A stretch of DNA of 64,000 bases from a virus: positions 1 through 64,000 of the IMG/VR virus record IMGVR_UViG_3300031510_000007; one strand, given 5' to 3'. Each line of letters opens with the position of its first letter. Within the stretch, counting starts at the first letter, position 1. The position numbers and the translations under genes were made by a program. Under the pieces are notes generated by a model. It saw only the letters and a list, made by a program, of their open reading frames with translations. It was not told the DNA's origin and ran no database searches. Positions 1 to 64,000 of this stretch are shown one piece after another.

Positions 1-608
1 CTGTTTTCAATAAACACTTGAGACTCAGAACCATCGACCGCAATAATCACTACAGTGCGACTGACTGGTATTTTAGTTCGTTCTTCGTACATTACAGCAT
101 AACAAGATGCTTGCATAAAGTAGTTAGAAATCCATTCTTTCTTTTTGGGTTTACGAGATGTTTTGAAATCAATAATAGAGAGTTTCCCGTCGAACTCTGC
201 AATACAATCTACCCGACCTGCTGTTTTTAGAAAATCTGAATACAGAGGTGCTTCTAAATATTGAATATTATCAATATGTGTGTCTAGAATGGGTTGGATT
301 TGTTTGAACATAAAGATGTTCGCTGGCATTTGGCCATCAAATACGTCAGGCTTATTGTTGAGGTAGTCTTCACATATTTGGTGAACTTTTGTACCTCTAG
401 AACTGGCTTGTGTAGAGATACGGTTGGCTTCTTCTGCGCCAACACGTTTTCTCCAAGCGGCAATACCTGCTTTGCTTAGTTCTGATAATACAGTCGTAAC
501 TGACGGGTAGCGATTTCCGTCAGGGGTATTGTACACTCTACCGCTACCCGTAGTTTCGGCAACAAGCTCCGTTAGGGTTGAAGCCTGTACATGATTAAAA
601 TGTTTCAT
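1..608 (-). CDS. PD-(D/E)XK exonuclease, C-terminus cut by window edge
   Basis: An open frame starts at ATG 608 and runs off the left edge without a stop; about 202 residues are visible. A run near residues 135-155 reads AGRVDCIAEFDGKLSIIDFK, continuing TSRK. This matches the GRxD...(I/L)xDxK core of RecB/MGME1-like PD-(D/E)XK exonucleases, which degrade single-stranded or end-processed DNA. An SVTTVL motif near the N terminus also fits that family. The start overlaps the stop of phoH (TGATG), so translation is probably coupled. Such exonucleases are common beside phoH in marine T4-like phages. The exact substrate cannot be read from sequence. Confidence 0.8.
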   Translation of the reverse strand, partial: MKHFNHVQASTLTELVAETTGSGRVYNTPDGNRYPSVTTVLSELSKAGIAAWRKRVGAEEANRISTQASSRGTKVHQICEDYLNNKPDVFDGQMPANIFMFKQIQPILDTHIDNIQYLEAPLYSDFLKTAGRVDCIAEFDGKLSIIDFKTSRKPKKKEWISNYFMQASCYAVMYEERTKIPVSRTVVIIAVDGSESQVFIEN

Positions 609-1363
609 CAATCTAGTCCTAGTTTGGACCTCGCTATAATATAGGATTTTACGAGGCCTGATCTCACAATGTCTTTGGAAGTGAATTCAACGAAATCGAA
701 TTCTTTCATACTATCTATAATGCGTAAAAAATCTCTTAACCCGCTCAACTCTTTTTTTCGTTCGCTTGTCAAATCATCTTGACGAACATCACCACAAAAT
801 ATGATCTTACAATTTTCACCAACTCTTGTCATAACAGAATGTAACTCCATCGCATTCATGTTTTGAACTTCATCTACAATGATAATTGAATCGTCTAGTG
901 TGATACCACGAATGAATGAGGTGGACATAAATTCTACAACGTTCTTTGTCTTTAAAATTTCATAAGCATCACCACGATTAAACAGCTTTCTAGCAATATC
1001 TTGATAGGGCGCTTCGTAGACTCGCATCTTCTCTTTTTGATTACCGGGTAAGAACCCAATATCTCTTGTTGGTACTACTGATCTAATAATAAAAACTTTA
1101 CTAAAATCTTTATCTTGAAGCACTGATTTGAGTGCTAGATATAATCCAATAAACGTTTTACCTGTGCCAGCAATACCATGAAGCATCAAATGAAAATCGT
1201 TATCCCACGAGTCAAATGCATCTTCTTGTGCTACTGTCATCGGCTCAACGTCTAACAGTTTAAATCTTTCTCCTACATTCAGTTTCCCAGAGTTGTCCAA
1301 AACTTTATCTTGGCGCAATTTTCTTTTTTGTCTTTTTGTTAGTCGGTCCGGACTTGCGAGCAT
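608..1363 (-). CDS. phoH: PhoH-like P-loop ATPase
   Basis: A 251-residue protein with Walker A GIAGTGKT (about residues 63-70) and Walker B IIIVDEVQNM (about 159-168), followed by the sensor segment CGDVRQDD. This is the PhoH family, a RecA/helicase-fold ATPase in the bacterial phosphate-starvation regulon and very common in marine phages. Its biochemical role in phage infection is unsettled. The N-terminal 45 residues are basic (KRQKRKLRQ). It is followed directly by the exonuclease, and a short conserved protein lies just upstream. A phosphate permease also occurs at 34 kb, so a phosphate theme is plausible but inferred. Confidence 0.93.
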   Translation of the reverse strand: MLASPDRLTKRQKRKLRQDKVLDNSGKLNVGERFKLLDVEPMTVAQEDAFDSWDNDFHLMLHGIAGTGKTFIGLYLALKSVLQDKDFSKVFIIRSVVPTRDIGFLPGNQKEKMRVYEAPYQDIARKLFNRGDAYEILKTKNVVEFMSTSFIRGITLDDSIIIVDEVQNMNAMELHSVMTRVGENCKIIFCGDVRQDDLTSERKKELSGLRDFLRIIDSMKEFDFVEFTSKDIVRSGLVKSYIIARSKLGLD

Positions 1364-1371
1364 GGATTGTC

Positions 1372-1599
1372 CTATTTTGTTTGAATGTTGGATCCTATAT
1401 TCGCTTTTTTCACTCTTGTCAAAACATCATTGAATCCGTTATCTATTTTACCTGTAATACTACCAGTGCCCGTTACAATAGCAGGAGCAAAGATTAACAG
1501 TTTATACCCATCTTTAATTATTAGTTGCGCTTCCTTCCATGTGCAAAAGGATGTCATAGTGTCGCCAGTTTCTATATGTTCAAATGAATATGTAGGCAT
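1372..1599 (-). CDS. Small conserved phage protein, FmdB-like N-terminus
   Basis: A 75-residue protein beginning MPTYSFEHIETGD. This resembles the opening strand of FmdB-type zinc-ribbon proteins and of a small family in T4-like cyanophages, but the zinc-binding cysteine pairs are absent (only one Cys). The C-terminal part (NGFNDVLTRVKKANIGS) resembles the tail of the phage family. It starts on the last base of the HAD gene stop (TAATG) and precedes phoH by 8 bp. Function is unknown. The family assignment rests on recalled similarity only. Confidence 0.75.
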   Translation of the reverse strand: MPTYSFEHIETGDTMTSFCTWKEAQLIIKDGYKLLIFAPAIVTGTGSITGKIDNGFNDVLTRVKKANIGSNIQTK

Positions 1600-2228
1600 T
1601 ATGCTTCTCCAGTGACAATATTATACACTTCTTTCCAATTCCTTGCAACAGGTATATGGAAGTCCGTGAATGTGTTAAAAACAACCCCAGACAGTTCGTA
1701 GCTTTCATTATGAGTGTGTCTCATCAAAATTGGTTTAAGGCCGAACTTCAACCCACATTCTGCATTCTCTACTTTATCTTCAATCCACCAACATTCGCTA
1801 TCTTGAAATTCCATCAATTCACAATCTTTATCAGCACCAGTTTCGATACAGTGAATGAAGTCGAAAACGTTTTCGCCAAAAATTCTGACTAAGTTTTCTT
1901 CACGAAGTGCCATGGCATATTGGTTTGTGGAAAGTGACGTAATGACACCGAAGACGTAACCATGCTCTTCATTCAGTTTTTTTACATACTTAACTGCATC
2001 TCTGAAAGAAGGCAAGAATCCAATCCATGCGCTTTCGTTGAATTCTGTTACAAGTCGTCGACCATGAGCCTTATCTGTTATCTCTTCAAATATTTTATCA
2101 ATGCCATACCTATATGCATAGTCATCAGATAGCGTGTATTCCTTTTGCTCCATAAATTCAAAGAATCTATACGACCAATCAAGTAGAACACCATCGCAAT
2201 CTGTTAATATTAACTTAGAGTTCTTCAT
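1599..2228 (-). CDS. HAD-like phosphohydrolase
   Basis: About 209 residues. HAD motif I is DCDGVLLDW near the N terminus, motif II is in VITSLSTN, and the acidic pair WWIEDK is in the motif IV position. HAD enzymes hydrolyse phosphomonoesters; the substrate is unknown, with nucleotides or sugar phosphates likely. I place the start at ATG 2228; an in-frame GTG at 2237 is an alternative. The start overlaps the end of the 56-aa gene upstream, so the two are probably translationally coupled. Confidence 0.85.
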   Translation of the reverse strand: MKNSKLILTDCDGVLLDWSYRFFEFMEQKEYTLSDDYAYRYGIDKIFEEITDKAHGRRLVTEFNESAWIGFLPSFRDAVKYVKKLNEEHGYVFGVITSLSTNQYAMALREENLVRIFGENVFDFIHCIETGADKDCELMEFQDSECWWIEDKVENAECGLKFGLKPILMRHTHNESYELSGVVFNTFTDFHIPVARNWKEVYNIVTGEA

Positions 2229-2385
2229 ACTTTTCACTTTCCCGAATCTTGCTTTTCTGCCTACGTTTTTCTTGATAGGCGTATTCTTTCATTTTTTGAG
2301 AGTTCTTTCGATTCCTTGCATTGCGTTCGAACCGTTCTGGGCCTTCGTCCCAGGTGCTTTTCTCACGTCGATATGTTTTACCCAT
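2215..2385 (-). CDS. Small basic protein (56 aa)
   Basis: ATG GGT AAA at 2385 opens a 56-residue frame ending in TAA at 2215. It begins MGKTYRREKSTWDEGPERFE and is rich in Arg, Lys and Glu. It overlaps the DUF6433-like gene upstream by 8 bp and the HAD gene downstream by 14 bp, the tight packing seen throughout this genome, which supports it as real. The composition suggests a helical nucleic-acid or protein-binding peptide. No domain is recognised. Confidence 0.7.
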   Translation of the reverse strand: MGKTYRREKSTWDEGPERFERNARNRKNSQKMKEYAYQEKRRQKSKIRESEKYEEL

Positions 2386-2812
2386 TTGAAGTGTTAGTAT
2401 CCTCTACAATTAAATTAGCATATGCTTCGTTGATAGTCTTTACAGTCAATCCCTTCATGCGTTTCTTATCTTTCATATCGATAAGCAGCAGAGCATCGTC
2501 CTTATGAACTGATTCAAGGAGTTCAATGAACAAATTTTCTCGCCTCGATGATTGTAATTGAGATCCTGTACCTTCATAGAAATATGGTATACGTCTAGTA
2601 TTGGTAAAGAGCATACCATGGTCTTCGATAAGGGTTGATGGACTATATGGTGGAACGCCTTCAGGTAACAGACATTTGAGAGAAGAGCAATACATTGCTT
2701 TCAACACAGTCTTGACAGACCTCGCTTCATTCTGCTTCAGCCATTTTACTTTGTCTGATTTCGATTTCATCTTAGATGCTTTGCCTAAGATTTCAGAAAT
2801 AGATAGTTGCAT
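2378..2812 (-). CDS. DUF6433-like conserved T4-type protein
   Basis: A 144-residue protein resembling a family widespread in marine T4-like phages (recalled as DUF6433). Recognisable stretches are LSISEILGKASK at the N terminus, LPEGVPPYSPS in the middle, and RRENLFIELLESVHKDDA followed by MKDKKRMKGLT near the end. No catalytic motif is evident and function is unknown. It ends just after the 56-aa gene starts and begins 1 bp after rnh ends. Its constant placement near replication genes in related phages suggests an early accessory role (inference). Confidence 0.8.
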   Translation of the reverse strand: MQLSISEILGKASKMKSKSDKVKWLKQNEARSVKTVLKAMYCSSLKCLLPEGVPPYSPSTLIEDHGMLFTNTRRIPYFYEGTGSQLQSSRRENLFIELLESVHKDDALLLIDMKDKKRMKGLTVKTINEAYANLIVEDTNTSNG

Positions 2813-3679
2813 TTAAAATTCACCTATGTTTTCAATAAGATTTTTCAATCGTTTTTCAATAAAGTAGTTGAACAATTTTGATCTATCGCCCCCTGCTTCG
2901 TTGTATTTAGTCATTACCTGCTTCTGAATATATTCGGGCACCATAGACAAATCAATCATAGCTTTATTGCGTTGATAGCCACGAAGGATTGTTTCGTTCG
3001 ACATACAATCATTTTTAAGTTCAGTAGTATATTGTGTGATACGCTTTTGTGTCATAGGCTTTTGACGAGTTTTCATAACAAGACAATCATCGGGCGATAG
3101 CATATTTGGAACACCATCGCCAGTATCACCCTTCATAATGTGCTCCAATATATACTGGATAGGGTTAGCATGACGAACCCAGCGCTTACGAATAGGATCG
3201 TATTGCGTTACATTAGCATATTTATGTAGTTGAATAAAGTCTTTATCAGCAGAAAGAATCAAAATCTTTTCTGTAGAACCAGCGTTCAATTCAACGCCAA
3301 ACTTATGACAAATTGTGCCAATAGCATCATCTGCTTCAGCACGGTCAACTTGAACTACCTTGTATGGAAAAACTTCTTTGAGTTCATCTCGCACAATATT
3401 TAGAATACGAAATAGTTCATTCCAGTTGAGTTCAGAAGACTCACGAGACTTTTTACGATTTGCCTTATAGTATGGAAAAATGTCTCGTCGCCAGTAGTTC
3501 TTATCGTCAAAGCAGAGAACAAGTTCTCCATAATCACTTTTGAACTTTCGACGGTACGAGCGAATTGAATTGAGAATCATATGTCGAATGAGACTTTCTT
3601 CAAACTCAACATTGTGATGGTTGCCAATTTGAACCATGACGTTACTAATCATAACTTGATTCATGTCAACTAGAATCAC
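2813..3679 (-). CDS. rnh: RNase H / 5'-3' flap exonuclease
   Basis: A 288-residue FEN-type nuclease like T4 RNase H, which removes RNA primers and flaps during lagging-strand synthesis. Metal-binding acidic residues are seen in LVDMNQ, LCFDDKNYWRRDIFPYYKAN, RAEADDAIGT, LSADKDFIQL and KGDTGDGVPN, in the family order. The start is GTG at 3679, placed 7 bases after AAGGA. Its own sigma70-like promoter lies immediately upstream. It works with gp43, gp45, gp41 and gp61, all encoded in this window. Confidence 0.93.
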   Translation of the reverse strand: MILVDMNQVMISNVMVQIGNHHNVEFEESLIRHMILNSIRSYRRKFKSDYGELVLCFDDKNYWRRDIFPYYKANRKKSRESSELNWNELFRILNIVRDELKEVFPYKVVQVDRAEADDAIGTICHKFGVELNAGSTEKILILSADKDFIQLHKYANVTQYDPIRKRWVRHANPIQYILEHIMKGDTGDGVPNMLSPDDCLVMKTRQKPMTQKRITQYTTELKNDCMSNETILRGYQRNKAMIDLSMVPEYIQKQVMTKYNEAGGDRSKLFNYFIEKRLKNLIENIGEF

Positions 3680-3715
3680 TTTCTTATCCTTTGTTGTTCA
3701 CTATACTTAATATAT

Positions 3716-3744
3716 ATCATATATCATATGTAAATAAATGTCAA
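3716..3744 (-). promoter_or_regulatory. sigma70-like promoter for rnh
   Basis: On the minus strand TTGACA (3744-3739), a 17-bp spacer and TATGAT (3721-3716), in the gap between the glycosyltransferase stop and the rnh GTG start. The -35 is a perfect consensus and the -10 differs at one position. Confidence 0.75.
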
Positions 3745-3753
3745 TCTTTTTTT

Positions 3754-4701
3754 CTAAAAAGATGGGTGCGATGATAAAAATTGAATCCATTCTTTTTGAC
3801 GGCGAGTCCAATTGAAAGCATAGTTCGTATCGTGTATTTGCCTATTCATATCTAGCACACCATATGTGCTGACATGCTCTATAGCATTCTTCAAATAACT
3901 GTATGCCCTATTAGCATGTATTTGTGCATCCTCATCCCACTGATACATAGCAGTCATATTAGCAGCGGTCTCTGGTAGAGCAGCATAGTTTGGATGCACA
4001 CATAGACAACCAGCAGACATAGCTTCAATCAATGCAATACAAGAGGTCTCTTGCCAGATAGACGGATAGGCGAAGATGTGAGCGTTCTGTAGCGCCTTTC
4101 TAACCTCTTCGTTAGATACTGAACCATGATAATTGATTTGTGGATGCTGTTTAAGTTTTTCAAACAAGTCCTTGTATGGCTTGTCTCTTTGCTCCCATCC
4201 ATAAATCTTGAAGGAACTATACACATCAAGCTCGATGTTTTTGTACTGTTTTGATAGAGCATCGAAGATAGGATACAATAAACTTAATCCACGATGAGGC
4301 GTTGTATGGTAGATGATACGAATCTTGCCATCCTTCGGCTTTTCATGTTCGTCAATAGGCTCAATAGCATTCTTCAGAATATAAGAATGACTATATGGAA
4401 CACCTAAAAAATCATGATATTGCTGAAACTGCCACTGAGAAACGAATACGAGTTTGTCGTACTTCTTATAGCCACCATCTTTTAGATGTGCTACTTCAGG
4501 GTCTCCAGCTAGGTCGTGACATACGAGAATTTTTTTTAAATCGTCTCGCAGTCCACGAGTGCGTGAGTGGATAATCTGAAATTTCTTTAGCAGCTTTTGG
4601 GGAATGCGTTGCTTCATTCCCAGTGCCATCATTTCAGTTCCACCCATCGCATTCGCATTAGTTTCATTGCGAACAAGCTTACCTGCTACGATTTCGACCA
4701 T
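3754..4701 (-). CDS. Glycosyltransferase, group 1 (GT4-like)
   Basis: A 315-residue GT-B type glycosyltransferase. Seen: IIYHTTPHRGLSLL at the start of the C-terminal Rossmann domain, INYHGSVSNEEVRKAL, then AHIFAYPSIWQETSCIALIEAM (quoted in parts: FAYPS, QETS, EAMSAG), the E-x7-E nucleotide-sugar signature of GT4. It is short for the family (usually 350-400), with a compact N-terminal domain containing MGGTEMMALGM. The acceptor may be phage DNA, host envelope or a virion protein. It overlaps the downstream end of the WYL_2-like gene by 16 bp. Confidence 0.88.
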   Translation of the reverse strand: MVEIVAGKLVRNETNANAMGGTEMMALGMKQRIPQKLLKKFQIIHSRTRGLRDDLKKILVCHDLAGDPEVAHLKDGGYKKYDKLVFVSQWQFQQYHDFLGVPYSHSYILKNAIEPIDEHEKPKDGKIRIIYHTTPHRGLSLLYPIFDALSKQYKNIELDVYSSFKIYGWEQRDKPYKDLFEKLKQHPQINYHGSVSNEEVRKALQNAHIFAYPSIWQETSCIALIEAMSAGCLCVHPNYAALPETAANMTAMYQWDEDAQIHANRAYSYLKNAIEHVSTYGVLDMNRQIHDTNYAFNWTRRQKEWIQFLSSHPSF

Positions 4702-5021
4702 AAAAAATCACTCTGTTTTGCATTGCTGTTTACGCTATTAATTTCAAATTTAACCATGGAATCCAAACGAAAAGAACGCCAAGCACTCTTCTCTAAATCC
4801 CACACAGCAATCGATTTAGGATCTTCTGGTAGATTTTTCCAATGTCTGCTGTGATATTCTTCAAAATTTGGCTTATTAAGCACTTCTTCGATGTCTTTTT
4901 GCTCTGGTAAATATTTTGTCTGAAGAGTGCACCACATCGTCCTCATATCGCCGTTCACCTTCGTAAACGTAACCCAACAACGCTCAGCTAGTAGCTTTTC
5001 TAGAATAACCGAATAATCCAT
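4686..5021 (-). CDS. SH3-like (WYL_2/DUF2693-like) small protein
   Basis: A 111-residue protein. The core WVTFTKVNGDMRTMWCTL and the terminal VWDLEKSAWRSFRLDS match a phage family with an Sm/SH3-like beta barrel (recalled as DUF2693, WYL_2). The start is ATG 5021, preceded by GGAGG at 5-base spacing; this places it inside the end of the upstream gene (4984-5238). Such barrels often bind nucleic acid or act as small adaptors. The specific role is unknown. Confidence 0.8.
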   Translation of the reverse strand: MDYSVILEKLLAERCWVTFTKVNGDMRTMWCTLQTKYLPEQKDIEEVLNKPNFEEYHSRHWKNLPEDPKSIAVWDLEKSAWRSFRLDSMVKFEINSVNSNAKQSDFLWSKS

Positions 5022-5238
5022 CATAACCTCCACTTGTATCTTCTACATGGTCTAAAAATTCTGACATATTTTCAAAGACGGCACCATTAAAAGTTATGAT
5101 GTATTTTCCATCAGCCTGTCTACGTCCACCAGAGGGATTATAGACAATCATATATCGTCGTTTATAATTTGTCACCACTTTAATGAAATCATCACGGATC
5201 AGATCATCCGTGTCGCAGTGTAGTATATACTTACCCAT
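4984..5238 (-). CDS. Hypothetical protein (84 aa)
   Basis: Starts MGKYILHCDTDDLIRDDF at ATG 5238, with AGGAG 7 bases upstream. The middle contains NPSGGRRQADGKYIITFNG and the end is Gly/Tyr-rich. No domain is recognised. It overlaps the following SH3-like gene by 38 bp, and the ribosome-binding site of that gene lies inside this coding sequence. Confidence 0.65.
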   Translation of the reverse strand: MGKYILHCDTDDLIRDDFIKVVTNYKRRYMIVYNPSGGRRQADGKYIITFNGAVFENMSEFLDHVEDTSGGYDGLFGYSRKATS

Positions 5239-5268
5239 CTGTTGGCTCCTTTCCAATTGAGTATGTTT

Positions 5269-5466
5269 TCATTTAGAATCCATAATGGGCTCAACAATCT
5301 TAATCATTCGAATGATGGTATTCGTTGCATCGATATCCATCTGAAGATTCTCCATTTTCTCTTGTAGTTCCGTTAACTCTTCTTGATAGTAGTTTAGCTC
5401 CTTTTCCTTTTCCAAACGAGATTTGTTTAGTTTGTTAATCATGATTGCAGTTGTGTATTCAATCAT
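5269..5466 (-). CDS. Short coiled-coil protein, paralogue of 26425-26676
   Basis: A 65-residue protein from ATG 5466, which overlaps the lysin stop (ATGA). The sequence is almost entirely a predicted coiled coil: EKEKELNYYQEELTELQEKM then NTIIRMIK. It aligns by eye with the 83-aa protein at 26425-26676 (KEQELDYYLKELSELERKI, NTIINMIK). Function is unknown; oligomerisation is likely from the heptad pattern. Confidence 0.75.
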   Translation of the reverse strand: MIEYTTAIMINKLNKSRLEKEKELNYYQEELTELQEKMENLQMDIDATNTIIRMIKIVEPIMDSK

Positions 5467-6107
5467 TGGCGGCGGTAGAAGAGATGAGCACCAATGCGCT
5501 CTTGAAATGTGTATGCTGCTGCCCAGTATGGAACAACGTAATGGGCATGATACCAAAGGGAATTGTTAGTGTTATCATTATCTGGTCCTTCTTCACGATT
5601 TTTCATTGTGATTAATGCGATGTTAAAATCTTTTTCATAAGCAACAGTATTTTTCACCATGTCTGATTTACCATCGCAATACCAAGAGAACTGGCACTTG
5701 TTGCGAATAGGTGCGCCTTTAGAGTTTCTTACTGCTTGATAAACGACGCCACAAATTGTATCAGGAAATGATTTATCCTTAACACGGTTGAGGACCACAT
5801 TAGCGATTGCCGTTTTCTCGTCGTCCTTCTGATTCCTTGCTTCGAAGTAGATGTTGGTAGCAAGACAATGTGCTTGGTCTATTGTAGATGCATCAGTTGT
5901 CTGAGGTACTACGTAGTATCGATGTATTATTTTGACCGGCTCAATTTCTAAATCTAATGTCTGTGCAGGCGCAGGCGCTAGCGCAAGCATCGGCTCAACT
6001 TGATTAGCTGAAGTGCGACTAGTGCCATTAACAAAGTAAGCAACAATCAGAGAAGCCAGAACAACTAGAGCAATCACTAACAATTTACATACTTTATTAA
6101 AATTCAT
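5463..6107 (-). CDS. SleB-type cell wall hydrolase (endolysin) with N-terminal membrane segment
   Basis: A 214-residue protein. Residues about 7-27 form one hydrophobic segment (LLVIALVVLASLIVAYFV) after a short basic N terminus. An Ala/Pro-rich linker follows, then a Hydrolase_2/SleB domain with ATNIYFEARNQ, IANVVLNRVKD, FPDTICGVVYQA and CQFSWYCDGKSD. The catalytic Glu is that of YFEAR. The family cleaves peptidoglycan glycan bonds. The single N-terminal segment is compatible with a signal-arrest-release or signal-anchor endolysin. The spanin pair is 11 kb away at 16.9-17.7 kb. Confidence 0.88.
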   Translation of the reverse strand: MNFNKVCKLLVIALVVLASLIVAYFVNGTSRTSANQVEPMLALAPAPAQTLDLEIEPVKIIHRYYVVPQTTDASTIDQAHCLATNIYFEARNQKDDEKTAIANVVLNRVKDKSFPDTICGVVYQAVRNSKGAPIRNKCQFSWYCDGKSDMVKNTVAYEKDFNIALITMKNREEGPDNDNTNNSLWYHAHYVVPYWAAAYTFQERIGAHLFYRRQ

Positions 6108-6112
6108 GAATT

Positions 6113-6529
6113 TTACCTCTCTCTGCCAATACGATAAGCTTCGTTTTCAAGATTCCGCTGATGTTTCTCCTTGCGCTCTGCTACGCCACGCTGACAGGAA
6201 GCATATGCTCCTGGATTGTCAGCGTAGCTTTCACAGGAAAAATCAGACGGAACTCGTTTTACCTGTTGGCGCTCCACATAGTGAGGCGGTCTAACGACTG
6301 GTGCTGCTGGAGTCTCATTGTTCTTGTCCATATTCTCGCCCACTTTAGACCCCAGAACAGCGCCAAGAACAGCGCCGCCTACAGTGGCTAGCACTCGACC
6401 TGAGCCTTTGCCGACAGTACTACCGAGGAGACCTCCAACAGCGCCACCAGCAATAGTACCGCCACCTTGATTTGTAACACAAGCAGACAATGCAAGTGCG
6501 AGAGTAACAGTGAATAGTATTTTACGCAT
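6113..6529 (-). CDS. Glycine-zipper lipoprotein (SlyB/17 kDa surface antigen-like)
   Basis: A 138-residue protein. The signal peptide MRKILFTVTLALALSACVTN ends in a lipobox (LSAC), so Cys17 would be lipidated. A glycine-zipper 2TM domain follows: GTIAGGAVGGLLGSTVG and GGAVLGAVLGSKVGE. The C-terminal part has two Cys (SCESY, ASCQRG). It is probably a periplasmic or outer-membrane lipoprotein. I chose ATG 6529; ATG 6535 is also possible. It overlaps the end of the DUF932 gene by 8 bp and is followed by the lysin, suggesting an envelope or lysis role (inference). Confidence 0.82.
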   Translation of the reverse strand: MRKILFTVTLALALSACVTNQGGGTIAGGAVGGLLGSTVGKGSGRVLATVGGAVLGAVLGSKVGENMDKNNETPAAPVVRPPHYVERQQVKRVPSDFSCESYADNPGAYASCQRGVAERKEKHQRNLENEAYRIGRER

Positions 6530-7469
6530 CGGCATATTCCAGTGCTTTCTGTAGGGAATCCATCTTCTTTTTCTGGTTCGCACCAAACCAAGCAGACTGC
6601 ATCCGAGTGTCATTTGAGCGACCAGCAACGTGGTCAGTGAAGTAGGTCACTGCATTGTAAGCAGTCCACCAGGAGCCTTCAGCATACTCAGCACCAGGCT
6701 GAGTTTCCATCAGGTCACGAACAGTCTCACCCGTGCGAGTAAGATCGCCCTTCGTACCAGTCTTAGTACCAAACAGTTCAGTGAGATACTCATCCAGAGA
6801 GGTAGTGGTGTAGCGCTTTGAACCAAGATACTGAGCCATCTCACGATAGTCTTCCATCTTGCTGTGAGCGATACCGAGAGTGGATTTGACGTTCTCAGCA
6901 TCAAACGCTTTACGATGATTTAACTTAACAGCGTTTGCCGCATCTTTGCTGAGAGAATAAGTCAGCGTATTGTTGCACACCACACGAATAGGAGTGAATC
7001 GAATATCAATCGACTTACCATACTGATGAGGGTTAGAAAACAGCAGGAACGATTCAACCTTGTCTCCGTTGAAGAGTTCAAAGTCATCTTCAACCTTAGC
7101 AAGCGCCCATACAATCTGACCGTCTTTGAGAGAACCAGCAGTGTGCATCTTCATGTCGCCCGCTTCGACGAACTCATTGAAAAACTCAAATGCTTCAGAA
7201 TTCTGAACCGGATTCCAATTAGCACCAACCTGTGTCATCACCTTACTGTCAATGTCACGTACAAGCGCTTTCTGGCCAGTTGGGATTTTCTCACCGTCGA
7301 ACTCAACAAAAGATTCGAGTTCCTCAACACGCCAGTCGAGCCCTGCGAGCGTCATCATGTCCATAGCAGAAGTGTCTTCTGGTACTTCAACCCCCAGACC
7401 ATGCCATGGCACTGCGCCTACATAGGCCATCTGTGCTTCACCGTTTACAATTTCAATTTCACCGCTCAT
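6522..7469 (-). CDS. DUF932 phage/plasmid-like protein
   Basis: A 315-residue protein of the DUF932 (phage/plasmid-like, TIGR03299) family. Diagnostic segments are VPWHGLGVEVPED near the N terminus, FTPIRVVCNNTLTYSLS in the centre and GSWWTAYNAVTYFTDH near the C terminus. Function is unknown in the family. It is preceded by a sigma70-like promoter that carries a palindrome in its spacer and that has a near copy ahead of the GNAT gene. Confidence 0.9.
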   Translation of the reverse strand: MSGEIEIVNGEAQMAYVGAVPWHGLGVEVPEDTSAMDMMTLAGLDWRVEELESFVEFDGEKIPTGQKALVRDIDSKVMTQVGANWNPVQNSEAFEFFNEFVEAGDMKMHTAGSLKDGQIVWALAKVEDDFELFNGDKVESFLLFSNPHQYGKSIDIRFTPIRVVCNNTLTYSLSKDAANAVKLNHRKAFDAENVKSTLGIAHSKMEDYREMAQYLGSKRYTTTSLDEYLTELFGTKTGTKGDLTRTGETVRDLMETQPGAEYAEGSWWTAYNAVTYFTDHVAGRSNDTRMQSAWFGANQKKKMDSLQKALEYADA

Positions 7470-7503
7470 TTTTAGTCTTCCTTTTCAAGCATTCAATATA
7501 TAT

Positions 7504-7532
7504 ATAATAACAGTTTTCAAAACAAAAGTCAA
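7504..7532 (-). promoter_or_regulatory. Promoter with palindromic spacer, upstream of DUF932 gene
   Basis: TTGACT (7532-7527), 17-bp spacer, TATTAT (7509-7504) on the minus strand. The spacer contains the near-perfect palindrome GTTTTGAAAAC. A 27-bp stretch (7513-7539) is identical to 8137-8163, the promoter of the GNAT gene. Confidence 0.65.
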
Positions 7533-7558
7533 GCACTTTCTCGACTTTTTTACAAAAT

Positions 7559-8095
7559 TTACACAGCAACAGCAAACATTTCTGCTCTGCTATCGTACAG
7601 GTCAAACAACTCACTTGCCAATTCACGCTTTCCTGCTTTGGGAAAGTCGACCACCTTAGAGTAGGGAGACTTCTTAGCATACACTACAACGCCGGAAGTC
7701 TTTGCTAGTTTGTTCCAGACATACTGTCCGCCAGCAGATTGACTAGAGCCAGCCATGAGTGTGATATTCATCTTCCTCATGAGGAACTTGTAAATTTTAA
7801 GAGCAAGGTTTTTACCCTTGTATCGATTATCGACCTTCAACAGATCAACGTGCCAGCCACATCGCTCCTTTGTCAAGTCTATACTTGCAGCGATGCGATA
7901 GCGAGTTTCCATGTCGCCGTCGTAATTGCGAAATCGTCTAGTCGCATTGCGGTCATAAACCCACACTGTGTTATATGTAGACTCATCAGAGTCGAAGTAT
8001 ATATCGTATCCGAAAGCACGGCCAACGAGTTCTACGTCGTCTAGATTACCGTATCCAAGCGAAACTCTTTTGCTCATTTGAACTCTTGCAACCAC
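7559..8095 (-). CDS. GNAT-type acetyltransferase
   Basis: Up to 178 residues. The central part contains the acetyl-CoA pyrophosphate-binding region DNRYKGKNLALKIYKFLM, a variant of the R/QxxGxG/A motif A of GNAT enzymes. SSQSAGGQYVWNKLAK follows, typical of phage GNATs. The substrate is unknown. Two starts are possible: GTG 8095 behind GGAGAG, used here, or ATG 8077 (MSKRVSLGYG). It has its own promoter. Confidence 0.75.
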   Translation of the reverse strand: MVARVQMSKRVSLGYGNLDDVELVGRAFGYDIYFDSDESTYNTVWVYDRNATRRFRNYDGDMETRYRIAASIDLTKERCGWHVDLLKVDNRYKGKNLALKIYKFLMRKMNITLMAGSSQSAGGQYVWNKLAKTSGVVVYAKKSPYSKVVDFPKAGKRELASELFDLYDSRAEMFAVAV

Positions 8096-8127
8096 GTTAA
8101 CTCTCCATTTCTCGATTCGATATAGAT

Positions 8128-8156
8128 ATTATATCTGTTTTCAAAACAAAAGTCAA
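8128..8156 (-). promoter_or_regulatory. Promoter with palindromic spacer, upstream of GNAT gene
   Basis: TTGACT (8156-8151), 17-bp spacer, TATAAT (8133-8128) on the minus strand. The spacer holds GTTTTGAAAAC, the same 11-bp palindrome as in the DUF932 promoter. The 27 bp at 8137-8163 are identical to 7513-7539. Confidence 0.7.
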
Positions 8157-8163
8157 GCACTTT

Positions 8164-8245
8164 TTCACTTTTTTTTATAAAAAATTTGACAATTTAAAGT
8201 GTATTTTTTCACTTTTTTCATTTTTTTCATTTTTTACATGAAAAA
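8164..8245. other. Very A+T-rich noncoding spacer
   Basis: Between the GNAT promoter and the stop of the 148-aa gene lie about 80 bases of T runs with scattered cac and cat. On the minus strand these are long A tracts. I see no open frame or clean hairpin; it may act as an UP-element-like or bent region for the promoter just downstream. Confidence 0.4.
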
Positions 8246-8692
8246 TTAGTCGATATCGTCTGCACCGCCCTTTAGAATATTCAAAAACTGAGTGTAGTAG
8301 CTCATAGGGTCAGACTCAAATTCTGCCATTGGGATAATGTTTTCAAGATTATTGTGCAATGGGTGATCGTTACCCTGCATTCTCATAATGAGCGCTTTGG
8401 TGCACTCTAGCATCAAAGCAGCATCATATCCCAGTTTTTCAGTTTTTTCGATGTTGAATCCCATATCTCGTAGTGAGCCTAGCGTTTGAACGAGGACTTC
8501 AGTTGCAATGTCAATTGCAACTTCTACCTGCTCCTCTTGAATTCGTTCGTGTAACTCTGTTCTATTTTGAGGAGGTTCGAACTCTGTGTTTCGCCTGGGA
8601 AAGAGAATCACATTCGAGGAAAGCATTTCCTTATCCAGTTTAAATTCTACTTCGTCAACTTCTAGGTCATCTGGTGTAAAAGTGATATCCAT
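8246..8692 (-). CDS. Conserved T4-like hypothetical protein (148 aa)
   Basis: An acidic 148-residue protein. The segment NVILFPRR near residue 30, followed by a helical region (AIDIATEVLVQTLGSL), and the later HPLHNNLENIIP resemble a family common in marine T4-like phages. No catalytic motif is evident. Codons for FEPPQNRTEL (about residues 38-47) are part of a 33-bp sequence that recurs in the next gene in another reading frame. Confidence 0.75.
   Translation of the reverse strand: MDITFTPDDLEVDEVEFKLDKEMLSSNVILFPRRNTEFEPPQNRTELHERIQEEQVEVAIDIATEVLVQTLGSLRDMGFNIEKTEKLGYDAALMLECTKALIMRMQGNDHPLHNNLENIIPMAEFESDPMSYYTQFLNILKGGADDID
8553..8585. repeat. 33-bp direct repeat, copy 1
   Basis: 33 bases identical to 9340-9372. 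It begins aactctgttc and ends ttcgaactct on the plus strand. It lies inside the 148-aa gene and is read there as FEPPQNRTEL. Confidence 0.85.
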
Positions 8693-8701
8693 TTTTATCT
8701 C

Positions 8702-9490
8702 CTATATTGCTCGTAATAGAATGCATTCGCCGTTGATGCGGCCCGTAGCAATACCAGGCTTGGTTTTAATTTCACCAAACGCCCTGATAGCACGAAGTTT
8801 AGTAGTCTTTAACACGCTGTTAAGCACGTCTTCTGGTTTGCGAATTTTCTTCTTGAAGGATTTATCTTCGTCGAAATTCTGAAGAGTCGTGCCCTTCACA
8901 GAAAATTTCTCGCCATCCTTCGCTTGATAGATAAACAAATCACGATACTTCGTATTGAAAACGAACAGTATTTCGCTCTGTGGAATTACAATGGGGTCGA
9001 TGCTGCTAATCTTAAAATCACCATCAAACTCCTTGTATTTTAACTTTGAGACGATTTTTTCGAAAGATACCTTGCGCTTCACACGAACCTTCTTCTGACC
9101 CGTCGCATAAGAATTGGCGTCATCGATGAGAGAATTCACAAAGTCAAGATACTTCTTATGCTGTGGGATTTTGAGAAATTGATAAGACTCGACGAGTTCT
9201 GGAGTTTTATCCTCAACCAACTCTCGTAGCTCTTTCTGTAAGCGAGAATAATATTCAGCAATATTAGCTGCATATTTCTTAGCAGGCTTCAGAACAATCA
9301 GTCTACGATACAGACTGAACTTGGGCTTCAAATTCTTGCAACTCTGTTCTATTTTGAGGAGGTTCGAACTCTTTGTCTCTAGAGAATGCATTTTGTTGAT
9401 ATCGACCAATTGATCGACTAGATAGTCAATGGCGCTCTCACATTCACACATAATCTGATCGTAGGTTATCTGAGATTTGTTCATTGTCAT
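8702..9490 (-). CDS. Hypothetical protein (262 aa)
   Basis: A lysine-rich 262-residue protein. The N-terminal two thirds look helical (CESAIDYLVDQLVDIN; YYSRLQKELRELVED). The C-terminal third is beta-rich (EILFVFNTKYRDLFIYQAK) and ends KPGIATGRINGECILLR. I do not recognise a family. It has its own promoter (9516-9543) and is followed by the 148-aa gene after 9 bp. It carries copy 2 of the 33-bp repeat. Confidence 0.7.
   Translation of the reverse strand: MTMNKSQITYDQIMCECESAIDYLVDQLVDINKMHSLETKSSNLLKIEQSCKNLKPKFSLYRRLIVLKPAKKYAANIAEYYSRLQKELRELVEDKTPELVESYQFLKIPQHKKYLDFVNSLIDDANSYATGQKKVRVKRKVSFEKIVSKLKYKEFDGDFKISSIDPIVIPQSEILFVFNTKYRDLFIYQAKDGEKFSVKGTTLQNFDEDKSFKKKIRKPEDVLNSVLKTTKLRAIRAFGEIKTKPGIATGRINGECILLRAI
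9340..9372. repeat. 33-bp direct repeat, copy 2
   Basis: Identical to 8553-8585, 787 bp apart. Inside the 262-aa gene it is read in a different frame, as SSNLLKIEQS, so protein-level selection cannot explain the identity. Confidence 0.85.
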
Positions 9491-9515
9491 TCCTTTTCGT
9501 TTCTGATATATCTAT

Positions 9516-9543
9516 ATTACATCATTTTAGAAACGAATGTCAA
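9516..9543 (-). promoter_or_regulatory. sigma70-like promoter for 262-aa gene
   Basis: TTGACA (9543-9538), 16-bp spacer, TGTAAT (9521-9516) on the minus strand, overlapping the stop of the nuclease-like gene upstream. Confidence 0.6.
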
Positions 9544-9956
9544 CCTCTTTTTAAAGATTTTACATGATTGCGGTGAATTTTGCAGTTGATGATACCATTG
9601 AGATACGAATCATCTAGCAGAACGTTTCTATCAAATTGCTCCTGGGCTTCTAGATACCCCATCTCTCCTTTAGATTTACAAAGATGTAGAATATTACGGC
9701 GAAAAGCGCCTCTACCATTCTCTAGTAGAAGACGCTTCACCAACTCAGAACTACCAAAATAGTCTTTCCAATCCGATTCAACTATCTTACGTCTCTTGCG
9801 AATCTTACCTTTGAGTGGAGGTAAGGTCTTTTTAGACCAAAATAGCTTTTTACCAACATACTTTTTATCAGTATCTAATTGTGTGATAATATAAACGAAT
9901 CCGACATAATCTTCAGGTACATCTAAGAATTCTTCATTATTGTAAAACCATGTTAT
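9540..9956 (-). CDS. GIY-YIG-like putative endonuclease, probable ATA start
   Basis: The open frame encodes 138 residues starting (ATA)TWFYNNEEFLDVPEDYVG. It continues FVYIITQLDTDKKYVGKK, which fits the two GIY-YIG strands. LPPLKGKIRKRRK, ESDWKDYFGSSEL and EAQEQFDRNVLL follow, typical of a putative nuclease family in T4-like phages. No ATG, GTG or TTG precedes the conserved N terminus in frame. The only well-placed codon is ATA at 9956, 8 bases after AGGAG and overlapping the upstream stop as ATAA. A GTG at 9743 would remove half the domain. Either an unusual start codon or a sequence error is present. Confidence 0.65.
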   Translation of the reverse strand: MTWFYNNEEFLDVPEDYVGFVYIITQLDTDKKYVGKKLFWSKKTLPPLKGKIRKRRKIVESDWKDYFGSSELVKRLLLENGRGAFRRNILHLCKSKGEMGYLEAQEQFDRNVLLDDSYLNGIINCKIHRNHVKSLKRG

Positions 9957-10099
9957 GGCAGCATCTCCTCTTCGTCTCTCATCAACTCTTCATCTCCACA
10001 GAAAGGACAATAGAGTACATCATCATATAACTCATGCTTTATAGTGAAAATTGCTCCGCAGTTATCACAGATGCGTTCTTTATCATATGCTTCATCCAT
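9953..10099 (-). CDS. Zinc-ribbon mini-protein (48 aa)
   Basis: MDEAYDKERICDNCGAIFTI, then YCPFCGDEELM. Two CxxC knuckles about 20 residues apart form a classic zinc ribbon, followed by a very acidic tail. ATG 10099 overlaps the nrdB stop (ATGGATGA). Such ribbons in phages may bind DNA, RNA or RNA polymerase. The partner is unknown. Confidence 0.8.
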   Translation of the reverse strand: MDEAYDKERICDNCGAIFTIKHELYDDVLYCPFCGDEELMRDEEEMLP

Positions 10100-11057
10100 T
10101 GTTTGCTCCCCAAACGTCTTCCCAAGAACCACTGAGTGCTGCTGTAGCATAGTCTGTGGAACGATTCTCGAAAAAGTTAGTGTGTGTTGGTGCGTTAATC
10201 ATTTCTTCTACCCAAGGCAGAGGATTCTTCTTAACTTTAAAGATGCCCCTCATACCCATAGAAATCAAGCGACGGTCAGCAATGTAACGAATATACTGCT
10301 TTACATCCACTGCTGTGAGATTTTCCATCTCGCCCATCTGAAACGCTAAGTCAACGAAATCATCTTCAAGTTCTACCATTTTCTCAGCGATAGAGTAGAT
10401 TTGGCCCTTTGTATCGTCATTCCAGATTTCAGGGTTCTCTTCAAGATATGCACGAAACAGTGCAATGATGCCTTCGGCGTGCATCGTTTCATCAACGATA
10501 GACCAAGTAACAATCTGACCCATACCCTTCATCTTACCATGACGAGGAAAGTTCAGTAGCATAATAAACGAACTGAATAGTGCTAGACCTTCAGTGAATG
10601 CAGAGATTGCTGCCATCTTAACAGGTAGAACTGCATCATTGTCTACCTTCGCCATGAAGTACTCGTGCTTCTCACGCATTGCATCGTATTCTAGAAACTC
10701 GTTATATGTGCTTTCTGGCATACCAAGAGTTTCAATCAAATGTGAATACGCAGCGATATGGATCGCTTCACGAGCAGCAAACCCCATAAGCATCATACGG
10801 ACTTCTGGTTGAGGGAAATGTGGCAGGTAGTTTTTAACGTAACCACCCGCCACATCGATATCAGACTGTGTGAAGAATCGAAAGATTTGTACTAGAAAAT
10901 ATTTTTCAGCGCTTGATAAACGATTACGCCAATCTTTAAGATCTTCCATCATCGGAACTTCACCATGCAACCAATGAGACTGCTCGTGCTTTAACCAAAG
11001 TGTGTACATATTAGGATAGTTAAATGGCTTAAAATAAAGCCTCTCATCAGTTAGCAT
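10092..11057 (-). CDS. nrdB: Ribonucleotide reductase small subunit (R2)
   Basis: A 321-residue class I R2 subunit. Di-iron ligands and radical site are visible: REAIHIAAYSHLIE gives ExxH plus the Tyr in the position of E. coli Tyr122, TEGLALFSSF supplies the next Glu, and VDETMHAEGI supplies ExxH. It makes the tyrosyl radical used by NrdA to convert NDPs to dNDPs. It is somewhat short for R2 proteins (usually 340-380). It sits in an nrdA, unknown, nrdC, two small membrane proteins, nrdB array in transcription order. Confidence 0.95.
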   Translation of the reverse strand: MLTDERLYFKPFNYPNMYTLWLKHEQSHWLHGEVPMMEDLKDWRNRLSSAEKYFLVQIFRFFTQSDIDVAGGYVKNYLPHFPQPEVRMMLMGFAAREAIHIAAYSHLIETLGMPESTYNEFLEYDAMREKHEYFMAKVDNDAVLPVKMAAISAFTEGLALFSSFIMLLNFPRHGKMKGMGQIVTWSIVDETMHAEGIIALFRAYLEENPEIWNDDTKGQIYSIAEKMVELEDDFVDLAFQMGEMENLTAVDVKQYIRYIADRRLISMGMRGIFKVKKNPLPWVEEMINAPTHTNFFENRSTDYATAALSGSWEDVWGANNG

Positions 11058-11064
11058 ATGTTTG

Positions 11065-11226
11065 TTAGCCCTTCATGAATAATGTATATGCGCCATAAGC
11101 AAGGGCGCAAACTGCAACAATCTTAACAACCGTTACTGGCAATAGAAGTAATACAGCACCGCCGGCAACCATTACAGTGCCGTCTAGTGTCGTGCGTTCT
11201 GATAATCTATCTTTAACCCATTGCAT
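11065..11226 (-). CDS. Small membrane protein (53 aa)
   Basis: MQWVKDRLSERTTLDGTVMV, then hydrophobic AGGAVLLLLPVTVVKIVAVC to the end. One or two transmembrane helices are likely. A KDRLSERT(T/S)LDG start is familiar from small membrane proteins of marine phages. ATG 11226 is preceded by AGGAG. It lies between the 52-aa protein and nrdB. Function is unknown. Confidence 0.75.
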   Translation of the reverse strand: MQWVKDRLSERTTLDGTVMVAGGAVLLLLPVTVVKIVAVCALAYGAYTLFMKG

Positions 11227-11237
11227 TGTAGTTCTCC

Positions 11238-11396
11238 TTATTTTTTCTGTGTTGGGACAGGTGCCTCAACAACAACTGGTGCTACTGGTTCTTCTGCGAA
11301 CATATGCGTAGAAGATGTAATATCTGCTTCCATAAAATATGCTACAACAACAATAACAGCAACGAAACCAAGTACACTAATAACAACTTTAATCAT
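11238..11396 (-). CDS. Small single-pass membrane protein (52 aa)
   Basis: MIKVVISVLGFVAVIVVVAY is an N-terminal transmembrane or signal-anchor segment, followed by an acidic, Pro/Val-rich tail (EEPVAPVVVEAPVP). The ATG at 11396 overlaps the nrdC stop (ATGATTAA), implying coupled translation. No family is recognised. Confidence 0.7.
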   Translation of the reverse strand: MIKVVISVLGFVAVIVVVAYFMEADITSSTHMFAEEPVAPVVVEAPVPTQKK

Positions 11397-11646
11397 CGGT
11401 ATTTCCTTTCTTTAGAGTATCTATATTTTCTCTAAGTGCAGTATAACCTCCTTCTAATAGTTTACCATTAACAAAAATCTGTGGTACACCTGTAAGCTCC
11501 CAAAATTCCAATATGCTATGGCTATCGTCTAAGTCAAGCTCAGTATAGTTGATTCCACTATCACTCAGAAGTTTTTTTGCAGACTCGCAATACCAGTGCT
11601 CGGGTGCTGTGCACCAATCTGCCGTGATTATTTTGACGTGGATCAA
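11389..11646 (-). CDS. nrdC: Glutaredoxin-like protein with altered active site
   Basis: An 85-residue glutaredoxin fold: VKIITADWC, LDLDDSHSILEFWELTGVPQ (cis-Pro VPQ) and FVNGKLLEGGYTAL. It presumably re-reduces ribonucleotide reductase. The usual CPxC active site is replaced by CTAPEHWYC, with seven residues between the cysteines. The start is TTG at 11646, with AAGGA 7 bases upstream and overlapping the preceding stop (TTGA). Confidence 0.8.
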   Translation of the reverse strand: MIHVKIITADWCTAPEHWYCESAKKLLSDSGINYTELDLDDSHSILEFWELTGVPQIFVNGKLLEGGYTALRENIDTLKKGNTDD

Positions 11647-12137
11647 TCAGCCATCCTTGTGTCACCAGGGCGAAAATTTAAAGCACTACCATTTAAATGC
11701 ATAATCATAAATCCAATAACACACCTTTTCGATTTTGAAATAGGATTATTTGCTGTTTCGGAATCAAGCATCATCAAGAATAGTTCATTGATAATAATCT
11801 CTGCTTCATTTACTGTTACATCATTCTTAGAATTTGGCAGTCTGTTTTTATAGCAACGAAGTTTCCACGCTAGATAATCATATGTAGTGTAAGACTTTCT
11901 AGCAAATTCAAAATCAAGTAGTAGCTTTAGACCAGGGGCAGTTTGCACAGTATGTGACTTATAAACAAATCCTTGTGGAACAGTGAGCCGAACCCATCGA
12001 TAAGGATGAACACCAATTTCTTTCAATACGGGCACAAACTGCTTGATGGCAATATCTTCAAACGATAGCTTCTCAATTAGTTCGTAACCACTCTTTTTCA
12101 TATTCCACACAGTCTTTGTGTCTGCACTCATAAACAT
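11643..12137 (-). CDS. Hypothetical protein between nrdA and nrdC (164 aa)
   Basis: Starts MFMSADTKTVWNMKKSGYEL behind AAGGAG. No signal peptide or membrane segment. Contains YRWVRLTVPQGFVYKSH and ARKSYTTYDYLAWKLRCYKN. No domain is recognised. Its location inside the nrd operon suggests a nucleotide-metabolism link, but that is only context. Confidence 0.7.
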   Translation of the reverse strand: MFMSADTKTVWNMKKSGYELIEKLSFEDIAIKQFVPVLKEIGVHPYRWVRLTVPQGFVYKSHTVQTAPGLKLLLDFEFARKSYTTYDYLAWKLRCYKNRLPNSKNDVTVNEAEIIINELFLMMLDSETANNPISKSKRCVIGFMIMHLNGSALNFRPGDTRMAD

Positions 12138-12156
12138 TATAACTCTCCTTTAATCA

Positions 12157-13950
12157 TTAACCCTCACAGGCCATACAATCTTCGCCCATAGCGATAGCGG
12201 ACATATCCAGTTCTTGAATAACTTGCCTTTCAATACGACGAGATACCTTGTCTGCTTTACCAATCTTCTCAGACCGACAGTAGTACATCGTTTTCAGACC
12301 TTTTTTCCATGCCAAGAAATGAACCGCATGTAGATATTTCACATTTACATCTGGACGAAAAAACACATTTAAAGACTGTGCTTGGTCAATAAACATTTGT
12401 CTATCCGCAGCATGTTCAATAACCCATCGTTGGTCAATTTCCATTGCTGTCTTATATATATCTTTTTCATAATCAGAAAGAAATCTCACATGCTGTACAG
12501 AACCTTCGTGTGCAATTATCGATGACCAAACTCTATCATAGTTGATTGAAGAGTCTTCGTCAATCTTTTTCTTAATTAAAGCATCAAGAAATTTGTTCTT
12601 ATTTAGAAATGCGCCACTTAATGTGTCTTGCCTGTATGCATTAGCTCTCCAAGGCTCGACAGAAGGAGACGTATTGCCCATAATAATGGAAGAAGATGCG
12701 TTAGGAGCAACAGCCATAACATGACTGCAACGACGACCAGTGTCCTTAGCGTCAGGTGCTTCTCCTCTAATACTACCCAGCTTCAAATTTGCTGCATCTA
12801 GACCTTCTCTAATGTGCTTGAAGACACGCATGTTGAGAGACTTCGCAACAGCAGATTCAAACGGAACATTTTTCTTCTGAAGATAAGCATGAAATCCAAG
12901 AGCGCCAACACCAACAGAACGCTCACGCATAGCAGAGTATTTAGCTCGTGAAACAAAATCAGGAGCATTGGTAATAAAATGCTGTAACACGTTATCCAGC
13001 ATTTCTAGAACATCTTCGAGAAACTGTTCATTCTGAGACCATTCGTCAAAGTATTCTAGGTTCAAAGATGATAAGCAACAAACAGCAGTGCGGTCAATGT
13101 CTGTTGGCAATGTGATTTCAGAGCATAGGTTTGATTGACGAACTTTTAGACCTTTGTCTTTGAGCCAATATGGAAGCGCTCGATTTGATGTATCGATATA
13201 ATGAAGGTATGGCTCACCAGTCTGCATACGCATTTCAAGAATACGTTGCCACAACTCACGAGCAGGTATGATCTCTCTAACTTCATTAGTCTCTGGTTCT
13301 TTGAGTTCCCAGCTATCATCTGCATTTGGATCAAGCATAGACTTTTCTACAAGGCTCATAAACTTATCAGAGATATTGATACCATGATGAAGATTGAGAC
13401 AACGGAAGTTTTGGTCACCAGTAGGCTTTCTCATCTCAAGAAACAACAGAATATCTGGATGGTCAATATCTAGATACGCAGCATAAGAGCCACGGCGAGT
13501 TTTGCCTTGACGATACGCAAGAGAAGAAGCATCATACATCTTTAGATGTGGGAGAACACCTGTAGACTTATCACCAGCAGAACGAATGCCGAAGCCGACA
13601 CCAACGCCACCACCAAGCATACTAAGCCAGTTCGTTTCAGAGAGTGTGTCAACTAAACCCTCCGCTGTATCTGGAATCCAATTCAAATAGCATGAAATAG
13701 GCAATCCTTTCGACGATTTACCACCATAAGATAAAATAGGTGTAGAGTAGCTTAACCAATGATTCGATGAATATTCATATAGCCGTTGAGCGTGTTGAAT
13801 GTTAGAACTAAACGTTTTAGAAACAAAAGCAAATCGTTCTTGTGGGCTTAGCTCATCATCGTTCATATACGATTCTTTTAGACGACGAATACCTAAATCG
13901 TCAAATAACTGATCTTTATTCGGACTAATTGTAATACCCATATGTTCCAT
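12157..13950 (-). CDS. nrdA: Ribonucleotide reductase large subunit (R1)
   Basis: A 597-residue class I catalytic subunit. It lacks the N-terminal ATP-cone, so it is shorter than E. coli NrdA (761). Key pieces are STPILSYGGKSSKGLPISCY (first substrate Cys), GGGVGVGFG, NLCSEITLP with the radical Cys region CCLSSLN, APNASSSIIMGNTSPSVEP, and the C-terminal CMACEG thiol tail. It reduces ribonucleotides with NrdB and a thiol donor. Loss of the ATP-cone implies loss of dATP feedback inhibition, common in phage enzymes. Confidence 0.95.
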   Translation of the reverse strand: MEHMGITISPNKDQLFDDLGIRRLKESYMNDDELSPQERFAFVSKTFSSNIQHAQRLYEYSSNHWLSYSTPILSYGGKSSKGLPISCYLNWIPDTAEGLVDTLSETNWLSMLGGGVGVGFGIRSAGDKSTGVLPHLKMYDASSLAYRQGKTRRGSYAAYLDIDHPDILLFLEMRKPTGDQNFRCLNLHHGINISDKFMSLVEKSMLDPNADDSWELKEPETNEVREIIPARELWQRILEMRMQTGEPYLHYIDTSNRALPYWLKDKGLKVRQSNLCSEITLPTDIDRTAVCCLSSLNLEYFDEWSQNEQFLEDVLEMLDNVLQHFITNAPDFVSRAKYSAMRERSVGVGALGFHAYLQKKNVPFESAVAKSLNMRVFKHIREGLDAANLKLGSIRGEAPDAKDTGRRCSHVMAVAPNASSSIIMGNTSPSVEPWRANAYRQDTLSGAFLNKNKFLDALIKKKIDEDSSINYDRVWSSIIAHEGSVQHVRFLSDYEKDIYKTAMEIDQRWVIEHAADRQMFIDQAQSLNVFFRPDVNVKYLHAVHFLAWKKGLKTMYYCRSEKIGKADKVSRRIERQVIQELDMSAIAMGEDCMACEG

Positions 13951-13964
13951 TTTTCATTCGTTCC

Positions 13965-15002
13965 TTATGTAATATATTCTTCTAGTTTATTTTTAAGTAT
14001 ATGCAAATTATTACTTTCAGGCGCTTCTCGCAACAATCTAGCAAACTCTATCTTCATCAAATCTATATCATTTTGTATTGTCGTCAAATCTCTATTATTT
14101 GCAGCATCAACAAATAGCGGATGCGCTTGGTCTAGACCTTGGCCTGCTTTTTGAAATTCTGTGTATCTCCATACAATGTCTTCAGCTTTATCACCAATAA
14201 CATTTCGTATTTCATCTCTATTTGTAGTTAAAAATGACATTTGATATATTTTATGGTATAGTATAGCATTTATTTGACTACTAGTCAATTCAATTTGTTT
14301 CATTGCCTCATCAGTAATGCTATAAAAATATTGAAACCAAGATATATTCGAATGCAGTTTACTATCGAATTCATTTTGAATCATATATTTAATGGCAGGG
14401 TGATTGATATTATTTCTAATAGTTTTTAATACAAGAACAAGTCGAAGATCGTTGCACTTTCTAGATAATGGTCTAGCGCCATGTAGAGCATTAGAATCGA
14501 ATATAATCAGTCGCCCACATTTTGGTAAAATCGAATGTTCTATATCCTTCGTATCATCATTAATGAGTACAGTTTCGCCGCCCCATTGATAGTTCCATTT
14601 CGTATTTAAATATACCATACAAGTTTCAGATGGCTCACAGTATTGCCGTGCTATCCACGGGTCATCTCTATGAATATACCCATCAGTACCGTATGTATAT
14701 CCATTAAAATATATTCTATTGACGCCCGTATTGTCGCCGTCGGGCAGATGTGGTTTTATATTTTCCCATATATCAAATAAGTCAAAATAAGTGTCCCTGT
14801 AATAACTTAGCTTAGATATATCATACGGAAGATGTTTAACTATGAGAGTAGAACGCTCGTCTGGTCTATAGTTCCAATGGCCATGTGGGTCAACTGAATG
14901 ATTTGCTTTCCACCCATATTTCATACCTTGTAATGGATACTTGTTTCTTATATAGTTAACATTATTTTGGTCGATAAAGTTATCAATAGTTTTATATAAC
15001 AT
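13965..15002 (-). CDS. 2-oxoglutarate-Fe(II) oxygenase with helical C-terminal extension
   Basis: A 345-residue protein. The prolyl-4-hydroxylase-type core shows FNGYTYGTDGYIHRDDPW (HxD iron ligands in HRDD), WGGETVLIND, and FDSNALHGARPLSRKC (distal His) followed by LRLVLVL with the 2OG-binding Arg. The C-terminal 130 residues are helical and unassigned. Likely substrates are protein side chains or DNA bases; a DNA-modification island exists at 39-45 kb. It overlaps the HD-like gene by 11 bp. Confidence 0.88.
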   Translation of the reverse strand: MLYKTIDNFIDQNNVNYIRNKYPLQGMKYGWKANHSVDPHGHWNYRPDERSTLIVKHLPYDISKLSYYRDTYFDLFDIWENIKPHLPDGDNTGVNRIYFNGYTYGTDGYIHRDDPWIARQYCEPSETCMVYLNTKWNYQWGGETVLINDDTKDIEHSILPKCGRLIIFDSNALHGARPLSRKCNDLRLVLVLKTIRNNINHPAIKYMIQNEFDSKLHSNISWFQYFYSITDEAMKQIELTSSQINAILYHKIYQMSFLTTNRDEIRNVIGDKAEDIVWRYTEFQKAGQGLDQAHPLFVDAANNRDLTTIQNDIDLMKIEFARLLREAPESNNLHILKNKLEEYIT

Positions 15003-15471
15003 TTAATAATACACCCAATTTATTAACGTTTTCGCTAGATAAGTCAAAATCATTAATGATTACTGTTGGCGATATATCACTCCTCATAGAGTCTTTTTGC
15101 TCTAAGAGGTTTGCAAACTCTATCCATCTCAGTTGTGTAATCCATGGATCGGGTAAAACTGTATTATTAATAATATCATTTGTTCTATCTTTCTTTTGAC
15201 AAAATATATTAACAAGAACTTCAGCTTCGATACCAATTATATCCTGAACTTCTTCTCTCTCTATGAAAAGTTGTTTAGAATGTTTGTAGTAGGTAGTACC
15301 GTAAATAGAATGAAAGAGTCCTGCTTTTTGTTCAACGACAGAACGACCAAAATGATTCAAGATATCAGAGGTGCCAATCAAATGCTCTAATAGTGTTTTT
15401 TTAGAATGTGGCAATTTATCAGCACCAATTGAATAGAGATAGTCAATTTGTATTTCTAATCCTTCTATCAT
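14992..15471 (-). CDS. HD-like DUF6817 protein
   Basis: A 159-residue protein. LPHSKKTLLEHLIGTSDILN followed by AGLFHSIYGTTYY is the signature of an HD-related family (recalled as DUF6817), with His residues and the FHSIYGT motif suited to metal binding. The reaction is unknown. Start ATG 15471 overlaps the primase stop (ATGA). Confidence 0.78.
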   Translation of the reverse strand: MIEGLEIQIDYLYSIGADKLPHSKKTLLEHLIGTSDILNHFGRSVVEQKAGLFHSIYGTTYYKHSKQLFIEREEVQDIIGIEAEVLVNIFCQKKDRTNDIINNTVLPDPWITQLRWIEFANLLEQKDSMRSDISPTVIINDFDLSSENVNKLGVLLNVI

Positions 15472-16472
15472 ATTCTTTTCCAAGTGATTAATTTCATTTC
15501 GGCTTCAAGACCGCTATATGAATTACTATCTATAATGAGTTGAATGTCAGCAGATTTCATACCACTGATTATCATATCGTTTATATCTTTACCAGGAGTG
15601 TCTGGCCAGAAGCATACTTTATATCCCTCTTTGACACACTTATTCATCTTCTCAACGATTTGTTTATTTCTCGGTTCGTTGTCGAACACGATAGTAGCAT
15701 TCTCAGTACGCATCAAGCTTTTAAATGATGAACCAGCCATAGCAATAGAATTATCAAGGAACAAACTATCAATTGGTCCTTCAACGACTGAATATTTACT
15801 GTTATAGTCTAAATCATGTAGACCGTATACCTTTTCTTTGTTTTCATCTAGCATTATAGTTATATATCTTATTTCAGTCGAACCAAACGCTCGACCTTGA
15901 AATCCAAATACGCTCCCACGCTGATCTATAAATGGTAGTATGAGACGAGAATGTTCTTTCATCTCCAGCTTACCAGGCACGAGCGAATTTACCCAATCAA
16001 CAAACTTGGGAGCGTAGTATAGTTTATAATGTTTATTTGTGGGGATTTTTCGTGATTCAACATACACCCGTGCTTTGTGATTAGGCATGAGTTGTGAAAT
16101 CTTTTTGATTTTGAGGAGAGGAGAACCACGCTTGCGAAACTTCGGCGTCTTGAAGTTTAATGCTGTAGGTTCTTTCTTCTTAGTCGATAGTTTTTCTAAA
16201 CCATGCTCAGAAACATAGTCGTTATATAGCATAGTATCAACTAACTTTAGGAAGTATTTAAGATTATGACTTGCGTTGCAGTTATGACAATAGAATATAG
16301 TCAGTTCATGACTTTTTTCGAGTATCCAACCACGAGCCTTACTCTTAGATTTCTGGGAATCACCACATATAGGACAACGACAGTTGACCCTGTATGGATG
16401 AGTAGACTTTACGCTGAATCTCTCTAGTCTATTTGACAAGAGATTAGCAAACTTCATATCAATAGGATTCAT
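15468..16472 (-). CDS. 61: DNA primase (T4 gp61-like)
   Basis: A 334-residue DnaG-type primase. The N-terminal zinc finger is CRCPICGD ... FYCHNCN (about residues 30-75). The Toprim region has VVEGPIDSLFL (acidic Glu) and ATIVFDNEPRNK (DxD-like). It synthesises RNA primers with gp41 helicase (30.8-32.3 kb). It has its own promoter at 16515-16542 and SD GGAAGA before ATG 16472. Confidence 0.93.
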   Translation of the reverse strand: MNPIDMKFANLLSNRLERFSVKSTHPYRVNCRCPICGDSQKSKSKARGWILEKSHELTIFYCHNCNASHNLKYFLKLVDTMLYNDYVSEHGLEKLSTKKKEPTALNFKTPKFRKRGSPLLKIKKISQLMPNHKARVYVESRKIPTNKHYKLYYAPKFVDWVNSLVPGKLEMKEHSRLILPFIDQRGSVFGFQGRAFGSTEIRYITIMLDENKEKVYGLHDLDYNSKYSVVEGPIDSLFLDNSIAMAGSSFKSLMRTENATIVFDNEPRNKQIVEKMNKCVKEGYKVCFWPDTPGKDINDMIISGMKSADIQLIIDSNSYSGLEAEMKLITWKRI

Positions 16473-16514
16473 TCGTTCTTCCTTACGTCACTTACATCAT
16501 AAGCTATAATAGCT

Positions 16515-16542
16515 ATTATACAGTGTTTGTAAGAAATGTCAA
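16515..16542 (-). promoter_or_regulatory. Promoter for primase operon, member of the CTGTATAATAGC family
   Basis: TTGACA (16542-16537), 16-bp spacer, TATAAT (16520-16515). Both hexamers are perfect consensus. The pattern TTGACATT-N11-CTGTATAATAGC recurs at 30566-30593 (minus) and 51273-51300 (plus). The -10 lies in a 16-bp perfect palindrome, TATAATAGCTATTATA, at 16505-16520. Confidence 0.8.
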
Positions 16543-16543
16543 C

Positions 16544-16960
16544 CTAAAACATAGCAGAAATATCAATCTTGGACATTAAAAATCCTATAGCAGCAGCAGA
16601 GGCGATTACACCATACTTCCATTTTTCAAGCATGGTGATACGATTCTCGTGCTTCTCGAACATTGTTCTGACAGCTTTAAACTCTCCCACGATAGAATCG
16701 TAATTGCGCTCCATCGTGTGATTGAGGTCATCACGCAATTCTGAAATTCTCTTATGAGTAATGCCGATGCTTTCATCTTGATTTTCAAGACGAGACTCAT
16801 GCACAGCCAGTAGCTTTGAAATATGACTTGACATTTCAGTCATTTTTTCAATTGCTCTATCTAATCTATCGACTAGAAGTCTATTTGTTTCAACTGTAGT
16901 TTTGATACTACTCACTTCACTTTGAAGTTTGTTGAGTTGAGTCTGGTTTTGATCCGTCAT
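16544..16960 (-). CDS. Coiled-coil protein with C-terminal membrane anchor
   Basis: 138 residues. A long heptad region (residues about 5-110: LQSEVSSIKTTVETNRLLVD, RLDRAIEKM and so on) is followed by YGVIASAAAIGFLMSKI as a C-terminal transmembrane helix. It resembles a family in marine T4-like phages (recalled as DUF7201). It overlaps the o-spanin gene by 44 bp in another frame, so a lysis or membrane role is suggested by context only. Confidence 0.75.
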   Translation of the reverse strand: MTDQNQTQLNKLQSEVSSIKTTVETNRLLVDRLDRAIEKMTEMSSHISKLLAVHESRLENQDESIGITHKRISELRDDLNHTMERNYDSIVGEFKAVRTMFEKHENRITMLEKWKYGVIASAAAIGFLMSKIDISAMF

Positions 16961-17327
16961 CTGCTGGTTTAATCGCTTTCTCGTAGTAAAGAATAACTTC
17001 CTTTTGTTGGCGAATATATCTCTCCAACTCAGATACGTTTAGTGCCAGATTCTGATAACCACGAATAGAGAAAGCGACAATAGCTAACTGGCCGTTCTCA
17101 CCTCTAAATTCTTCTAAGAATGCATCGATGTTCTTTTCGCTTACAACCCGGATATCAACGTCGTATAGTTCAATCGGCTTTGGTGGGGATGCTTCCTGAA
17201 TCTGCTTTGACTGGTATTCTGTCTGCGTTATTATGGTTGCTGGCAGCTTTTTTCCTGTCGAGCATCCGCTGACGAACATCGTTACCGCTAAGAGACTCAA
17301 TACGAGCCCAAACTTTTGTAGTTGCAT
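16917..17327 (-). CDS. Outer-membrane spanin lipoprotein (o-spanin), putative
   Basis: 136 residues. A signal sequence MQLQKFGLVLSLLAVTMFVS ends in lipobox SGC, giving a lipidated Cys. The mature chain contains Pro-rich EASPPKPIELYDV and a helical C-terminal part. It starts inside the preceding i-spanin-like gene and overlaps it out of frame by 158 bp, the Rz/Rz1 arrangement. Spanins fuse inner and outer membranes at lysis. Confidence 0.75.
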   Translation of the reverse strand: MQLQKFGLVLSLLAVTMFVSGCSTGKKLPATIITQTEYQSKQIQEASPPKPIELYDVDIRVVSEKNIDAFLEEFRGENGQLAIVAFSIRGYQNLALNVSELERYIRQQKEVILYYEKAIKPADDGSKPDSTQQTSK

Positions 17328-17655
17328 TTTTCATCCTCTTTTCGAGATTATTTGGATCCCTCAATGCATCTTTTGATAAATCTCGCTTTGATAATACTTT
17401 TCGCAACTTATCCTGTTGTGCAGTAGCCTTAGTGAGGTTGCCTTGAAGTTCCTTATTCAACACTTGTTGCTGTTGAATGTCAGAATTCATTTGCTTGATT
17501 GTAGCCTGAGACGTTTCAACAGCTTGTTCTAGCTTTGCTTGATTCTCAGCATAGATAGCAAGTCGTTCTTGTGTGTCTTCATAATACATGAAACCGCCAT
17601 AACCTACGCCACCCAGAACGCCCATAAGAACTAAGATTAAAATGAAAATAGGCAT
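17170..17655 (-). CDS. Inner-membrane spanin (i-spanin), putative
   Basis: 161 residues. An N-terminal transmembrane segment IFILILVLMGVLGGVGYGGF is followed by a long periplasmic coiled coil (ENQAKLEQAVETSQATIKQM, DIQQQQVLNKEL). The C-terminal third overlaps the lipoprotein gene in a different frame. Topology plus overlap match an i-spanin; sequence similarity to lambda Rz is not evident. Confidence 0.75.
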   Translation of the reverse strand: MPIFILILVLMGVLGGVGYGGFMYYEDTQERLAIYAENQAKLEQAVETSQATIKQMNSDIQQQQVLNKELQGNLTKATAQQDKLRKVLSKRDLSKDALRDPNNLEKRMKNATTKVWARIESLSGNDVRQRMLDRKKAASNHNNADRIPVKADSGSIPTKAD

Positions 17656-17658
17656 ACG

Positions 17659-18150
17659 TTAACTCTCCTCAAACTCTTTTCGGCTCAGTTTCAACAATTT
17701 CTTCTGTGCTTTTTTAGACACAGGAGGAGAATCGGGTGGCAAACCAGCAACATTTCCACCACCAGAAGTATTGACAATCTCTTCAAAACGAAGGTTGATA
17801 TCGTTTTCTTCTGAGAGTGTTGTATAGTGCTTCATGAATCCTTCTTGAAGAACCTCGTCAGGAGTTTCATCTGTATAATTCTTACCTTCTTTGACAAGAT
17901 ACAACGCAGCAGCATATGACCCCAATCTTGTTTTACCACCTGGAATCTTCTCAATCAATCGTTTTAGTTTGAGAATCATTAGATCGTATAAACCAAAGGC
18001 ATCTCGTTCTTTGATTGTGCGTAAATTCTTTCTACTCTTGAGTAGTTTACCACGCTCATCGATTATCCCAAGTTTATACGCTTGCCATTCGCTGAAAGGA
18101 GTGGCAAGTCTTTTAATCATGTTGTATACTAGAAATAAATCGACTATCAT
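17659..18150 (-). CDS. Conserved T4-like protein, probable structural or head-associated
   Basis: 163 residues. The N-terminal segment VDLFLVYNMIKRLATPFSEW followed by AYKLGIIDERG is a conserved module in marine T4-like phages. The middle (LYDLMILKLKRLIEKIPGGK, SYAAALYLVKE) is helical and the C terminus is Pro/Lys-rich. The stop of the 124-aa gene upstream abuts its start. Function is not established. Confidence 0.75.
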   Translation of the reverse strand: MIVDLFLVYNMIKRLATPFSEWQAYKLGIIDERGKLLKSRKNLRTIKERDAFGLYDLMILKLKRLIEKIPGGKTRLGSYAAALYLVKEGKNYTDETPDEVLQEGFMKHYTTLSEENDINLRFEEIVNTSGGGNVAGLPPDSPPVSKKAQKKLLKLSRKEFEES

Positions 18151-18524
18151 TAGATGTTCCTAATTTTCTCTATTACATGCTGATCCATACCAATGTCCGT
18201 ATTTCGTTTTCGTTGTTTGTTATATACTACAAAATCTGGCATAAAGTTGAGTTTAAGAAGAAACGGCTTTAGAACTTTAGAGTGTTCTTCTAGTTTTAAA
18301 AATAATATATTAGTTGCTGCTAAACCAAAACAGTTATAGAGTACAATAATATGATTGAGTATTAGCCGTTCTTTTAACTCACCTGAATTATCATAACGAT
18401 TGAAGAGTCGCTTGAGATATTGTATACGTTTCAAATCCTCCTCGAACTCTTCTTGACTAGTACACTGTGGATTATCATAGTACTTTGCTGCATATAGTAA
18501 AAATGTTTCGTCAGTTAGTTCCAT
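18150..18524 (-). CDS. Conserved T4-like hypothetical protein (124 aa)
   Basis: Begins MELTDETFLLYAAKYYDNPQ and contains FEEDLKRIQYLKRLFNRYDN, GELKERLILNHIIVLYNCFG and a charged C terminus. The pattern is recognisable as a small, well-conserved protein of marine T4-like phages. No enzymatic motif. Sits between two structural-looking genes. Confidence 0.75.
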   Translation of the reverse strand: MELTDETFLLYAAKYYDNPQCTSQEEFEEDLKRIQYLKRLFNRYDNSGELKERLILNHIIVLYNCFGLAATNILFLKLEEHSKVLKPFLLKLNFMPDFVVYNKQRKRNTDIGMDQHVIEKIRNI

Positions 18525-18557
18525 AATAAATCCACAGTGTTACAATGTTACAAAAAA

Positions 18558-19130
18558 TTAAGATACTGTAATTGTACCGGCTGCTGTTCCGATTGCTACT
18601 AGACTAGTAATAGTAGAGTTGGTAGCAGTGCCCTTGTCTTTAATAGTACCACTGTTTAGAGCAAGAGGATTGGCTACAACAGATACAACATCTGTTGCAA
18701 GTAGTTCACCCGATGACCATATATGAGTAAACACAAGTTCGTTTGTACCCGTGCCAGAAGCATATGGTAGAACGATGTTGACACTAGTACTTGTACCAGC
18801 GCTATCGTTTGTTACAGTTAGCTGTGGCGTACCGCCAGTAGTAACAACATCAACTTCTTCATTGAACCGAACACGAACTGATAGAGCAGCGGCTGTTGCA
18901 GCAGCAATGGCAGTTGTAATGAATTCGATTTCTGTAATGTCAGCGGCAGCAAGACTAACGTTCAACCCGCCAACACAGGCAAGAACTTCTGGTGCTGCGT
19001 CTGGATTACCTGTTGATAGACCAGGCTCTGCTAGCCAACCTGCGGCTGTAGCATATACCTGCTTCTTTTCTGCGACTGTTAAATATTTTGGTTTTGCTTC
19101 GTCAGCGTCTGATGTACCCCAGAGTGCCAT
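18558..19130 (-). CDS. Virion structural protein with Ig-like region
   Basis: 190 residues. Opens MALWGTSDADEAKPKYLTVA, a phrase typical of small virion proteins of marine T4-like phages, followed by QVYATAAGWL. The second half is Ala/Thr/Val/Ser-rich beta sheet (LSVRVRFNEEVDVVTTGGTP, LTVTNDSAGT), resembling Ig-like or SwmB-type adhesion repeats. It is probably exposed on the virion. Confidence 0.75.
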   Translation of the reverse strand: MALWGTSDADEAKPKYLTVAEKKQVYATAAGWLAEPGLSTGNPDAAPEVLACVGGLNVSLAAADITEIEFITTAIAAATAAALSVRVRFNEEVDVVTTGGTPQLTVTNDSAGTSTSVNIVLPYASGTGTNELVFTHIWSSGELLATDVVSVVANPLALNSGTIKDKGTATNSTITSLVAIGTAAGTITVS

Positions 19131-19159
19131 GGCGTGTTTCCTTTTTTGATTTTAATTAG

Positions 19160-19351
19160 TTACTTTTTGGCTTCTTGTTTAGCAATAGCCTTTGAGATTG
19201 CTCCCCGGCGCTTTTTAAGATATTTATCAGAAGAATCTACATCGCCATCGTTGTCGATATCAGCATCGTCTTGTCCAACAGGATCCATGCCATCGCCATC
19301 ATCAGTCTTCTTACTGACCTTTGCAAATTTTTCATTCATATCTTTAGCCAT
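19160..19351 (-). CDS. Small protein with EF-hand/dockerin-like calcium loop
   Basis: 63 residues from ATG 19351 (AGAGGA 8 bases upstream). The sequence DADIDNDGDVDSSDKYL has the DxDxDGxxxxxD spacing of a dockerin or EF-hand calcium loop, followed by a basic helix KKRRGAISKAIAKQEAKK. Related short modules occur in head-associated proteins of marine T4-like phages. Calcium binding is inferred from the loop. Confidence 0.72.
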   Translation of the reverse strand: MAKDMNEKFAKVSKKTDDGDGMDPVGQDDADIDNDGDVDSSDKYLKKRRGAISKAIAKQEAKK

Positions 19352-19619
19352 CAGCATATTCCTCTATTTTAATTTTTAACCTATTCTTACCTTTATGAAG
19401 ACGATGAAACGTTTCTTTTGGTATATATAATGTATTTGTGCTATTTATAAGAAATGGTAAGTCATTATCATACTGAAACATCCAACCATCGCCTTCGACG
19501 ACTTCTATGAGCCTGTCTTTCTTGTCACGATGCCATTCAAGCTCATGCTCATTAGCACTATCATCAAACTCACGAAACCAAATATCACCGACTCTCTCAC
19601 AATCTATATATGGCTTCAT
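19344..19619 (-). CDS. Cupin-like phage protein
   Basis: 91 residues. WHRDKKDRLIEVVEGDGWMF followed by FQYDNDLPF and IPKETFHRL form the two cupin motifs, with His and Glu/Gln metal-ligand candidates (H..D, E, H of FHRL). It may be an enzyme or a sensor; the substrate is unknown. The start overlaps the SNase stop (ATGA). Confidence 0.75.
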   Translation of the reverse strand: MKPYIDCERVGDIWFREFDDSANEHELEWHRDKKDRLIEVVEGDGWMFQYDNDLPFLINSTNTLYIPKETFHRLHKGKNRLKIKIEEYADG

Positions 19620-20050
19620 AATATTATGCCCTTCTCAATCAACAGTTCTCTATTTTTCAAATGCCGATTTTCGATGTCATCTTTTGACTGGCCAAAATAC
19701 GCAACGCCTATGTGATCACGAATCATTACTTTATGAAGAAACACCTCGCTATCTGTAAGACCGTCGTAAATTTTAAATTTTCCGAGTATCCTTCCAAACT
19801 TTCCTCTCGCATCATCCTTTTCTGTGACGAGCGTTTGGTAGGATTTGAGTGGTAAAAATTTCTTAACATAATCTTTAGCCAATAATCCATATTTTTTCTC
19901 AATCTTATCACGAGTTCTAGATTCGGGTGTGTCAATACCAAACAGTCTAACTCTTTGATTTGCTAAAACGATATCAAAGCCAAGGTCGATATCAACGTCA
20001 ACAGTATCGCCATCAATAATCTTGACCATCTTACATTTATATTCGTACAT
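19616..20050 (-). CDS. Staphylococcal nuclease-like (SNase) nuclease
   Basis: 144 residues. MVKIIDGDTVDVDIDLG, then VRLFGIDTPESR and RGKFGRILGKF correspond to the SNase calcium site (D21, D40, T41 equivalents) and catalytic Arg/Glu residues. No signal peptide, so it acts in the cytoplasm or is carried in the virion. SNases are frequent in marine phages and may help degrade host DNA. It directly follows the internal-protein cluster. Confidence 0.88.
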   Translation of the reverse strand: MYEYKCKMVKIIDGDTVDVDIDLGFDIVLANQRVRLFGIDTPESRTRDKIEKKYGLLAKDYVKKFLPLKSYQTLVTEKDDARGKFGRILGKFKIYDGLTDSEVFLHKVMIRDHIGVAYFGQSKDDIENRHLKNRELLIEKGIIL

Positions 20051-20053
20051 TTT

Positions 20054-20587
20054 TTACCACCATGAACTAGGATTGTCAACTTGCATACCAAGCATCTTAG
20101 CATATCGTGGTAGGCGACATGCCCAATACAATGCCTTTGTTTTATCGTTTCTCGTATCACATTTAAATCTAGCTGCAAATGACTTTCTAGCAGCAACGTT
20201 GTTAATTTTAACGTTAAGTCCTGTTGTGTCACCCCAAGTAACTTTCTTTATATTACCTGTAGATGGGTCTTTCACATACACATAGAACTTCTTTGGACCA
20301 CCACGCTTTGGCTTATTCAGTTCTGGCTCAGCTTCTTCGACAAGAGGACAGTCAAGAGGAATTTCTTCCCCTTGATAATCTGCCATCTCGCCGAGATTAG
20401 TATCTAGAATTTGAGCATCAAGCGGAGATACTTTCAGCGTACCGTCTTTATAGTAACGTCTTGCTTCACGAAAGAATTGAAAGTAACTTTCTGAAAGTGG
20501 ACGATACACATTATCTACGAATGAAACGTTATTCGCTTCCATAAACCACATAGCTTTCTCTACATCCACATATTGCTCAAATTTCAT
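20054..20587 (-). CDS. Phage protein with conserved C-terminal DNA-packaging/head-type module
   Basis: 177 residues. The C-terminal half, KKFYVYVKDPSTGNIKKVTW followed by AARKSFAARFKCD and KALYWACRLPRYAKMLG, is a module found in many marine T4-like proteins, some within head-core polyproteins. Its function is not known. The N terminus MKFEQYVDVEKAMWFMEANN has candidate gp21 sites (VDVE|K, FME|A), similar to capsid-targeting sequences. ATG 20587 shares the stop region of the 840-aa gene. Confidence 0.75.
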   Translation of the reverse strand: MKFEQYVDVEKAMWFMEANNVSFVDNVYRPLSESYFQFFREARRYYKDGTLKVSPLDAQILDTNLGEMADYQGEEIPLDCPLVEEAEPELNKPKRGGPKKFYVYVKDPSTGNIKKVTWGDTTGLNVKINNVAARKSFAARFKCDTRNDKTKALYWACRLPRYAKMLGMQVDNPSSWW

Positions 20588-23109
20588 CATTGTCCTGGAG
20601 TATCCTTTTTATACTTTGCGTTCAACTCATCTGTGCCTTGCTCGCCTGCACCATACTCTTCTTCTACCATTTTAGCAAGCGCTCTGGGGTTTAGGTTAAG
20701 ACTATGTTTACGGATAACTTCTGCTGCCCAATAACCAACACTACGAGACCTGTCTTTGTCTCTTTCTTTTTTCACTAATTCAACAGCTTTTTTGTATTTG
20801 CCTTTGTTTAGCATAATGCCTAATTTGGATTCATCTACATCTAAAGATTCTACAACAGACGGCACAAATCCATCCTCTGCTTGTTGTTCCGAAAATTCAA
20901 TAGTAAACATTGTATCGTTAATCATAGCATTAAACGATTCAATCACGCCCTCATGCTCAACTTCTTCATTACGAACTTTAGCTGCTTTTGCATCACGAAT
21001 CCATTTTTTAGCTGCTGGCCTTTTGGGTTCTTTCTTGACCCATACTGCCATTCTTTTATATATAGCCATTGCAGCAGCATCAAAACGAACTTTAGCTGCT
21101 TTTGCATTCACCTCTTCTGAAGTGTCAATTACGATGAAGTTTCTCCCGAATTGGGTTTGGAAGCTTCCAATGTTGCGCTGTACAGCATTCCACATCTTCT
21201 CAACTTCATCTTCTGGTAATGTGCGCTCACGGGCTTTGTTGCGAGCCTGTGCAGTTTTAAGGTCTGAGTTGACGAAAATCATTGCAGTATCATAACCGAG
21301 CAATTCTAATTCGTCAGCTTGTTGTTTAATCTTACTGTAATTTTTACCAGTGCCATCAATGATAAGTCCTAAACGACCATTCAATGCGAGTTTTTGTTTT
21401 AGCCCTGTAAGTGCTACCGCACGACTACGAACTTTTTGACCTTTAGGTGAGAAAATATCTTCAGGCGTTGCTTTCAACCCAACCTTCTTCAGTAGTGCTT
21501 CGAACGCATCATCAGAATTGACTAGCTTCAGCCCCAAAGCAGTCAATGCTGTTTTACCAACAACAAATGATTTACCTGATCCTGGACCACCTGCAAGAAA
21601 TACAGCTTTGAAGATGGCTGGATCATATACGCCTTCATCAAGATCAAATTCTTCATTACGAACTTTAGCGGCTAAGTCAGCATCAGCTTTACCCCATGTA
21701 CCCTTTCCTTTTGTAATGAAAGAGTTTACACGAGCATATGCCCACTGTTCTTGAAGAGCGCCTGGGCGATGACCAGTTCTCCAAGCAGCCATACCTCTAT
21801 CATAGACCTTCTTGAGAATGCCATAAGAAATGCCAGACTTCTCTGCTTTCTTCTCTAATCCTGCAAGAGATTTTTCTACAAGCACTTCTTCAAACATCTC
21901 GTTCAAAACGTCATCGAGCATATAGTCCACTTCTTCGATGAGGCCCTTTTCATCAAGTTCGACTGGTGCTGCTCTGTTGACTCTATAGCGCTTAAATCTC
22001 TGGTCGTGCTTGACTACACCTTCTTTACCAAACATTTTATGATAGCGCTTTGTGTGCTTTGAAGTCTTTGTAACAGCATCTACACTCTCTTCTGCTGGTC
22101 CTTCTCTAACCTTTGCGAGTCTTTCTTTCTCAGCTTTCTTTACAAGAGGTAGCAGTTTCTTAGCAATTTTACCAATCGCTGCCTTTTTCTTTTCAACTTG
22201 TTTATCAACTGACATTCTCTCTGACGGAGACAGTTGATCGTAATTGACGCCCTTTTTACCAGCAACTTTCTTTCTAATGATTTGAATTGCTTTTTTACGA
22301 GCACGAATTTTTAACTTCTCAGGTGATGCCATCTTCTTTGCAGCAATCCTGCGACCACGCATAATCTTAGATTTTGCTTTCTTAAAAGCCATCGCTCTCT
22401 TCTTACGAGCAGCAACACTGAGAACAGCTTCGAACATCAAGTCTTCGCCGAGTTCTAGTTCCATCTCTTCAGCAATCTTCATACCATCTCTGATTGCTTG
22501 AAATATCTTACTTGAAGAACTCTGTAGCTTCTTAGGAAGACCCGTTTTAAAGGCTCTCTCATCGCCGTCAGCAGCCGCAGCTCGCATCTTTGATGCTGAC
22601 ATACCTTCTGCGCCTTCAGCATCAGGGTCACGCTCACCAGCAGAGACGACTTCAATAGAGTCGAATGTGTATTCTTTACCGTTGTATTTGTTGAGTAGAG
22701 TTTCAAACTCTGCAACTCTATCAGAGCCAGCAACCATAATGAGTTTTGTATGACCCATGTCTTCAAGCTCTTTAGCAACTTGCATAATTGTCTTTGAGCG
22801 AGACTTTGTGACCATACTACCAAAGGCTTTCTTTGCGATCGCAATCTTAGTAACATATGGCAATGGATTCTTCTTCGAATCATATGTTTGCGAAAGATAG
22901 AGATGTGGCATCGCATCATTTTGTGCTGCGATTGCGTTGATCTTAGCAACGACTTTTTCGTGCCCAATCGTAGGAGGGTTCATTCTTCCAAAAGAGAATA
23001 CTGCTGTTGATGATACAGCTTCTTCTAACTTAGGATTAAGTTCAATCGTATTTTTTACGACAGCATCATTCTTCTTCTTGTCCTTTTTGGACTTCGTGTC
23101 GTCTTTCAT
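20587..23109 (-). CDS. Multidomain polyprotein: NMNAT-like, basic module, DUF5824-like, P-loop kinase
   Basis: 840 residues. 1-30: Lys-rich leader ending LNPKLEE|A. 35-205: nucleotidyltransferase of the NMNAT/cytidylyltransferase type (FSFGRMNPPTIGH, VAGSDR, SASKMR). About 228-380: very basic Lys/Arg region. About 410-480: DUF5824-like (ILKKVYDRGMAAWRTGHRPG, INSFITKG-like). 495-690: P-loop kinase or zeta-toxin-like domain with Walker A GGPGSGKS (507-514), NSDDAF and IIDGTGKN. 770-840: conserved tail ending GTDELNAKYKKDTPGQ. Module borders carry gp21-like sites: LEE|A (30), MFE|A (227), LDE|K (387), LDE|G (492). It is probably packaged and cleaved in the prohead (inference). Confidence 0.85.
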   Translation of the reverse strand: MKDDTKSKKDKKKNDAVVKNTIELNPKLEEAVSSTAVFSFGRMNPPTIGHEKVVAKINAIAAQNDAMPHLYLSQTYDSKKNPLPYVTKIAIAKKAFGSMVTKSRSKTIMQVAKELEDMGHTKLIMVAGSDRVAEFETLLNKYNGKEYTFDSIEVVSAGERDPDAEGAEGMSASKMRAAAADGDERAFKTGLPKKLQSSSSKIFQAIRDGMKIAEEMELELGEDLMFEAVLSVAARKKRAMAFKKAKSKIMRGRRIAAKKMASPEKLKIRARKKAIQIIRKKVAGKKGVNYDQLSPSERMSVDKQVEKKKAAIGKIAKKLLPLVKKAEKERLAKVREGPAEESVDAVTKTSKHTKRYHKMFGKEGVVKHDQRFKRYRVNRAAPVELDEKGLIEEVDYMLDDVLNEMFEEVLVEKSLAGLEKKAEKSGISYGILKKVYDRGMAAWRTGHRPGALQEQWAYARVNSFITKGKGTWGKADADLAAKVRNEEFDLDEGVYDPAIFKAVFLAGGPGSGKSFVVGKTALTALGLKLVNSDDAFEALLKKVGLKATPEDIFSPKGQKVRSRAVALTGLKQKLALNGRLGLIIDGTGKNYSKIKQQADELELLGYDTAMIFVNSDLKTAQARNKARERTLPEDEVEKMWNAVQRNIGSFQTQFGRNFIVIDTSEEVNAKAAKVRFDAAAMAIYKRMAVWVKKEPKRPAAKKWIRDAKAAKVRNEEVEHEGVIESFNAMINDTMFTIEFSEQQAEDGFVPSVVESLDVDESKLGIMLNKGKYKKAVELVKKERDKDRSRSVGYWAAEVIRKHSLNLNPRALAKMVEEEYGAGEQGTDELNAKYKKDTPGQ

Positions 23110-23185
23110 TTTTCTCTCCAGGTTTTCCGTAGACTTGACTGGTCTATGATATATTGATTATTTAGTAGAATACTACGTTTATTTA
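23110..23185. other. 76-bp intergenic leader of the 840-aa gene
   Basis: A+T-rich gap. On the minus strand it contains ACTAAATAATC and AATAAATAAAC, which resemble but do not match the late box TATAAATA, and CTGGAGAG just before the ATG as the Shine-Dalgarno sequence. No terminator is seen. Confidence 0.4.
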
Positions 23186-23635
23186 TTATAATTTTTTTCT
23201 CAAAATTCCAAGAGTTTTAAATCCATCCTCTTTAGCTAAAATTGAATCATATCCACACAACTCTAAGAATGTGGCAAAGTCTTTGCTGTCATACCAAAAC
23301 TTATCAACTGATTGAACTTTATCTCCAAAGGCTTTTTTTAATTTGATATAAATTGGTTTCAATTTAGCTAAATCTGTATTTTTAGATTTTTCTTTCATAA
23401 TCAAATTTAACAATTCTGTTATTTTCATTCTTTTTTCAGAATTTCCCACATCAAAAGTATTAGTAGGATTATAATCAATTGAATCTACTTCTGCATTTTT
23501 GCGATAATAGGCATACCCATCAGCAACCTTTTTATCGTATGAGAACCAAACTATTGGCTTCTTACCGTAAAGAGTATCACCTTTATCAAATCCTCTATAT
23601 AATTTTTTTTCATAAAATTGTTTGAAGCTTTTCAT
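23186..23635 (-). CDS. ADP-ribosyltransferase-like protein with capsid-targeting N-terminus
   Basis: 149 residues from ATG 23635, overlapping the previous stop (ATGA). MKSFKQFYE|KK closely resembles the packaging signal of T4 internal proteins (MKTYQEFIAE|A). Then LYRGFDKGDTLYGKKP, VWFSYDKKVADGYAYY and LELCGYDSILAKEDG follow. The YRG, WFS...A..YA and GYDSI elements fit the R-S-E ADP-ribosyltransferase fold, but the catalytic Glu is not secure. T4 packages the ART Alt in its head, a precedent. The gene is more A+T-rich than the capsid genes. Confidence 0.6.
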   Translation of the reverse strand: MKSFKQFYEKKLYRGFDKGDTLYGKKPIVWFSYDKKVADGYAYYRKNAEVDSIDYNPTNTFDVGNSEKRMKITELLNLIMKEKSKNTDLAKLKPIYIKLKKAFGDKVQSVDKFWYDSKDFATFLELCGYDSILAKEDGFKTLGILRKKL

Positions 23636-24861
23636 TTTTGCCAACCCTTTTGTACATCAGCAGAAAAGTTAGCATGGCTAAACTGAAGTCTATCAACTAG
23701 TTTTACAGCAGTGCCTTTCAACTTATCTACAGCAACGAAGCCTTCTTGACCTGTGACTTTGTATCCATCTTTCGTAGAGAGTAGTGTGTTGATTGTAGCT
23801 GCTTGGTCCATCTTCTTGATGATGATATCTTTGGCTTGAACAATCTTGTCCATTAGGTCGAAGATGAGTTTAATTTTTCTTTTATCAGTCTTTGTAAAGT
23901 AGTCCATTACAGATGTTTGACGACCACGAACCCCAGACTTGCCCTTCTCTGTTTTACGCTTACCTTCTTCTTTTCCAAAGTAATCCATAAGATACTGCAT
24001 GAGGTCTTTCGTCAACTTCGTTGTATTACCCATTCTCTCACCGACACGAACTTTTGTGTTTAAGAATGTTTTTGTTCTCATAAGAAGTTCATCATTATCT
24101 GAGATGCCGTTGAGTGTAGCACGGTCAATCTTATTGAAAATCTTACCAGCGTCTGCTAGGATTGTTGTAATCGTAGCAGTCTCTTTTTCAGTCATCATTG
24201 CTTTGCCAGAAACGTCACGATATGCAGCATCAGTAGAGAATATACTAGATGTGTCTTTTAGATTTGATGCAATCTGCTTCGCAAAGCTAGCTTGCATTGT
24301 TTCAAATGAGTCACCCGTGTAAGTAGTATGCCATACGACGCCGATGCTGGCTCGTGCGATTTGGCGACCCAATGGAGTGTCTTTTGGTACAGCGTAAACA
24401 ATGGTATTAGGATGAAAAGTAATATGCTTGACACCATTATAGGTAATGTCTTTCGTGTCACCTTTAGTAAAGAGCAGGTCGCCTTGAATGACGCCTGTGA
24501 TACCAAGTTTCGGAAACTCTTGTAACGCAGTCTTGAGTTTATCTGCCAAATCCCCAGATGTATCGGCATCAACATCAGCTTCTGTTTTATATACCTTTGG
24601 GTTCTTGTTAAAGATACCCTTCTTGGCAACGAAAAATTTGTCATCATTTGGATCAATCCCTGCAAAAATGGCGGGCGAACCGTCCCATTTAACTGTAGCA
24701 TCAACTGTAGTCTTCGCATCGCCTGAGAGCATATCACGAAGTGAGCGTAAAAAATTAATCGCTTCACGGGCGCCATCCACACCGCCATTGAGAACGTTGT
24801 CCTCAATATGCTCCATGTGTGTATTCTTTTGTTCTATGAGGTAGGAGTTAAAGTTTTTCAT
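23632..24861 (-). CDS. DUF6267-like protein with KxDG nucleotidyltransferase motif
   Basis: 409 residues. The start is ATG 24861 (MKNFNSYLIE|QKNTHMEHIE), again like an internal-protein signal. The core ATVKWDGSPAIFAG has K58-x-D-G, the ligase/capping motif I, and FVAKKGIFNKNP plus VIQGDLLF (motif IV-like) follow. The family is recalled as DUF6267 and has been called RNA-ligase-like in some annotations. Activity is unproven. It may seal or modify nucleic acid after injection. Confidence 0.75.
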   Translation of the reverse strand: MKNFNSYLIEQKNTHMEHIEDNVLNGGVDGAREAINFLRSLRDMLSGDAKTTVDATVKWDGSPAIFAGIDPNDDKFFVAKKGIFNKNPKVYKTEADVDADTSGDLADKLKTALQEFPKLGITGVIQGDLLFTKGDTKDITYNGVKHITFHPNTIVYAVPKDTPLGRQIARASIGVVWHTTYTGDSFETMQASFAKQIASNLKDTSSIFSTDAAYRDVSGKAMMTEKETATITTILADAGKIFNKIDRATLNGISDNDELLMRTKTFLNTKVRVGERMGNTTKLTKDLMQYLMDYFGKEEGKRKTEKGKSGVRGRQTSVMDYFTKTDKRKIKLIFDLMDKIVQAKDIIIKKMDQAATINTLLSTKDGYKVTGQEGFVAVDKLKGTAVKLVDRLQFSHANFSADVQKGWQK

Positions 24862-24871
24862 ATTACGTTCC

Positions 24872-25987
24872 CTACAACTTAATCTTAAATCCAACACGGG
24901 TTCCAGCAGCAGATGGACCACCATATGTTGATAATCTAAATTCTTTAAATAGAGGTAATTCGTCAACAATTTTTTTATTGATTTTTAATATATTATTTTT
25001 CGAATTTACATTATATAATTCAAAAGTATCATTTGACCTATTGTGAATTACAAAATAGTCATCACCACCTTTTATAAAATGTGATAATATCATTTTATGA
25101 ATTTTTATCATTAATCCACTACTTGTAGTTTTAAGTGCAGATGGTAGTTTGCCAGATTTACCCACCCCCTTATCTCCAGCATATCCAATAGTAGGGTCAA
25201 GACTTTTATAATATTCCATTATAGCATGAAATGCACCACCTTCATTACCACGTTTTTTACGAATTTTATTCCACTCATTACCTCCTTTTTTAAACACATT
25301 TGTAAGTTCTGAAACACTCTTAATATATAACTCAGATGTACTATCCAATTCTACCTTACCCGCTTCCGACTTTTTGTTTTGTTTTCTTCTTGCAGTAATA
25401 TCAAAAAAAGTGATTTCATTTTTTCTAGCATTAGTTCCCTTAATCTCAAATTGAATTCTTTTTCCACCAATAGTCATAACCAAATCTGGTTTTGTTGAAC
25501 CACTAGGTGCAACAGAGAATTCTGATTTAAATTCTATCCCTTCCTTCAAACACAGTTCTTTTATGTATGCAGCGCATTCTTCTTGAGTTTTTGTTCCAGC
25601 GGCAACTCTTTTTTGACTCTTACCGCCCGGTTTTTCAACATGAGCTATCATGATATACCCATCAAAAGGTTTATCATAAGATTTTAATGATACCTTTGCA
25701 AACCATGATCTTCCTATAAGTTTATGAAGAGTTGCTGGAGCAACAAACCAAACAGTAGTGTTTGCAGAAATTGTTTTAATTACTTCCCCATTTTTGTCAA
25801 CTAAATCTGTTTGTTTTAATGTTGGAAACCCTTCTGGATATGCATAATCCTCACCAGCTACTGGTGGATAAATAGTTCTTTCTCCTGATTGGGGTTTATC
25901 ACCTCCCACTCCGTTAGGAAAATTAGCCGGCCCAAATGATGCTTCAGAGAGCGTGTTCTTATTAATAAACTGTTTTAATCCAAGCAT
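24872..25987 (-). CDS. PD-(D/E)XK nuclease-like protein with capsid-targeting N-terminus
   Basis: 371 residues. The N terminus MLGLKQFINKNTLSE|ASFG has a gp21-like site at residue 15. Residues 166-184, KPDLVMTIGGKRIQFEIKG, are a textbook PD-x12-EIK nuclease core. The remaining C-terminal part (NEWNKIRKKRGNEGGAFHAI, SGLMIKIHKMILSHFIKGGD) is not recognised. The gene is strikingly A+T-rich with different codon use from its neighbours, suggesting recent acquisition. It is first in the late-promoter transcript, and could cleave host DNA on entry. Confidence 0.72.
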   Translation of the reverse strand: MLGLKQFINKNTLSEASFGPANFPNGVGGDKPQSGERTIYPPVAGEDYAYPEGFPTLKQTDLVDKNGEVIKTISANTTVWFVAPATLHKLIGRSWFAKVSLKSYDKPFDGYIMIAHVEKPGGKSQKRVAAGTKTQEECAAYIKELCLKEGIEFKSEFSVAPSGSTKPDLVMTIGGKRIQFEIKGTNARKNEITFFDITARRKQNKKSEAGKVELDSTSELYIKSVSELTNVFKKGGNEWNKIRKKRGNEGGAFHAIMEYYKSLDPTIGYAGDKGVGKSGKLPSALKTTSSGLMIKIHKMILSHFIKGGDDYFVIHNRSNDTFELYNVNSKNNILKINKKIVDELPLFKEFRLSTYGGPSAAGTRVGFKIKL

Positions 25988-26024
25988 GGCATGTCCTTAC
26001 AATTCTCATTTCGCTCTGTTTCGT

Positions 26025-26258
26025 TTATTTATAAGAACATATCTCTTTGCCCACGGACTCTGCTTCTCGAAAAGTCTTACGAGAGAACAATGCGACCAGC
26101 TTATCATTCTTATAGACGAACGTATGAAAGACTTTTGGTTTAGACCATATCATCGTTTTGAAAGTTTGTACCCAATTTAGATCATATTTCTTCATCATCT
26201 CAGCATCTTTATACCATTTGAGATTGTATTTCGCTTGTTCGATTCTATATGTTTTCAT
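26025..26258 (-). CDS. Hypothetical protein (77 aa)
   Basis: MKTYRIEQAKYNLKWYKDAE, then WVQTFKTMIWSKPKVFHTFV and a basic C terminus. It is a small soluble protein with many aromatic and Lys residues. ATG 26258 overlaps the stop of the 55-aa gene (ATGA). The end of this gene contains the late promoter of the internal-protein cluster. Confidence 0.65.
   Translation of the reverse strand: MKTYRIEQAKYNLKWYKDAEMMKKYDLNWVQTFKTMIWSKPKVFHTFVYKNDKLVALFSRKTFREAESVGKEICSYK
26026..26033 (-). promoter_or_regulatory. T4-type late promoter TATAAATA for the internal-protein cluster
   Basis: A perfect late box on the minus strand, 39 bp before the ATG of the PD-(D/E)XK gene, with AAGGAC as the ribosome site in the leader. 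gp55 (50619-51185) would recognise it. Confidence 0.75.
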
Positions 26259-26422
26259 TGATTAATCCTTTCATATACTTCCTTGACCATGAAGTATGGC
26301 AAACCAGAGAGCCGTTCAGCAGTCTCTAACATATGCGATTCGTTGTATTCTTCACAACCAAATTCGAGGACTTTTGCCTCATCAATCGCTTCGACAGCAA
26401 TTTCTTTTACTGTTTTATTCAT
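26255..26422 (-). CDS. Small acidic protein (55 aa)
   Basis: An ATG at 26422 encodes MNKTVKEIAVEAIDEAKVLE, then GLPYFMVKEVYERINQ, ending at TGA 26255. It is helical and acidic. Overlaps with both neighbours' start and stop regions support expression. No family is recognised. Confidence 0.65.
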   Translation of the reverse strand: MNKTVKEIAVEAIDEAKVLEFGCEEYNESHMLETAERLSGLPYFMVKEVYERINQ

Positions 26423-26424
26423 CT

Positions 26425-26676
26425 CTAAGATTCCTTATCTTCGCCTAACAAAATATTATTTTCGTTAGCAATCAGTTCTTCTTTAATATCATATATCGTT
26501 TCGTGTTTTATCATATTAATGATAGTATTGGTCAACGATACTTCCCGTTTAAGGTATCCGATTTTACGCTCTAACTCTGAAAGTTCTTTAAGGTAGTAAT
26601 CGAGTTCTTGTTCTTTACGCAACTTTTGTTCGATGAAATCGCTCATTAGTATAATGCGTTGTTCTTCGCTCACCAT
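26425..26676 (-). CDS. Coiled-coil protein, paralogue of 5269-5466
   Basis: 83 residues from ATG 26676 (AAGGA, spacing 5; GTG 26691 is an alternative). SDFIEQKLRKEQELDYYLKE, then LSELERKIGYLKREVSLTNT form a coiled coil matching the 65-aa protein at 5.3 kb in the heptad core and the NTII(N/R)MIK end. The acidic C-terminal extension is unique to this copy. First gene behind promoter 26709-26737. Confidence 0.72.
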   Translation of the reverse strand: MVSEEQRIILMSDFIEQKLRKEQELDYYLKELSELERKIGYLKREVSLTNTIINMIKHETIYDIKEELIANENNILLGEDKES

Positions 26677-26708
26677 ATTAATCCTTTTCATTTCACTCTT
26701 ATGAGTAT

Positions 26709-26737
26709 AGTATAGTATATTTAATATCGTTTGTAAA
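26709..26737 (-). promoter_or_regulatory. sigma70-like promoter, minus strand of the divergent region
   Basis: TTTACA (26737-26732), 17-bp spacer, TATACT (26714-26709). The -10 area is a tandem tatag repeat, so the exact hexamer could shift by 5 bp. It drives the 83-aa, 55-aa and 77-aa genes. Confidence 0.6.
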
Positions 26738-26748
26738 GACTTTTTTTA

Positions 26749-26756
26749 TATAAATA
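26749..26756 (+). promoter_or_regulatory. T4-type late promoter TATAAATA for the secreted cassette
   Basis: A perfect late box on the plus strand, 40 bp before the first ATG (26797), back to back with a sigma70-like minus promoter. It implies that the plus-strand cassette is a late transcript. Confidence 0.78.
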
Positions 26757-26796
26757 GTCGAATGACATAATGTTAAATTATATTAGGATTGATGAT

Positions 26797-27342
26797 ATGA
26801 ATAGATTTATCATTGCTTTGTTCGCTTTGATTTTCGCATCTACGAGCGTTTATGCTCAAACAGAAGACAAAATAACGACTGATAATACCAGTAAGATCGA
26901 CTCTAAGACTACGGTCACGTCTCCGCCACCGTCTGCTATCTCTCCTACTATCAATTCGTCTAACTCTGATTTGTGTACAATCGGTGTAGCGGGAGCAGTG
27001 CAGACTCAGATTCTAGGTCTCTCTGCTGGTAAGACTGTGCGTGATATGAACTGCGAAAAACTGAAGAATGCTAAGACGCTATATGATATGGGTATGAAAG
27101 TTGCAGCAGTGTCTGTGATGTGTCAAGACAAACGTGTTTTTGATGCTATGATGCACGCCGGAACACCTTGTCCATATGATGGCTTGATTGGCGCTGAAGC
27201 TAAAGCAGGCTGGCAAAATGATGAAGAAAAAGCACCGAAAGAAGAAAATACAGTTAGGAGTGTAATGGATGATGATAGCACGATTACCCTTATTGGTGGC
27301 GGCATTGTTCTTGGTTTGCTTACCATTCTCAGCATACTCTGA
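26797..27342 (+). CDS. Secreted protein with C-terminal membrane helix
   Basis: 181 residues. The signal peptide MNRFIIALFALIFASTSVYA is followed by a Ser/Thr/Pro-rich linker. A conserved region follows: LCTIGVAGAVQTQILGLSAG, MNCEKLKNAKTLYDMGMKVA, VMCQDKRVFDAMMHAGTPCP. Four Cys could form disulfides. The C terminus GGGIVLGLLTILSIL is a membrane helix. The family is recalled in marine phages without known function. ATG 26797 has AGGA upstream. First gene of the cassette. Confidence 0.75.
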   Translation: MNRFIIALFALIFASTSVYAQTEDKITTDNTSKIDSKTTVTSPPPSAISPTINSSNSDLCTIGVAGAVQTQILGLSAGKTVRDMNCEKLKNAKTLYDMGMKVAAVSVMCQDKRVFDAMMHAGTPCPYDGLIGAEAKAGWQNDEEKAPKEENTVRSVMDDDSTITLIGGGIVLGLLTILSIL

Positions 27343-28123
27343 AACTAAATCTGCAACTTCAAGGAACGCAGCAGATAATGTGACAGTATGGGATATGGAT
27401 CTGGTTCTACCACCTGAAACTGGTCTAATCGTAAATCAAGTGCGTTACAATTATACAGTAAATAAAATCCGTGAAGATGCTTTCTCGGTGACAATTCAGA
27501 ACAAAAGAGTTGGCGGTGGTGATAAGAATGTTTTTGAAAGCACTGATGATTGGTCTGGCGTAGAAGGTCAGACGATTGTCAAAAATCTAGCTGTCGCTAA
27601 TATACCGAGAATACTCTGGGGCGAAGGCAGTCTCAATACAACGGGCGAAGGTGAAGTCGTAGATGCTAATGTTCGTTATAGCTATACGTTTGATAATTGT
27701 GTTAATCCACTTACAAATCCATTATGTCCTCAACCGGTTGAAAATAGGGAATTACCACTGATTATAAATCCCTTTGACTCAGAAGAGGTGCAAAACGCTC
27801 TTGCACAAACAGTTGATATTGAAGAAGATGATGAGCGCAAAGCCGATGAAGAAAATTCACTTGAAAATAAAGACAGAAGGCGACAACTAGCACGATCAAA
27901 CAACCCCTTAATGACTAATGCTGCTCAACTTGCTGCATTATTTGAACAAATGGCTTTGGTTCCTAAGTTTGAAGAATATTATGCTGTCGAACTACAAGGC
28001 GGCACCTATAAAGAAACTGTTGAATTAAAAGATGCTACATTACCTGACAATAGAAAAGCAATGAGAAGTTTATCTAAAGATCAGAAGTTTAATAAGATAA
28101 TTAGGTCACAATACGAAAAATAG
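27269..28123 (+). CDS. Secreted hypothetical protein (284 aa)
   Basis: Starts MMIARLPLLVAALFLVCLPF with a signal peptide ending SAYS. The mature part contains VWDMDLVLPPETGLIVNQVR, ILWGEGSLNTTGEGEV, VRYSYTFDNCVNPLTNPLCP and an acidic, helical C-terminal half (VDIEEDDERKADEEN). It overlaps the first gene by 74 bp out of frame, with AGGAG 8 bases upstream. A related module (WG(E/D)GS, YSYxxD) is recalled in other marine phages; function is unknown. Confidence 0.75.
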   Translation: MMIARLPLLVAALFLVCLPFSAYSETKSATSRNAADNVTVWDMDLVLPPETGLIVNQVRYNYTVNKIREDAFSVTIQNKRVGGGDKNVFESTDDWSGVEGQTIVKNLAVANIPRILWGEGSLNTTGEGEVVDANVRYSYTFDNCVNPLTNPLCPQPVENRELPLIINPFDSEEVQNALAQTVDIEEDDERKADEENSLENKDRRRQLARSNNPLMTNAAQLAALFEQMALVPKFEEYYAVELQGGTYKETVELKDATLPDNRKAMRSLSKDQKFNKIIRSQYEK

Positions 28124-28136
28124 AGAGGATAAAAAT

Positions 28137-28655
28137 ATGCTCAATAAAGTTCAAATGAGATATTTTTTGTTATCGGCGGTTGCAGCAGTATTTGCAACGA
28201 CTGCTTTGGCAAACGAAGACGCTCCCATCACAGGTACAGTAGAATCTAAATGCGTAATCTTCACCGAAACGCAAGGTATCTATGGCACTCCACTAGCTAG
28301 TAGGCTTTCTACTGCTGTGGCAGATGGTGGCGTACAACCAATCATTCGTTATGATGTAGCGCTTGCTGATGCATTTCTTGGAAAGATTACCTTTCCTAGC
28401 GCATTTTCAAGTTCTCCATCGCTATCTGATACTCAAACGTTTACGGGCAACGTAGAGGTTCACAGTGTATCTGATGCTTTGATGGCAGATTATGACACAG
28501 ATAAAATTACGTTTAACAACACTCACGAATATGATTTGACTATTGCTGGTACAGTACGATTCAAAATTTCTTCACAGGTCGACTACGGCGTCAGTAAAGC
28601 GTTTCCTGCTGGTACGTATACATCACTCGTAAATGCGGAGTGCATCGCAAAGTAA
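28137..28655 (+). CDS. Secreted pilin/adhesin-like protein
   Basis: 172 residues with a signal peptide ending TTALA|NEDAP. The mature protein has ITGTVESKCVI at its start and NAECIAK at its end, a Cys pair across a beta-rich chain (TFTGNVEVHSVSDALM, YDLTIAGTVRFKISSQ). This pattern resembles fimbrial or spore-coat-U type subunits. It lies next to a chaperone-like protein, which fits a chaperone-subunit pair (inference). Confidence 0.7.
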   Translation: MLNKVQMRYFLLSAVAAVFATTALANEDAPITGTVESKCVIFTETQGIYGTPLASRLSTAVADGGVQPIIRYDVALADAFLGKITFPSAFSSSPSLSDTQTFTGNVEVHSVSDALMADYDTDKITFNNTHEYDLTIAGTVRFKISSQVDYGVSKAFPAGTYTSLVNAECIAK

Positions 28656-28667
28656 GGTAGATATGTT

Positions 28668-29039
28668 ATGAAATATGTAGTTATAGCAGCAGCGCTATTG
28701 TTATCGTTTAGCGCTGCTGCTCATGAAATGACGCCAGCTTATATTAAAGTTAAACCTTCGGGCGTGCCCAATGTTTATCTCACCGAGATAAAAATGCTTA
28801 ATAGAAGAAGTGATGTATCATACTATGAAATAACCGCCCATGATGCTGACTGGAAAAAATTACCCTTTGCTTCTTTTGAAAGGGTATTTAAACTTCCATA
28901 CACAAAAAGAAAGACTATTAAGATATATTTTAAAAAGAAAACTGTAGACAAGCTTGTCTATGTATGTACGAAATCGAAGATAATTAAAGGAAAAGGAACG
29001 CTCGTCTCATCTCGAATATGTTCTAAATTTAACCGATGA
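28668..29039 (+). CDS. Periplasmic, PapD N-domain-like protein
   Basis: 123 residues. The signal peptide MKYVVIAAALLLSFSAAAH is followed by an Ig-like beta domain: MTPAYIKVKPSGVPNVYLTE, LNRRSDVSYYEITAHDADWK, KTIKIYFKKKTVDKLVYVCT. It has the look of the first domain of a fimbrial chaperone, very basic and single-domain (PapD-like chaperones normally have two, about 230 aa). Cys pair CTK...CSK near the end. Next gene overlaps (ATGA). Confidence 0.65.
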   Translation: MKYVVIAAALLLSFSAAAHEMTPAYIKVKPSGVPNVYLTEIKMLNRRSDVSYYEITAHDADWKKLPFASFERVFKLPYTKRKTIKIYFKKKTVDKLVYVCTKSKIIKGKGTLVSSRICSKFNR

Positions 29040-29443
29040 AATATATTGCTTTTTTGATGATACTGTTGATGAGCACCTCGGCATATGCTCAATCAACTAG
29101 TTTGAATTTAAGTATTCCGAGCGCATCTAACTCGTTTGGAAGCGACAGATTTCGTGCAGGCGATCTAGACTGTCAGAACTCAATAGGTTCTGCTACAAAC
29201 TTCGAATTTGGCGTCACTGGTGTACGAAAGGGAGAGAATACTAATCCTCTCAGTTCAAATTTTGGCAAATCGTCACCAGATGTAGGCGTATATGCTAGAA
29301 TCGTGATACCGCTAGGCGCAAGACCAAAGGCAAGAATTAACTGTGATACGCTATATCAATTAGAACTATCAAAGAAACGATTAGAAATTCTTAAACTTCA
29401 AAAAGAACTCAGTGAACTGAAAGCATTGCAGTTTGAGAATTAG
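29036..29443 (+). CDS. Secreted protein with C-terminal coiled coil
   Basis: 135 residues. The signal peptide MKYIAFLMILLMSTSAYAQS is followed by SIPSASNSFGSDRFRAGDLD, FEFGVTGV and VYARIVIPLGARPKARINCD, then a leucine-rich helix LELSKKRLEILKLQKELSEL. The IVIPLG strand plus helix suggests an outer-membrane-associated or secretion accessory protein. It is recalled in marine phages, function unknown. Overlaps the upstream gene by 4 bp. Confidence 0.7.
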   Translation: MKYIAFLMILLMSTSAYAQSTSLNLSIPSASNSFGSDRFRAGDLDCQNSIGSATNFEFGVTGVRKGENTNPLSSNFGKSSPDVGVYARIVIPLGARPKARINCDTLYQLELSKKRLEILKLQKELSELKALQFEN

Positions 29444-29452
29444 GAGAGCGTA

Positions 29453-29932
29453 ATGGCCGAAGTAGAAATTGCTGGAATAAACCTCAAAGGGGGCAAAATC
29501 ATGGTCCTCTTTACAGTTCTATCTACTCTCGGTGGTGGGCTGTGGGGCGGCTTCGAGTTTTATTCAGACTATAGAGCGATGAAAGAAGTTGTTGAGAACA
29601 TCGACATTCAGGAAATCAAAGCAGGCAATGCTCTTGTGATTACCAAGTTAGATGAAGCAATCGATTACACCAGAGATATTAAACAGGGACTCAAAGCCGA
29701 TATCATTCGTACAGAGAAAATAACAGACGATACGAGCCGTCGTATGAAAGACCTTGAAAGAGGTATCGATGTTCGTATGAGAGAATTGTCAAAGCTTTCT
29801 CGTGAGTCTGAAAAGGATGTTAGAAATACAATGCGTGAAACAGAAGAACGCATAGACCTCAAGATGGAAAAGCTGGATACTAGTCTGAGAGAGTCGCTTC
29901 AAGAAGCACTTGATAATCCTCTAACAAAATAA
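29453..29932 (+). CDS. Membrane-anchored coiled-coil protein
   Basis: 159 residues. One transmembrane helix near residues 17-35 (IMVLFTVLSTLGGGLWGGF) is followed by a long charged coiled coil (DDTSRRMKDLERGIDVRMRE, EKDVRNTMRETEERIDLKME). No signal cleavage site. Last gene of the plus-strand cassette, converging on the metallopeptidase gene 7 bp away. Holin- or scaffold-like roles are possible. Confidence 0.7.
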   Translation: MAEVEIAGINLKGGKIMVLFTVLSTLGGGLWGGFEFYSDYRAMKEVVENIDIQEIKAGNALVITKLDEAIDYTRDIKQGLKADIIRTEKITDDTSRRMKDLERGIDVRMRELSKLSRESEKDVRNTMRETEERIDLKMEKLDTSLRESLQEALDNPLTK

Positions 29933-29938
29933 ACATTT

Positions 29939-30406
29939 CTAATTGACATATATTCCTTGACGATTAAAATTATTCATAATGAATTCTTTTGCTAATGGAC
30001 CTTGCAAGGCATATGCTTCTGTTTCCCACGGCTCTTTTTTAGCGAATCTTCTGTATTTGCCATCCTTGCATCTCCAGCTATGAGTGCTTACCATACGTTT
30101 AGTTGCATTTTGCATAACATGAACCATTTCATGACAAACGGTAGAAATGAATGCATCAACGCCATCATCAATCCCTTCTATAATTCCATCACGAGATAAT
30201 CGATTATCTATTTCAATAACATATGATTTATAACCAACATCTTTATAGCAAAACCCATATGCATTCTCTTTTAAAGTGTTTCGGATTATGCATTGAATAT
30301 TTAAATTTCGATGCCGTGATAATAATTTCTTAACACAAAAATCCATAACATTTTCAGCAAGAATTCGGTCTTCTTTGATGCCACCTCTTGTTTCTATAAT
30401 AATCAT
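29939..30406 (-). CDS. SprT-like zinc metallopeptidase
   Basis: 155 residues from ATG 30406. STVCHEMVHVMQNATKRM contains the HExxH zinc motif, and WRCKDGKYRRFAKKEPWETE supplies a downstream Glu as possible third ligand. The layout resembles SprT/Wss1-type peptidases. No signal peptide. Possible jobs are protein remodelling or removal of DNA-bound proteins. Overlaps the small membrane gene upstream by 4 bp. Confidence 0.72.
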   Translation of the reverse strand: MIIIETRGGIKEDRILAENVMDFCVKKLLSRHRNLNIQCIIRNTLKENAYGFCYKDVGYKSYVIEIDNRLSRDGIIEGIDDGVDAFISTVCHEMVHVMQNATKRMVSTHSWRCKDGKYRRFAKKEPWETEAYALQGPLAKEFIMNNFNRQGIYVN

Positions 30407-30558
30407 CGTATTAACAGAAAGCAACACAACAAAAGAATAAGAATATAAACTATTTCTATAACCATCATTACTCCCACGGAAACTATAGAATACATACCTG
30501 TTGGAAAATAAAGCTGATAGAATGAGCTATTAAGAAAGAGATTAATTAAATATTTCAT
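30403..30558 (-). CDS. Small membrane protein (51 aa), possibly leaderless
   Basis: MKYLINLFLNSSFYQLYFPT, then hydrophobic SIVSVGVMMVIEIVYILILL and LLCCFLLIR. One or two membrane helices. It overlaps the metallopeptidase start (ATGA). The ATG lies only 7 bases after the TATAAT of promoter 30566-30593, so any transcript would start at or near the ATG. Confidence 0.55.
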   Translation of the reverse strand: MKYLINLFLNSSFYQLYFPTGMYSIVSVGVMMVIEIVYILILLLCCFLLIR

Positions 30559-30565
30559 ATAAGCT

Positions 30566-30593
30566 ATTATACAGCATATGCGAGAAATGTCAA
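30566..30593 (-). promoter_or_regulatory. Promoter, CTGTATAATAGC family
   Basis: TTGACA (30593-30588), 16-bp spacer, TATAAT (30571-30566). It shares TTGACATTTCT and CTGTATAATAGCT with the primase promoter at 16515-16542. It drives the 51-aa membrane protein and the metallopeptidase. Confidence 0.78.
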
Positions 30594-30654
30594 CCCAAAA
30601 CACGATAAAAATGAAAAATAATTCAAAAAAGTTTCGTTTTAAATACATTTTTTG

Positions 30655-30662
30655 TATAAATA
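30655..30662 (+). promoter_or_regulatory. T4-type late promoter TATAAATA for a short RNA unit
   Basis: A perfect late box on the plus strand between minus-strand genes, about 140 bp ahead of an intrinsic terminator. Confidence 0.72.
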
Positions 30663-30667
30663 GAACA

Positions 30668-30828
30668 CTGGGTGCGTGTTAGTGTATTCAAAGGAGTACA
30701 AGAGGCAAGTGTTAGGATCATATCAATCCAAAGCAAGGAAAAGTCGAAGTCACACTAAGGTGTCGCTGGGGTTGCGTTCGACCACGCTGATAGGTAAATA
30801 AAACCGCTTCTTCGAGGCGGTTTTTTTT
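30668..30828 (+). ncRNA. Putative short late RNA, possibly encoding a 30-aa basic peptide
   Basis: The stretch between a late promoter and a strong terminator is about 160 nt. Potential hairpins: AACAC/GTGTT near 30664-30680, ACAC-taag-GTGT near 30752-30763, and GGTTG-cgtt-CGACC near 30770-30783. A frame from GTG 30709 to TAA 30799 would give 30 residues, rich in Lys, Arg and Ser (SKARKSRSHTKVSLGLRS), but its ribosome site is poorly spaced. It could be a noncoding RNA, a mini-mRNA or both. I see no tRNA, tmRNA or known riboswitch consensus. Confidence 0.45.
30801..30828 (+). terminator. Intrinsic terminator
   Basis: AAACCGC, loop, GCGGTTT with an extended U-G/U-A/C-G inner stem, followed by eight T (30821-30828). 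It is also a plausible weaker terminator on the minus strand, after gp41. Confidence 0.85.
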
Positions 30829-30843
30829 GTCTTCAGCAAATGA

Positions 30844-32259
30844 CTACGCAAAACTAGCCTTCCATATATTCTTGCCAAACTTTTTAGAAAGGCTAGAGTC
30901 TTTCTCTTCTTCCTCCCATCGTTTACCAAACGGACTATTGCTCATAACAGGAGTATCATCTACGAGACCGTCTTGAGCAGATTGTTCTACGTTATAAAAC
31001 CTCATTCTCGAACGGTCAATACCAACAACAAATCGTTTATGGTTATTTGGGTCAGCCCATCGATTTTTCAACTGTTTGAACATAATTTGACCAAGTTGCT
31101 CTAACTCTTCTGTAGCAATGAGAGCGATCATAAAATCAGCCGTTGCAGGTAGACCAAACGACTCAGAAGTATCTTCAAGACCAACATCTGAACTACTAAA
31201 CCCAGAGCGAGTCGTTTGAGTAGCAGATACAATTGGAACATTAAATTCTACAGCAAGACCACGAAGTTCTTCGGCAATAGACTTGATTAGAGTATAAGAG
31301 TTCGCCATAGCGTTTGCTTTTATGCGGCTACTTGTACAAATATTCAGATAGTCGATGTAGATGATATCTGGTGTAATATTCTTCTTGAGTTTTAATTCGT
31401 TTAGCAGATGACGGAAATGGCCAGAGCCAGCAGATGCTGTTGGATATTCTTTTATAATCAACTTGCCTGTAGTTTTACTCTTCAGTCGATTGATTTTCTT
31501 TTCAAAAACATCTTTAGGCATCATATGAATTTCGTCAATAGATGCGTCAAGTAGGTTTGCATCAATACGTTCAGCGATTCGTTCTTCGGCCATTTCCATT
31601 GTAATGTACAATACGTTCTTGCCATGCATAAAATTACTAGCAGCAAAATGACACATTGCAAGTGATTTACCTACGCCTGTGCCAGCAAGAATGATATTGA
31701 GGGATTTACGAGGAAGACCTCCCTTCGTGACTGTATTTAGTAGATCGATATCAAATTCAAGGCGGGCCTCTTTATGATGATAAAATTCATATCGCTCATC
31801 AACGTTCTCAAGAAAATCGTGACCTACGCTATTGTCAAAGGATACACCCAAAGCGTCTTGAAGTATCTTTGGTATAGACCCCTTGTCTAGGTTGTTGTCC
31901 TTCTGGTCTAAAACACCAATTGATGTTCTAATAGCATTGTATAGAGCCTTGTCTTGACAAAACGTTTCAGTCTTATCAAGCAACCAGTCTTCACTATTCT
32001 TCTCATCATATGATAGTTCATCAACAGTTTTACATACCACATCGAGCTGTTCTTGGGATATGCTACGAGACTCTTCCAACGAAAAACGCAAAGCATCATT
32101 TGTTGGTATAGAGTTGTAGTCTTTGATATAGGTATCAATCGTTCGATAGATTAGCTTGTGTTCTAAACTTTCGAAATACTCTTCTTCTAAAAACGGTAAT
32201 ACTTTCCTTGTGTATTCTTCATTATGTAATAGACTCCCTAGAATGAGAGATTCGATCAT
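30844..32259 (-). CDS. 41: Replicative DNA helicase (T4 gp41-like)
   Basis: 471 residues. The DnaB-family helicase has an N-terminal helical domain and a RecA-like domain with Walker A ILAGTGVGKSLAMCHF (about residues 190-205), Walker B IIYIDYLNIC and VSATQTTRSG with the Arg finger region. It unwinds DNA 5'-3' at the fork with gp61 primase. Confidence 0.94.
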   Translation of the reverse strand: MIESLILGSLLHNEEYTRKVLPFLEEEYFESLEHKLIYRTIDTYIKDYNSIPTNDALRFSLEESRSISQEQLDVVCKTVDELSYDEKNSEDWLLDKTETFCQDKALYNAIRTSIGVLDQKDNNLDKGSIPKILQDALGVSFDNSVGHDFLENVDERYEFYHHKEARLEFDIDLLNTVTKGGLPRKSLNIILAGTGVGKSLAMCHFAASNFMHGKNVLYITMEMAEERIAERIDANLLDASIDEIHMMPKDVFEKKINRLKSKTTGKLIIKEYPTASAGSGHFRHLLNELKLKKNITPDIIYIDYLNICTSSRIKANAMANSYTLIKSIAEELRGLAVEFNVPIVSATQTTRSGFSSSDVGLEDTSESFGLPATADFMIALIATEELEQLGQIMFKQLKNRWADPNNHKRFVVGIDRSRMRFYNVEQSAQDGLVDDTPVMSNSPFGKRWEEEEKDSSLSKKFGKNIWKASFA

Positions 32260-32302
32260 GTATTTTTCCTCTATTTACGGCCATCCAGCAAAAACATTAT
32301 CA

Positions 32303-33367
32303 CTACCCGTTTGCTTCAGCAAAAACATCCTCTTCTTCTGGTGCGAACATCGAGTTTTCTCCAATAGTGTAACGACTCTTAATATACTCTGAAAAGTCGG
32401 TGGTTGTAAACATATTTGTCCAAAATTTTCCATTATCTTGGATTTCTTTTGCTCGCATCTTGTCGCCAACGAGTTCGCCTGTTTCACGATCTACGAGTTG
32501 ATACCAACCGTTTGAAGGCTTCGCTAGATAGCTCGCTTCAAGAGCAAGAGCCATCAAACCAGACCACTTATTAATACCACCATTCCATGTAACTGAAATT
32601 GGAATCTTTGACTTCTCCTTGATGAATCGAGATTTTTCAATGTTAATGATGAAATTATAACCAGCAATATCAGTGCCATCTTTCTCTTGTTGGCGACCAA
32701 TAATCCAAATAGAATCTGCCGAGTAATAGATGCCTGTACCACCAGATACAACATCTTTAGAATACATTTCTTGCGTTTTGTAAGTATGATTAACAGCAAT
32801 CAATGGAATATCTTTGAGCGTAAGATGTGGTGTTACCATACGAAACAAAGACTTCATCTGCTTTGCACGAGACATATCTGCAACAGACTTGCCATCCATA
32901 GCGTCATCAACTTCTTTCTTAGATGCTAGATTGCCCACAGAATCGATGACGATACACACACGGTCACCTCTATCAATCCCGTCAAGTTGCTTCATAATAT
33001 CAAACTTTAGTTGCTCAACATCCATAATAGGAGTATGAACAACACGATTCATATCAATATCAAAAGATTCGAAGTAGTTCTGTGGTGTGCCGAACTCAGA
33101 GTCATAGAACAACACAACAGCATCATCATATTTCTTTAGATATGCACTCGCCATTAGTAGTGAGAATGCAGTTTTGAAGTGCTTAGATGGTCCTGCAAGC
33201 ACCGTAAGCCCAGGCATCAATCCGCCATCAATCCGACCAGATAGTGCGACGTTAACCATAGGTACCTGTGTTGGCACCATTTCTTTCTTACCATATACTT
33301 TAGAGTTGGCAAGCGTAGCAGTAAGCTTAACTGTACTATTCTTAGTCAATTTATCAAGTAGGCTCAT
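32303..33367 (-). CDS. uvsX: RecA-like recombinase (T4 UvsX)
   Basis: 354 residues. Walker A LAGPSKHFKTAFSL, Walker B VCIVIDSVGNL, a mobile loop region MSRAKQMKSLFRMVTPHLT and AVNHTYKTQEMYSKDVVSGG identify UvsX. It forms presynaptic filaments for strand exchange and recombination-dependent replication with UvsY (53.6 kb) and UvsW (51.7 kb). Ends in a very acidic tail (FAPEEEDVFAEANG). Confidence 0.95.
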   Translation of the reverse strand: MSLLDKLTKNSTVKLTATLANSKVYGKKEMVPTQVPMVNVALSGRIDGGLMPGLTVLAGPSKHFKTAFSLLMASAYLKKYDDAVVLFYDSEFGTPQNYFESFDIDMNRVVHTPIMDVEQLKFDIMKQLDGIDRGDRVCIVIDSVGNLASKKEVDDAMDGKSVADMSRAKQMKSLFRMVTPHLTLKDIPLIAVNHTYKTQEMYSKDVVSGGTGIYYSADSIWIIGRQQEKDGTDIAGYNFIINIEKSRFIKEKSKIPISVTWNGGINKWSGLMALALEASYLAKPSNGWYQLVDRETGELVGDKMRAKEIQDNGKFWTNMFTTTDFSEYIKSRYTIGENSMFAPEEEDVFAEANG

Positions 33368-33370
33368 AAT

Positions 33371-33637
33371 TTATCCTTTGTAGATTTCTGTCAATTTATC
33401 TCGGAATTCTTCAATCTTATCTAGACGATTAGGCCAGAAGATATAACTCTTTTCTGGATTTGCTGCTAGATTATTAAGTAGTGGTAATACAGATGAGTAT
33501 AGCGCATCTAGACGCTCTTGTATACCTAAAACCTCAAAGGAAGCAGAACTTTTTTCTTCTGCTAACTTTTGTACGACTTCAAGCTCATCTTCATCAACGG
33601 CCGTAAATCCGAAGTCAAATGAATAATCTTCTACCAT
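33371..33637 (-). CDS. Conserved T4-like protein upstream of uvsX (88 aa)
   Basis: MVEDYSFDFGFTAVDEDELE is a conserved opening in marine T4-like phages. The rest is helical (VLGIQERLDALYSSVLPLLN) with YIFWPNRLDKIEEFRDKL near the end. It lies 3 bp before uvsX. Function is unknown; a replication or recombination accessory role is suggested by position. Confidence 0.78.
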   Translation of the reverse strand: MVEDYSFDFGFTAVDEDELEVVQKLAEEKSSASFEVLGIQERLDALYSSVLPLLNNLAANPEKSYIFWPNRLDKIEEFRDKLTEIYKG

Positions 33638-33641
33638 CTAC

Positions 33642-33923
33642 TTACCCTGCTACAAGGGCATCGAACGCAGATGTGTCAACTGCTGCTGCATTTTGTAGTG
33701 GAGTCAAATCTTCAGTTGTCCAGTAACCTGTCTTTCCTAGAATGATATTACAATGCTCAATATTGCGTGAAAGAATGGTTGCATCATCTGTGTAATCAGC
33801 AGGTGTAGCAATGACCGCATTGATTAGATCAACAGAATTCATACAAGCGCTGTACGTATGTGCAATCTTTGCGGTCTTTTCTGCGTCTGTCCAACCTTCA
33901 AAATCTGTGTCTGCGTCTGCCAT
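33642..33923 (-). CDS. Hypothetical acidic protein (93 aa)
   Basis: MADADTDFEGWTDAEKTAKI, then CMNSVDLINAVIATPADYTD and NIILGKTGYWTTEDLTPLQN. No Lys/Arg-rich region and no signal peptide; soluble and helical. The family is not recognised, though the repeated Asp/Thr phrases are typical of small virion or early proteins. Confidence 0.65.
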   Translation of the reverse strand: MADADTDFEGWTDAEKTAKIAHTYSACMNSVDLINAVIATPADYTDDATILSRNIEHCNIILGKTGYWTTEDLTPLQNAAAVDTSAFDALVAG

Positions 33924-33964
33924 ATTTTGTATCCTTATTATTTGTTGTTTGAGTTGTTATCTAT

Positions 33965-34924
33965 TTAGTATCCGTTAGGAATAATGACGTAATGAATCAA
34001 CAGAACGATGCCAACGCTAACGCCAAGCCCAATCATCATCTTCATGAAGTCTCTTGTAACAAGTGGAAACACTTGCTTCATCTTCGTATTATGAACAGTT
34101 GCGATAGCAAGTTCACGACCAGATAATAGACCAACAAAGACCCAAGTAGTAGACATTGGAATGTTATTGAGTTCTTTGAAGAAGTATAGAATAACGAAGT
34201 ATACTAGGTCAATCAGACAAGCACTTCGAATATACTTCGTCGAAGATTTTTCAATAACAATTTGTTGAATCTTACCACCACGCTCTCGAAACATCCAGCC
34301 AAGACCACCAACAAAGATAGCGCTGATAGCGAGCATCATATCAATAGGCACTTCACGAGGCAAGAATACAGCGATGTTAGCCATATCGTGAGACAACCAA
34401 GTCCACCACAGAAGACCGGTAGTACACCACTGAACAACTCGCCAGTATGGACGAGACCAGTGATTGCCAATCGGCTTTCTTTCATCAATCGCTCGACTAA
34501 TCAGATGCCACAACAAATATGCTGCTACTGCTGCCACTGCATATCCCATAATCGACTTCATCAACATCTTTTCTAAAACAAAAGTAGATGCGAATGCAGA
34601 GAGTACGAGGAATGATGTTGATACGGGAACTCCAGCACGAGTGAGACAAAGCAGAATAGCGGGTGCTACTGCGTGATACCACTTAACTTCTTGAAAGGGA
34701 ATCTTTGTGAGACGCTCGTAAGAAATGTCTCCGCTATTGATGTACCAACCATACCAGAGAGTTGCTAACAGTACGACTGATGCTGCGACCCATAGAACCT
34801 TCCAATCAAATCTTTCATTGTTGGAAGCAATCCATGTTCCGAGTGTCTGAACAGAATCGTTAGCAATAACTGAATAAGCAGAAAAAAGAAAGCCAATTGC
34901 CATCCAGAGAGTCAGTTGATCCAT
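33965..34924 (-). CDS. Phosphate permease, PiT/PHO4 family
   Basis: 319 residues and about 9-10 membrane segments. The signature phrases are IANDSVQTLGTWIASNNERF near the N terminus, RAGVPVSTSFLVLSAF, WLSHDMANIAVFLPREVP and NNIPMSTTWVFVGLLSGREL, the duplicated ANDxxx and (I/V)PxST motifs of PiT transporters. The start is ATG 34924 after GGAG (spacing 6). It would import phosphate across the host inner membrane during infection, an auxiliary metabolic gene. Confidence 0.9.
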   Translation of the reverse strand: MDQLTLWMAIGFLFSAYSVIANDSVQTLGTWIASNNERFDWKVLWVAASVVLLATLWYGWYINSGDISYERLTKIPFQEVKWYHAVAPAILLCLTRAGVPVSTSFLVLSAFASTFVLEKMLMKSIMGYAVAAVAAYLLWHLISRAIDERKPIGNHWSRPYWRVVQWCTTGLLWWTWLSHDMANIAVFLPREVPIDMMLAISAIFVGGLGWMFRERGGKIQQIVIEKSSTKYIRSACLIDLVYFVILYFFKELNNIPMSTTWVFVGLLSGRELAIATVHNTKMKQVFPLVTRDFMKMMIGLGVSVGIVLLIHYVIIPNGY

Positions 34925-34940
34925 AATATTCTCCATAACA

Positions 34941-34966
34941 AAATGGGAGGAGACGAATCTCCTCCC
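34941..34966 (-). terminator. Hairpin between hsp20 and the permease
   Basis: A 9-bp perfect stem GGGAGGAGA / TCTCCTCCC with loop TTCG on the minus strand (34966-34945), then ATTTTGTT. The U-rich tail is short, so it may be a partial terminator or an RNA stabiliser. Confidence 0.65.
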
Positions 34967-34984
34967 AGTGCTAATAGCAAATTG

Positions 34985-35440
34985 CTATACGATATTCACT
35001 TTACGAGGCTTTTGCTCGTCTGGGACAATATCTTCCAACCAGACTTTCAGCATCCCGTTTACCATCTCAGCACTCGTTACTTCAACGGTATCAGCAAGTG
35101 TGAATTGACGGGTGAACTTTCGTAGACCAATCCCACGATGAAGCCATTCTTCGCCACTAGGCTCTTCTTTCGTCTTTACGTCAGATTTGATAGTGAGTGT
35201 GGAATCTTTGTGTTCAATGTCAATATCCGCTTTGTCGAAGCCTGCTACGGCAATTTCGATAACGAACTTATTGTAGCCAATCTTTTTAACGTTAAAGGGA
35301 GGATAAGATTGTTGATTGAACTGTTCTGTGGTGGTTTTGATCCTCTTAATCATATCTTGATAGCCGATGAAATATGGCTGATAGATTGGATCGTTAAAGA
35401 TGGAGTGTACCACCTTAGTAGTATGTGTGTTAATAGTCAT
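34985..35440 (-). CDS. Small heat shock protein (Hsp20)
   Basis: 151 residues from ATG 35440 (AAGGAG upstream). The alpha-crystallin domain includes YPPFNVKKIGYNKFVIEIAV, AGFDKADIDIEHKDSTLTIK, LHRGIGLRKFTRQFTL and the GMLKVWLED strand. Hsp20 holds unfolding proteins; it is common in marine T4-like phages, presumably assisting virion assembly or host stress. The leader is unusual: promoter, hairpin and late box overlap at 35478-35545. Confidence 0.92.
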   Translation of the reverse strand: MTINTHTTKVVHSIFNDPIYQPYFIGYQDMIKRIKTTTEQFNQQSYPPFNVKKIGYNKFVIEIAVAGFDKADIDIEHKDSTLTIKSDVKTKEEPSGEEWLHRGIGLRKFTRQFTLADTVEVTSAEMVNGMLKVWLEDIVPDEQKPRKVNIV

Positions 35441-35477
35441 TACTTTACTCCTTATAAGCAAGTTAAGTGTGTTTAAT

Positions 35478-35511
35478 AAAAAAAGCATGAGACCCGTTTG
35501 GCATCTCATGC
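35478..35511 (-). terminator. Terminator-like hairpin in the hsp20 leader
   Basis: Minus strand GCATGAGA (35511-35504), an 11-nt loop, TCTCATGC (35492-35485), then seven T (35484-35478). It follows the promoter at 35515-35545 directly, so it ends readthrough from the upstream gene while transcripts started there would lack part of the stem. Confidence 0.8.
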
Positions 35512-35514
35512 TTA

Positions 35515-35545
35515 TATTTATATCATATTAATTATAGCATGTCAA
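35515..35545 (-). promoter_or_regulatory. Dual promoter: TTGACA-17-TATAAATA
   Basis: TTGACA (35545-35540), 17 bp, then TATAAATA (35522-35515), which serves both as -10 hexamer TATAAA and as a perfect T4 late box. It would give hsp20 early and late expression. Confidence 0.7.
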
Positions 35546-35561
35546 TCTTTTTTATCGTTGT

Positions 35562-36029
35562 TTAAGAGTAGTTAATATCCGAATACCACACTCCAGCACT
35601 TCTTTTAACCATACCTTTATACGGCCCATCGTGATAATATGCTAACTTTGAGCATGTGGGTTGCAGTTTATTCTCTTGCTTTTCTCCATAAAATAGCCCA
35701 ATCCATACACCGTCTCTCAAATATGTTTGCATAACTTTGATATAATTTTCGTGACTAATTCTGCGAGCTATAGCGCCTTTTACCTTATTTCTTTCATTCT
35801 TTTTTTCTGACGACACTATCTCTTTTTGTATTTTAATCCATTCCTTAATCTTATCTGGATGGAGGTCATCATCTTCATCTAGATTATGCAGAGAAGAGTG
35901 AATACCAGATTTTCCATAATTAGGATTTCTTTCAGCACGAGTTGCCCGGGCTTTCTTGAGACGTTCGATAGCTGCTTGGCGTTGGTCTTCCGTCATAGGT
36001 TTACGTTTTTTACGAATCTTCTTAGCCAT
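35562..36029 (-). CDS. Conserved basic T4-like protein (155 aa)
   Basis: MAKKIRKKRKPMTEDQRQAA then RLKKARATRAERNPNYGKSG is a conserved basic N terminus of marine T4-like phages. HLDP-like acidic segment DEDDDLHPDKIKEWIKIQKE follows, and the C terminus (YLRDGVWIGLFYGEKQ, AYYHDGPYKGMVKRSAGVWY) looks beta-rich. Unknown function; nucleic-acid binding is plausible from composition. Confidence 0.75.
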   Translation of the reverse strand: MAKKIRKKRKPMTEDQRQAAIERLKKARATRAERNPNYGKSGIHSSLHNLDEDDDLHPDKIKEWIKIQKEIVSSEKKNERNKVKGAIARRISHENYIKVMQTYLRDGVWIGLFYGEKQENKLQPTCSKLAYYHDGPYKGMVKRSAGVWYSDINYS

Positions 36030-36382
36030 TATTTAAAACCACCGCTTATGTAAGAATTTAACAAACCGTTTGCAAGTAATGCAAGTCCAACAGAATTAAC
36101 AACTAACAATGCACGATCATTCCAAAGAATTGCAACAATCAACCAACCAAGAAGCCCGACTCCATGAAACAACATATTCCAAGGATACAAATTATTAGTT
36201 GTTAAAAGTATACCAATTATAATCATAACACTAGAAAACCATTTTAAATACCAACTCAAACCACTAGTTGGCGTGACAGTTTTTGTAGCTATCTCATGAG
36301 TTTTTAATTCAATACTACTAGTTCTAGTTTTATCTTCGATATCCGGATTCAATTTTATATTCTCTATCAATTTCTTAATCAT
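36029..36382 (-). CDS. Membrane protein, DUF6552-like
   Basis: 117 residues. A soluble N terminus (ELKTHEIATKTVTPTSGLS) precedes YLKWFSSVMIIIGILLTTNN and three further hydrophobic stretches with WLIVAILWNDRALLVVNSVG. The YLKWF ... NNxYPxN ... GWxIV..WNDRAL pattern is recalled as DUF6552. Four membrane helices. Function unknown. Its ATG abuts the -10 of the promoter at 36383-36411. Confidence 0.75.
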   Translation of the reverse strand: MIKKLIENIKLNPDIEDKTRTSSIELKTHEIATKTVTPTSGLSWYLKWFSSVMIIIGILLTTNNLYPWNMLFHGVGLLGWLIVAILWNDRALLVVNSVGLALLANGLLNSYISGGFK

Positions 36383-36411
36383 ATTATAGACTGGTCGACG
36401 GGCAGTGTCAA
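36383..36411 (-). promoter_or_regulatory. Consensus promoter abutting a start codon
   Basis: TTGACA (36411-36406), 17 bp, TATAAT (36388-36383). The -10 touches the ATG at 36382, so initiation would fall inside the membrane-protein gene. It may mainly serve the gene at 35562-36029. Confidence 0.65.
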
Positions 36412-36417
36412 CCCTTT

Positions 36418-36810
36418 TTATCGTTTGCCACCAATATTATATTTTGCTACTAGCTCCCATTCGACTTTCTCTTTGTATGGTAAAATCTTAATTTGTGCTA
36501 GTGGTGCAATAACATCTTGCGTTTTCTCTGGTTCTACAATCTTCACTAGATCCCACTCGTCGAGTAGGTTAGCAATCGTATTACGACGCCCCTTGTCTTC
36601 TTCTGAAAACGAAGAACTCTTACCGTCTAGGGTAAACAGTTCCTTGAAGTGAACGATATAATACTTGCCTTTCTTATGTAGTATATGACAAGACTGATAT
36701 AGTTTTTTGTCTTTTCTGGATGCAACACCGATACGAGTCAGAGTTTCCTTTACTTTGAGAAATGCTTCTTCGTTACCTAGTTCCACCTCCACTAATGTTT
36801 CAACACTCAT
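36418..36810 (-). CDS. regA: Translational repressor RegA
   Basis: 130 residues. VEVELGNEEAFLKVKETLTR, SCHILHKKGKYYIVHFKELF and EEDKGRRNTIANLLDEWDLV correspond to the conserved T4 RegA fold. RegA binds early mRNAs at their ribosome sites and represses translation. As in T4 it follows gene 62; the overlap with gene 62 is 4 bp. Confidence 0.95.
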   Translation of the reverse strand: MSVETLVEVELGNEEAFLKVKETLTRIGVASRKDKKLYQSCHILHKKGKYYIVHFKELFTLDGKSSSFSEEDKGRRNTIANLLDEWDLVKIVEPEKTQDVIAPLAQIKILPYKEKVEWELVAKYNIGGKR

Positions 36811-37205
36811 TTCACGCCACCTTTTTCTTGTTTTTGTTTGATATGACCTATCTGTTCCAATGAAAGAATCTTTAGATACTGTAGGGCAACTTTTTTATTG
36901 CAGCCATAATAACTGTGTATTATATTTATATTTTCATCATCTTCAGGCTTTGACCACTTAGCAAAACGTTTTCGGCGGCGAAGAACGTTATTGTAGTAGT
37001 CAAACTGCAATATATTGTCGAGGTGATGTAGCGTGTTCATCTCATTTGCGTGTAGTATTGCATCTGGATGATATGAGAGCGCTCTATTAGAGAGAAAGGC
37101 GTTGTAGTTTTTCTCAGCAAGAGTATCGTTCTCAGTGCCTCGCATGAGGTCTTTCTTGGTATCTGATACTGCTTTGACATAATCAAAGGGATTGCTCATT
37201 TCCAA
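36807..37205 (-). CDS. 62: Clamp loader small subunit (T4 gp62)
   Basis: 132 residues. MSNPFDYVKAVSDTKKDLMR, NAFLSNRALSYHPDAILHAN and QFDYYNNVLRRRKRFAKW are typical gp62 segments. It forms the clamp loader with four gp44 subunits and loads gp45. The start (MSNPFDYV at 37199, or upstream) lies within the end of gene 44. Confidence 0.92.
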   Translation of the reverse strand: MEMSNPFDYVKAVSDTKKDLMRGTENDTLAEKNYNAFLSNRALSYHPDAILHANEMNTLHHLDNILQFDYYNNVLRRRKRFAKWSKPEDDENINIIHSYYGCNKKVALQYLKILSLEQIGHIKQKQEKGGVK

Positions 37206-38134
37206 GAGACCTCAAACATGATAGCAGTGAGAAACGCCATGATGTTGATTTCAGGATCAGCAACAAACGAGTGTTTGTACTGATACTCGCCAAGAGTAAT
37301 CACAACACCAGGAACAGAGTTATCAGACACTTCTTCCCACGCAGCATCATAGAATGCACGGAAAAACTGTGATGCATCTATATCACTGTTCTCGCCAACC
37401 CACTTACGAACAGATTGATAGTCTTTCGCTTTCATGTAAGTTAGTAGTTGTTTAAACGATTCTTGACTTAGATTTGCTAGAATGCCAGAATCAATACGAC
37501 CAGTAGAAGCGTAACGTTGGCATTCGTTGATAACCCTGCGCCAGTCAGGAAAGTGTATGTTAACCAATTCAGCAACGACTTTACTCTCAAATTCAACATT
37601 TTCATTCTTGAGAATGCCACAGAGTCGTTTGTAGAATTGTGATGCAAGTTTAGCTTTTTCCGCACCTTTAGTTTTAAAATCAATAACTGTGCACCGAGAA
37701 TGTAGTGGTTCGATGACACGGTTCTTGAAATTACAAGTAAGAATGAACCCACAGTTTTTACTAAACTCTTCCATAAAGTTACGAAGAGCGGGTTGAGTTG
37801 ATTGAGGGTTGAGGTAATCAGCCTCGTCAAGGATGACATACTTACGGCCTCCAGTAAAGGATACTGCTGAAGCAAATTGCATGATTTCAGTTCGCAGCGT
37901 ATCAATGTTACCGTTCATTGAGCCATTGATAACAATATAGTCAGCACCAAGTTGTTCGCATAAGGCTTTAGCAACAGTCGTCTTACCAATACCAGCACTA
38001 CCAGTCAATAGTAGATTAGGGATATTCTCTTGGTTGACAAACTGCTGAAAAGTTTTCTTTAATTCACTTGAAAGAATCGTATCAGCAATCGTTTTAGGAC
38101 GATATTTCTGCACCCAAAGAAACTCTTCGTTCAT
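37196..38134 (-). CDS. 44: Clamp loader large subunit (T4 gp44)
   Basis: 312 residues. AAA+ ATPase with Walker A LTGSAGIGKTTVAKAL, Walker B VILDEADYL and the SRC motif LHSRCTVIDF. It uses ATP to open and load the gp45 clamp. Promoter 38164-38192 lies directly upstream. Confidence 0.95.
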   Translation of the reverse strand: MNEEFLWVQKYRPKTIADTILSSELKKTFQQFVNQENIPNLLLTGSAGIGKTTVAKALCEQLGADYIVINGSMNGNIDTLRTEIMQFASAVSFTGGRKYVILDEADYLNPQSTQPALRNFMEEFSKNCGFILTCNFKNRVIEPLHSRCTVIDFKTKGAEKAKLASQFYKRLCGILKNENVEFESKVVAELVNIHFPDWRRVINECQRYASTGRIDSGILANLSQESFKQLLTYMKAKDYQSVRKWVGENSDIDASQFFRAFYDAAWEEVSDNSVPGVVITLGEYQYKHSFVADPEINIMAFLTAIMFEVSWK

Positions 38135-38163
38135 ATCGAAACTCCATCATATAATAAAAATCA

Positions 38164-38192
38164 AGTATAGCAGAAAAGGGGATGAGCGTCAA
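38164..38192 (-). promoter_or_regulatory. Promoter for gene 44, -35 in a terminator loop
   Basis: TTGACG (38192-38187), 17 bp, TATACT (38169-38164). The -35 lies in the loop of the hairpin at 38174-38203. Confidence 0.65.
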
Positions 38193-38203
38193 CCCATCCC
38201 CTT
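38174..38203 (-). terminator. Terminator hairpin after the gp45-linked gene
   Basis: AAGGGGATG (38203-38195) pairs with CATCCCCTT (38184-38176), 9 bp with a 10-nt loop containing the next promoter's -35, then TT. It separates the 90-aa gene from gene 44. Confidence 0.72.
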
Positions 38204-38209
38204 AAAGTT

Positions 38210-38482
38210 TTAGCTCAGAGTAGAGAGATCAGCATCATCTACTGCTTCAACAGGCACTTCAGCGACTTCTGCTGGAGCAGCCCCGCTAGATGCAGCATCT
38301 GCTTCTGCTGCCGCCTTCTGCCTATCCACTTCTTCTTGTAGGATTCCAGCAAATTTTTCACGAAGGGTGCCAACAGAAGTCAGTTCTGGGCCACGGATAG
38401 CACCACGAGCGCAAACGGCGTCAATCACACGAACAACAGCGTCAATATCTTGTAGGGTGATTTGAGTAGCTTCTTCAGTCAT
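38210..38482 (-). CDS. Small conserved protein after gp45 (90 aa)
   Basis: Starts MTEEATQITLQDIDAVVRVI at ATG 38482 (GGAG, spacing 6), 1 bp after gene 45. ARGAIRGPELTSVGTLREKF is a conserved helix-turn-helix-like stretch in marine T4-like phages, followed by an Ala/Glu-rich tail (AEADAASSGAAPAEVAEVPV). Its location between genes 45 and 44 suggests a clamp or transcription accessory role; no motif is diagnostic. Confidence 0.78.
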   Translation of the reverse strand: MTEEATQITLQDIDAVVRVIDAVCARGAIRGPELTSVGTLREKFAGILQEEVDRQKAAAEADAASSGAAPAEVAEVPVEAVDDADLSTLS

Positions 38483-38483
38483 A

Positions 38484-39143
38484 TTATTCTCCAAATGTAG
38501 AGTTAGATTCAATTGCAATAAAATATTTTACATTGTCCGAAACGAAGCACGATAGCCCCTTTGATGATAAATTAACCATATAATCATTCGGCATTAGTTT
38601 TAGATTTTCAACTTTGAGATACATATTAAACGCATCTGATGTCGAACCAACAACGACACCATAACGGTCAGTTGTTGGATTTTTAGAGTTTACAGCCTCC
38701 AATACGATTTCACCATTGACCCCTGAAAAGGCAATCTCTGGTAAACCAAGCACAGAAGCAGCCTTGAGAACAGACTGCATATCACTCCAAGAAATATTCA
38801 CATTTACCTCACAAACAGGCATAGAGATATCTTTTTCTGGTGGTTGTAAAATCATAGAAACATCAGCAAGAGTATATTCAACTTTTTGCTTGTTCTCCAT
38901 GATATTGATTGATTTATCATTGAAAGCAATCTCAGGTGTTTCGAACAACGATACTGTTGCGAGAAAACGAGATAGGTCATAGATACCTGCTTCAGATGAA
39001 AAATCATCTTTACCGTTAGCAATAGCCATAATAGTCTTTTGAGGAGAAATTGTTCTCAATGCGCTACCAGGTTTGATAACGATAGAAGGATTAATAGAAG
39101 AGAAATTCTTCAAGATGTCCATAGTATATTCGTTTAGCTGCAT
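38484..39143 (-). CDS. 45: Sliding clamp (T4 gp45)
   Basis: 219 residues. SSINPSIVIKPGSALRTISP, LSRFLATVSLFETPEIAFND, ISWSDMQSVLKAASVLGLPE and KLMPNDYMVNLSSKGLSCFV follow the gp45 PCNA-like fold. It is the polymerase processivity factor and also the activator of late transcription with gp55. Confidence 0.94.
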   Translation of the reverse strand: MQLNEYTMDILKNFSSINPSIVIKPGSALRTISPQKTIMAIANGKDDFSSEAGIYDLSRFLATVSLFETPEIAFNDKSINIMENKQKVEYTLADVSMILQPPEKDISMPVCEVNVNISWSDMQSVLKAASVLGLPEIAFSGVNGEIVLEAVNSKNPTTDRYGVVVGSTSDAFNMYLKVENLKLMPNDYMVNLSSKGLSCFVSDNVKYFIAIESNSTFGE

Positions 39144-39157
39144 TATATAGATCTCCG

Positions 39158-40087
39158 TTATTTACGATTGCGCTTACGAGTAGCACGAGTAGTTTTAGCC
39201 TTTTGTCGTTCTTTATTTATATGAGTTTTTTTACCCTCTTTGTAGTATTTTTGGTTCGATTCGTCGCTTGCAGTAGGTGACGCACTAATAGCAGCCATTG
39301 CACCAAGGCTGCCACCGAAGATATATGAACCAACATGCTTGAGTTCCATCCAAGGACACATCCATACCTTCATACCAGCTTTACGAACATTCTGACAGAA
39401 CATATAGTCTTCTGATAGATAACGCTTCGTCTCTGGGTCAATGATACAGTCAAAGTAAGCCATAATCTCACGAGAGCCATCAAAAGCGTCTGTGCGAATA
39501 TGGTCTGGTAGATAGTGATATTCTGGATATGCCTCCTCATATTTCTCAAATGTATTACGAGGAATACACATGAAACCAGTACCAGCTTCTAGTACTTCTA
39601 CTGGTTGGTCAACACGAAACCCCGTGACTCCCTTTGCTGGATTGAACACGTAGTCGCCAACAAAGTTCTCAAGATTAAACGGATTCTCATCAGCATGGCC
39701 CATCTTCACTGCCTTAGCAATCTTTTCCCATGAGATAGATTTCTTAGGATATGGACCTGTGATGATATCTGTATTATCTGGATCAGCCATTTGCAACGCA
39801 AGCAAGGCAAACACATCGTTCGGCTGAAAGCCAATATCGCTATCAATGAACATCATATGAGTGCAATCACTACGCATGAACTCGTCCACACAGTAGTTTC
39901 TAGCACGAGTAACAAGAGATTCGTTGAATAGATAATAAAACTTCAGTTCAACACCATACTTGACTGCCGCCATACCAAGGTCGTTGGTAGATTTAGTGTA
40001 CATGCCAGCGCATTGACCGCCGTACATAGGTGTTGCAACGAACACCTTTGCTTTTCGTAACTCCTCAACTTGAATTTTTAGTTGCAT
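39158..40087 (-). CDS. GT-A type glycosyltransferase
   Basis: 309 residues from ATG 40087 (AAGGA upstream). KVFVATPMYGGQCAGMYTKS, ARNYCVDEFMRSDCTHMMFI, FIDSDIGFQPNDV (DxD metal/nucleotide-sugar site) and a later acidic segment EDYMFCQNVRKAGMKVWMCP fit GT2-like GT-A enzymes. Basic tail. It heads a group with two more glycosyltransferase-like genes, a Mom-like gene and a ParB-like gene. Confidence 0.88.
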   Translation of the reverse strand: MQLKIQVEELRKAKVFVATPMYGGQCAGMYTKSTNDLGMAAVKYGVELKFYYLFNESLVTRARNYCVDEFMRSDCTHMMFIDSDIGFQPNDVFALLALQMADPDNTDIITGPYPKKSISWEKIAKAVKMGHADENPFNLENFVGDYVFNPAKGVTGFRVDQPVEVLEAGTGFMCIPRNTFEKYEEAYPEYHYLPDHIRTDAFDGSREIMAYFDCIIDPETKRYLSEDYMFCQNVRKAGMKVWMCPWMELKHVGSYIFGGSLGAMAAISASPTASDESNQKYYKEGKKTHINKERQKAKTTRATRKRNRK

Positions 40088-40397
40088 AGGCATTCCTTTC
40101 ATTAGTATCATCTTTCGCTTCCCAAACGTTTAGATGATTGTTATCATGATCATGTAGAGCTATGATAGCATAGTGAATGACCTTTGTCAAGTCATTTCGC
40201 CAATCTTCCACACTTCCTTTATGCCCATATCGTTGAGCGTACTTCATAATATTACCAATACAAAAACCAGCACCATGACCACTATCTAAAATAAACTCAG
40301 TAGCTTGATACTTGTTCTGCGAATAATGCTGGCTGTAGGTAGAGTCTACATACTCTAAGATTTCTGCCAGCAGCTTGTCTTCACTATACTTATACAT
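40065..40397 (-). CDS. DUF3310-like protein
   Basis: 110 residues. ILDSGHGAGFCIGNIMKYAQ and RYGHKGSVEDWRNDLTKVIH then YAIIALH match the GNxxKYxxR...DLxKxxxY pattern of the DUF3310/SaV-like family found in many phages, sometimes linked to nucleotide kinases. Function unknown. It overlaps the glycosyltransferase gene start. Confidence 0.82.
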   Translation of the reverse strand: MYKYSEDKLLAEILEYVDSTYSQHYSQNKYQATEFILDSGHGAGFCIGNIMKYAQRYGHKGSVEDWRNDLTKVIHYAIIALHDHDNNHLNVWEAKDDTNERNAYATKNSS

Positions 40398-40414
40398 CGC
40401 CTCTACCTCTAGCT

Positions 40415-40792
40415 TTACGAAACCCCATTATATATCATTCTCTTCAACTCTGGTTTACGATAATTCGGACCCTTGAGAACTTTGCCGTCCTCACGATAGA
40501 TAGGCTTTCCGTCAATTCCTAATTTACTCATATTACTATTATGCACTTCTTCGAGGCATTTGTCAAGATCAATTCCAAAAGAATGTCCAGCACCATATAC
40601 AACGTATAAAATATCAGTCAGAGCATCTGCAACCTCAACGATATTTCTATCGTCTAATGCTTCACGAAGCTCTATAACTTCTTCTTCAATCAATGCATAG
40701 CGTAGTTCAGCAACAGAAGACCACTGTGGTTCAGTCTCAACATTTTGACCAAACGCATCCATAAACTCTTCTACTTTTTCAAAGTTAGTCAT
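40415..40792 (-). CDS. mazG: MazG-like nucleotide pyrophosphohydrolase
   Basis: 125 residues. ALIEEEVIELREALDDRNIV, EVADALTDILYVVYGAGHSF and DLDKCLEEVHNSNMSKLG are the EExxE and ExxD metal-binding motifs of MazG-like all-alpha NTP pyrophosphatases. The family removes non-canonical NTPs, and MazG of cyanophages has been implicated in nucleotide recycling. It sits in the modification island. Confidence 0.9.
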   Translation of the reverse strand: MTNFEKVEEFMDAFGQNVETEPQWSSVAELRYALIEEEVIELREALDDRNIVEVADALTDILYVVYGAGHSFGIDLDKCLEEVHNSNMSKLGIDGKPIYREDGKVLKGPNYRKPELKRMIYNGVS

Positions 40793-40795
40793 ACA

Positions 40796-41710
40796 TTATT
40801 CTCCATAATTTTCAATAAGAATCATACCATAGTTATTCGTTTCGGAAAGCATTTTCATATCAGGTTTGTAGCGTAGTTTATTCTTTTTGAAAGGCCCATA
40901 ATCAACATGATGATGCCAACGACCATATTTCCAAGAAATACGAGCAACGTCTGGATGCATTTTAACGAGCATCTCTGATTTGTTCACTGTACCTACAGCG
41001 TTATAACCAATATTCTTCATATCTTCAGCTTTATCTAAAACTTCAGTGCCTAATTCTTTATGATAGAATTCCTCAGTGTTGCCACCCTTCACAGTTTGAG
41101 TGGCTGCTTTGCCTTGAAGAAAGGAATTGAATTGAATAGTACAATCGCCATCCTTTAGCACACGAAGAGATAGGTCAGTATCTTCATTATAACGACCACG
41201 CCAACGATGCTTGCACTCATTATCAATGAGCAAGCAAGAATAGATACGAGTGTTTGTAACAAAGGGCGGATAATGCTGATTTGGAGCAATAAAAAAACGA
41301 TACTGAAAACCAGACACTGGAACATTCTCAAAACGATCTATAAAGTCTTCTGCTGCTTTGAAGATAGCGCCACTGCCGACACGAATACGTTTGTTCTTAT
41401 GTAGTCTGTAGAAGTCGGCAATATTATCATCCATTACCCAATGCTTTTCAGCACCAATAGAGATAGCATGATCCCAGCACCAGTTTCTTGCTCTGCCTGG
41501 TCCATCACCATGATTGCTGAATGGGGCAACAAGTAAGGTTACCCATTCACGAATATTGAAATTATCTAACGCTTTCTCATAATTATCTAAATCTTGTGGC
41601 TCAATCGCAATATAATGTGGTACACCGATCTTACATAAAGACCTTGAGGTACCCATAGATTCGTGTCTGCCTTTAGAAACAATATAAACTGGCTGTTCAG
41701 GATTAGTCAT
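40796..41710 (-). CDS. Glycosyltransferase, TET-associated (TAGT)-like
   Basis: 304 residues. VSKGRHESMGTSRSL, PGRARNWCWDHAISIGAEKH, VMDDNIADFYR and RGRYNEDTDLSLRVLKDGDC resemble the TET/JBP-associated glycosyltransferases described in phages (recalled as TAGT), which are proposed to glycosylate oxidised or modified bases in DNA. GT-A acidic triad VMDDN is present. No TET/JBP gene is in this window. Confidence 0.78.
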   Translation of the reverse strand: MTNPEQPVYIVSKGRHESMGTSRSLCKIGVPHYIAIEPQDLDNYEKALDNFNIREWVTLLVAPFSNHGDGPGRARNWCWDHAISIGAEKHWVMDDNIADFYRLHKNKRIRVGSGAIFKAAEDFIDRFENVPVSGFQYRFFIAPNQHYPPFVTNTRIYSCLLIDNECKHRWRGRYNEDTDLSLRVLKDGDCTIQFNSFLQGKAATQTVKGGNTEEFYHKELGTEVLDKAEDMKNIGYNAVGTVNKSEMLVKMHPDVARISWKYGRWHHHVDYGPFKKNKLRYKPDMKMLSETNNYGMILIENYGE

Positions 41711-42563
41711 TCAAAAAGTTCTCCAGATTATTACCACGTTTAGAGTATGCTTTGTTCCAGTGACATCTCCATTTGCCAAAATCACGAAAGCCACCATCCT
41801 CTCTCTTTACATTACCAACAGTTATATCTTTGTAAACGATTTCAAACAAGCCAGGAAACATTTTCGCTATAGTTTCGTGGTCTCTTTGCGTATCTTCGAC
41901 AGTCTGTTCATCCCATATGACAGATTTCATAGTCTTATTATTAACACTTTTGTTCACAAAACAAAACTCTTGGCTTACTCTGTTGCTGAATCCTCGTGTG
42001 AGTAGAGATAGAAGAAATACGATATCTTCGCCGACTTTGACCTCAGTTAGTTTTAAATCGGGCAACACATGAGCAAAGTCCTTTCCGTTAATCCAATATT
42101 GACTGCCCAAAGAAACGTTCGTTGAATAGGCTTTAATCCTAGGAGGATGTTCAATGTGACTGCATCCACACACAGTAACATCATCTTCTAGCCAAGAAGA
42201 ATACATTTCAAACATCTCTAAAATATCATCAGGTGTGCATTTGCGTTTAGACTTTTTCATACTAGAGATGTCAGACCAATATTTAGTATTACGACGATAA
42301 AAAGTGATATCATCATCTAGTAGAGCGTATTTCATATCCTTAGCTTCATTGTAGATTATGTTGCGTGTCTCAGATATTGCTCTAGGATGCTCTAATGTAA
42401 TATACTCTGGTAGAACCAAATAGTCAACATTAAAATCGTATTTTTCTCGTTCCCACGACTGAACAACGAACACTACCTGACGTTTGAGTTCATCAGGTAG
42501 AGCATTGTATGTGATTTGATTGTCAATTCGATTCACAGTGGGAATGAATATCTTATCCATCAT
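41703..42563 (-). CDS. Glycosyltransferase-like protein (286 aa)
   Basis: 286 residues. FIPTVNRIDNQITYNALPDE, ETRNIIYNEAKDMKYALLDD and DDDITFYRRN (acidic triad) plus VGEDIVFLLSLLTRGFSNR suggest a second GT-A/TAGT-like enzyme with the SETRN...LDDD arrangement seen in 40796-41710. Substrate unknown; it is probably part of the same base-modification route. Confidence 0.75.
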   Translation of the reverse strand: MMDKIFIPTVNRIDNQITYNALPDELKRQVVFVVQSWEREKYDFNVDYLVLPEYITLEHPRAISETRNIIYNEAKDMKYALLDDDITFYRRNTKYWSDISSMKKSKRKCTPDDILEMFEMYSSWLEDDVTVCGCSHIEHPPRIKAYSTNVSLGSQYWINGKDFAHVLPDLKLTEVKVGEDIVFLLSLLTRGFSNRVSQEFCFVNKSVNNKTMKSVIWDEQTVEDTQRDHETIAKMFPGLFEIVYKDITVGNVKREDGGFRDFGKWRCHWNKAYSKRGNNLENFLND

Positions 42564-42916
42564 TCTTCTTCTATCCAGCGTAATAGAGAGTTAGCTGTCT
42601 TATCTAGTTTTGGATGCCAGATTACTGGGTTGTTTTTAGATTTAACTGATGGGTATTGTCCGATCAATTCGCAGAACTCGTTGTAGTCTTCTTCATTTCT
42701 AAAATGAACGTAGATAGTTTTGAACTTACCGTCTTTATTAACAGCATTCTCGAACTCGGGCATGCCTTGCCAGTGCTTTTTCCAATAATTTGGATGCGAA
42801 GTTTCAACGTCTGAAATGTCATCAACGAAGTCTTCAAGTGTTGATTCTTTTGACTCAACTTTCTCAGACATTTCTTTCATATAGTTATCGTAATCTCCAC
42901 TTTCTTTTACTGTCAT
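42560..42916 (-). CDS. Hypothetical protein of the modification island (118 aa)
   Basis: Starts MTVKESGDYDNYMKEMSEKV at ATG 42916 (GGAG upstream). The C-terminal part, HPNYWKKHWQGMPEFENAVN, YVHFRNEEDYNEFCELIGQY and NPVIWHPKLDKTANSLLRWI, is a small alpha-beta domain recalled in phage DNA-modification neighbourhoods. Function unknown. Confidence 0.7.
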   Translation of the reverse strand: MTVKESGDYDNYMKEMSEKVESKESTLEDFVDDISDVETSHPNYWKKHWQGMPEFENAVNKDGKFKTIYVHFRNEEDYNEFCELIGQYPSVKSKNNPVIWHPKLDKTANSLLRWIEEE

Positions 42917-42928
42917 TATCATCTCCAA

Positions 42929-43861
42929 TTAGAAAAAACTTTCAAGTGTTACTTTTTTATTCTTATTGTATTTCATGTTTTCAACTTCTAAATTGAAATC
43001 AGGCATAGGTATGTTTTTCTTATTTGCTCTATCGGTTATGTCATACCAAATTAGATCAACGTCTTTTGGGTAAGATTGGTGGAACCAATCGAAAGTCGTC
43101 TTACCTATACCAGCGTCTTTTTTCGAATCTGGCATAGGTTTTAAATATTTCTTGGCAGTCTTATTGAGAGGATAGATGTATCGAAACATATAGCCAGAAA
43201 TACGTTTAATACCTTTCTTTTGCATGAAATCGGACGTTAACCAAAACACTTGTTCTGGTCGTTTGAGTTTATCCCATCTGCCATCATTCTTTTCTTTTAA
43301 GAACAAAGCGTTTTCTTTACATAGTTCTTTGGATGTTCTAGGATGCAATTTCTCACCATTTTCCATGAGATATACATCTGTAAAATATTTATTGCCAAAA
43401 TAAAAGTTGGATGCTTGATATACATAACCACATTTCCCCATGATGCCGTCTGCCATCGTGTATAGAAAAAGACACTTCGGATGATTCTCTTTTAACCAGC
43501 GAATAGTGGCAGACAACATTTGTGATTCTGAATTCCTAGGCATAGCGTCTGTCATACACATTTTACCAATCTCAAAATAGTAATTAGAAATCGGATGTAT
43601 ATACTTTCCATCCTCAGTTTTCTCATTGACTTCATCTTTGAAACCAACAAACATTTTTTTAAATGTATCTCTTGGTCTTGTACCCCATCCAAGAGTCAAC
43701 GCACCTACCAAAGCACTATCTAGATAAAAACCTAAATAGTGCTTTGTGATCGCAGGCATGACAGGAGAGTAATGATGATTTTCTACGAACTGAACAGCAA
43801 CATGTTTATTAAGTTCTTTTACTTCAAACTTTACTTTTATGGTGCCTGTCTTATTTCTCAT
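42929..43861 (-). CDS. Mom-like GNAT protein
   Basis: 310 residues. VENHHYSPVMPAITKHYLGF, LVGALTLGWGTRPRDT, EIGKMCMTDAMPRNSESQML and TMADGIMGKCGYVYQASNFY follow the order seen in phage Mu Mom-type acyltransferases, which modify adenines in DNA and protect it from restriction. It lies between the ParB-like gene and the glycosyltransferases, supporting a modification role. Biochemistry is inferred. Confidence 0.75.
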   Translation of the reverse strand: MRNKTGTIKVKFEVKELNKHVAVQFVENHHYSPVMPAITKHYLGFYLDSALVGALTLGWGTRPRDTFKKMFVGFKDEVNEKTEDGKYIHPISNYYFEIGKMCMTDAMPRNSESQMLSATIRWLKENHPKCLFLYTMADGIMGKCGYVYQASNFYFGNKYFTDVYLMENGEKLHPRTSKELCKENALFLKEKNDGRWDKLKRPEQVFWLTSDFMQKKGIKRISGYMFRYIYPLNKTAKKYLKPMPDSKKDAGIGKTTFDWFHQSYPKDVDLIWYDITDRANKKNIPMPDFNLEVENMKYNKNKKVTLESFF

Positions 43862-43929
43862 GTTATGAATAGTTTACCTTGATGATCAACCGCTTACCTT
43901 CCTTCGAAATGTTTTTCTGATTGTGTCTA

Positions 43930-43958
43930 ATAATAGCACACGGAAAGGAGTGTGTCAA
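43930..43958 (-). promoter_or_regulatory. Promoter for the Mom-like gene, spacer hairpin
   Basis: TTGACA (43958-43953), 17 bp, TATTAT (43935-43930). The spacer holds the inverted repeat CACAC-N8-GTGTG, which could be an operator. Confidence 0.65.
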
Positions 43959-43963
43959 GTGCT

Positions 43964-45157
43964 TTATGCCGCAACCTCAAGTGCTTTGTCAATTTCCATG
44001 AAGTCAGTTCTCTCAGCCTTCTTCTTTTTCTTTGGAAGATTAGCAATTACCTTCTCATATGGAATCAACCTACCACCATATACTTCCTGTTCACCCACTA
44101 GCTGTGGAATACACCCCTCAATTGTCCAAGGACGATACTCTGGAATGTTATCTTTGATAAACGGGTCAAGGACGGGCATCACGACTCTTACCAAATTAAA
44201 GCAGTTCTGATAAGCAGTCTCTATTGCATCAACAAAGGTTTGAGTGTTTTTCTTGATATCGGCAGGTTTGCGCTTCTTGCTATAGAGGATGATTCGCACT
44301 GGGTCAGTGCGTTGTATCTTTATACATGCAGGAACAATAGCGTCTGCCATAAGACGGTCTGCATATCGCATGTTATCAACACATACAACAAATAGATTTT
44401 TATCAAAGTTACCATTAGAATCTTTCAATTTGTACCTATTTTCCTGTGCCCATGCATCTGCCTTGGGGTTATCCATGAATATAGATAGTTCGTAAGGTGC
44501 ATTTCCCAACTCAACAATCTTATTGAGAATTTCCTTTTGTGTGCTTGCTGATAGAAACCGTTCCTTATAATTCATGCGGTCTTCTAACCAAGTGAGTGCA
44601 GAGGCTCTGTCTCCATCAATGATCCCTTCCTTGATAAATTTTACACCTGTCTGGATGTAGTCATCTTTCTTATTAGTCCGTACACTACCAATAAGGTTAT
44701 TTGCCTTCTGTGCTGCTTCTATGAGGTATTGGTACACTTCTTCATCAGTGAGTCCTTCATCTGGCGTATACACTGCAATGGGAATAAATTTAGCACCACG
44801 TTCAATCGCACCACGAAAACGGCGGCGACCATTGATTGCTTCAATATTTCCATCCTCAGTTTCCATAAACTGTGGTGGTGGACCCTGTTTAGTATCCCAA
44901 TCAAGACGAGTATAGGAATCCTGCATCTCGTTACTCGCTTCTGCTTCGCCATCATCGAAACGAATATTGTACTGTTCTAGATTTTTGTAAAAAGTGCTGG
45001 TGGTGTTGTATTGCCTGATATCCAAAATATAGATATACTGGAACGTAAAGCCAGTATATTTTGGCATTTCCATATCTAGATAGTTTGTGAGGTCTATTGT
45101 GGAATTTGCATCATTGAATGATGGAATTCGGGTGTCTCCGATAAATCGGTTCTTCAT
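43964..45157 (-). CDS. ParB-like (Srx-fold) protein
   Basis: 397 residues. The N-terminal third contains IEAINGRRRFRGAIERGAKF followed by IPIAVYT, the NGxxR...A...G motif of ParB/sulfiredoxin-fold nucleotidase domains. The remaining helical region (EVYQYLIEAAQKANNLIGSV, KIQRTDPVRIILYSKK) is not assigned. ParB-like domains occur with phage base-modification enzymes. It has a late box 90 bp upstream. Confidence 0.75.
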   Translation of the reverse strand: MKNRFIGDTRIPSFNDANSTIDLTNYLDMEMPKYTGFTFQYIYILDIRQYNTTSTFYKNLEQYNIRFDDGEAEASNEMQDSYTRLDWDTKQGPPPQFMETEDGNIEAINGRRRFRGAIERGAKFIPIAVYTPDEGLTDEEVYQYLIEAAQKANNLIGSVRTNKKDDYIQTGVKFIKEGIIDGDRASALTWLEDRMNYKERFLSASTQKEILNKIVELGNAPYELSIFMDNPKADAWAQENRYKLKDSNGNFDKNLFVVCVDNMRYADRLMADAIVPACIKIQRTDPVRIILYSKKRKPADIKKNTQTFVDAIETAYQNCFNLVRVVMPVLDPFIKDNIPEYRPWTIEGCIPQLVGEQEVYGGRLIPYEKVIANLPKKKKKAERTDFMEIDKALEVAA

Positions 45158-45245
45158 GGTCTTTCTCCTTTTGCACCGCCAAAATTAGCGTTGTGCTACA
45201 CTCCGTGATTGCAACTAGGCTGGGGAATGTAGTTATTTAACTTCT

Positions 45246-45253
45246 TATTTATA
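45246..45253 (-). promoter_or_regulatory. T4-type late promoter for the ParB-like gene
   Basis: TATAAATA on the minus strand, directly after an ACACATT/AATGTGT inverted repeat at 45254-45274 (loop gaat). The leader to ATG 45157 is about 80 nt and ends in AAGGAGAAAGACC. Confidence 0.68.
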
Positions 45254-45283
45254 ACACATTATTCAATGTGTGTCTAGAGGTTT

Positions 45284-47776
45284 TTAGAAAAAACTTTCAA
45301 GCGTCGATTGCTCTTCAACTGTCCATCCGACAGCATCAAGAATCAAACGAATCGGCTCAACAAACGTTTTACCATACTGCATATCATAGTCGATAAAACG
45401 GTGTAAGTCAAACTCTTTTGGTAAAATATCTGGGAATGAGATGACATTTTCACGAATGGGATTAGGCATCTTCAGATAGATGAACTTAATCTTCTCGCCG
45501 TTCTTGATTTCACCAAGACGATTGTTCAGACGATGCTGTTTCAACAGATGATTGTATAGCAGAGAGCCTCGAACATGGATGGGCGTGCCCTTACCGTATA
45601 TAGCCTTTGCATCAGCGTTCTTTTTTATATCGCTCACACCACGAGGAAACGCAATGTCTTCTGGGTTCTGGCTTGAAAACTCTTTACGGAAGTCAGCAAT
45701 GAATGTCTGAATATCTTTGTTAGTACCAGACATAATCAACTCGAATGCTTCTTTGAAACGGTCACGGCAAATCTGAGGCGTTGAAGACTTGATAGCCTCA
45801 ATGCCCATAATCTTCATCTTGGGTTCAGCGTACTGGACGCCCTCATTGTTATGAACGTTCAGAATGTAGCGCTTCTTAGCAGTCCACACGCCACGATCAG
45901 CAATCGCTTCTCGACCCATGACCATGCGATTTTCATAGCCACCCATCTGCTTGTAGAGTTTGTCAAACGATTTTGTGATTACAGGCTCAATCGCTTGAGA
46001 GCAGACTTTATCGAGATATTTTACAGTGTCTTCTTTGCTGTTATTTGGGTAGGTCTTCTCTACCAAATCTTTCATATTGAGATAGACAGAATCAGTGTCA
46101 ATGGCAATCACATAATCTTTATCTGTTTTCAAAACATTGTTGAGATATTTGTTGATAGACTTCTCAGCGCTTAGAACAGACAGTTGACCAGAGAGCGTGA
46201 TGCCTTCAGCGATGCGCATATCAAAGTAACGGAAGTATTGATTACCTAGCGCACCATAAAGAGAATTTAAGAGAATTTTAATTGCCATCTGCTGGTTCTC
46301 ATATCGATTGACGTCACGCTCAACCTCATATGACTTGCCAAACTTCTCAAGTTTCTTCTGTGCTTCAATCATCTTGCTCTTTACTTCAACACGTTCAGAG
46401 TAGTATGCTGTAACGATAGAAGGTAGAACACCACGATGGTTTGTACGAAAATATGTGCCGTTAGCTGCCATTGCATAGTCAGTATCGTTTACGACTTCAC
46501 CAGACAGACACTTGCTGACAGAAGCATTGAAGTTTCTATCGTTCTCAACGATTGTCTCAGGCGACATATTGTATTGCACAATGAGATTAGGATACAGAGA
46601 GTTCAAGTCAAATGAGCATACCCAATCGTGCATACCCACTTGTGGGTCTTTCACATAACCACCAGGATAGTCGCTCTTCATCTTTCCTGCATAGGGTAGA
46701 ATGGCAATCTTCTTTTGACAGAGGTTGCGATAGATAATCGTGTCCCAGATGCCAGTTGTGCCGAATGTATCATTGTAGTTGACGCCAGCTTTATAAGCAA
46801 TCGTCATCGCAAGTACAATCAGCCCCATCTTGTCTTCAAGACGGTCTACAAGTTGAACGTCTTTGATATTGTAATCAATAAATTTCTGATGATCTTCTTT
46901 GTAAAGCGTGTATAGATTGCCATATTCTTCATAAGACAACTTACGCTCACCAAGTACGACATAAGCAATGTGGTCTAGTCGATAAGATGCTTGTGTGCCA
47001 TATGAATAGCCAAACTTCTGAAACAAGTCCAGATAGTCTAGTTGAGAGATGCCAGTCATCTCATACGTATTCATTTCTTTCATCTTGTAGCGAACAGACT
47101 TTTGCTCAACCATTTCCCATGGAGACATTTTCTTTGTTAGCTTTTCGCCAATCACACGATGCATACGATTGATGATGTATGGCACATCGAAGAATCGAAC
47201 GTTCCAACCCGTGACAACATCTGGCTTCAGATTTGACCAGAACAGCAAAAACTTCTCAAGTAATTCCTTCTCATCACGACAGTACATATACTGAACTTTA
47301 GAAACAATCGACTTTGATGTATCATATTCGCCGAGACCCCAGACATAGTAGTTCTCATCTTTGTTAGACTTGAGAGCAATAGAGATTACTGGGTGATTTG
47401 CTTGGTCTGGCTCTGGGAAGCCCTCGTCAGATGCGACTTCAATATCAATATTCACAATGTTGACTAGATTTGAATCAAACTCGACCTCATCAGGCCAGCG
47501 TTCTTGAATGTATTGACTAATATATTTTGTGTTGCCATAGACGTTGAACCCATCGACACCGGTGTACATCTCCATGAACTGCTTTGCTTCACGCATAGAG
47601 TCGAACTTCATGGGTTCTACGTTGACGCCATCAAGGGCTTTCCAGTCGCTCTCATTCTGCGATTGAGCATAGAGTGTGGGCTGAAACTTAATCTTCTGCT
47701 GAATGGGCGACCCGTTACGATACCCACGATATAGAAGGTTCTGACCGTAACGTGAGACATTTGTATAGAAGTTCAT
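45284..47776 (-). CDS. 43: DNA polymerase (T4 gp43-like, family B)
   Basis: 830 residues from ATG 47776 (GGAG, spacing 6). The exonuclease motifs are NIDIEVASDEGF and GWNVRFFDVPYI. The polymerase motifs are SLYPNLIVQYN, ILLNSLYGALGN and AIDTDSVYLNM. It replicates the phage genome with gp44/62/45. It is slightly shorter than T4 gp43 (898). It has its own perfect promoter. Confidence 0.96.
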   Translation of the reverse strand: MNFYTNVSRYGQNLLYRGYRNGSPIQQKIKFQPTLYAQSQNESDWKALDGVNVEPMKFDSMREAKQFMEMYTGVDGFNVYGNTKYISQYIQERWPDEVEFDSNLVNIVNIDIEVASDEGFPEPDQANHPVISIALKSNKDENYYVWGLGEYDTSKSIVSKVQYMYCRDEKELLEKFLLFWSNLKPDVVTGWNVRFFDVPYIINRMHRVIGEKLTKKMSPWEMVEQKSVRYKMKEMNTYEMTGISQLDYLDLFQKFGYSYGTQASYRLDHIAYVVLGERKLSYEEYGNLYTLYKEDHQKFIDYNIKDVQLVDRLEDKMGLIVLAMTIAYKAGVNYNDTFGTTGIWDTIIYRNLCQKKIAILPYAGKMKSDYPGGYVKDPQVGMHDWVCSFDLNSLYPNLIVQYNMSPETIVENDRNFNASVSKCLSGEVVNDTDYAMAANGTYFRTNHRGVLPSIVTAYYSERVEVKSKMIEAQKKLEKFGKSYEVERDVNRYENQQMAIKILLNSLYGALGNQYFRYFDMRIAEGITLSGQLSVLSAEKSINKYLNNVLKTDKDYVIAIDTDSVYLNMKDLVEKTYPNNSKEDTVKYLDKVCSQAIEPVITKSFDKLYKQMGGYENRMVMGREAIADRGVWTAKKRYILNVHNNEGVQYAEPKMKIMGIEAIKSSTPQICRDRFKEAFELIMSGTNKDIQTFIADFRKEFSSQNPEDIAFPRGVSDIKKNADAKAIYGKGTPIHVRGSLLYNHLLKQHRLNNRLGEIKNGEKIKFIYLKMPNPIRENVISFPDILPKEFDLHRFIDYDMQYGKTFVEPIRLILDAVGWTVEEQSTLESFF

Positions 47777-47799
47777 GCATATCTCCAAAGTGAATAGAC

Positions 47800-47828
47800 A
47801 TTATATCTCATATTCAGAGGTATGTCAA
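47800..47828 (-). promoter_or_regulatory. Perfect consensus promoter for gene 43
   Basis: TTGACA (47828-47823), 17 bp, TATAAT (47805-47800) on the minus strand. Confidence 0.8.
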
Positions 47829-47848
47829 GCTAAAAGCTTTTTCAACAT

Positions 47849-49558
47849 CTATGCTGCAATCCTAGAAAAGTTCTTTACCTTCTCAAAACGAAGAGTGCTA
47901 TCGAACTTGTCAATCAACTGGTCAGTCTTGTGACTGATAACAAACACGTTAGAGTCGCCAGTGATATCAGTCAAAATTTTCATGAATTCTTCTGTGCCAT
48001 TAGCATCAAGAGAGCCATCGAATACCTCATCCATAATCAACAGATTGGTCGAAACAGAGTTGCGTAGCTTTGAGACTGTTCGCCATGTGAATAGCAGAGC
48101 CAGATCAATACGCATTTTCTCACCCTCAGAGAACGACTCATATGAAAACTCATCACGAAAGCGAGAACGAATCGTTTCATTGAACTGCTCATCAAGCTCA
48201 AACTGGACGAAGAAATCCATCTCAGCAAGATACTTGTTGATTAACTTGTTGATAATAGGCACGTATTGACGAATGATCTGTGTCTTGATACCACCATCTT
48301 TGAGTAGATTAGCAACAACGCCCATCGTATCACGGTCAATCGTTAAATCACGATGGTCATCATTGTATCCCTCAAGTTCATTATGTAACGATTCAATTGT
48401 GCTAGTATCAATAGACTCCGCTTCTTTTTGTGCGTTTGTCAACTCAGTCTTCAGAGAAATAATATTGCGCTCATTAGAAGCATAGGTAGCATTCTTAGCA
48501 CTCATATCAAAACCATGTTGATTGACATGACCATGAACTTCGCCAATCTCAGTCTTACGATTTTCTACAGAGGTAAGCTCATTCTCCATCACATCAAGAC
48601 CATTTTCAATATCGTCTTGTTTGATACGTTTTTTAGATACAATGTTTATTTTGTGCCCATCATCTATATCTTGCTTACATACAGGACATTCATCATTGTC
48701 TTTATAGAACTGAAGTTCTTTTGCTATCTCTTTGACCTTAGAACGAAGGTTCTTATCCCAGCGAACTAGTTCCATATACTTCTTATTTACAGACTTCTCA
48801 TCGCTAATAGATTTTTTCAATTCACCAATTGAAATCTCCATCTCTTTTACATCATCAAGAAGGATACTATTGTCTTTGATTAACTCTTCAATACGAGATT
48901 GAGTCTTCTCAGCATCAGCTCGTTTCATTTTCAAAATAGAATCGTTATGCTTGTTCGCAGAAGCAATGCGGTCTGTAGTCAAATCAATTTGATATTTGAT
49001 GTTCTGTAAATCGGTCTTGTTTTGTGTGATACGTTCCTTGAGCAGAACGTTCATCTTGGTGAAAATTTGAATGTCGAGAAGGTCTTCAATAATTTCTCGA
49101 CGATGTGCTGCTGGTAGCTGCATGAAAGGAACAAAAGTGCTGCTACCAAGCACAACAATCTGACCAAACGATTTGAAATTCAGCTTCAGGATGTTCTGCT
49201 CAAGATGACTCTGATAATCTTTGTTTGCCCCATCCTGATTTAGAAGATTAGCATTCTTGTATACTTCAAAGATATTGGGTTTGATGCCACGACGAATCAT
49301 ATATTCATCACGCCCAATGTTAAAGTCTAACTCAATAAGCAAGTCTTTTTGATTGATACTGTTAAGTAGCTGTGGTTTGTTTACCTTACGAAAGGGCTTA
49401 CCATAGAGAGCAAACGAAAGCGCATCTAGAATTGTAGATTTACCAGCGCCATTTTCACCAACAATCAGAGTCGTCTTTTGACTGTTGAGTGAGATTGTAG
49501 TGAAAGCATTGCCAGTTGATAGAATGTTTTGATATCGTATAGTTTTAAACTCAATCAT
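47849..49558 (-). CDS. 46: Recombination nuclease subunit gp46 (Rad50-like)
   Basis: 569 residues. Walker A VGENGAGKSTILDALSFALY, zinc hook DECPVCKQD at the middle of a coiled coil, ABC signature FSEGEKMRIDLAL and Walker B LLIMDEVFDGSLD. With gp47 it resects DNA ends for recombination. The start overlaps the gp47 stop by 4 bp. Confidence 0.95.
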   Translation of the reverse strand: MIEFKTIRYQNILSTGNAFTTISLNSQKTTLIVGENGAGKSTILDALSFALYGKPFRKVNKPQLLNSINQKDLLIELDFNIGRDEYMIRRGIKPNIFEVYKNANLLNQDGANKDYQSHLEQNILKLNFKSFGQIVVLGSSTFVPFMQLPAAHRREIIEDLLDIQIFTKMNVLLKERITQNKTDLQNIKYQIDLTTDRIASANKHNDSILKMKRADAEKTQSRIEELIKDNSILLDDVKEMEISIGELKKSISDEKSVNKKYMELVRWDKNLRSKVKEIAKELQFYKDNDECPVCKQDIDDGHKINIVSKKRIKQDDIENGLDVMENELTSVENRKTEIGEVHGHVNQHGFDMSAKNATYASNERNIISLKTELTNAQKEAESIDTSTIESLHNELEGYNDDHRDLTIDRDTMGVVANLLKDGGIKTQIIRQYVPIINKLINKYLAEMDFFVQFELDEQFNETIRSRFRDEFSYESFSEGEKMRIDLALLFTWRTVSKLRNSVSTNLLIMDEVFDGSLDANGTEEFMKILTDITGDSNVFVISHKTDQLIDKFDSTLRFEKVKNFSRIAA

Positions 49559-50622
49559 AAATTCACTGCCTCAGTATATAATGATGCCACAATATCGGTC
49601 ACACGACCTTTATTATTACGAATCTCTAGCCCATCAACATACTTGTTTAGAATAGTCAGAGTGTCTTCGGCCTCATCAATCATATTGTCCTCGTCAACAA
49701 TATCAAGATTCATATTGTCCTCAACTGTCTTGATATCAGCACATCCCATATCAATTAGCTTGTTCATCCATAAATCAAACAAATAAGGATTAGACTTGTT
49801 CTTTACTATAACCTTTACGTAGCTATTTGTCAACTCTTTTTCGAATTTTAAATCTCCAATGTCATTCAATGACATATTCGTGTCATCATACCACAGCTTG
49901 TGAAATAGGCAATGAGGATTTTGAATGAACTCTAACTCTCGTGTATTAGTGTCTAGAATATGAAAACCACGAGGATCATCATAGTCACTCCAAGTCATTT
50001 GATAGGGAGTACCTAAATACGAAATATTACCGTGGGTAGACTTATGATGGAAATGACCAGACAGTACCATATCAAACTTACTAAAAATATTTTTATCAAG
50101 TCCGTTATGGTTAACTGCACCTCGATACATTTCAAATCCTTGTATCTCAAAATGTCCCATAAGAATTTGAGCATCTGTTTCCTCAATCGCTTTCATTGTT
50201 ACTTCATAGTTCTCATCGCAAATCCACGGCACAAGTAGCACCTTCAAACCATCATAGTTTCTCTCTACAGGCTTCTCCCAGTAACAACCAAAGTTGTAGA
50301 ATGAATGCCCATACAACTGACCCATACTGTTAATTTCATTCGTGTTTTTGAAATATACGTCATGATTGCCAATAATCATATCAGTTGGGATATTACGCTC
50401 GTGAATAGGTTTGATTAGATGTTCTTCTAGTTGGGAACTAGTGACGAAATTAATATACTTTCGACGATCACACACATCGCCAAGATGAATAACACGGTCA
50501 ATATTATGAGTATCGATGTACGGAAAGAACTGCTCGTCAAAAAAAGAATTAATGTGATCAGCAATAATACGATTGTCATTACGGACTCCGAAGTGAGTAT
50601 CAGTTACGATAGCAATTTTCAT
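49555..50622 (-). CDS. 47: Recombination nuclease gp47 (Mre11-like)
   Basis: 355 residues. Phosphoesterase motifs VTDTHFGVRND, IHLGDVCDRRKY, IGNHDVYFKN, and GHFHHKST give the dinuclear metal centre. Forms the gp46/47 nuclease. Its start overlaps the gp55 stop by 4 bp. Confidence 0.95.
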   Translation of the reverse strand: MKIAIVTDTHFGVRNDNRIIADHINSFFDEQFFPYIDTHNIDRVIHLGDVCDRRKYINFVTSSQLEEHLIKPIHERNIPTDMIIGNHDVYFKNTNEINSMGQLYGHSFYNFGCYWEKPVERNYDGLKVLLVPWICDENYEVTMKAIEETDAQILMGHFEIQGFEMYRGAVNHNGLDKNIFSKFDMVLSGHFHHKSTHGNISYLGTPYQMTWSDYDDPRGFHILDTNTRELEFIQNPHCLFHKLWYDDTNMSLNDIGDLKFEKELTNSYVKVIVKNKSNPYLFDLWMNKLIDMGCADIKTVEDNMNLDIVDEDNMIDEAEDTLTILNKYVDGLEIRNNKGRVTDIVASLYTEAVNL

Positions 50623-51185
50623 TCTTCGTTCTCTTCCTCATCATCATAAAACAACTCAACACCACTCTTCTTTTTTACTTTAGGAATCTTCTTTTTCTCA
50701 AGATTTTTCTCAAATTCCTCAACGAAGTTGTTCATATAATCAGTAGCTTGCGAACTTTGATTGTTGGATAAGTCTGCACCAGAACTATCATCATATAGTT
50801 CGCCCATCACCGCCATCGATGTGTACATCTTCTGCTTTGTGTATAACTGCGTCTTCTCCTTTGCGATTCTTCGAAGGAACGCATAGTAAATGATTTGCGT
50901 AAAATACGCAAAGGGATTGGCAGACTTCGCTGGGTCAAAGTTGTTTAGCGCTCTAATAGCATTCTCAATGCCATCTGCGACCATCTCTTCACGAAATGGA
51001 TAGTTGATGAAGTTAGGTTTGTATGCGAGCCTCGTCGAGATGTCTATCATGCAGCGCCCAATGTAATCGGGAATAATCGGACGGGATTCGCCCGAATCTT
51101 CAGCATCGATGCGGGCTTGACGATATTCCACCATCACTTCAAAAAACTTTTTATTGTCGATATATTGATTCTTGCTTTTAGCCAT
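50619..51185 (-). CDS. 55: Late sigma factor (T4 gp55)
   Basis: 188 residues from ATG 51185 (MAKSKNQYIDNKKFFEVMVE). RPIIPDYIGRCMIDISTRLA, EEMVADGIENAIRALNNFDP and NPFAYFTQIIYYAFLRRIAK are the sigma region 2-like core of gp55. It directs host RNA polymerase to TATAAATA, which recurs before late genes in this window. Confidence 0.93.
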   Translation of the reverse strand: MAKSKNQYIDNKKFFEVMVEYRQARIDAEDSGESRPIIPDYIGRCMIDISTRLAYKPNFINYPFREEMVADGIENAIRALNNFDPAKSANPFAYFTQIIYYAFLRRIAKEKTQLYTKQKMYTSMAVMGELYDDSSGADLSNNQSSQATDYMNNFVEEFEKNLEKKKIPKVKKKSGVELFYDDEEENEE

Positions 51186-51219
51186 TGAATCTTTTCCACT
51201 TTTTATATTCACTACTATT

Positions 51220-51248
51220 AATATATACTAAAACGTGACGTGTGTCAA
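51220..51248 (-). promoter_or_regulatory. Promoter for the gp55-gp47-gp46 operon
   Basis: TTGACA (51248-51243), 17 bp, TATATT (51225-51220), 35 bp before the gp55 ATG. Confidence 0.68.
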
Positions 51249-51272
51249 CCTAAATTATTATTAATAAAAGTA

Positions 51273-51300
51273 TTGACATTATTTTAAAATGCTGTATAAT
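51273..51300 (+). promoter_or_regulatory. Consensus promoter on the plus strand, antisense to its neighbours
   Basis: TTGACA (51273-51278), 16 bp, TATAAT (51295-51300). It has the same TTGACATT-N11-CTGTATAATAGC pattern as the two minus-strand promoters at 16.5 and 30.6 kb, but points toward the 3' ends of genes 51331-51699 and uvsW. Confidence 0.7.
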
Positions 51301-51330
51301 AGCATTATGCTTATTGATAATAATAGATGA

Positions 51331-51699
51331 TTAGTTATAGCGATTCTTATCTGGTGCTATCAACTGTTCGAAGACATCATCAACCAAAGAATCAGTTTCG
51401 TTAACGCTAGTGTGGTAAGATTCAAGAGCAGCAGTATTGACTTTCTTAGCCTCATACATATATGTATGATAGTAGTATTCAGCGAGTTCGTTTGCTTTAC
51501 CCAAATTACTGAGTATATTGTCCTTAGATATATATGTAGTATTATTGACAACTAAGCTCATCCAATGCTTCATGGCTACTCCAGCATTTGGATTGAAAAC
51601 AACAGTGCAAGGGTCTTCAATGATATATCCTGTTTCAGATTCGTCTGTTACCAATGCGAAGATGTCTTCACCACTTATAAGTTTAAACACATATAGCAT
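51331..51699 (-). CDS. Lsm/SH3-like small phage protein
   Basis: 122 residues. MLYVFKLISGEDIFALVTDE, GYIIEDPCTVVFNPNAG and MKHWMSLVVNNTTYISKDNI form a small beta barrel recalled in T4-like phages as Lsm-like. A helical, acidic C-terminal tail follows. It lies between uvsW and gene 55; a nucleic-acid-binding role is inferred. Confidence 0.75.
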   Translation of the reverse strand: MLYVFKLISGEDIFALVTDESETGYIIEDPCTVVFNPNAGVAMKHWMSLVVNNTTYISKDNILSNLGKANELAEYYYHTYMYEAKKVNTAALESYHTSVNETDSLVDDVFEQLIAPDKNRYN

Positions 51700-51701
51700 G
51701 T

Positions 51702-53159
51702 TTATTCCTTTATTTCAACGTTGTACAGTTTCAATTTAAAGCCCTCTTTTGAATATGTATCTACTCTCTCCATGAAGTGTTTTAACGCAAAGTTTCTCTT
51801 CTTTTTGTAAGCCAAGTCATCTACAATATCGTATAAGGTGGCTTTCTCTTTGCTTTCATGAGTTCTAAGTCCTCGGCCGATAGATTGAAGATTACGGATC
51901 CTAGACTTTGAAGGAGACGCAAAAACAATATTATGCAGATTACGTATATTGATACCAGTAGAATAAGTACCATAACTGGCAAGAATAATAGTATCGCTAC
52001 TGTCTTCAACAAGCCTTCTAATATTTTCTCTCTCATTTGAATCGACTCCACCGTATACGAAATGAACTTCTTTATCACCTGATTGAAGCATTGGATGTAA
52101 CAACTTACCATGCTTCTCAACGAACTGAAAGAGTATGAGTGTATTACCCTTTAGACTCCATGCGAGATTGCGAATAAACTTGTTTCGTGCTTCATTTGTA
52201 ACAATAAAATCAATCTCTTCTTGATATGTTTTGTTACGAATTAGCTTTCTTGTAGCATCAGAATATTCTAATACGATGCCCTTAATCTCAAGGTCTGCTA
52301 GAATATTCTGATCCATCAACTCTGATGTACTGACAACTTGTTTTACTGTTCCGAATAAACCCTCTAATACTAATTTATGCGTTGTTGTTCCGTCAAGTGT
52401 GCCAGTGAAACCATAGCGATATCTACAATCGTCCATTTTAGATAGGATATTAGTTAGGGATTTTGCTTTGAATAGATGTGCTTCATCGCCAATCACAACA
52501 TCATATGATTGAAACCATGGCTTCTTTAGCTTATGAATCGACTGCCATGTTGTAACAACTATCTTATTATCTATATCTTTCTCAGCACCCGCCATAATCT
52601 TGTGTATGTCCATTGGCTGATTATTGTTGTATTCAACAAAGTCTGATGCCATTTGGTGAACGAGTGATGTAGTCGGTACAATGATAAGAATTCTTCTATC
52701 TTGCGCAATATGCCATTGTGTAAGTAAATATATGATAAAAGATTTGCCACTACCAGTAGGCGATAGAAGCAACTTACGCTCTGAGTTTAAACATTCTACG
52801 AACGCTTCATTCTGATAGTCTCTTAATTCGTATGGTGCTTTGACCAGGGTTGCTAAAGCATAGCCAGATTTTTCGCCATATTTAGCTATTGGTTTCCATT
52901 TTTCTGATACGACACATTCATAGCTTCTATCATTACAGAACGATACCACATAAGGTAATAGGCCAGCGTAAAGCAGTCTTGTCATATTGTTAAGCAGTCG
53001 TATTTTTCCGTCCCACATTTTATTGCGATACGCAGGAGAAAACTTCGCTCCGGGAACATCAAACTCAAAATACTGAGACATTTCCATAATCACAGACGCT
53101 TCAGCATCGATGCGAAGATATACCTCATTGTGCTTTTCAATATGAACCGTATCTATCAA
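51702..53159 (-). CDS. uvsW: Recombination helicase UvsW
   Basis: 485 residues. SF2 motifs are LSPTGSGKSFIIYLL (I), IVPTTSLVHQ (Ia), GDEAHLFKA (II, DEAH), FTGTLDG (III), ILASYGTYSTGINIRN (V) and QSIGRGLRTHE (VI). The N-terminal FDVPGAKFSPAYRNKMWDGK is the UvsW-specific domain. It unwinds R-loops and branched DNA. Confidence 0.94.
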   Translation of the reverse strand: MIDTVHIEKHNEVYLRIDAEASVIMEMSQYFEFDVPGAKFSPAYRNKMWDGKIRLLNNMTRLLYAGLLPYVVSFCNDRSYECVVSEKWKPIAKYGEKSGYALATLVKAPYELRDYQNEAFVECLNSERKLLLSPTGSGKSFIIYLLTQWHIAQDRRILIIVPTTSLVHQMASDFVEYNNNQPMDIHKIMAGAEKDIDNKIVVTTWQSIHKLKKPWFQSYDVVIGDEAHLFKAKSLTNILSKMDDCRYRYGFTGTLDGTTTHKLVLEGLFGTVKQVVSTSELMDQNILADLEIKGIVLEYSDATRKLIRNKTYQEEIDFIVTNEARNKFIRNLAWSLKGNTLILFQFVEKHGKLLHPMLQSGDKEVHFVYGGVDSNERENIRRLVEDSSDTIILASYGTYSTGINIRNLHNIVFASPSKSRIRNLQSIGRGLRTHESKEKATLYDIVDDLAYKKKRNFALKHFMERVDTYSKEGFKLKLYNVEIKE

Positions 53160-53223
53160 AATTTAAATACCCACCATTTCCAACTATACTAAGCATACAT
53201 AATATATATGCAAACTCAATTAG

Positions 53224-53538
53224 CTAAAATCCTATGCTTTCGCCACATCCACAAGTCGATTTTACTTTTGGATTATCAATTACGAAACTTTGTGAAAATA
53301 GAGTATATTGATAATCCAATGTAGAATCTTGGAGATACATCATACTAAAAGAATCAGTAACAGCACCCTCTCCTATGTCAACATCGTCATCTTGTCTATT
53401 TGTCACATCAAAAATGTATTTGAATCCAGTGCAACCACCTCCTTGTAGTTCAACACGAAATACTCTATCTTCAGGTTGCGATTGAATACCATTTAGTATC
53501 ACATCAATTTTATCTAGTGCTGTTTGTGTTACAATCAT
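53224..53538 (-). CDS. A-type Fe-S carrier (IscA/HesB/ErpA-like)
   Basis: 104 residues. VELQGGGCTGFKYIFDVTNR and KSTCGCGESIGF carry the three conserved Cys of A-type Fe-S carriers, and the DSFSMMYLQDSTLDYQY region is typical. It delivers Fe-S clusters and is known in marine T4-like phages as an auxiliary gene. Targets here are unknown. Confidence 0.93.
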   Translation of the reverse strand: MIVTQTALDKIDVILNGIQSQPEDRVFRVELQGGGCTGFKYIFDVTNRQDDDVDIGEGAVTDSFSMMYLQDSTLDYQYTLFSQSFVIDNPKVKSTCGCGESIGF

Positions 53539-53601
53539 TGATTTATCTCCAATCTTGACTATTTTTGTATTTAGATTCTAAAAAAGATGTAAGGACCTAC
53601 A

Positions 53602-54039
53602 TTAGATTGCCCCAGTTCTAAACTTTTCAAAATTTATCATATTGGTAATCAAAAATCCACGATTGTTAATCGATTTGATGATATTCTCTAACAAGTCCAC
53701 CTTCTCTGTTGCATCGCCAATCTTTAGTTTCATTTTGATAATGAAAGAGTCTGCTTCTAGAAGGTCTTTCTGATAACCCTTTGGCGTTCGTTTGAGATTA
53801 GGTTCCCAACCATATTCTTTCAAGTCTTCTTCTGCCATCGATCCATCATGCCATTCTGTTCTTAACACTTTGAGACGTTTTAAATCTGCTTCCATCTTGC
53901 GTTGCACACTATGCTCGTATGTATAATATCTGTAATACTTGGCGTGCAACTTAGGTATCTTTCTCGCTTCTTCAGTTAAGTTAGAAGGGTTCATATCAGT
54001 ATCTTTTTCCCATTCAACATGAATGTCATCGATGTTCAT
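53602..54039 (-). CDS. uvsY: Recombination mediator UvsY
   Basis: 145 residues. MNIDDIHVEWEKDTDMNPSN, KIPKLHAKYYRYYTYE and SINNRGFLITNMINFEKFRT are recognisable UvsY features. It loads UvsX on gp32-coated ssDNA. Followed downstream by the Fe-S carrier after 63 bp. Confidence 0.93.
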   Translation of the reverse strand: MNIDDIHVEWEKDTDMNPSNLTEEARKIPKLHAKYYRYYTYEHSVQRKMEADLKRLKVLRTEWHDGSMAEEDLKEYGWEPNLKRTPKGYQKDLLEADSFIIKMKLKIGDATEKVDLLENIIKSINNRGFLITNMINFEKFRTGAI

Positions 54040-54042
54040 TAT

Positions 54043-54486
54043 CTAATCTTCCTTTAAAAATCGACTGATATCAAGACTAATCTTACTGTCGATACGGGCT
54101 CTCAATTCCGTTGATGAAAATCTATGTCTACGAGTATTGTAATATAATTCAATGCCATTGGTTTTGCAGAACGTTTTACCAGTGAATAACTTATCCTTAT
54201 ACTCTTCGCCCAAGATTCGAATGTTGATTGGATATGTCTGAAGAATATCTTCCAAATCACTTTCCCATTCATATGGCACAATTTCGTCTACGTATGATAC
54301 TGCGCTTAGTTGTGTATATCTTTCTACAATGGTTTGTACCGGTTTGTCTTTGTTTGCTCTATCGTTTGATGGATCAATTTGTAGACCACAAATAAGATAG
54401 TCGCAAACACTCGCAGCTTCTCGTAACATCATAATATGACCAGAATGTAACAAGTCAAATGTTGATGCCGTAAATCCCACTTTCAT
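54043..54486 (-). CDS. Cytidylyltransferase-like enzyme
   Basis: 147 residues. VGFTASTFDLLHSGHIMML holds the HxGH-type motif (HSGH) and NTRRHRFSSTELRARI the terminal ISSTxLR-like motif, as in glycerol-3-phosphate or sugar-phosphate cytidylyltransferases. It probably makes an NDP-activated sugar or alditol. ATG 54486 lies inside the end of the PMM gene. Confidence 0.85.
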   Translation of the reverse strand: MKVGFTASTFDLLHSGHIMMLREAASVCDYLICGLQIDPSNDRANKDKPVQTIVERYTQLSAVSYVDEIVPYEWESDLEDILQTYPINIRILGEEYKDKLFTGKTFCKTNGIELYYNTRRHRFSSTELRARIDSKISLDISRFLKED

Positions 54487-55186
54487 CTTGTAAAATCTCC
54501 CATGTATGTTTCCAACCATTTACTTGGTGTGTATACCCCATTTGGTTGTCTTCAATCGCTTTTGCTAGTGGATAGTCGTTTCCACCCTTATATGTAGTGT
54601 CGCCAAAGAATACGAGTTTGTCTTCAGTGCTGTCGAAATCTTTTACTATCTGACCCTTATCTTTACCTTTCTCAGTAATATCCATACCAATATCACCAGC
54701 AACTTGAAATTGATATTGCGTAAATTCTTGTGATAACTCTTCGGCAATTCGATTTCGTTCTTTGTGTACCAAATCGAATTTAACGTATTCTAATCTCTGT
54801 TCAGGATTGGCGTTCCTGCCAACTGTAGAGAAGTTGATAAGTCCCATGCGGTGTTCAATGTGATTGCCTGTTTTGGTCAGATGTTTGCTCTGCGCAGATT
54901 TCTCTTTGAGAGACTTTAATAATTCTATAGATACTTTCATTTTATTCTGACTGACAACCCTGTCGCCTTCCCATACTTCATTACCTGAGCAGTTGTATAC
55001 TCTCTTAGCAGCAAAATATGTGGGAATACCTATTTGTTCGATTGTTTTGACTCTATCTGAGCCAGTAACTAGATACACGCTATTTTTATTAGAGAAATTA
55101 AAGAACCAGGTTTGAAAATCCTGATCCATCAAACTTCTGCTTGGTGTTAATGTACCATCAACGTCAAACACATAATGTAATATCAT
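54455..55186 (-). CDS. Phosphomannomutase-like HAD enzyme (eukaryotic type)
   Basis: 243 residues from ATG 55186. FDVDGTLTPSR (HAD motif I), YLVTGSDRVKTIEQIGIPTY, NHIEHRMGLINFSTVGRNAN and VFFGDTTYKGGNDYPLAKA match the eukaryotic-type PMM family, which interconverts mannose-6-P and mannose-1-P. With the next gene it implies sugar nucleotide synthesis, perhaps for the glycosyltransferases. Confidence 0.88.
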   Translation of the reverse strand: MILHYVFDVDGTLTPSRSLMDQDFQTWFFNFSNKNSVYLVTGSDRVKTIEQIGIPTYFAAKRVYNCSGNEVWEGDRVVSQNKMKVSIELLKSLKEKSAQSKHLTKTGNHIEHRMGLINFSTVGRNANPEQRLEYVKFDLVHKERNRIAEELSQEFTQYQFQVAGDIGMDITEKGKDKGQIVKDFDSTEDKLVFFGDTTYKGGNDYPLAKAIEDNQMGYTHQVNGWKHTWEILQDESGIYGINI

Positions 55187-55208
55187 AGTACTCTCCATAC
55201 TTCATTAT

Positions 55209-55237
55209 ATTATACATCATATATTGGTTATTGTAAA
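55209..55237 (-). promoter_or_regulatory. sigma70-like promoter for the PMM operon
   Basis: TTTACA (55237-55232), 17 bp, TATAAT (55214-55209) on the minus strand; the -35 overlaps the end of the tail-tube-like gene. Confidence 0.6.
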
Positions 55238-55714
55238 CCTTTTATATTTGAAACTTACTGTGGCTTCAGAATAAACTACATCCACTGCCTTTACGTCCAA
55301 CGCAATTTCAGAGAGACTTGCTGGCATGAGGTCTTCAAAATTTATTTCAATATTAGAATTTTTTGTAGAGTTCAAAATCGTGAGTGTCGCATCTGAAAAA
55401 ATGCCTGAATTGTCGCCATCTTCTCTCGTAACTAGATTTTTATGCTGTGTGAAATTATCCGGAAACGCTATACCAATCAACCAATCATGCATCTCTAGGT
55501 AGTTAGTCATATTTTCATCAACCCGAAATGTGATGCTAAAATCGCCATATTCTAATTTATCTGGGCTGAACGAGAGATTCGAGAATGGAGTAGCTACCGT
55601 GGCAAAACCAGCAGTCAGTGACGGAACTGAAGCCGATTGTATATAATATTCAATATTAGGCGCTCTTTGCAGAACGAATCTGAACCCTATCGGTGAAAGG
55701 AAGTTTTGAGCCAT
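55217..55714 (-). CDS. Tail-tube-like virion protein (gp19/gp54 fold family)
   Basis: 165 residues from ATG 55714 (GGAG upstream). IGFRFVLQRAPNIEYYIQSA, VPSLTAGFATVATPFSNLSF, EYGDFSITFRVDENMTNYLE and MHDWLIGIAFP match a family recalled in marine T4-like phages, related to tail tube and baseplate tube initiators. The true gp19 is at 62590-63138; this is a second tube-fold protein. Late box upstream. Confidence 0.78.
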   Translation of the reverse strand: MAQNFLSPIGFRFVLQRAPNIEYYIQSASVPSLTAGFATVATPFSNLSFSPDKLEYGDFSITFRVDENMTNYLEMHDWLIGIAFPDNFTQHKNLVTREDGDNSGIFSDATLTILNSTKNSNIEINFEDLMPASLSEIALDVKAVDVVYSEATVSFKYKRFTITNI

Positions 55715-55745
55715 GTTTGCTCCATATTTTTTCAAAAATTAAAAA

Positions 55746-55774
55746 AAAGCGCTAGACATTTGATGAGAAGCACT
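55746..55774 (-). terminator. Terminator-like hairpin in the tube-protein leader
   Basis: AAGTGCT (55774-55768) pairs with AGCGCTT (55752-55746) including one G-U, then a T run, placed between the late box and the ATG at 55714. Confidence 0.5.
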
Positions 55775-55781
55775 TATATTA

Positions 55782-55789
55782 TATTTATA
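55782..55789 (-). promoter_or_regulatory. T4-type late promoter for the tube-like gene
   Basis: TATAAATA on the minus strand, about 68 bp before ATG 55714. Confidence 0.72.
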
Positions 55790-55797
55790 TGATAAAG

Positions 55798-55820
55798 AGA
55801 GTCGTACGACTCTAGAGTCG
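55798..55820. repeat. Two overlapping perfect palindromes
   Basis: AGAGTCGTACGACTCT (55798-55813, 16 bp) and CGACTCTAGAGTCG (55807-55820, 14 bp) overlap, giving three alternating copies of an AGAGTCG half-site between the gp23 terminator and the next late promoter. Confidence 0.85.
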
Positions 55821-55832
55821 TATTTGATGCGC

Positions 55833-55859
55833 AAAAAAAGGGAGAGCCGAAGCTCTCCC
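55833..55859 (-). terminator. Strong terminator after gene 23
   Basis: GGGAGAGC, loop TTCG, GCTCTCCC (55859-55840), followed by seven T (55839-55833) on the minus strand, 38 bp past the gp23 stop. Confidence 0.92.
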
Positions 55860-55896
55860 TTTTCAGTCTTTTGGTAGGTTAACCCTACTCTTGGTA

Positions 55897-57183
55897 TTAC
55901 ATGATGTTAGTGATTGCAACTCGGCGATAGTATGTGTTTTGATCGCCAGCAGCAGGACTTGTGTTGTCGATAGCGCCTGCACCATTTGAGGTAGCAAATG
56001 GGTTAGCAACCATGCCGTAACGAGTCTTGAAGCCAATCTTAGGTTGGAAGCTACTCTCACCAACCGCACGAACCATTTGCAATGGAACATATGGGCAGTA
56101 GAAGATGCCAGCATCGAATGCGCTAGAACCCTTGTAGCCAACAATCATGTAGTTAGCGCCTGCATATGGGTCGATGTAGACTTTCATGCGGCCATTAATG
56201 ACACCAGCGAATGTGTTGCCTGTGTCATCTACATTTAGCTTAGATGCGAGAGCAGGAGCATAGTCGAGGACGCCTGCCATCTGAAGTGCAGAAGCAACAT
56301 CAGAAGAACAAACAACAACGTTGCCTTTACCACGACGGGTCTGCTTTGCGATTTCATTAGCTTCACGTTCAATCTGGAACATGAGACCTTTGAACTTTTC
56401 AACACTCCAACGACCGTTAGCATCAACGTCTAGGTTGAATGTACCAGCAGCGGCGGTGTTTGTTTGAGCGCCAGCTTTGGCTGTGTGATAGATTGTGCGA
56501 ACAACTTCACGATTGATTTCTGCAAGAATTTCAGCAGAAAGAATGTTAGCAAGTTCTGTTTCAGCGTCAAGACCATGAATAGCCTTTAAATCTTGTGCTA
56601 GTTCAGTAGTGTACTCTGCTTTGAGCGCACGAGACTTGGCAGTAACAGTAACCTTGTCGATTTCGAAGCCCATCTGAGCATAAGCAGCTTCAGCTTCCAT
56701 TGTAGCCGTAGCAACACCAACACCAGTCGTTTCGGATCCAGCACCGAGAGCATTAGCGTGTGTACCTGCGCCAGAGAAGTCTGTGTCAGCTTCGCTGTGC
56801 AGCGCTTCAGTTGTAACAGTTGTCGTGTTAGCATACATGGACTTCATGGCAAAGATAAGCCCAGAAGGACCGGTCATTGGCTGAACACCACAAATGTCAT
56901 ATGCCATCAAATTAGGCATAGAACGACGAACGAGGCTAATCAACACAGGATCGTAAGTGTCGGTAGAAGCAACGCCACCAGAAGCGCCATCACCAATAGA
57001 GTTGGCAGGTGCGGCTTCCATCAGTAGGCTATTAGGTGACCAAGCAGCGCTTTCTCTTAGAGCCTTTTCGGTGTTCTCTAGGACAATAGCAGTAACTGCT
57101 CTTTTGTGATTATCTGTGATAGCTTCGAGGTCTGGATGCTCCAGAATAGGACGCCATTTGTTGTTTAGTTCTTCATTTAACAT
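55897..57183 (-). CDS. 23: Major capsid protein (T4 gp23-like)
   Basis: 428 residues. LIFAMKSMYANTTTVTTEAL, AEYTTELAQDLKAIHGLDAE and RRGKGNVVVCSSDVASALQM are gp23 landmarks. A predicted gp21 site SLLME|AAPANS near residue 55 matches the LxE|A consensus, as in T4 gp23 maturation. Late promoter at 57222-57229; strong terminator after the gene. Confidence 0.96.
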   Translation of the reverse strand: MLNEELNNKWRPILEHPDLEAITDNHKRAVTAIVLENTEKALRESAAWSPNSLLMEAAPANSIGDGASGGVASTDTYDPVLISLVRRSMPNLMAYDICGVQPMTGPSGLIFAMKSMYANTTTVTTEALHSEADTDFSGAGTHANALGAGSETTGVGVATATMEAEAAYAQMGFEIDKVTVTAKSRALKAEYTTELAQDLKAIHGLDAETELANILSAEILAEINREVVRTIYHTAKAGAQTNTAAAGTFNLDVDANGRWSVEKFKGLMFQIEREANEIAKQTRRGKGNVVVCSSDVASALQMAGVLDYAPALASKLNVDDTGNTFAGVINGRMKVYIDPYAGANYMIVGYKGSSAFDAGIFYCPYVPLQMVRAVGESSFQPKIGFKTRYGMVANPFATSNGAGAIDNTSPAAGDQNTYYRRVAITNIM

Positions 57184-57221
57184 TTTAGAAGATTCTCCTT
57201 AACTAAGAATATTTATTTAAC

Positions 57222-57229
57222 TATTTATA
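57222..57229 (-). promoter_or_regulatory. T4-type late promoter for gene 23
   Basis: TATAAATA on the minus strand, immediately after the gp22 stop; leader contains GGAG before ATG 57183. Confidence 0.82.
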
Positions 57230-58126
57230 CTATTTGATATTTCTGAAAGTCTTGCTGATGGATTTAGCATAGAGAGCCATCTGAGGGTCAACATACTTCG
57301 CATCTGATTCCTCATTTACTGGATCTAATTCGTCCGTCTCTTCAACAATTGCTGATTTGCCAAAATAGTTTTCTTTGATGATTTCAACTTTACGACTGTA
57401 ATCATCAAGGTCTACATATTCTAGGCCTTCGGTGAGCGAACGCAGCTTTTCAGTCTGTGTATCTGCTAGTCCTTCTGAAAGAACATCGAATACGTCCGAC
57501 TTCTTAGCTTCATCAAGCTCTTTGGAAACCTCAATGTTTGTATCAAGCTGTTCGTTGAGGCTCTTTTCAAGCTCTTCGATCTTCTGTGCCATTTCAGCGA
57601 CCAGATCGACTTCTTCGTCAGGAACATCAATATGATGCTCTGAGAAAAGTTCTTTAAGACCAGAGATGAACGACTCTGCAATATCAGAGCGAATTCCACT
57701 CTCCACTGCAAGTTCGTTTGCTTCCATCCACTGCTCTGACACGTAATCTAGATATGAGTCAACCTTCTTAGTGAGGTCTTCTGTAGCTAGTTCTACTTGC
57801 TCATCTAGTTTGAAATTAAATTCTTCTTCTAAACGAGAAACTTCTGCATTAACTTTTTCTAAAACAACTGCCTCAAAGAGAACAGCAGCCTTTTCTTTAA
57901 AATCTTCTGATAGTTCTTCACCACCAAAAATTTCTTCTACTGCTTCGCTCATAGAGTTATCGGCACCTATTTTTGTTTCGCTATCAGATACCGTATCATC
58001 GGAATCATCAGCAATTACTTCATCAGCTTTACGCTTCTTGACACTAACTGCGGCCGATTCCATTACTTCGGAATCACTTGCAGATGCCTTCAACTCGTCT
58101 AACTGATCAATTTCTTGATCTGACAT
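57230..58126 (-). CDS. 22: Prohead scaffold (T4 gp22-like)
   Basis: 298 residues. Very acidic and helical (FNFKLDEQVELATEDLTKKV, FDVLSEGLADTQTEKLRSLT), with the TxxxRSLTEGLEY motif typical of gp22. It is followed by gp23 and preceded by gp21. The scaffold is degraded by gp21 during head maturation. Confidence 0.9.
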   Translation of the reverse strand: MSDQEIDQLDELKASASDSEVMESAAVSVKKRKADEVIADDSDDTVSDSETKIGADNSMSEAVEEIFGGEELSEDFKEKAAVLFEAVVLEKVNAEVSRLEEEFNFKLDEQVELATEDLTKKVDSYLDYVSEQWMEANELAVESGIRSDIAESFISGLKELFSEHHIDVPDEEVDLVAEMAQKIEELEKSLNEQLDTNIEVSKELDEAKKSDVFDVLSEGLADTQTEKLRSLTEGLEYVDLDDYSRKVEIIKENYFGKSAIVEETDELDPVNEESDAKYVDPQMALYAKSISKTFRNIK

Positions 58127-58161
58127 ATGTTGTCTCCTTCGAGTTTATTAGTTATTTAGTT

Positions 58162-58169
58162 TATTTATA
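58162..58169 (-). promoter_or_regulatory. T4-type late promoter for gene 22
   Basis: TATAAATA on the minus strand, 36 bp before ATG 58126, just downstream of the gp21 stop. Confidence 0.78.
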
Positions 58170-58176
58170 AAAAATG

Positions 58177-58845
58177 TTATTTTGAAATATTATTCAAGAA
58201 TTTTGCAAATATTTTGAACTTTTGTTCTTCGAGTTTACGAGGAGAGAGTTTTTTAGTCTCTGCTACAATCTGTTCAACCATTTGTTCACGCATCCAGTTA
58301 CCAGAAGCGATATCATAAAACCATTCTGACCCTTCCATAATACCCTTTACGAAAGCATCAGGAGCAGATGGGTCAGCGACGATATCGCCAGCAGTAGCGA
58401 GCATGAAATCGCCCTGTACTTCCATAATACCTTTCCCTGTTTGCTTAATTGACCCCATGCCACGAGATGATACGCCAAGTGTTGCACCTTCGTCCATAAG
58501 ATTCTTTACTACCTTACCCATTGGAGTATCCATAATCTTTGCTTTACCAACAAAGTTTGAGCCCTCTTGATGTAAGTCAGTAATCATATGTGACACTCGC
58601 TCAAGGTTGATGGTTGGTCCATCAGGATGTCCGAGTTCACCAAAAGCTCTTTTTTTCTCTACAAATTCTTTATTATATCTCTTCACTTCTTTCGCAATAA
58701 CTTCAGAAGGATAGACACGCCCATTACGATTTTTGAGGTCGCCTTGCATGAAGACGCCTTCAATGAAATAGTTTTTTGGCTTACCTTCTTCGGCAGCTTC
58801 TGTGATGTATTTAACATCATCGTTTATTTCGCAGATTAATTTCAT
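58177..58845 (-). CDS. 21: Prohead protease (T4 gp21-like)
   Basis: 222 residues. The S21-type core has RAFGELGHPDGPTINLERVS (His), AKIMDTPMGKVV and GATLGVSSRGMG (Ser). It cleaves scaffold, capsid and internal proteins at (L/I)xE|(A/G/S)-type sites, so it is the expected processing enzyme for the sites noted at 20.6-25.9 kb and 59.2-60.7 kb. Confidence 0.94.
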   Translation of the reverse strand: MKLICEINDDVKYITEAAEEGKPKNYFIEGVFMQGDLKNRNGRVYPSEVIAKEVKRYNKEFVEKKRAFGELGHPDGPTINLERVSHMITDLHQEGSNFVGKAKIMDTPMGKVVKNLMDEGATLGVSSRGMGSIKQTGKGIMEVQGDFMLATAGDIVADPSAPDAFVKGIMEGSEWFYDIASGNWMREQMVEQIVAETKKLSPRKLEEQKFKIFAKFLNNISK

Positions 58846-58854
58846 TGTCCTACC

Positions 58855-59145
58855 CTAACCGTTAGAAACTGGTGTTCTGAAAACGTGGTCGCAAGCGGCA
58901 TTTAAACTAACGTAAACTTCGCCATCGCCCGCAGCACCGCTTCTAAGTTCACCAATGTCGATAAGTACGACATGCCCCGGTCCTACTGTAATCATAGTAG
59001 AAACCGCTGAAGAGGTTGTTCCAAATGAAACATTAGCAATGACTGTTGTATTACTATTGTAAATTCTTTGAAATCTACCATCTGTGATTTCAGCATGAGT
59101 AGCTGTGACTGCTACTGTATTTGCTATAAGTTTGATTGCTGGCAT
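58855..59145 (-). CDS. Small structural-looking protein (96 aa)
   Basis: MPAIKLIANTVAVTATHAEI, then IYNSNTTVIANVSFGTTSSA and VGPGHVVLIDIGELRSGAAG. Beta-rich with many Thr/Val/Ala and no Lys-rich tail. It sits between gp21 and the 504-aa protein in the head locus. Its fold could be a small capsid decoration or neck protein; unassigned. Confidence 0.72.
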   Translation of the reverse strand: MPAIKLIANTVAVTATHAEITDGRFQRIYNSNTTVIANVSFGTTSSAVSTMITVGPGHVVLIDIGELRSGAAGDGEVYVSLNAACDHVFRTPVSNG

Positions 59146-59156
59146 ATTTATCTCCC

Positions 59157-60671
59157 TTACATTGCTTGCTTGGCAAAGGCAAGAATCTCACTATTAGATT
59201 TCTTGTCTTGCATAAACTTAGCGAGCATTGTCTTTGTGTTTGCAGGGTTCAACGACTTATATAGATTATTGAGCGCTGCTGCATCATCTTTAGAAACCTT
59301 TACCGTACTACCATCTTTAAGTTTCATGTCGGTAGCGCTGAAATTAACTGCTTCATCAAGGTCAACGGATTCGTATACTTCGTATGTCTTACCAGCAACT
59401 ACGAAAGTTTTATCACCCTTTTCTTTAGCTGCTTTTAGCGCCATTCCAAATGCGTTACCTTCCTTCATCATCTTATTAATCTCAGCACCCTTCATATTGT
59501 GCTTTGTAATAAGTTTTGTAACTGCACTTTGAGTTACAAAAGGAATGTCCGCTTTTACCAACTTAATAAGCATCGCTTTATTGTCAGCAAACTTATTCAT
59601 AATGGCAGATAGCTTCTTAGCGTTATCTAAACTGATTTTCTTATCACGCATTGGCTCATATGCTTTTTTGAGTTTAGCAATACCTGCTGCGCTTTCCTCT
59701 AACTCTTCATTTGGGCCATAGCCTTTAGGAGTTACATCTTTAGTGCGTGACGCAACATCTTTTTTTGATTTACCCTTTGCCATTCTTTTAGCAGCATCTG
59801 GGTTTAAATTACCTTTCTTATCAAGAAACTTTGCAAGATGAGGCGGCAACCCATTTGATGCTTCATCAAGGTCAACTTCTTCAATTACATTTTTAGGAAA
59901 CGATTTTTCAATATATTTCACTACATCTTGAGTAGACCTACTATCCATTTTTGCAACAATCTTAAACTTACTACCAGATTTAGATGCAATTGTTTGGCCG
60001 CCCATTCCAGTTTTCTCTAACTTCTTTCCATCAGTTGATAACATTTTACCATTCATAGATTTACCACTATAGAACGCATCTACAACTTGTTTATCTTTTG
60101 GATTTAATGCTTCATCAAGGTCAACTTCTTCTGGAACATATTCATTCTTCTGCATCATTTTCATTGCCCCAGTTGCAAGTTTGACAATAGGAAGTTTTTC
60201 CATCTTCTTCTTGGTTGCGTCATTTACCTTGTCATAGATTTGCGAAATAGCAGATGCAGTGAAAGAATCGACCATAACACCATCAATCTTTGCAGCAGAT
60301 TTCTTGGAGGCAATCTCTTTTACCTTGTCGATAACACTCTCATTACAAATTTGTTTTGCAAACATTACGGCTTTCCAGCTTTCGCCATAAGTAGCTCGTA
60401 ATGATTCTTCATTCATTTCGCATTCACAATCTTCACATCCACAGTTTTCACATTTACACTTAGTAATATTTTCTTCATAAACCGCAGCGTCTTTACCTTC
60501 TTCACTATCAGCAATACGTTTCTTCTTACCAGGAGACTTTTTTGTACCCTTTAAAGTTTCTGCATCGTTTAGCGGATGGTCAACGATACCAACGACGTGC
60601 TTGTCTTTGAAACGTTTTTCGCCAGCAGCTTTTGGCTCCAGCAGTTCTTGTAAATCTTTAAAGGATAGCAT
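59157..60671 (-). CDS. Modular head-locus protein with repeated VDLDEA gp21-like sites
   Basis: 504 residues from ATG 60671. N terminus MLSFKDLQELLE|PKA resembles a capsid-targeting sequence. A metal-binding-like motif with six Cys, KCKCENCGCEDCEC, is at about 71-84. VDLDE|A occurs three times (187, 270, 440) plus LEE|S near 326, splitting the chain into helical, Lys-rich modules of about 60-170 residues. It occupies the place of T4 gene 68/67 between gp20 and gp21. I propose a core protein cleaved into several internal peptides. Confidence 0.78.
   Translation of the reverse strand: MLSFKDLQELLEPKAAGEKRFKDKHVVGIVDHPLNDAETLKGTKKSPGKKKRIADSEEGKDAAVYEENITKCKCENCGCEDCECEMNEESLRATYGESWKAVMFAKQICNESVIDKVKEIASKKSAAKIDGVMVDSFTASAISQIYDKVNDATKKKMEKLPIVKLATGAMKMMQKNEYVPEEVDLDEALNPKDKQVVDAFYSGKSMNGKMLSTDGKKLEKTGMGGQTIASKSGSKFKIVAKMDSRSTQDVVKYIEKSFPKNVIEEVDLDEASNGLPPHLAKFLDKKGNLNPDAAKRMAKGKSKKDVASRTKDVTPKGYGPNEELEESAAGIAKLKKAYEPMRDKKISLDNAKKLSAIMNKFADNKAMLIKLVKADIPFVTQSAVTKLITKHNMKGAEINKMMKEGNAFGMALKAAKEKGDKTFVVAGKTYEVYESVDLDEAVNFSATDMKLKDGSTVKVSKDDAAALNNLYKSLNPANTKTMLAKFMQDKKSNSEILAFAKQAM
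59351..60125 (-). repeat. Three copies of a 17-bp linker repeat
   Basis: gcttcatcaaggtcaac occurs exactly at 59351-59367, 59860-59876 and 60109-60125. On the minus strand it encodes VDLDEA. A diverged copy (one mismatch in the core) lies near 21635 in the 840-aa gene. Confidence 0.85.
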
Positions 60672-60696
60672 TTGTGAGTTCCTTATAATTTGTTTT

Positions 60697-60924
60697 TTAG
60701 TATTCTGTGCTGTCAACGTCTGGTTCATCGTCGAGATCAACGTTTAAATCAAAGTCGTCCTCTTCGGCACCATTCATCATCTGCTGTGCAATATCTTCTC
60801 TTTTAGCATCGATAGCAGCACTAATCTTGTCCTGCATTATGTCTTGAAATGCGGTTTGAAAATCGTTTGGTTGATTTTCGTGAGCGTGTTTCAACAAATC
60901 TACTATATTATTTTCTACCATCAT
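60697..60924 (-). CDS. 67: Prohead core protein, gp67-like
   Basis: 75 residues. MMVENNIVDLLKHAHENQPN and FQTAFQDIMQDKISAAIDAK followed by an acidic tail EEDDFDLNVDLDDEPDVDST. Position between gp20 and the head core genes and its acidic composition match T4 gp67, which forms the prohead core. Late box 60937-60944 directly upstream. Confidence 0.82.
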   Translation of the reverse strand: MMVENNIVDLLKHAHENQPNDFQTAFQDIMQDKISAAIDAKREDIAQQMMNGAEEDDFDLNVDLDDEPDVDSTEY

Positions 60925-60936
60925 ACCAACTCCATA

Positions 60937-60944
60937 TATTTATA
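60937..60944 (-). promoter_or_regulatory. T4-type late promoter for the gp67-like gene
   Basis: TATAAATA on the minus strand, 12 bp before ATG 60924, with GGAG in the very short leader. Confidence 0.72.
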
Positions 60945-60948
60945 TCAA

Positions 60949-62520
60949 TTAAGATTGTTCTGTTTCATCATTTGGTTCTGCTTCGACGCTCTGGTCATCA
61001 TCTTCTTCACCTTCATCATCAAGGTCATCATCACCATTTGCTTTTGCTTCAATAGCAATTTGCTCATCAATGTCTTTTATATCGTCTTCTGATTGTTGAA
61101 GTACGTTCATACGAACCCATTTTTCAGAGTAGTATTTACCAGTATATTCGTCAATATCAGCAACAATCTGTAGTCTATTTTGTAGTATTTCAGCCTGTTT
61201 CAATTCTTCAAAATGATTATCGTGCATAAAGTCGAAGCGAATAGCCGATTTAATCTTAGGCCAATCTTCTGGTGCAATCACACCTTTCAGAATTAATTGC
61301 TTCTCAAGAATTTTATTGAATAGAATAGAGAATCGATTTCGTAGTCGATTGATGAACTTAGAAAACTTCACTTCATCTCTCGTGATTTCAGAAGCTCTAC
61401 CGAGAGCAAACCCACTCTCCGTTTCAAGCCTTGAAATAGGCACGTTCAGCGATTGAAACACTCTCTTTTGAAAATATAAAATATCGTCCATTTCACCAAG
61501 ATTTTGACCACCTGGAAGAGTTGTGATTTCTGTACCTTTACCACCTTCTCTTCTTGGAAGCCAGAAGTCTTCCATCATCGTCATGAACTTACGGTCATCA
61601 CGAACTTCGCCAGTAGTCGCATCATAAACGAGTCTGTTCTTATGTTTTGCCATCATATCTCTTAGATATTGCTCTGCCTTCATCTTAGGTAGATTACCAA
61701 CATCAATATAGAAAATACGGCGCTCTGGCGCACGAGAAATACGATAGATAACAGCAGCATCTTCAAGCATTCTCAATTGATTCATAGGCTTGATTGCCTT
61801 ATGAAGATGAGAGAGAACGAGCGAGTTGTTTTCGTTTAAAATGCCAGATGTGGTGTGAACAATAGAATCTTTAGAAATTTTAAGACCCTTCGTGCCATCC
61901 ATTCCACCAGCAGAACCGATAGAAGCTGTCTGTGCAGAAAATCCCTTGTCACTAAAGATATAGTATTCATTCTTCGTTTTTTGTATTACTGTTTCGCCTT
62001 CACGCTTCTTCTCAACTTCTTTTATCTTACGAATCTTTCTTGGATCAATAAAACGTAACTCTTTAATGCCTTCACGAACATTATTTTCGTCAATGATTGC
62101 ATGATAGTAGAGCCTACCATCAACATACCATTTTTGAAAAACATCGTAGCCGACATTGGAAAAATCTAACAGGCGAATAACTTCGTCAAACTCTTCACGA
62201 ATTCTTTTTTTAATCGAATCTGGTTGGTCTAAGTCGTCTGTAACGCACTCGACAACTTTTTTGTTATCAGTTACAACAACTGCTTCATTTACAATATCTT
62301 CAACTGCTTTTTGAACTTCGGGTTGTTGAACCATATTGCGATATTTTGTGACAAGCTCTGCTTCGTTTTTAGCGCCACCTTCTAAATCAACATATGTGCC
62401 ATAAGCACCACCAGCAGCTACAACTAAAGAACCTTCGTCATCTGTTGCGGGAGCAAATGACTTAATGTCTTTTGTATTATCACTTTTTCTTTTAATTTCA
62501 AAACCGAACAGATTTGCCAT
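60949..62520 (-). CDS. 20: Portal vertex protein (T4 gp20-like)
   Basis: 523 residues. KYRNMVQQPEVQKAVEDIVN, DEFDEVIRLLDFSN-like helix, YVDGRLYYHAIIDENN, PERRIFYIDVGNLPKMKAEQ and GRASEITRDEVKFSKFINRL are portal signatures. It forms the dodecameric DNA entry ring. Acidic C-terminal tail (DDDLDDEGEEDDDQSVEAEP). Confidence 0.95.
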   Translation of the reverse strand: MANLFGFEIKRKSDNTKDIKSFAPATDDEGSLVVAAGGAYGTYVDLEGGAKNEAELVTKYRNMVQQPEVQKAVEDIVNEAVVVTDNKKVVECVTDDLDQPDSIKKRIREEFDEVIRLLDFSNVGYDVFQKWYVDGRLYYHAIIDENNVREGIKELRFIDPRKIRKIKEVEKKREGETVIQKTKNEYYIFSDKGFSAQTASIGSAGGMDGTKGLKISKDSIVHTTSGILNENNSLVLSHLHKAIKPMNQLRMLEDAAVIYRISRAPERRIFYIDVGNLPKMKAEQYLRDMMAKHKNRLVYDATTGEVRDDRKFMTMMEDFWLPRREGGKGTEITTLPGGQNLGEMDDILYFQKRVFQSLNVPISRLETESGFALGRASEITRDEVKFSKFINRLRNRFSILFNKILEKQLILKGVIAPEDWPKIKSAIRFDFMHDNHFEELKQAEILQNRLQIVADIDEYTGKYYSEKWVRMNVLQQSEDDIKDIDEQIAIEAKANGDDDLDDEGEEDDDQSVEAEPNDETEQS

Positions 62521-62545
62521 ACTGATATTATACCCCTATAGATTG

Positions 62546-62572
62546 GAGGGGACCGAAAATGTCAGTCCCCTC
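62546..62572 (-). terminator. Hairpin in the gp20 leader
   Basis: GAGGGGAC (62572-62565), 11-nt loop, GTCCCCTC (62553-62546) on the minus strand, with no U run. It lies between the late box at 62582-62589 and ATG 62520, so it is probably a leader stem rather than a full terminator. Confidence 0.55.
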
Positions 62573-62581
62573 ATACAAATC

Positions 62582-62589
62582 TATTTATA
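62582..62589 (-). promoter_or_regulatory. T4-type late promoter for gene 20
   Basis: TATAAATA on the minus strand, adjacent to the gp19 stop. Confidence 0.72.
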
Positions 62590-63138
62590 TTAGGCGGTTG
62601 AGTTGCCTGTGATGCCACCAGAAACTTCCCAGAAATCATATTGGAACGTAACTGTGAATTCTTCAATCGCATCAGTTGTTTCCCAAGCCATTTCAATAGC
62701 GGAAACTTCAGTTGGGAACATACCGTTGAAAGTATACTCACGAATAGGAACACCAGTCTTAGAGAACTGTGTAATCTGAGCATTCGATTTGTATAGTAGT
62801 GGTGAAGCAGAACCAAACTCACGAATATTACCAGCGTGAGAGTTGATCGAGTTTGACCACTGTTCCATTGCGTTACGGATGAGAAAGTCTTCATCGTTGA
62901 TGATAGTGACGGTCCATTCAGCGAATGTTCTATCACCAGCAACTTTAATCTTGCGACCAAAGTATGGCACTTCAATCACACCTGTGGTAGATGCTGGTAT
63001 CTGTGCTGCTTTGACCATGAATGGTACTTTAATGTCACCGGCACCATTTGCTGGATTAGAAATCTGTACTTGAAAGAGCGATGCTCTCGCTCCTCCAAGT
63101 GTCAGTTGGCTTCTAATTTCTTGAATGTTGAAAGCCAT
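62590..63138 (-). CDS. 19: Tail tube protein (T4 gp19-like)
   Basis: 182 residues. MAFNIQEIRSQLTLGGARAS, FQVQISNPANGAGDIKVPFM, KAAQIPASTTGVIEVPYFGR and AEWTVTIINDEDFLIRNAME are gp19 features. It polymerises into the tail tube inside the gp18 sheath. A near-match late box AATAAATA lies at 63165-63172. Confidence 0.94.
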   Translation of the reverse strand: MAFNIQEIRSQLTLGGARASLFQVQISNPANGAGDIKVPFMVKAAQIPASTTGVIEVPYFGRKIKVAGDRTFAEWTVTIINDEDFLIRNAMEQWSNSINSHAGNIREFGSASPLLYKSNAQITQFSKTGVPIREYTFNGMFPTEVSAIEMAWETTDAIEEFTVTFQYDFWEVSGGITGNSTA

Positions 63139-63164
63139 TATTTAATAACTCCTTTGTTTAATGC

Positions 63165-63172
63165 TATTTATT
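63165..63172 (-). promoter_or_regulatory. Near-match late box for gene 19
   Basis: AATAAATA on the minus strand (one mismatch to TATAAATA), in the gap between genes 18 and 19. Confidence 0.5.
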
Positions 63173-63182
63173 CGTTTTGTTA

Positions 63183-64000
63183 TTAGAACTTACCTACAAT
63201 TTCTTCAAACTCTACGCCAGTTCTAACTGCAACGAAGTTCAACTGAATGAAGTTGATTGATCTAGCAGGCTTAATATAAATGTCGCCAATAAACTCGTTA
63301 CGGTCAATAACTTCGCCAGTATTGTTCGATGTATCACAAACAACTCGGAAGTCATAGATACCACGACGACCTTGAACGTCACGGAGGAATGGTTCAACTA
63401 GATTTCGAAACTGTGCCCGTGTAAACTCATCATTGAATTCGAAGAGTGAATATTTAGCAGCAGTAGCGATTGCTTTTTCAAGAACAATAAAGAGACGACG
63501 AACGTTAATGCGGTCAAATGCGCTTGGTCTAGCAAGTAGTGTCTTGTCGCCAAAGAGTAGTGTGCCCTGACCAGCTTGTGTAATAACTGGGTTTACGCCA
63601 GCTTTGTAGAGTTGATCTCGTTCACCTTTCTTAGGATTGTATGCTAATTTAACAACGTTCTTGATGATACCACGATTGTAACCTGCTGGCGAATACCATG
63701 GGTCACGAGTTGTGTCTGTGCGAACGCAAAGACCAGCAATGTCACCGTTAAGTGGCACATATCGGAACTTATCGTTATATTTGTCATACTGATATTTGTA
63801 ACCAGAGTCAACAACAGCATATGAAGATTGAGTTAGAGCAGCTTCGAATGCTAGAACTTGATCAAGTTCAGCACCAATTGCTTGCTCAACAACGTCAGTG
63901 CGTTCTGGTGAGATGAATACGACACAATCTTTACGATTTTCAGCGACATTATCGATGATATAGTTAGCAGTCGTTGTATTAGCTTTACCTGCGAGGAAGA
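63183..64000 (-). CDS. 18: Tail sheath protein (T4 gp18-like), N-terminal part cut by window edge
   Basis: The open frame reaches the right edge with no start; about 271 C-terminal residues are visible. RYVPLNGDIAGLCVRTDTTR, DPWYSPAGYNRGIIKNVVKL, TQAGQGTLLFGDKTL and FDRINVRRLFIVLEKAIATA are tail sheath signatures. It contracts around the gp19 tube at infection. Confidence 0.95.
   Translation of the reverse strand, partial: FLAGKANTTTANYIIDNVAENRKDCVVFISPERTDVVEQAIGAELDQVLAFEAALTQSSYAVVDSGYKYQYDKYNDKFRYVPLNGDIAGLCVRTDTTRDPWYSPAGYNRGIIKNVVKLAYNPKKGERDQLYKAGVNPVITQAGQGTLLFGDKTLLARPSAFDRINVRRLFIVLEKAIATAAKYSLFEFNDEFTRAQFRNLVEPFLRDVQGRRGIYDFRVVCDTSNNTGEVIDRNEFIGDIYIKPARSINFIQLNFVAVRTGVEFEEIVGKF

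What the first reader, a model, noticed from the sequence alone, without database searches (positions are those of the whole stretch)
20587..26033. Late cluster of four proteins with T4-like capsid-targeting N termini: a candidate injected effector set
Seen: the 371-, 409-, 149- and 840-aa proteins each have a short N-terminal segment ending in an LxE-like site. These are KQFINKNTLSE|A, MKNFNSYLIE|Q, MKSFKQFYE|K and LNPKLEE|A. The first three resemble the packaging signal of T4 internal protein III (MKTYQEFIAE|A). The genes follow a perfect late box at 26026-26033, and the gp21 protease is encoded in the window. Inference: these are head-packaged enzymes (nuclease, ligase-like, ADP-ribosyltransferase-like, NMNAT/kinase) delivered with the DNA.
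Basis: partly seen in the sequence, partly recalled or inferred. Interest (0 to 1): 0.9.

Follow-up and report, generated by a model that had tools for sequence, protein, structure and literature searches.

The report
Phage head-packaged enzymes with swappable cargo
A marine T4-like phage appears to tag a set of enzymes with a short "put me in the head" peptide so they are packaged beside its DNA and delivered at infection; related phages keep the tag but swap the enzyme, and published mass spectrometry of cyanophage virions finds proteins with this tag in the particles.

Summary
The window is a T4-like marine phage with its own gp21 protease and gp23. The 409-aa protein (DUF6267) carries a full T4-type capsid-targeting sequence (CTS): residues 4, 7, 8 and 10, which set targeting and cleavage in T4 IPIII, are the constrained leader positions in 33 homologues. 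The 371-aa protein has an invariant PD-(D/E)xK nuclease signature and an IPI-like leader with LxE|A shifted downstream. Homologues replace the leader but mostly keep [LIF]xE at the junction. The slot before DUF6267 is a cargo-swap site; one close relative keeps late promoter and leader DNA but has a different, restriction-enzyme-like body. The 149-aa protein fits only the targeting positions. The 840-aa protein has an atypical leader with a conserved LxE. Published virion proteomes fit: in S-CREM2, 5 of 6 proteins with the full signature were virion-detected (p=0.003), and homologues of the 840-aa N-terminal domain were found in virions of at least four cyanophages. Packaging in this phage, cleavage, injection and enzyme activities are inferred. 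New variant of a known kind.

The parts
26026..26033 (-). T4-type late promoter box TATAAATA, 39 nt upstream of the 371-aa start
   Evidence: also conserved in L009 in front of a different cargo
24872..25987 (-). 371-aa cargo-slot protein, PD-(D/E)xK nuclease-like, not found in bacterial genomes searched
   Evidence: P167 D168 ... E181-x-K183 invariant in 8 homologues; viral homologues only
25943..25987 (-). leader of the 371-aa protein, MLGLKQFINKNTLSE|A (L4, F7; LSE|A displaced to 13-15 as in T4 IPI)
   Evidence: leader replaced wholesale in homologues with [LIF]xE mostly kept at the junction; T4 IPI for comparison
23632..24861 (-). 409-aa DUF6267 protein, possible ligase-like nucleotidyltransferase
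   Evidence: PF19782 E 8.9e-107; KWDG 58-61 and EGxVA 373-377 invariant
24832..24861 (-). leader of the 409-aa protein, MKNFNSYLIE|Q, canonical CTS (F4, Y7, L8, E10)
   Evidence: E10 invariant in 33 homologues; first 16 residues disordered in the model
23186..23635 (-). 149-aa protein, ADP-ribosyltransferase-like below cut-off; leader MKSFKQFYE|K has F4 and F7 but no LxE (LYE in two relatives)
20587..23109 (-). 840-aa protein: cytidylyltransferase/NMNAT-like domain (36-217), DUF5824 (421-478), P-loop kinase (501-654)
   Evidence: homologues detected in cyanophage virions (PMC3037559, PMC10665884, PMC9602691, PMC9146016)
23020..23109 (-). 30-residue Lys-rich leader of the 840-aa protein ending LEE|A; atypical
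   Evidence: LEE|A, LEE|D, LKE|A in close relatives; canonical leaders in others; none in L016, L029, L034
20054..20590 (-).
   Evidence: relatives MKKFKQYIDE and MKSFRNYIKE
58177..58845 (-). gp21-type prohead protease
   Evidence: Peptidase_S77 E 1.5e-36; phrog_207 E 7.7e-79
55897..57183 (-). gp23 major capsid protein with a likely gp21 site LLME|AAP at residues 54-57
   Evidence: T4 site LTE|A at 63-66

Best explanation
This is a late operon of virion cargo proteins. A short N-terminal leader of the T4 capsid-targeting type docks each protein on the scaffold core of the prohead; the phage's gp21 then cuts after LxE, and the enzyme stays inside with the DNA and is delivered at infection. The gene before DUF6267 is a cargo-swap slot: late promoter, ribosome site and leader stay while the body (here a PD-(D/E)xK nuclease) changes between phages. 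DUF6267 (perhaps a ligase-like nucleotidyltransferase) and the NMNAT/kinase protein are the conserved part. Shown: leaders, their conservation, the swap, the late box, the protease gene. Shown by others in relatives: presence of homologues in virions. Inferred: packaging in this phage, cleavage, injection, function. Most likely function (about 35%): immediate-early host takeover or counter-defence, the variable nuclease acting on host or competing DNA and the conserved pair restoring NAD or nucleic-acid ends. The confidence below is for the packaging mechanism, not the function.
For: Constrained positions 4, 7, 8, 10 in DUF6267 leaders match T4 IPIII genetics (PMC9026906). Leader kept, body swapped, with DNA-level support; leader swapped, body kept. 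Enrichment around DUF6267 in seven genomes: 12/209 against 16/1297, p 1.5e-4. S-CREM2 virion MS: 5 of 6 signature carriers detected, p 0.003; matrix top 5 has 4 virion proteins. S-SCSM1: NMNAT and neighbours annotated as virion proteins. Cytidylyltransferase in S-SM1 and S-SZBM1 virions. Late box and gp21 present.
Against: No proteome of this phage. Cited MS does not show cleaved N termini, and the S-CREM2 authors allow contamination. DUF6267 itself is not shown in any virion; most cyanophage DUF6267 lack the leader. 149 and 840 miss canonical positions. With positions 4 and 7 alone the S-CREM2 test is not significant (p 0.12). T4 internal proteins score poorly with the DUF6267-trained matrix.
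Confidence: 0.78

Rival explanations
1. Only part of the set is cargo: 409 and 371 are packaged by CTS, while 149 and 840 are ordinary late proteins whose LxE sites are incidental.
For: 149 and 840 score at background with the matrix; LxE is common near N termini; some close relatives of 840 have no leader.
Against: 149 has F4 and F7; LxE is kept in the 840 leader of close relatives; homologues of its first domain are in cyanophage virions.
Confidence: 0.35
2. The proteins are packaged but act during head assembly or DNA packaging and are not injected effectors.
For: The T4 CTS works by affinity for the core (PMC9026906); detection in virions does not prove injection; nuclease or ligase-like activities could tidy DNA.
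Against: The slot body changes between close relatives, which fits conflict with hosts better than assembly; T4 internal proteins are injected counter-defence factors (PMC3012670, PMC9391042).
Confidence: 0.15
3. The shared N terminus is a chance or start-site bias (AT-rich genes often begin MK plus a hydrophobic residue), and virion detection in relatives is contamination by abundant late proteins.
For: MK starts are common; loose LxE matches are common; the S-CREM2 authors name contamination as a possibility.
Against: Matrix hits exceed internal segments (14 against 1.8) and cluster near DUF6267; the first two residues after Met were not scored; the motif predicts which S-CREM2 proteins are detected; the leader is kept across a body swap.
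Confidence: 0.06

Closest known systems
T4 internal proteins IPI, IPII, IPIII and Alt with capsid-targeting sequences (PMC9026906, PMC3012670)
   Same: 10-19 residue N-terminal leader; constrained residues 4, 7, 8, 10; gp21-type protease; late box; variable cargo behind a shared leader, as in T-even phages
   Different: Cargo is large and enzyme-like, in a different genome place (between the primase-helicase and ribonucleotide reductase genes in relatives), with a conserved DUF6267-NMNAT pair and a swap slot of nuclease-like bodies; packaging untested here
Cyanophage virion-associated NMNAT/cytidylyltransferase (S-SM1, S-CREM2, S-SCSM1, S-SZBM1)
   Same: Homologous domain; gene next to DUF6267 in S-SM1 and S-SZBM1; leaders of CTS type
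   Different: The window's version is fused to DUF5824 and a kinase and has an atypical leader; the papers read did not name a targeting signal
Polyvalent proteins (PMC5512222)
   Same: Phage enzymes thought to be injected, including ART types
   Different: Here mostly separate polypeptides with individual leaders; ART match below cut-off

Membership tests
T4-type CTS cargo (internal head proteins) | Aromatic or hydrophobic residues at 4 and 7 (targeting) | tested here: met
   409, 371, 149 and 178 meet it, 840 does not; DUF6267 family
T4-type CTS cargo (internal head proteins) | LxE/IxE cleavage site ending the leader | tested here: met
   409 (LIE), 371 (LSE|A), 840 (LEE|A); not met for 149 (FYE)
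T4-type CTS cargo (internal head proteins) | gp21-type prohead protease in the genome | tested here: met
   PF03420 E 1.5e-36
T4-type CTS cargo (internal head proteins) | Late expression | tested here: met
   Late box only, no expression data
T4-type CTS cargo (internal head proteins) | Presence in the virion, cleavage by gp21, injection | not testable with these tools
   Homologues in virions per PMC3037559, PMC10665884, PMC9602691, PMC9146016; cleavage and injection not shown
PD-(D/E)xK nuclease (371 aa) | Invariant PD...ExK | tested here: met
   P167 D168, E181, K183
PD-(D/E)xK nuclease (371 aa) | Nuclease fold | tested here: inconclusive
   Model pLDDT 55; no Pfam match
Covalent nucleotidyltransferase/ligase (409 aa) | KxDG and EGxV-type motifs | tested here: met
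   K58-G61, E373-A377, K387 invariant
Covalent nucleotidyltransferase/ligase (409 aa) | Ligase fold | tested here: inconclusive
   No significant PDB match; RNA ligases only at E 0.5-4
ART-PolyVal (149 aa) | Match to the Pfam profile over its cut-off | tested here: not met
   15.6 bits against 31.2, also in relatives

The most novel reading that the evidence does not exclude
Kyanoviridae-like marine phages run a general cargo-loading system: late promoter plus T4-type leader as a fixed cassette into which unrelated effectors, notably restriction-enzyme-like nucleases, are swapped, so the sequence rule predicts injected effectors across uncultured marine phages.
Probability: 0.55. Interest if true: 0.82.

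Novelty: new variant of a known kind. Interest (0 to 1): 0.72.

Why it matters
Cyanophage virion proteomes list NMNAT, kinase, SAM hydrolase and Cas9-like proteins, and one of these papers leaves open whether they are cargo or contaminants. A T4-type leader on these proteins, with the same four positions that T4 genetics defined, makes that question directly testable and gives a rule for finding injected effectors in the many related uncultured phages. The swap slot is a place to look for new counter-defence or host-attack enzymes.

Tried and rejected
LxE alone as evidence: rejected, too common. Homologues of the 371- and 149-aa proteins in annotated phage records: none by tblastn. Bacterial homologues of the 371 family: none found in genome contigs. 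Solved-structure sequence hits for 409 and 840: none significant. PDB fold search for DUF6267: nothing significant. AF2 model of 371: too poor to use. Reuse of the long RPRxESxxHVDR leader on other bodies: seen only on the 371 family. T4 internal proteins score poorly with the DUF6267-trained matrix, so that matrix is clade-specific. The leader table was partly selected by the motif itself and is not used as evidence. I first took S-SCSM1 gp282 for DUF6267; the profile search showed phrog_1462 instead.

Full report
Setting. The window is most of a 64.6-kb virus record with T4-like head genes: gp20, gp21 (Peptidase_S77, E 1.5e-36), gp22 and gp23 (E 1.8e-139). The four ORFs exist as described on the minus strand, preceded by an exact TATAAATA at 26026-26033, 39 nt from the start codon, the same spacing as in front of gp23.

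Chance. An LxE site near an N-terminus is weak evidence: 30 of 95 window genes have one. I therefore used three sharper tests. First, a weight matrix trained only on DUF6267 leaders (the window's own among them): only the 409-aa protein stands far out in the window (17.8), and as a DUF6267 member it is not an independent case; 371 is marginal (5.2), 149 weak, 840 negative. Over seven genomes the matrix finds 14 leaders at score 10 or more against 1.8 expected from internal segments (four of the 14 are DUF6267 proteins themselves). Second, a pattern written from T4 IPII/III is enriched within 10 kb of DUF6267, counting other genes only: 12/209 against 16/1297, p 1.5e-4, and 12 against a mean of 1.3 for shuffled N termini (distance to the gene centre was used to leave DUF6267 out, and in C48C1, G003, and the window the listed hits include it only as printed rows). 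Third, the T4 genetics. Mullaney and Black's amber-suppression work, as reviewed in PMC9026906, places targeting at residues 4 and 7 and processing at 8 and 10 of the IPIII leader. In 33 DUF6267 sequences, chosen by homology and not by motif, position 4 is F/L in 33, 7 is Y/F in 27, 8 is L/I/V in 33, and 10 is E in 33, while positions 3, 5, 6 and 9 vary. Four of five genes in 20054-25987 satisfy 4 and 7 against 2 of 90 elsewhere; the residue classes were fixed after seeing DUF6267.

Leader modularity. In the 371-aa family the conserved body starts at about residue 16. Leaders before it are MLGLKQFINKNTLSE, MIKFRGWLTE, MQKFKRWLNE, MKSFKGYLTE, or a 30-residue MSLQKYVRQLRPRTESHISHVDRVQDLLITE; most end [LIF]xE, with exceptions among the most distant members. 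The slot before DUF6267 holds about 20 body clusters in some 60 loci, many of them with this leader type. L009, whose DUF6267 is 92% identical to the window's, keeps the upstream DNA, TATAAATA and the leader start MLGLKQ, then carries a different body that hits a type II restriction-enzyme model, E 3.9e-10. This is the clearest case of cargo swap with leader kept.

Virion evidence from others. S-SM1: the cytidylyltransferase T4-GC190 was detected in purified virions (PMC3037559); its gene follows DUF6267 (T4-GC71) and begins MKKFSAFLNE|A. S-CREM2 (PMC10665884, Table 3): SAM hydrolase MKDFDSFLEE, gp13 MKDLHSFLTE, APH-like kinase MKRFDAFLTE, cytidylyltransferase MKNFSSFLTE and a Cas9-like protein with LRFASFMAE|A were all virion-detected. 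Over 218 CDS, 5 of 6 carriers of the four-position signature are virion-detected against 46 of 212 others, p 0.003; with positions 4 and 7 only, p 0.12. The DUF6267 matrix places 4 virion proteins in its top 5. S-SCSM1: the NMNAT (MKSFLQFLKE) and the two genes on either side of it are annotated as virion proteins; gp282 belongs to phrog_1462, also the family of slot protein L037. S-SZBM1: the cytidylyltransferase (MRFRQFIIE|A) and, by its length, the protein downstream were detected; the neighbouring DUF6267, which has no leader there, is not named by ORF number in the paper's main text (its ORF number is my inference). S-CREM2 gp87, a leaderless DUF6267 relative, is also not listed. These negatives fit but are weak.

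The proteins. 409: canonical CTS; invariant KWDG, QGD, EGxVA and K387 suggest a covalent nucleotidyltransferase, but fold searches gave only phage relatives as significant matches, with RNA ligases next at E 0.5 to 4. 371: PD...ExK invariant; IPI-like leader. 149: F4 and F7 present, no LxE; ART-PolyVal below cut-off. 840: NMNAT-like, DUF5824 and P-loop kinase; atypical leader with conserved LxE; canonical leaders in more distant relatives and none in L016, L029 and L034. A fifth candidate is the 178-aa protein.

Mechanism. Shown: leaders, constraint, swap, late box, protease gene. Shown by others for homologues: presence in virions. Inferred: docking on the core, gp21 cut, injection, enzyme activities. 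T4 internal proteins with this leader are injected and counter host defence (IPI against GmrSD, IPIII needed on strain ECOR17; PMC3012670, PMC9391042), so counter-defence or host takeover is the best guess, about 35%.

Novelty. The held library has one paper with both 'capsid targeting sequence' and 'cyanophage', and there 'cyanophage' appears only in a reference title. The variable-cargo principle is known from T-even phages, so I file this as a new variant of a known kind. The library lacks most subscription papers, so prior reports cannot be excluded.

Limits. Gene starts in the genome-wide tests are from a simple ribosome-site heuristic of mine, not a trained gene finder; some starts are wrong. 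Viral contig loci are related to one another, so counts of leaders are not independent events.

Noticed in passing
window 26770-29932 (+): An island of about six plus-strand genes, four or five with signal-peptide-like N termini, inside an otherwise minus-strand genome.
   Followed up: no
window 59157-60671 (-): A 504-aa protein beginning MLSFKDLQELLE|P between the gp67/68-like gene and gp21; no Pfam match and a weak PHROG match.
   Followed up: partly
L165:7704-10313 (S-CREM2 gp12): A Cas9-like protein detected in S-CREM2 virions has LRFASFMAE|A about 25 residues from its annotated start, a possible CTS behind a misplaced start codon.
   Followed up: partly
L005 (S-PM2): In one S-PM2 record DUF6267 and the cytidylyltransferase appear fused in one polypeptide, while most cyanophage DUF6267 lack a leader.
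   Followed up: partly
window 19616-20050 (-): Staphylococcal-nuclease homologue (PF00565, E 5e-9) directly downstream of the cluster, without a leader motif.
   Followed up: no
L022:57-662: The DUF6267-upstream slot of one contig holds a HAD-phosphatase-like protein with leader MLSFRSFITE|Q.
   Followed up: partly
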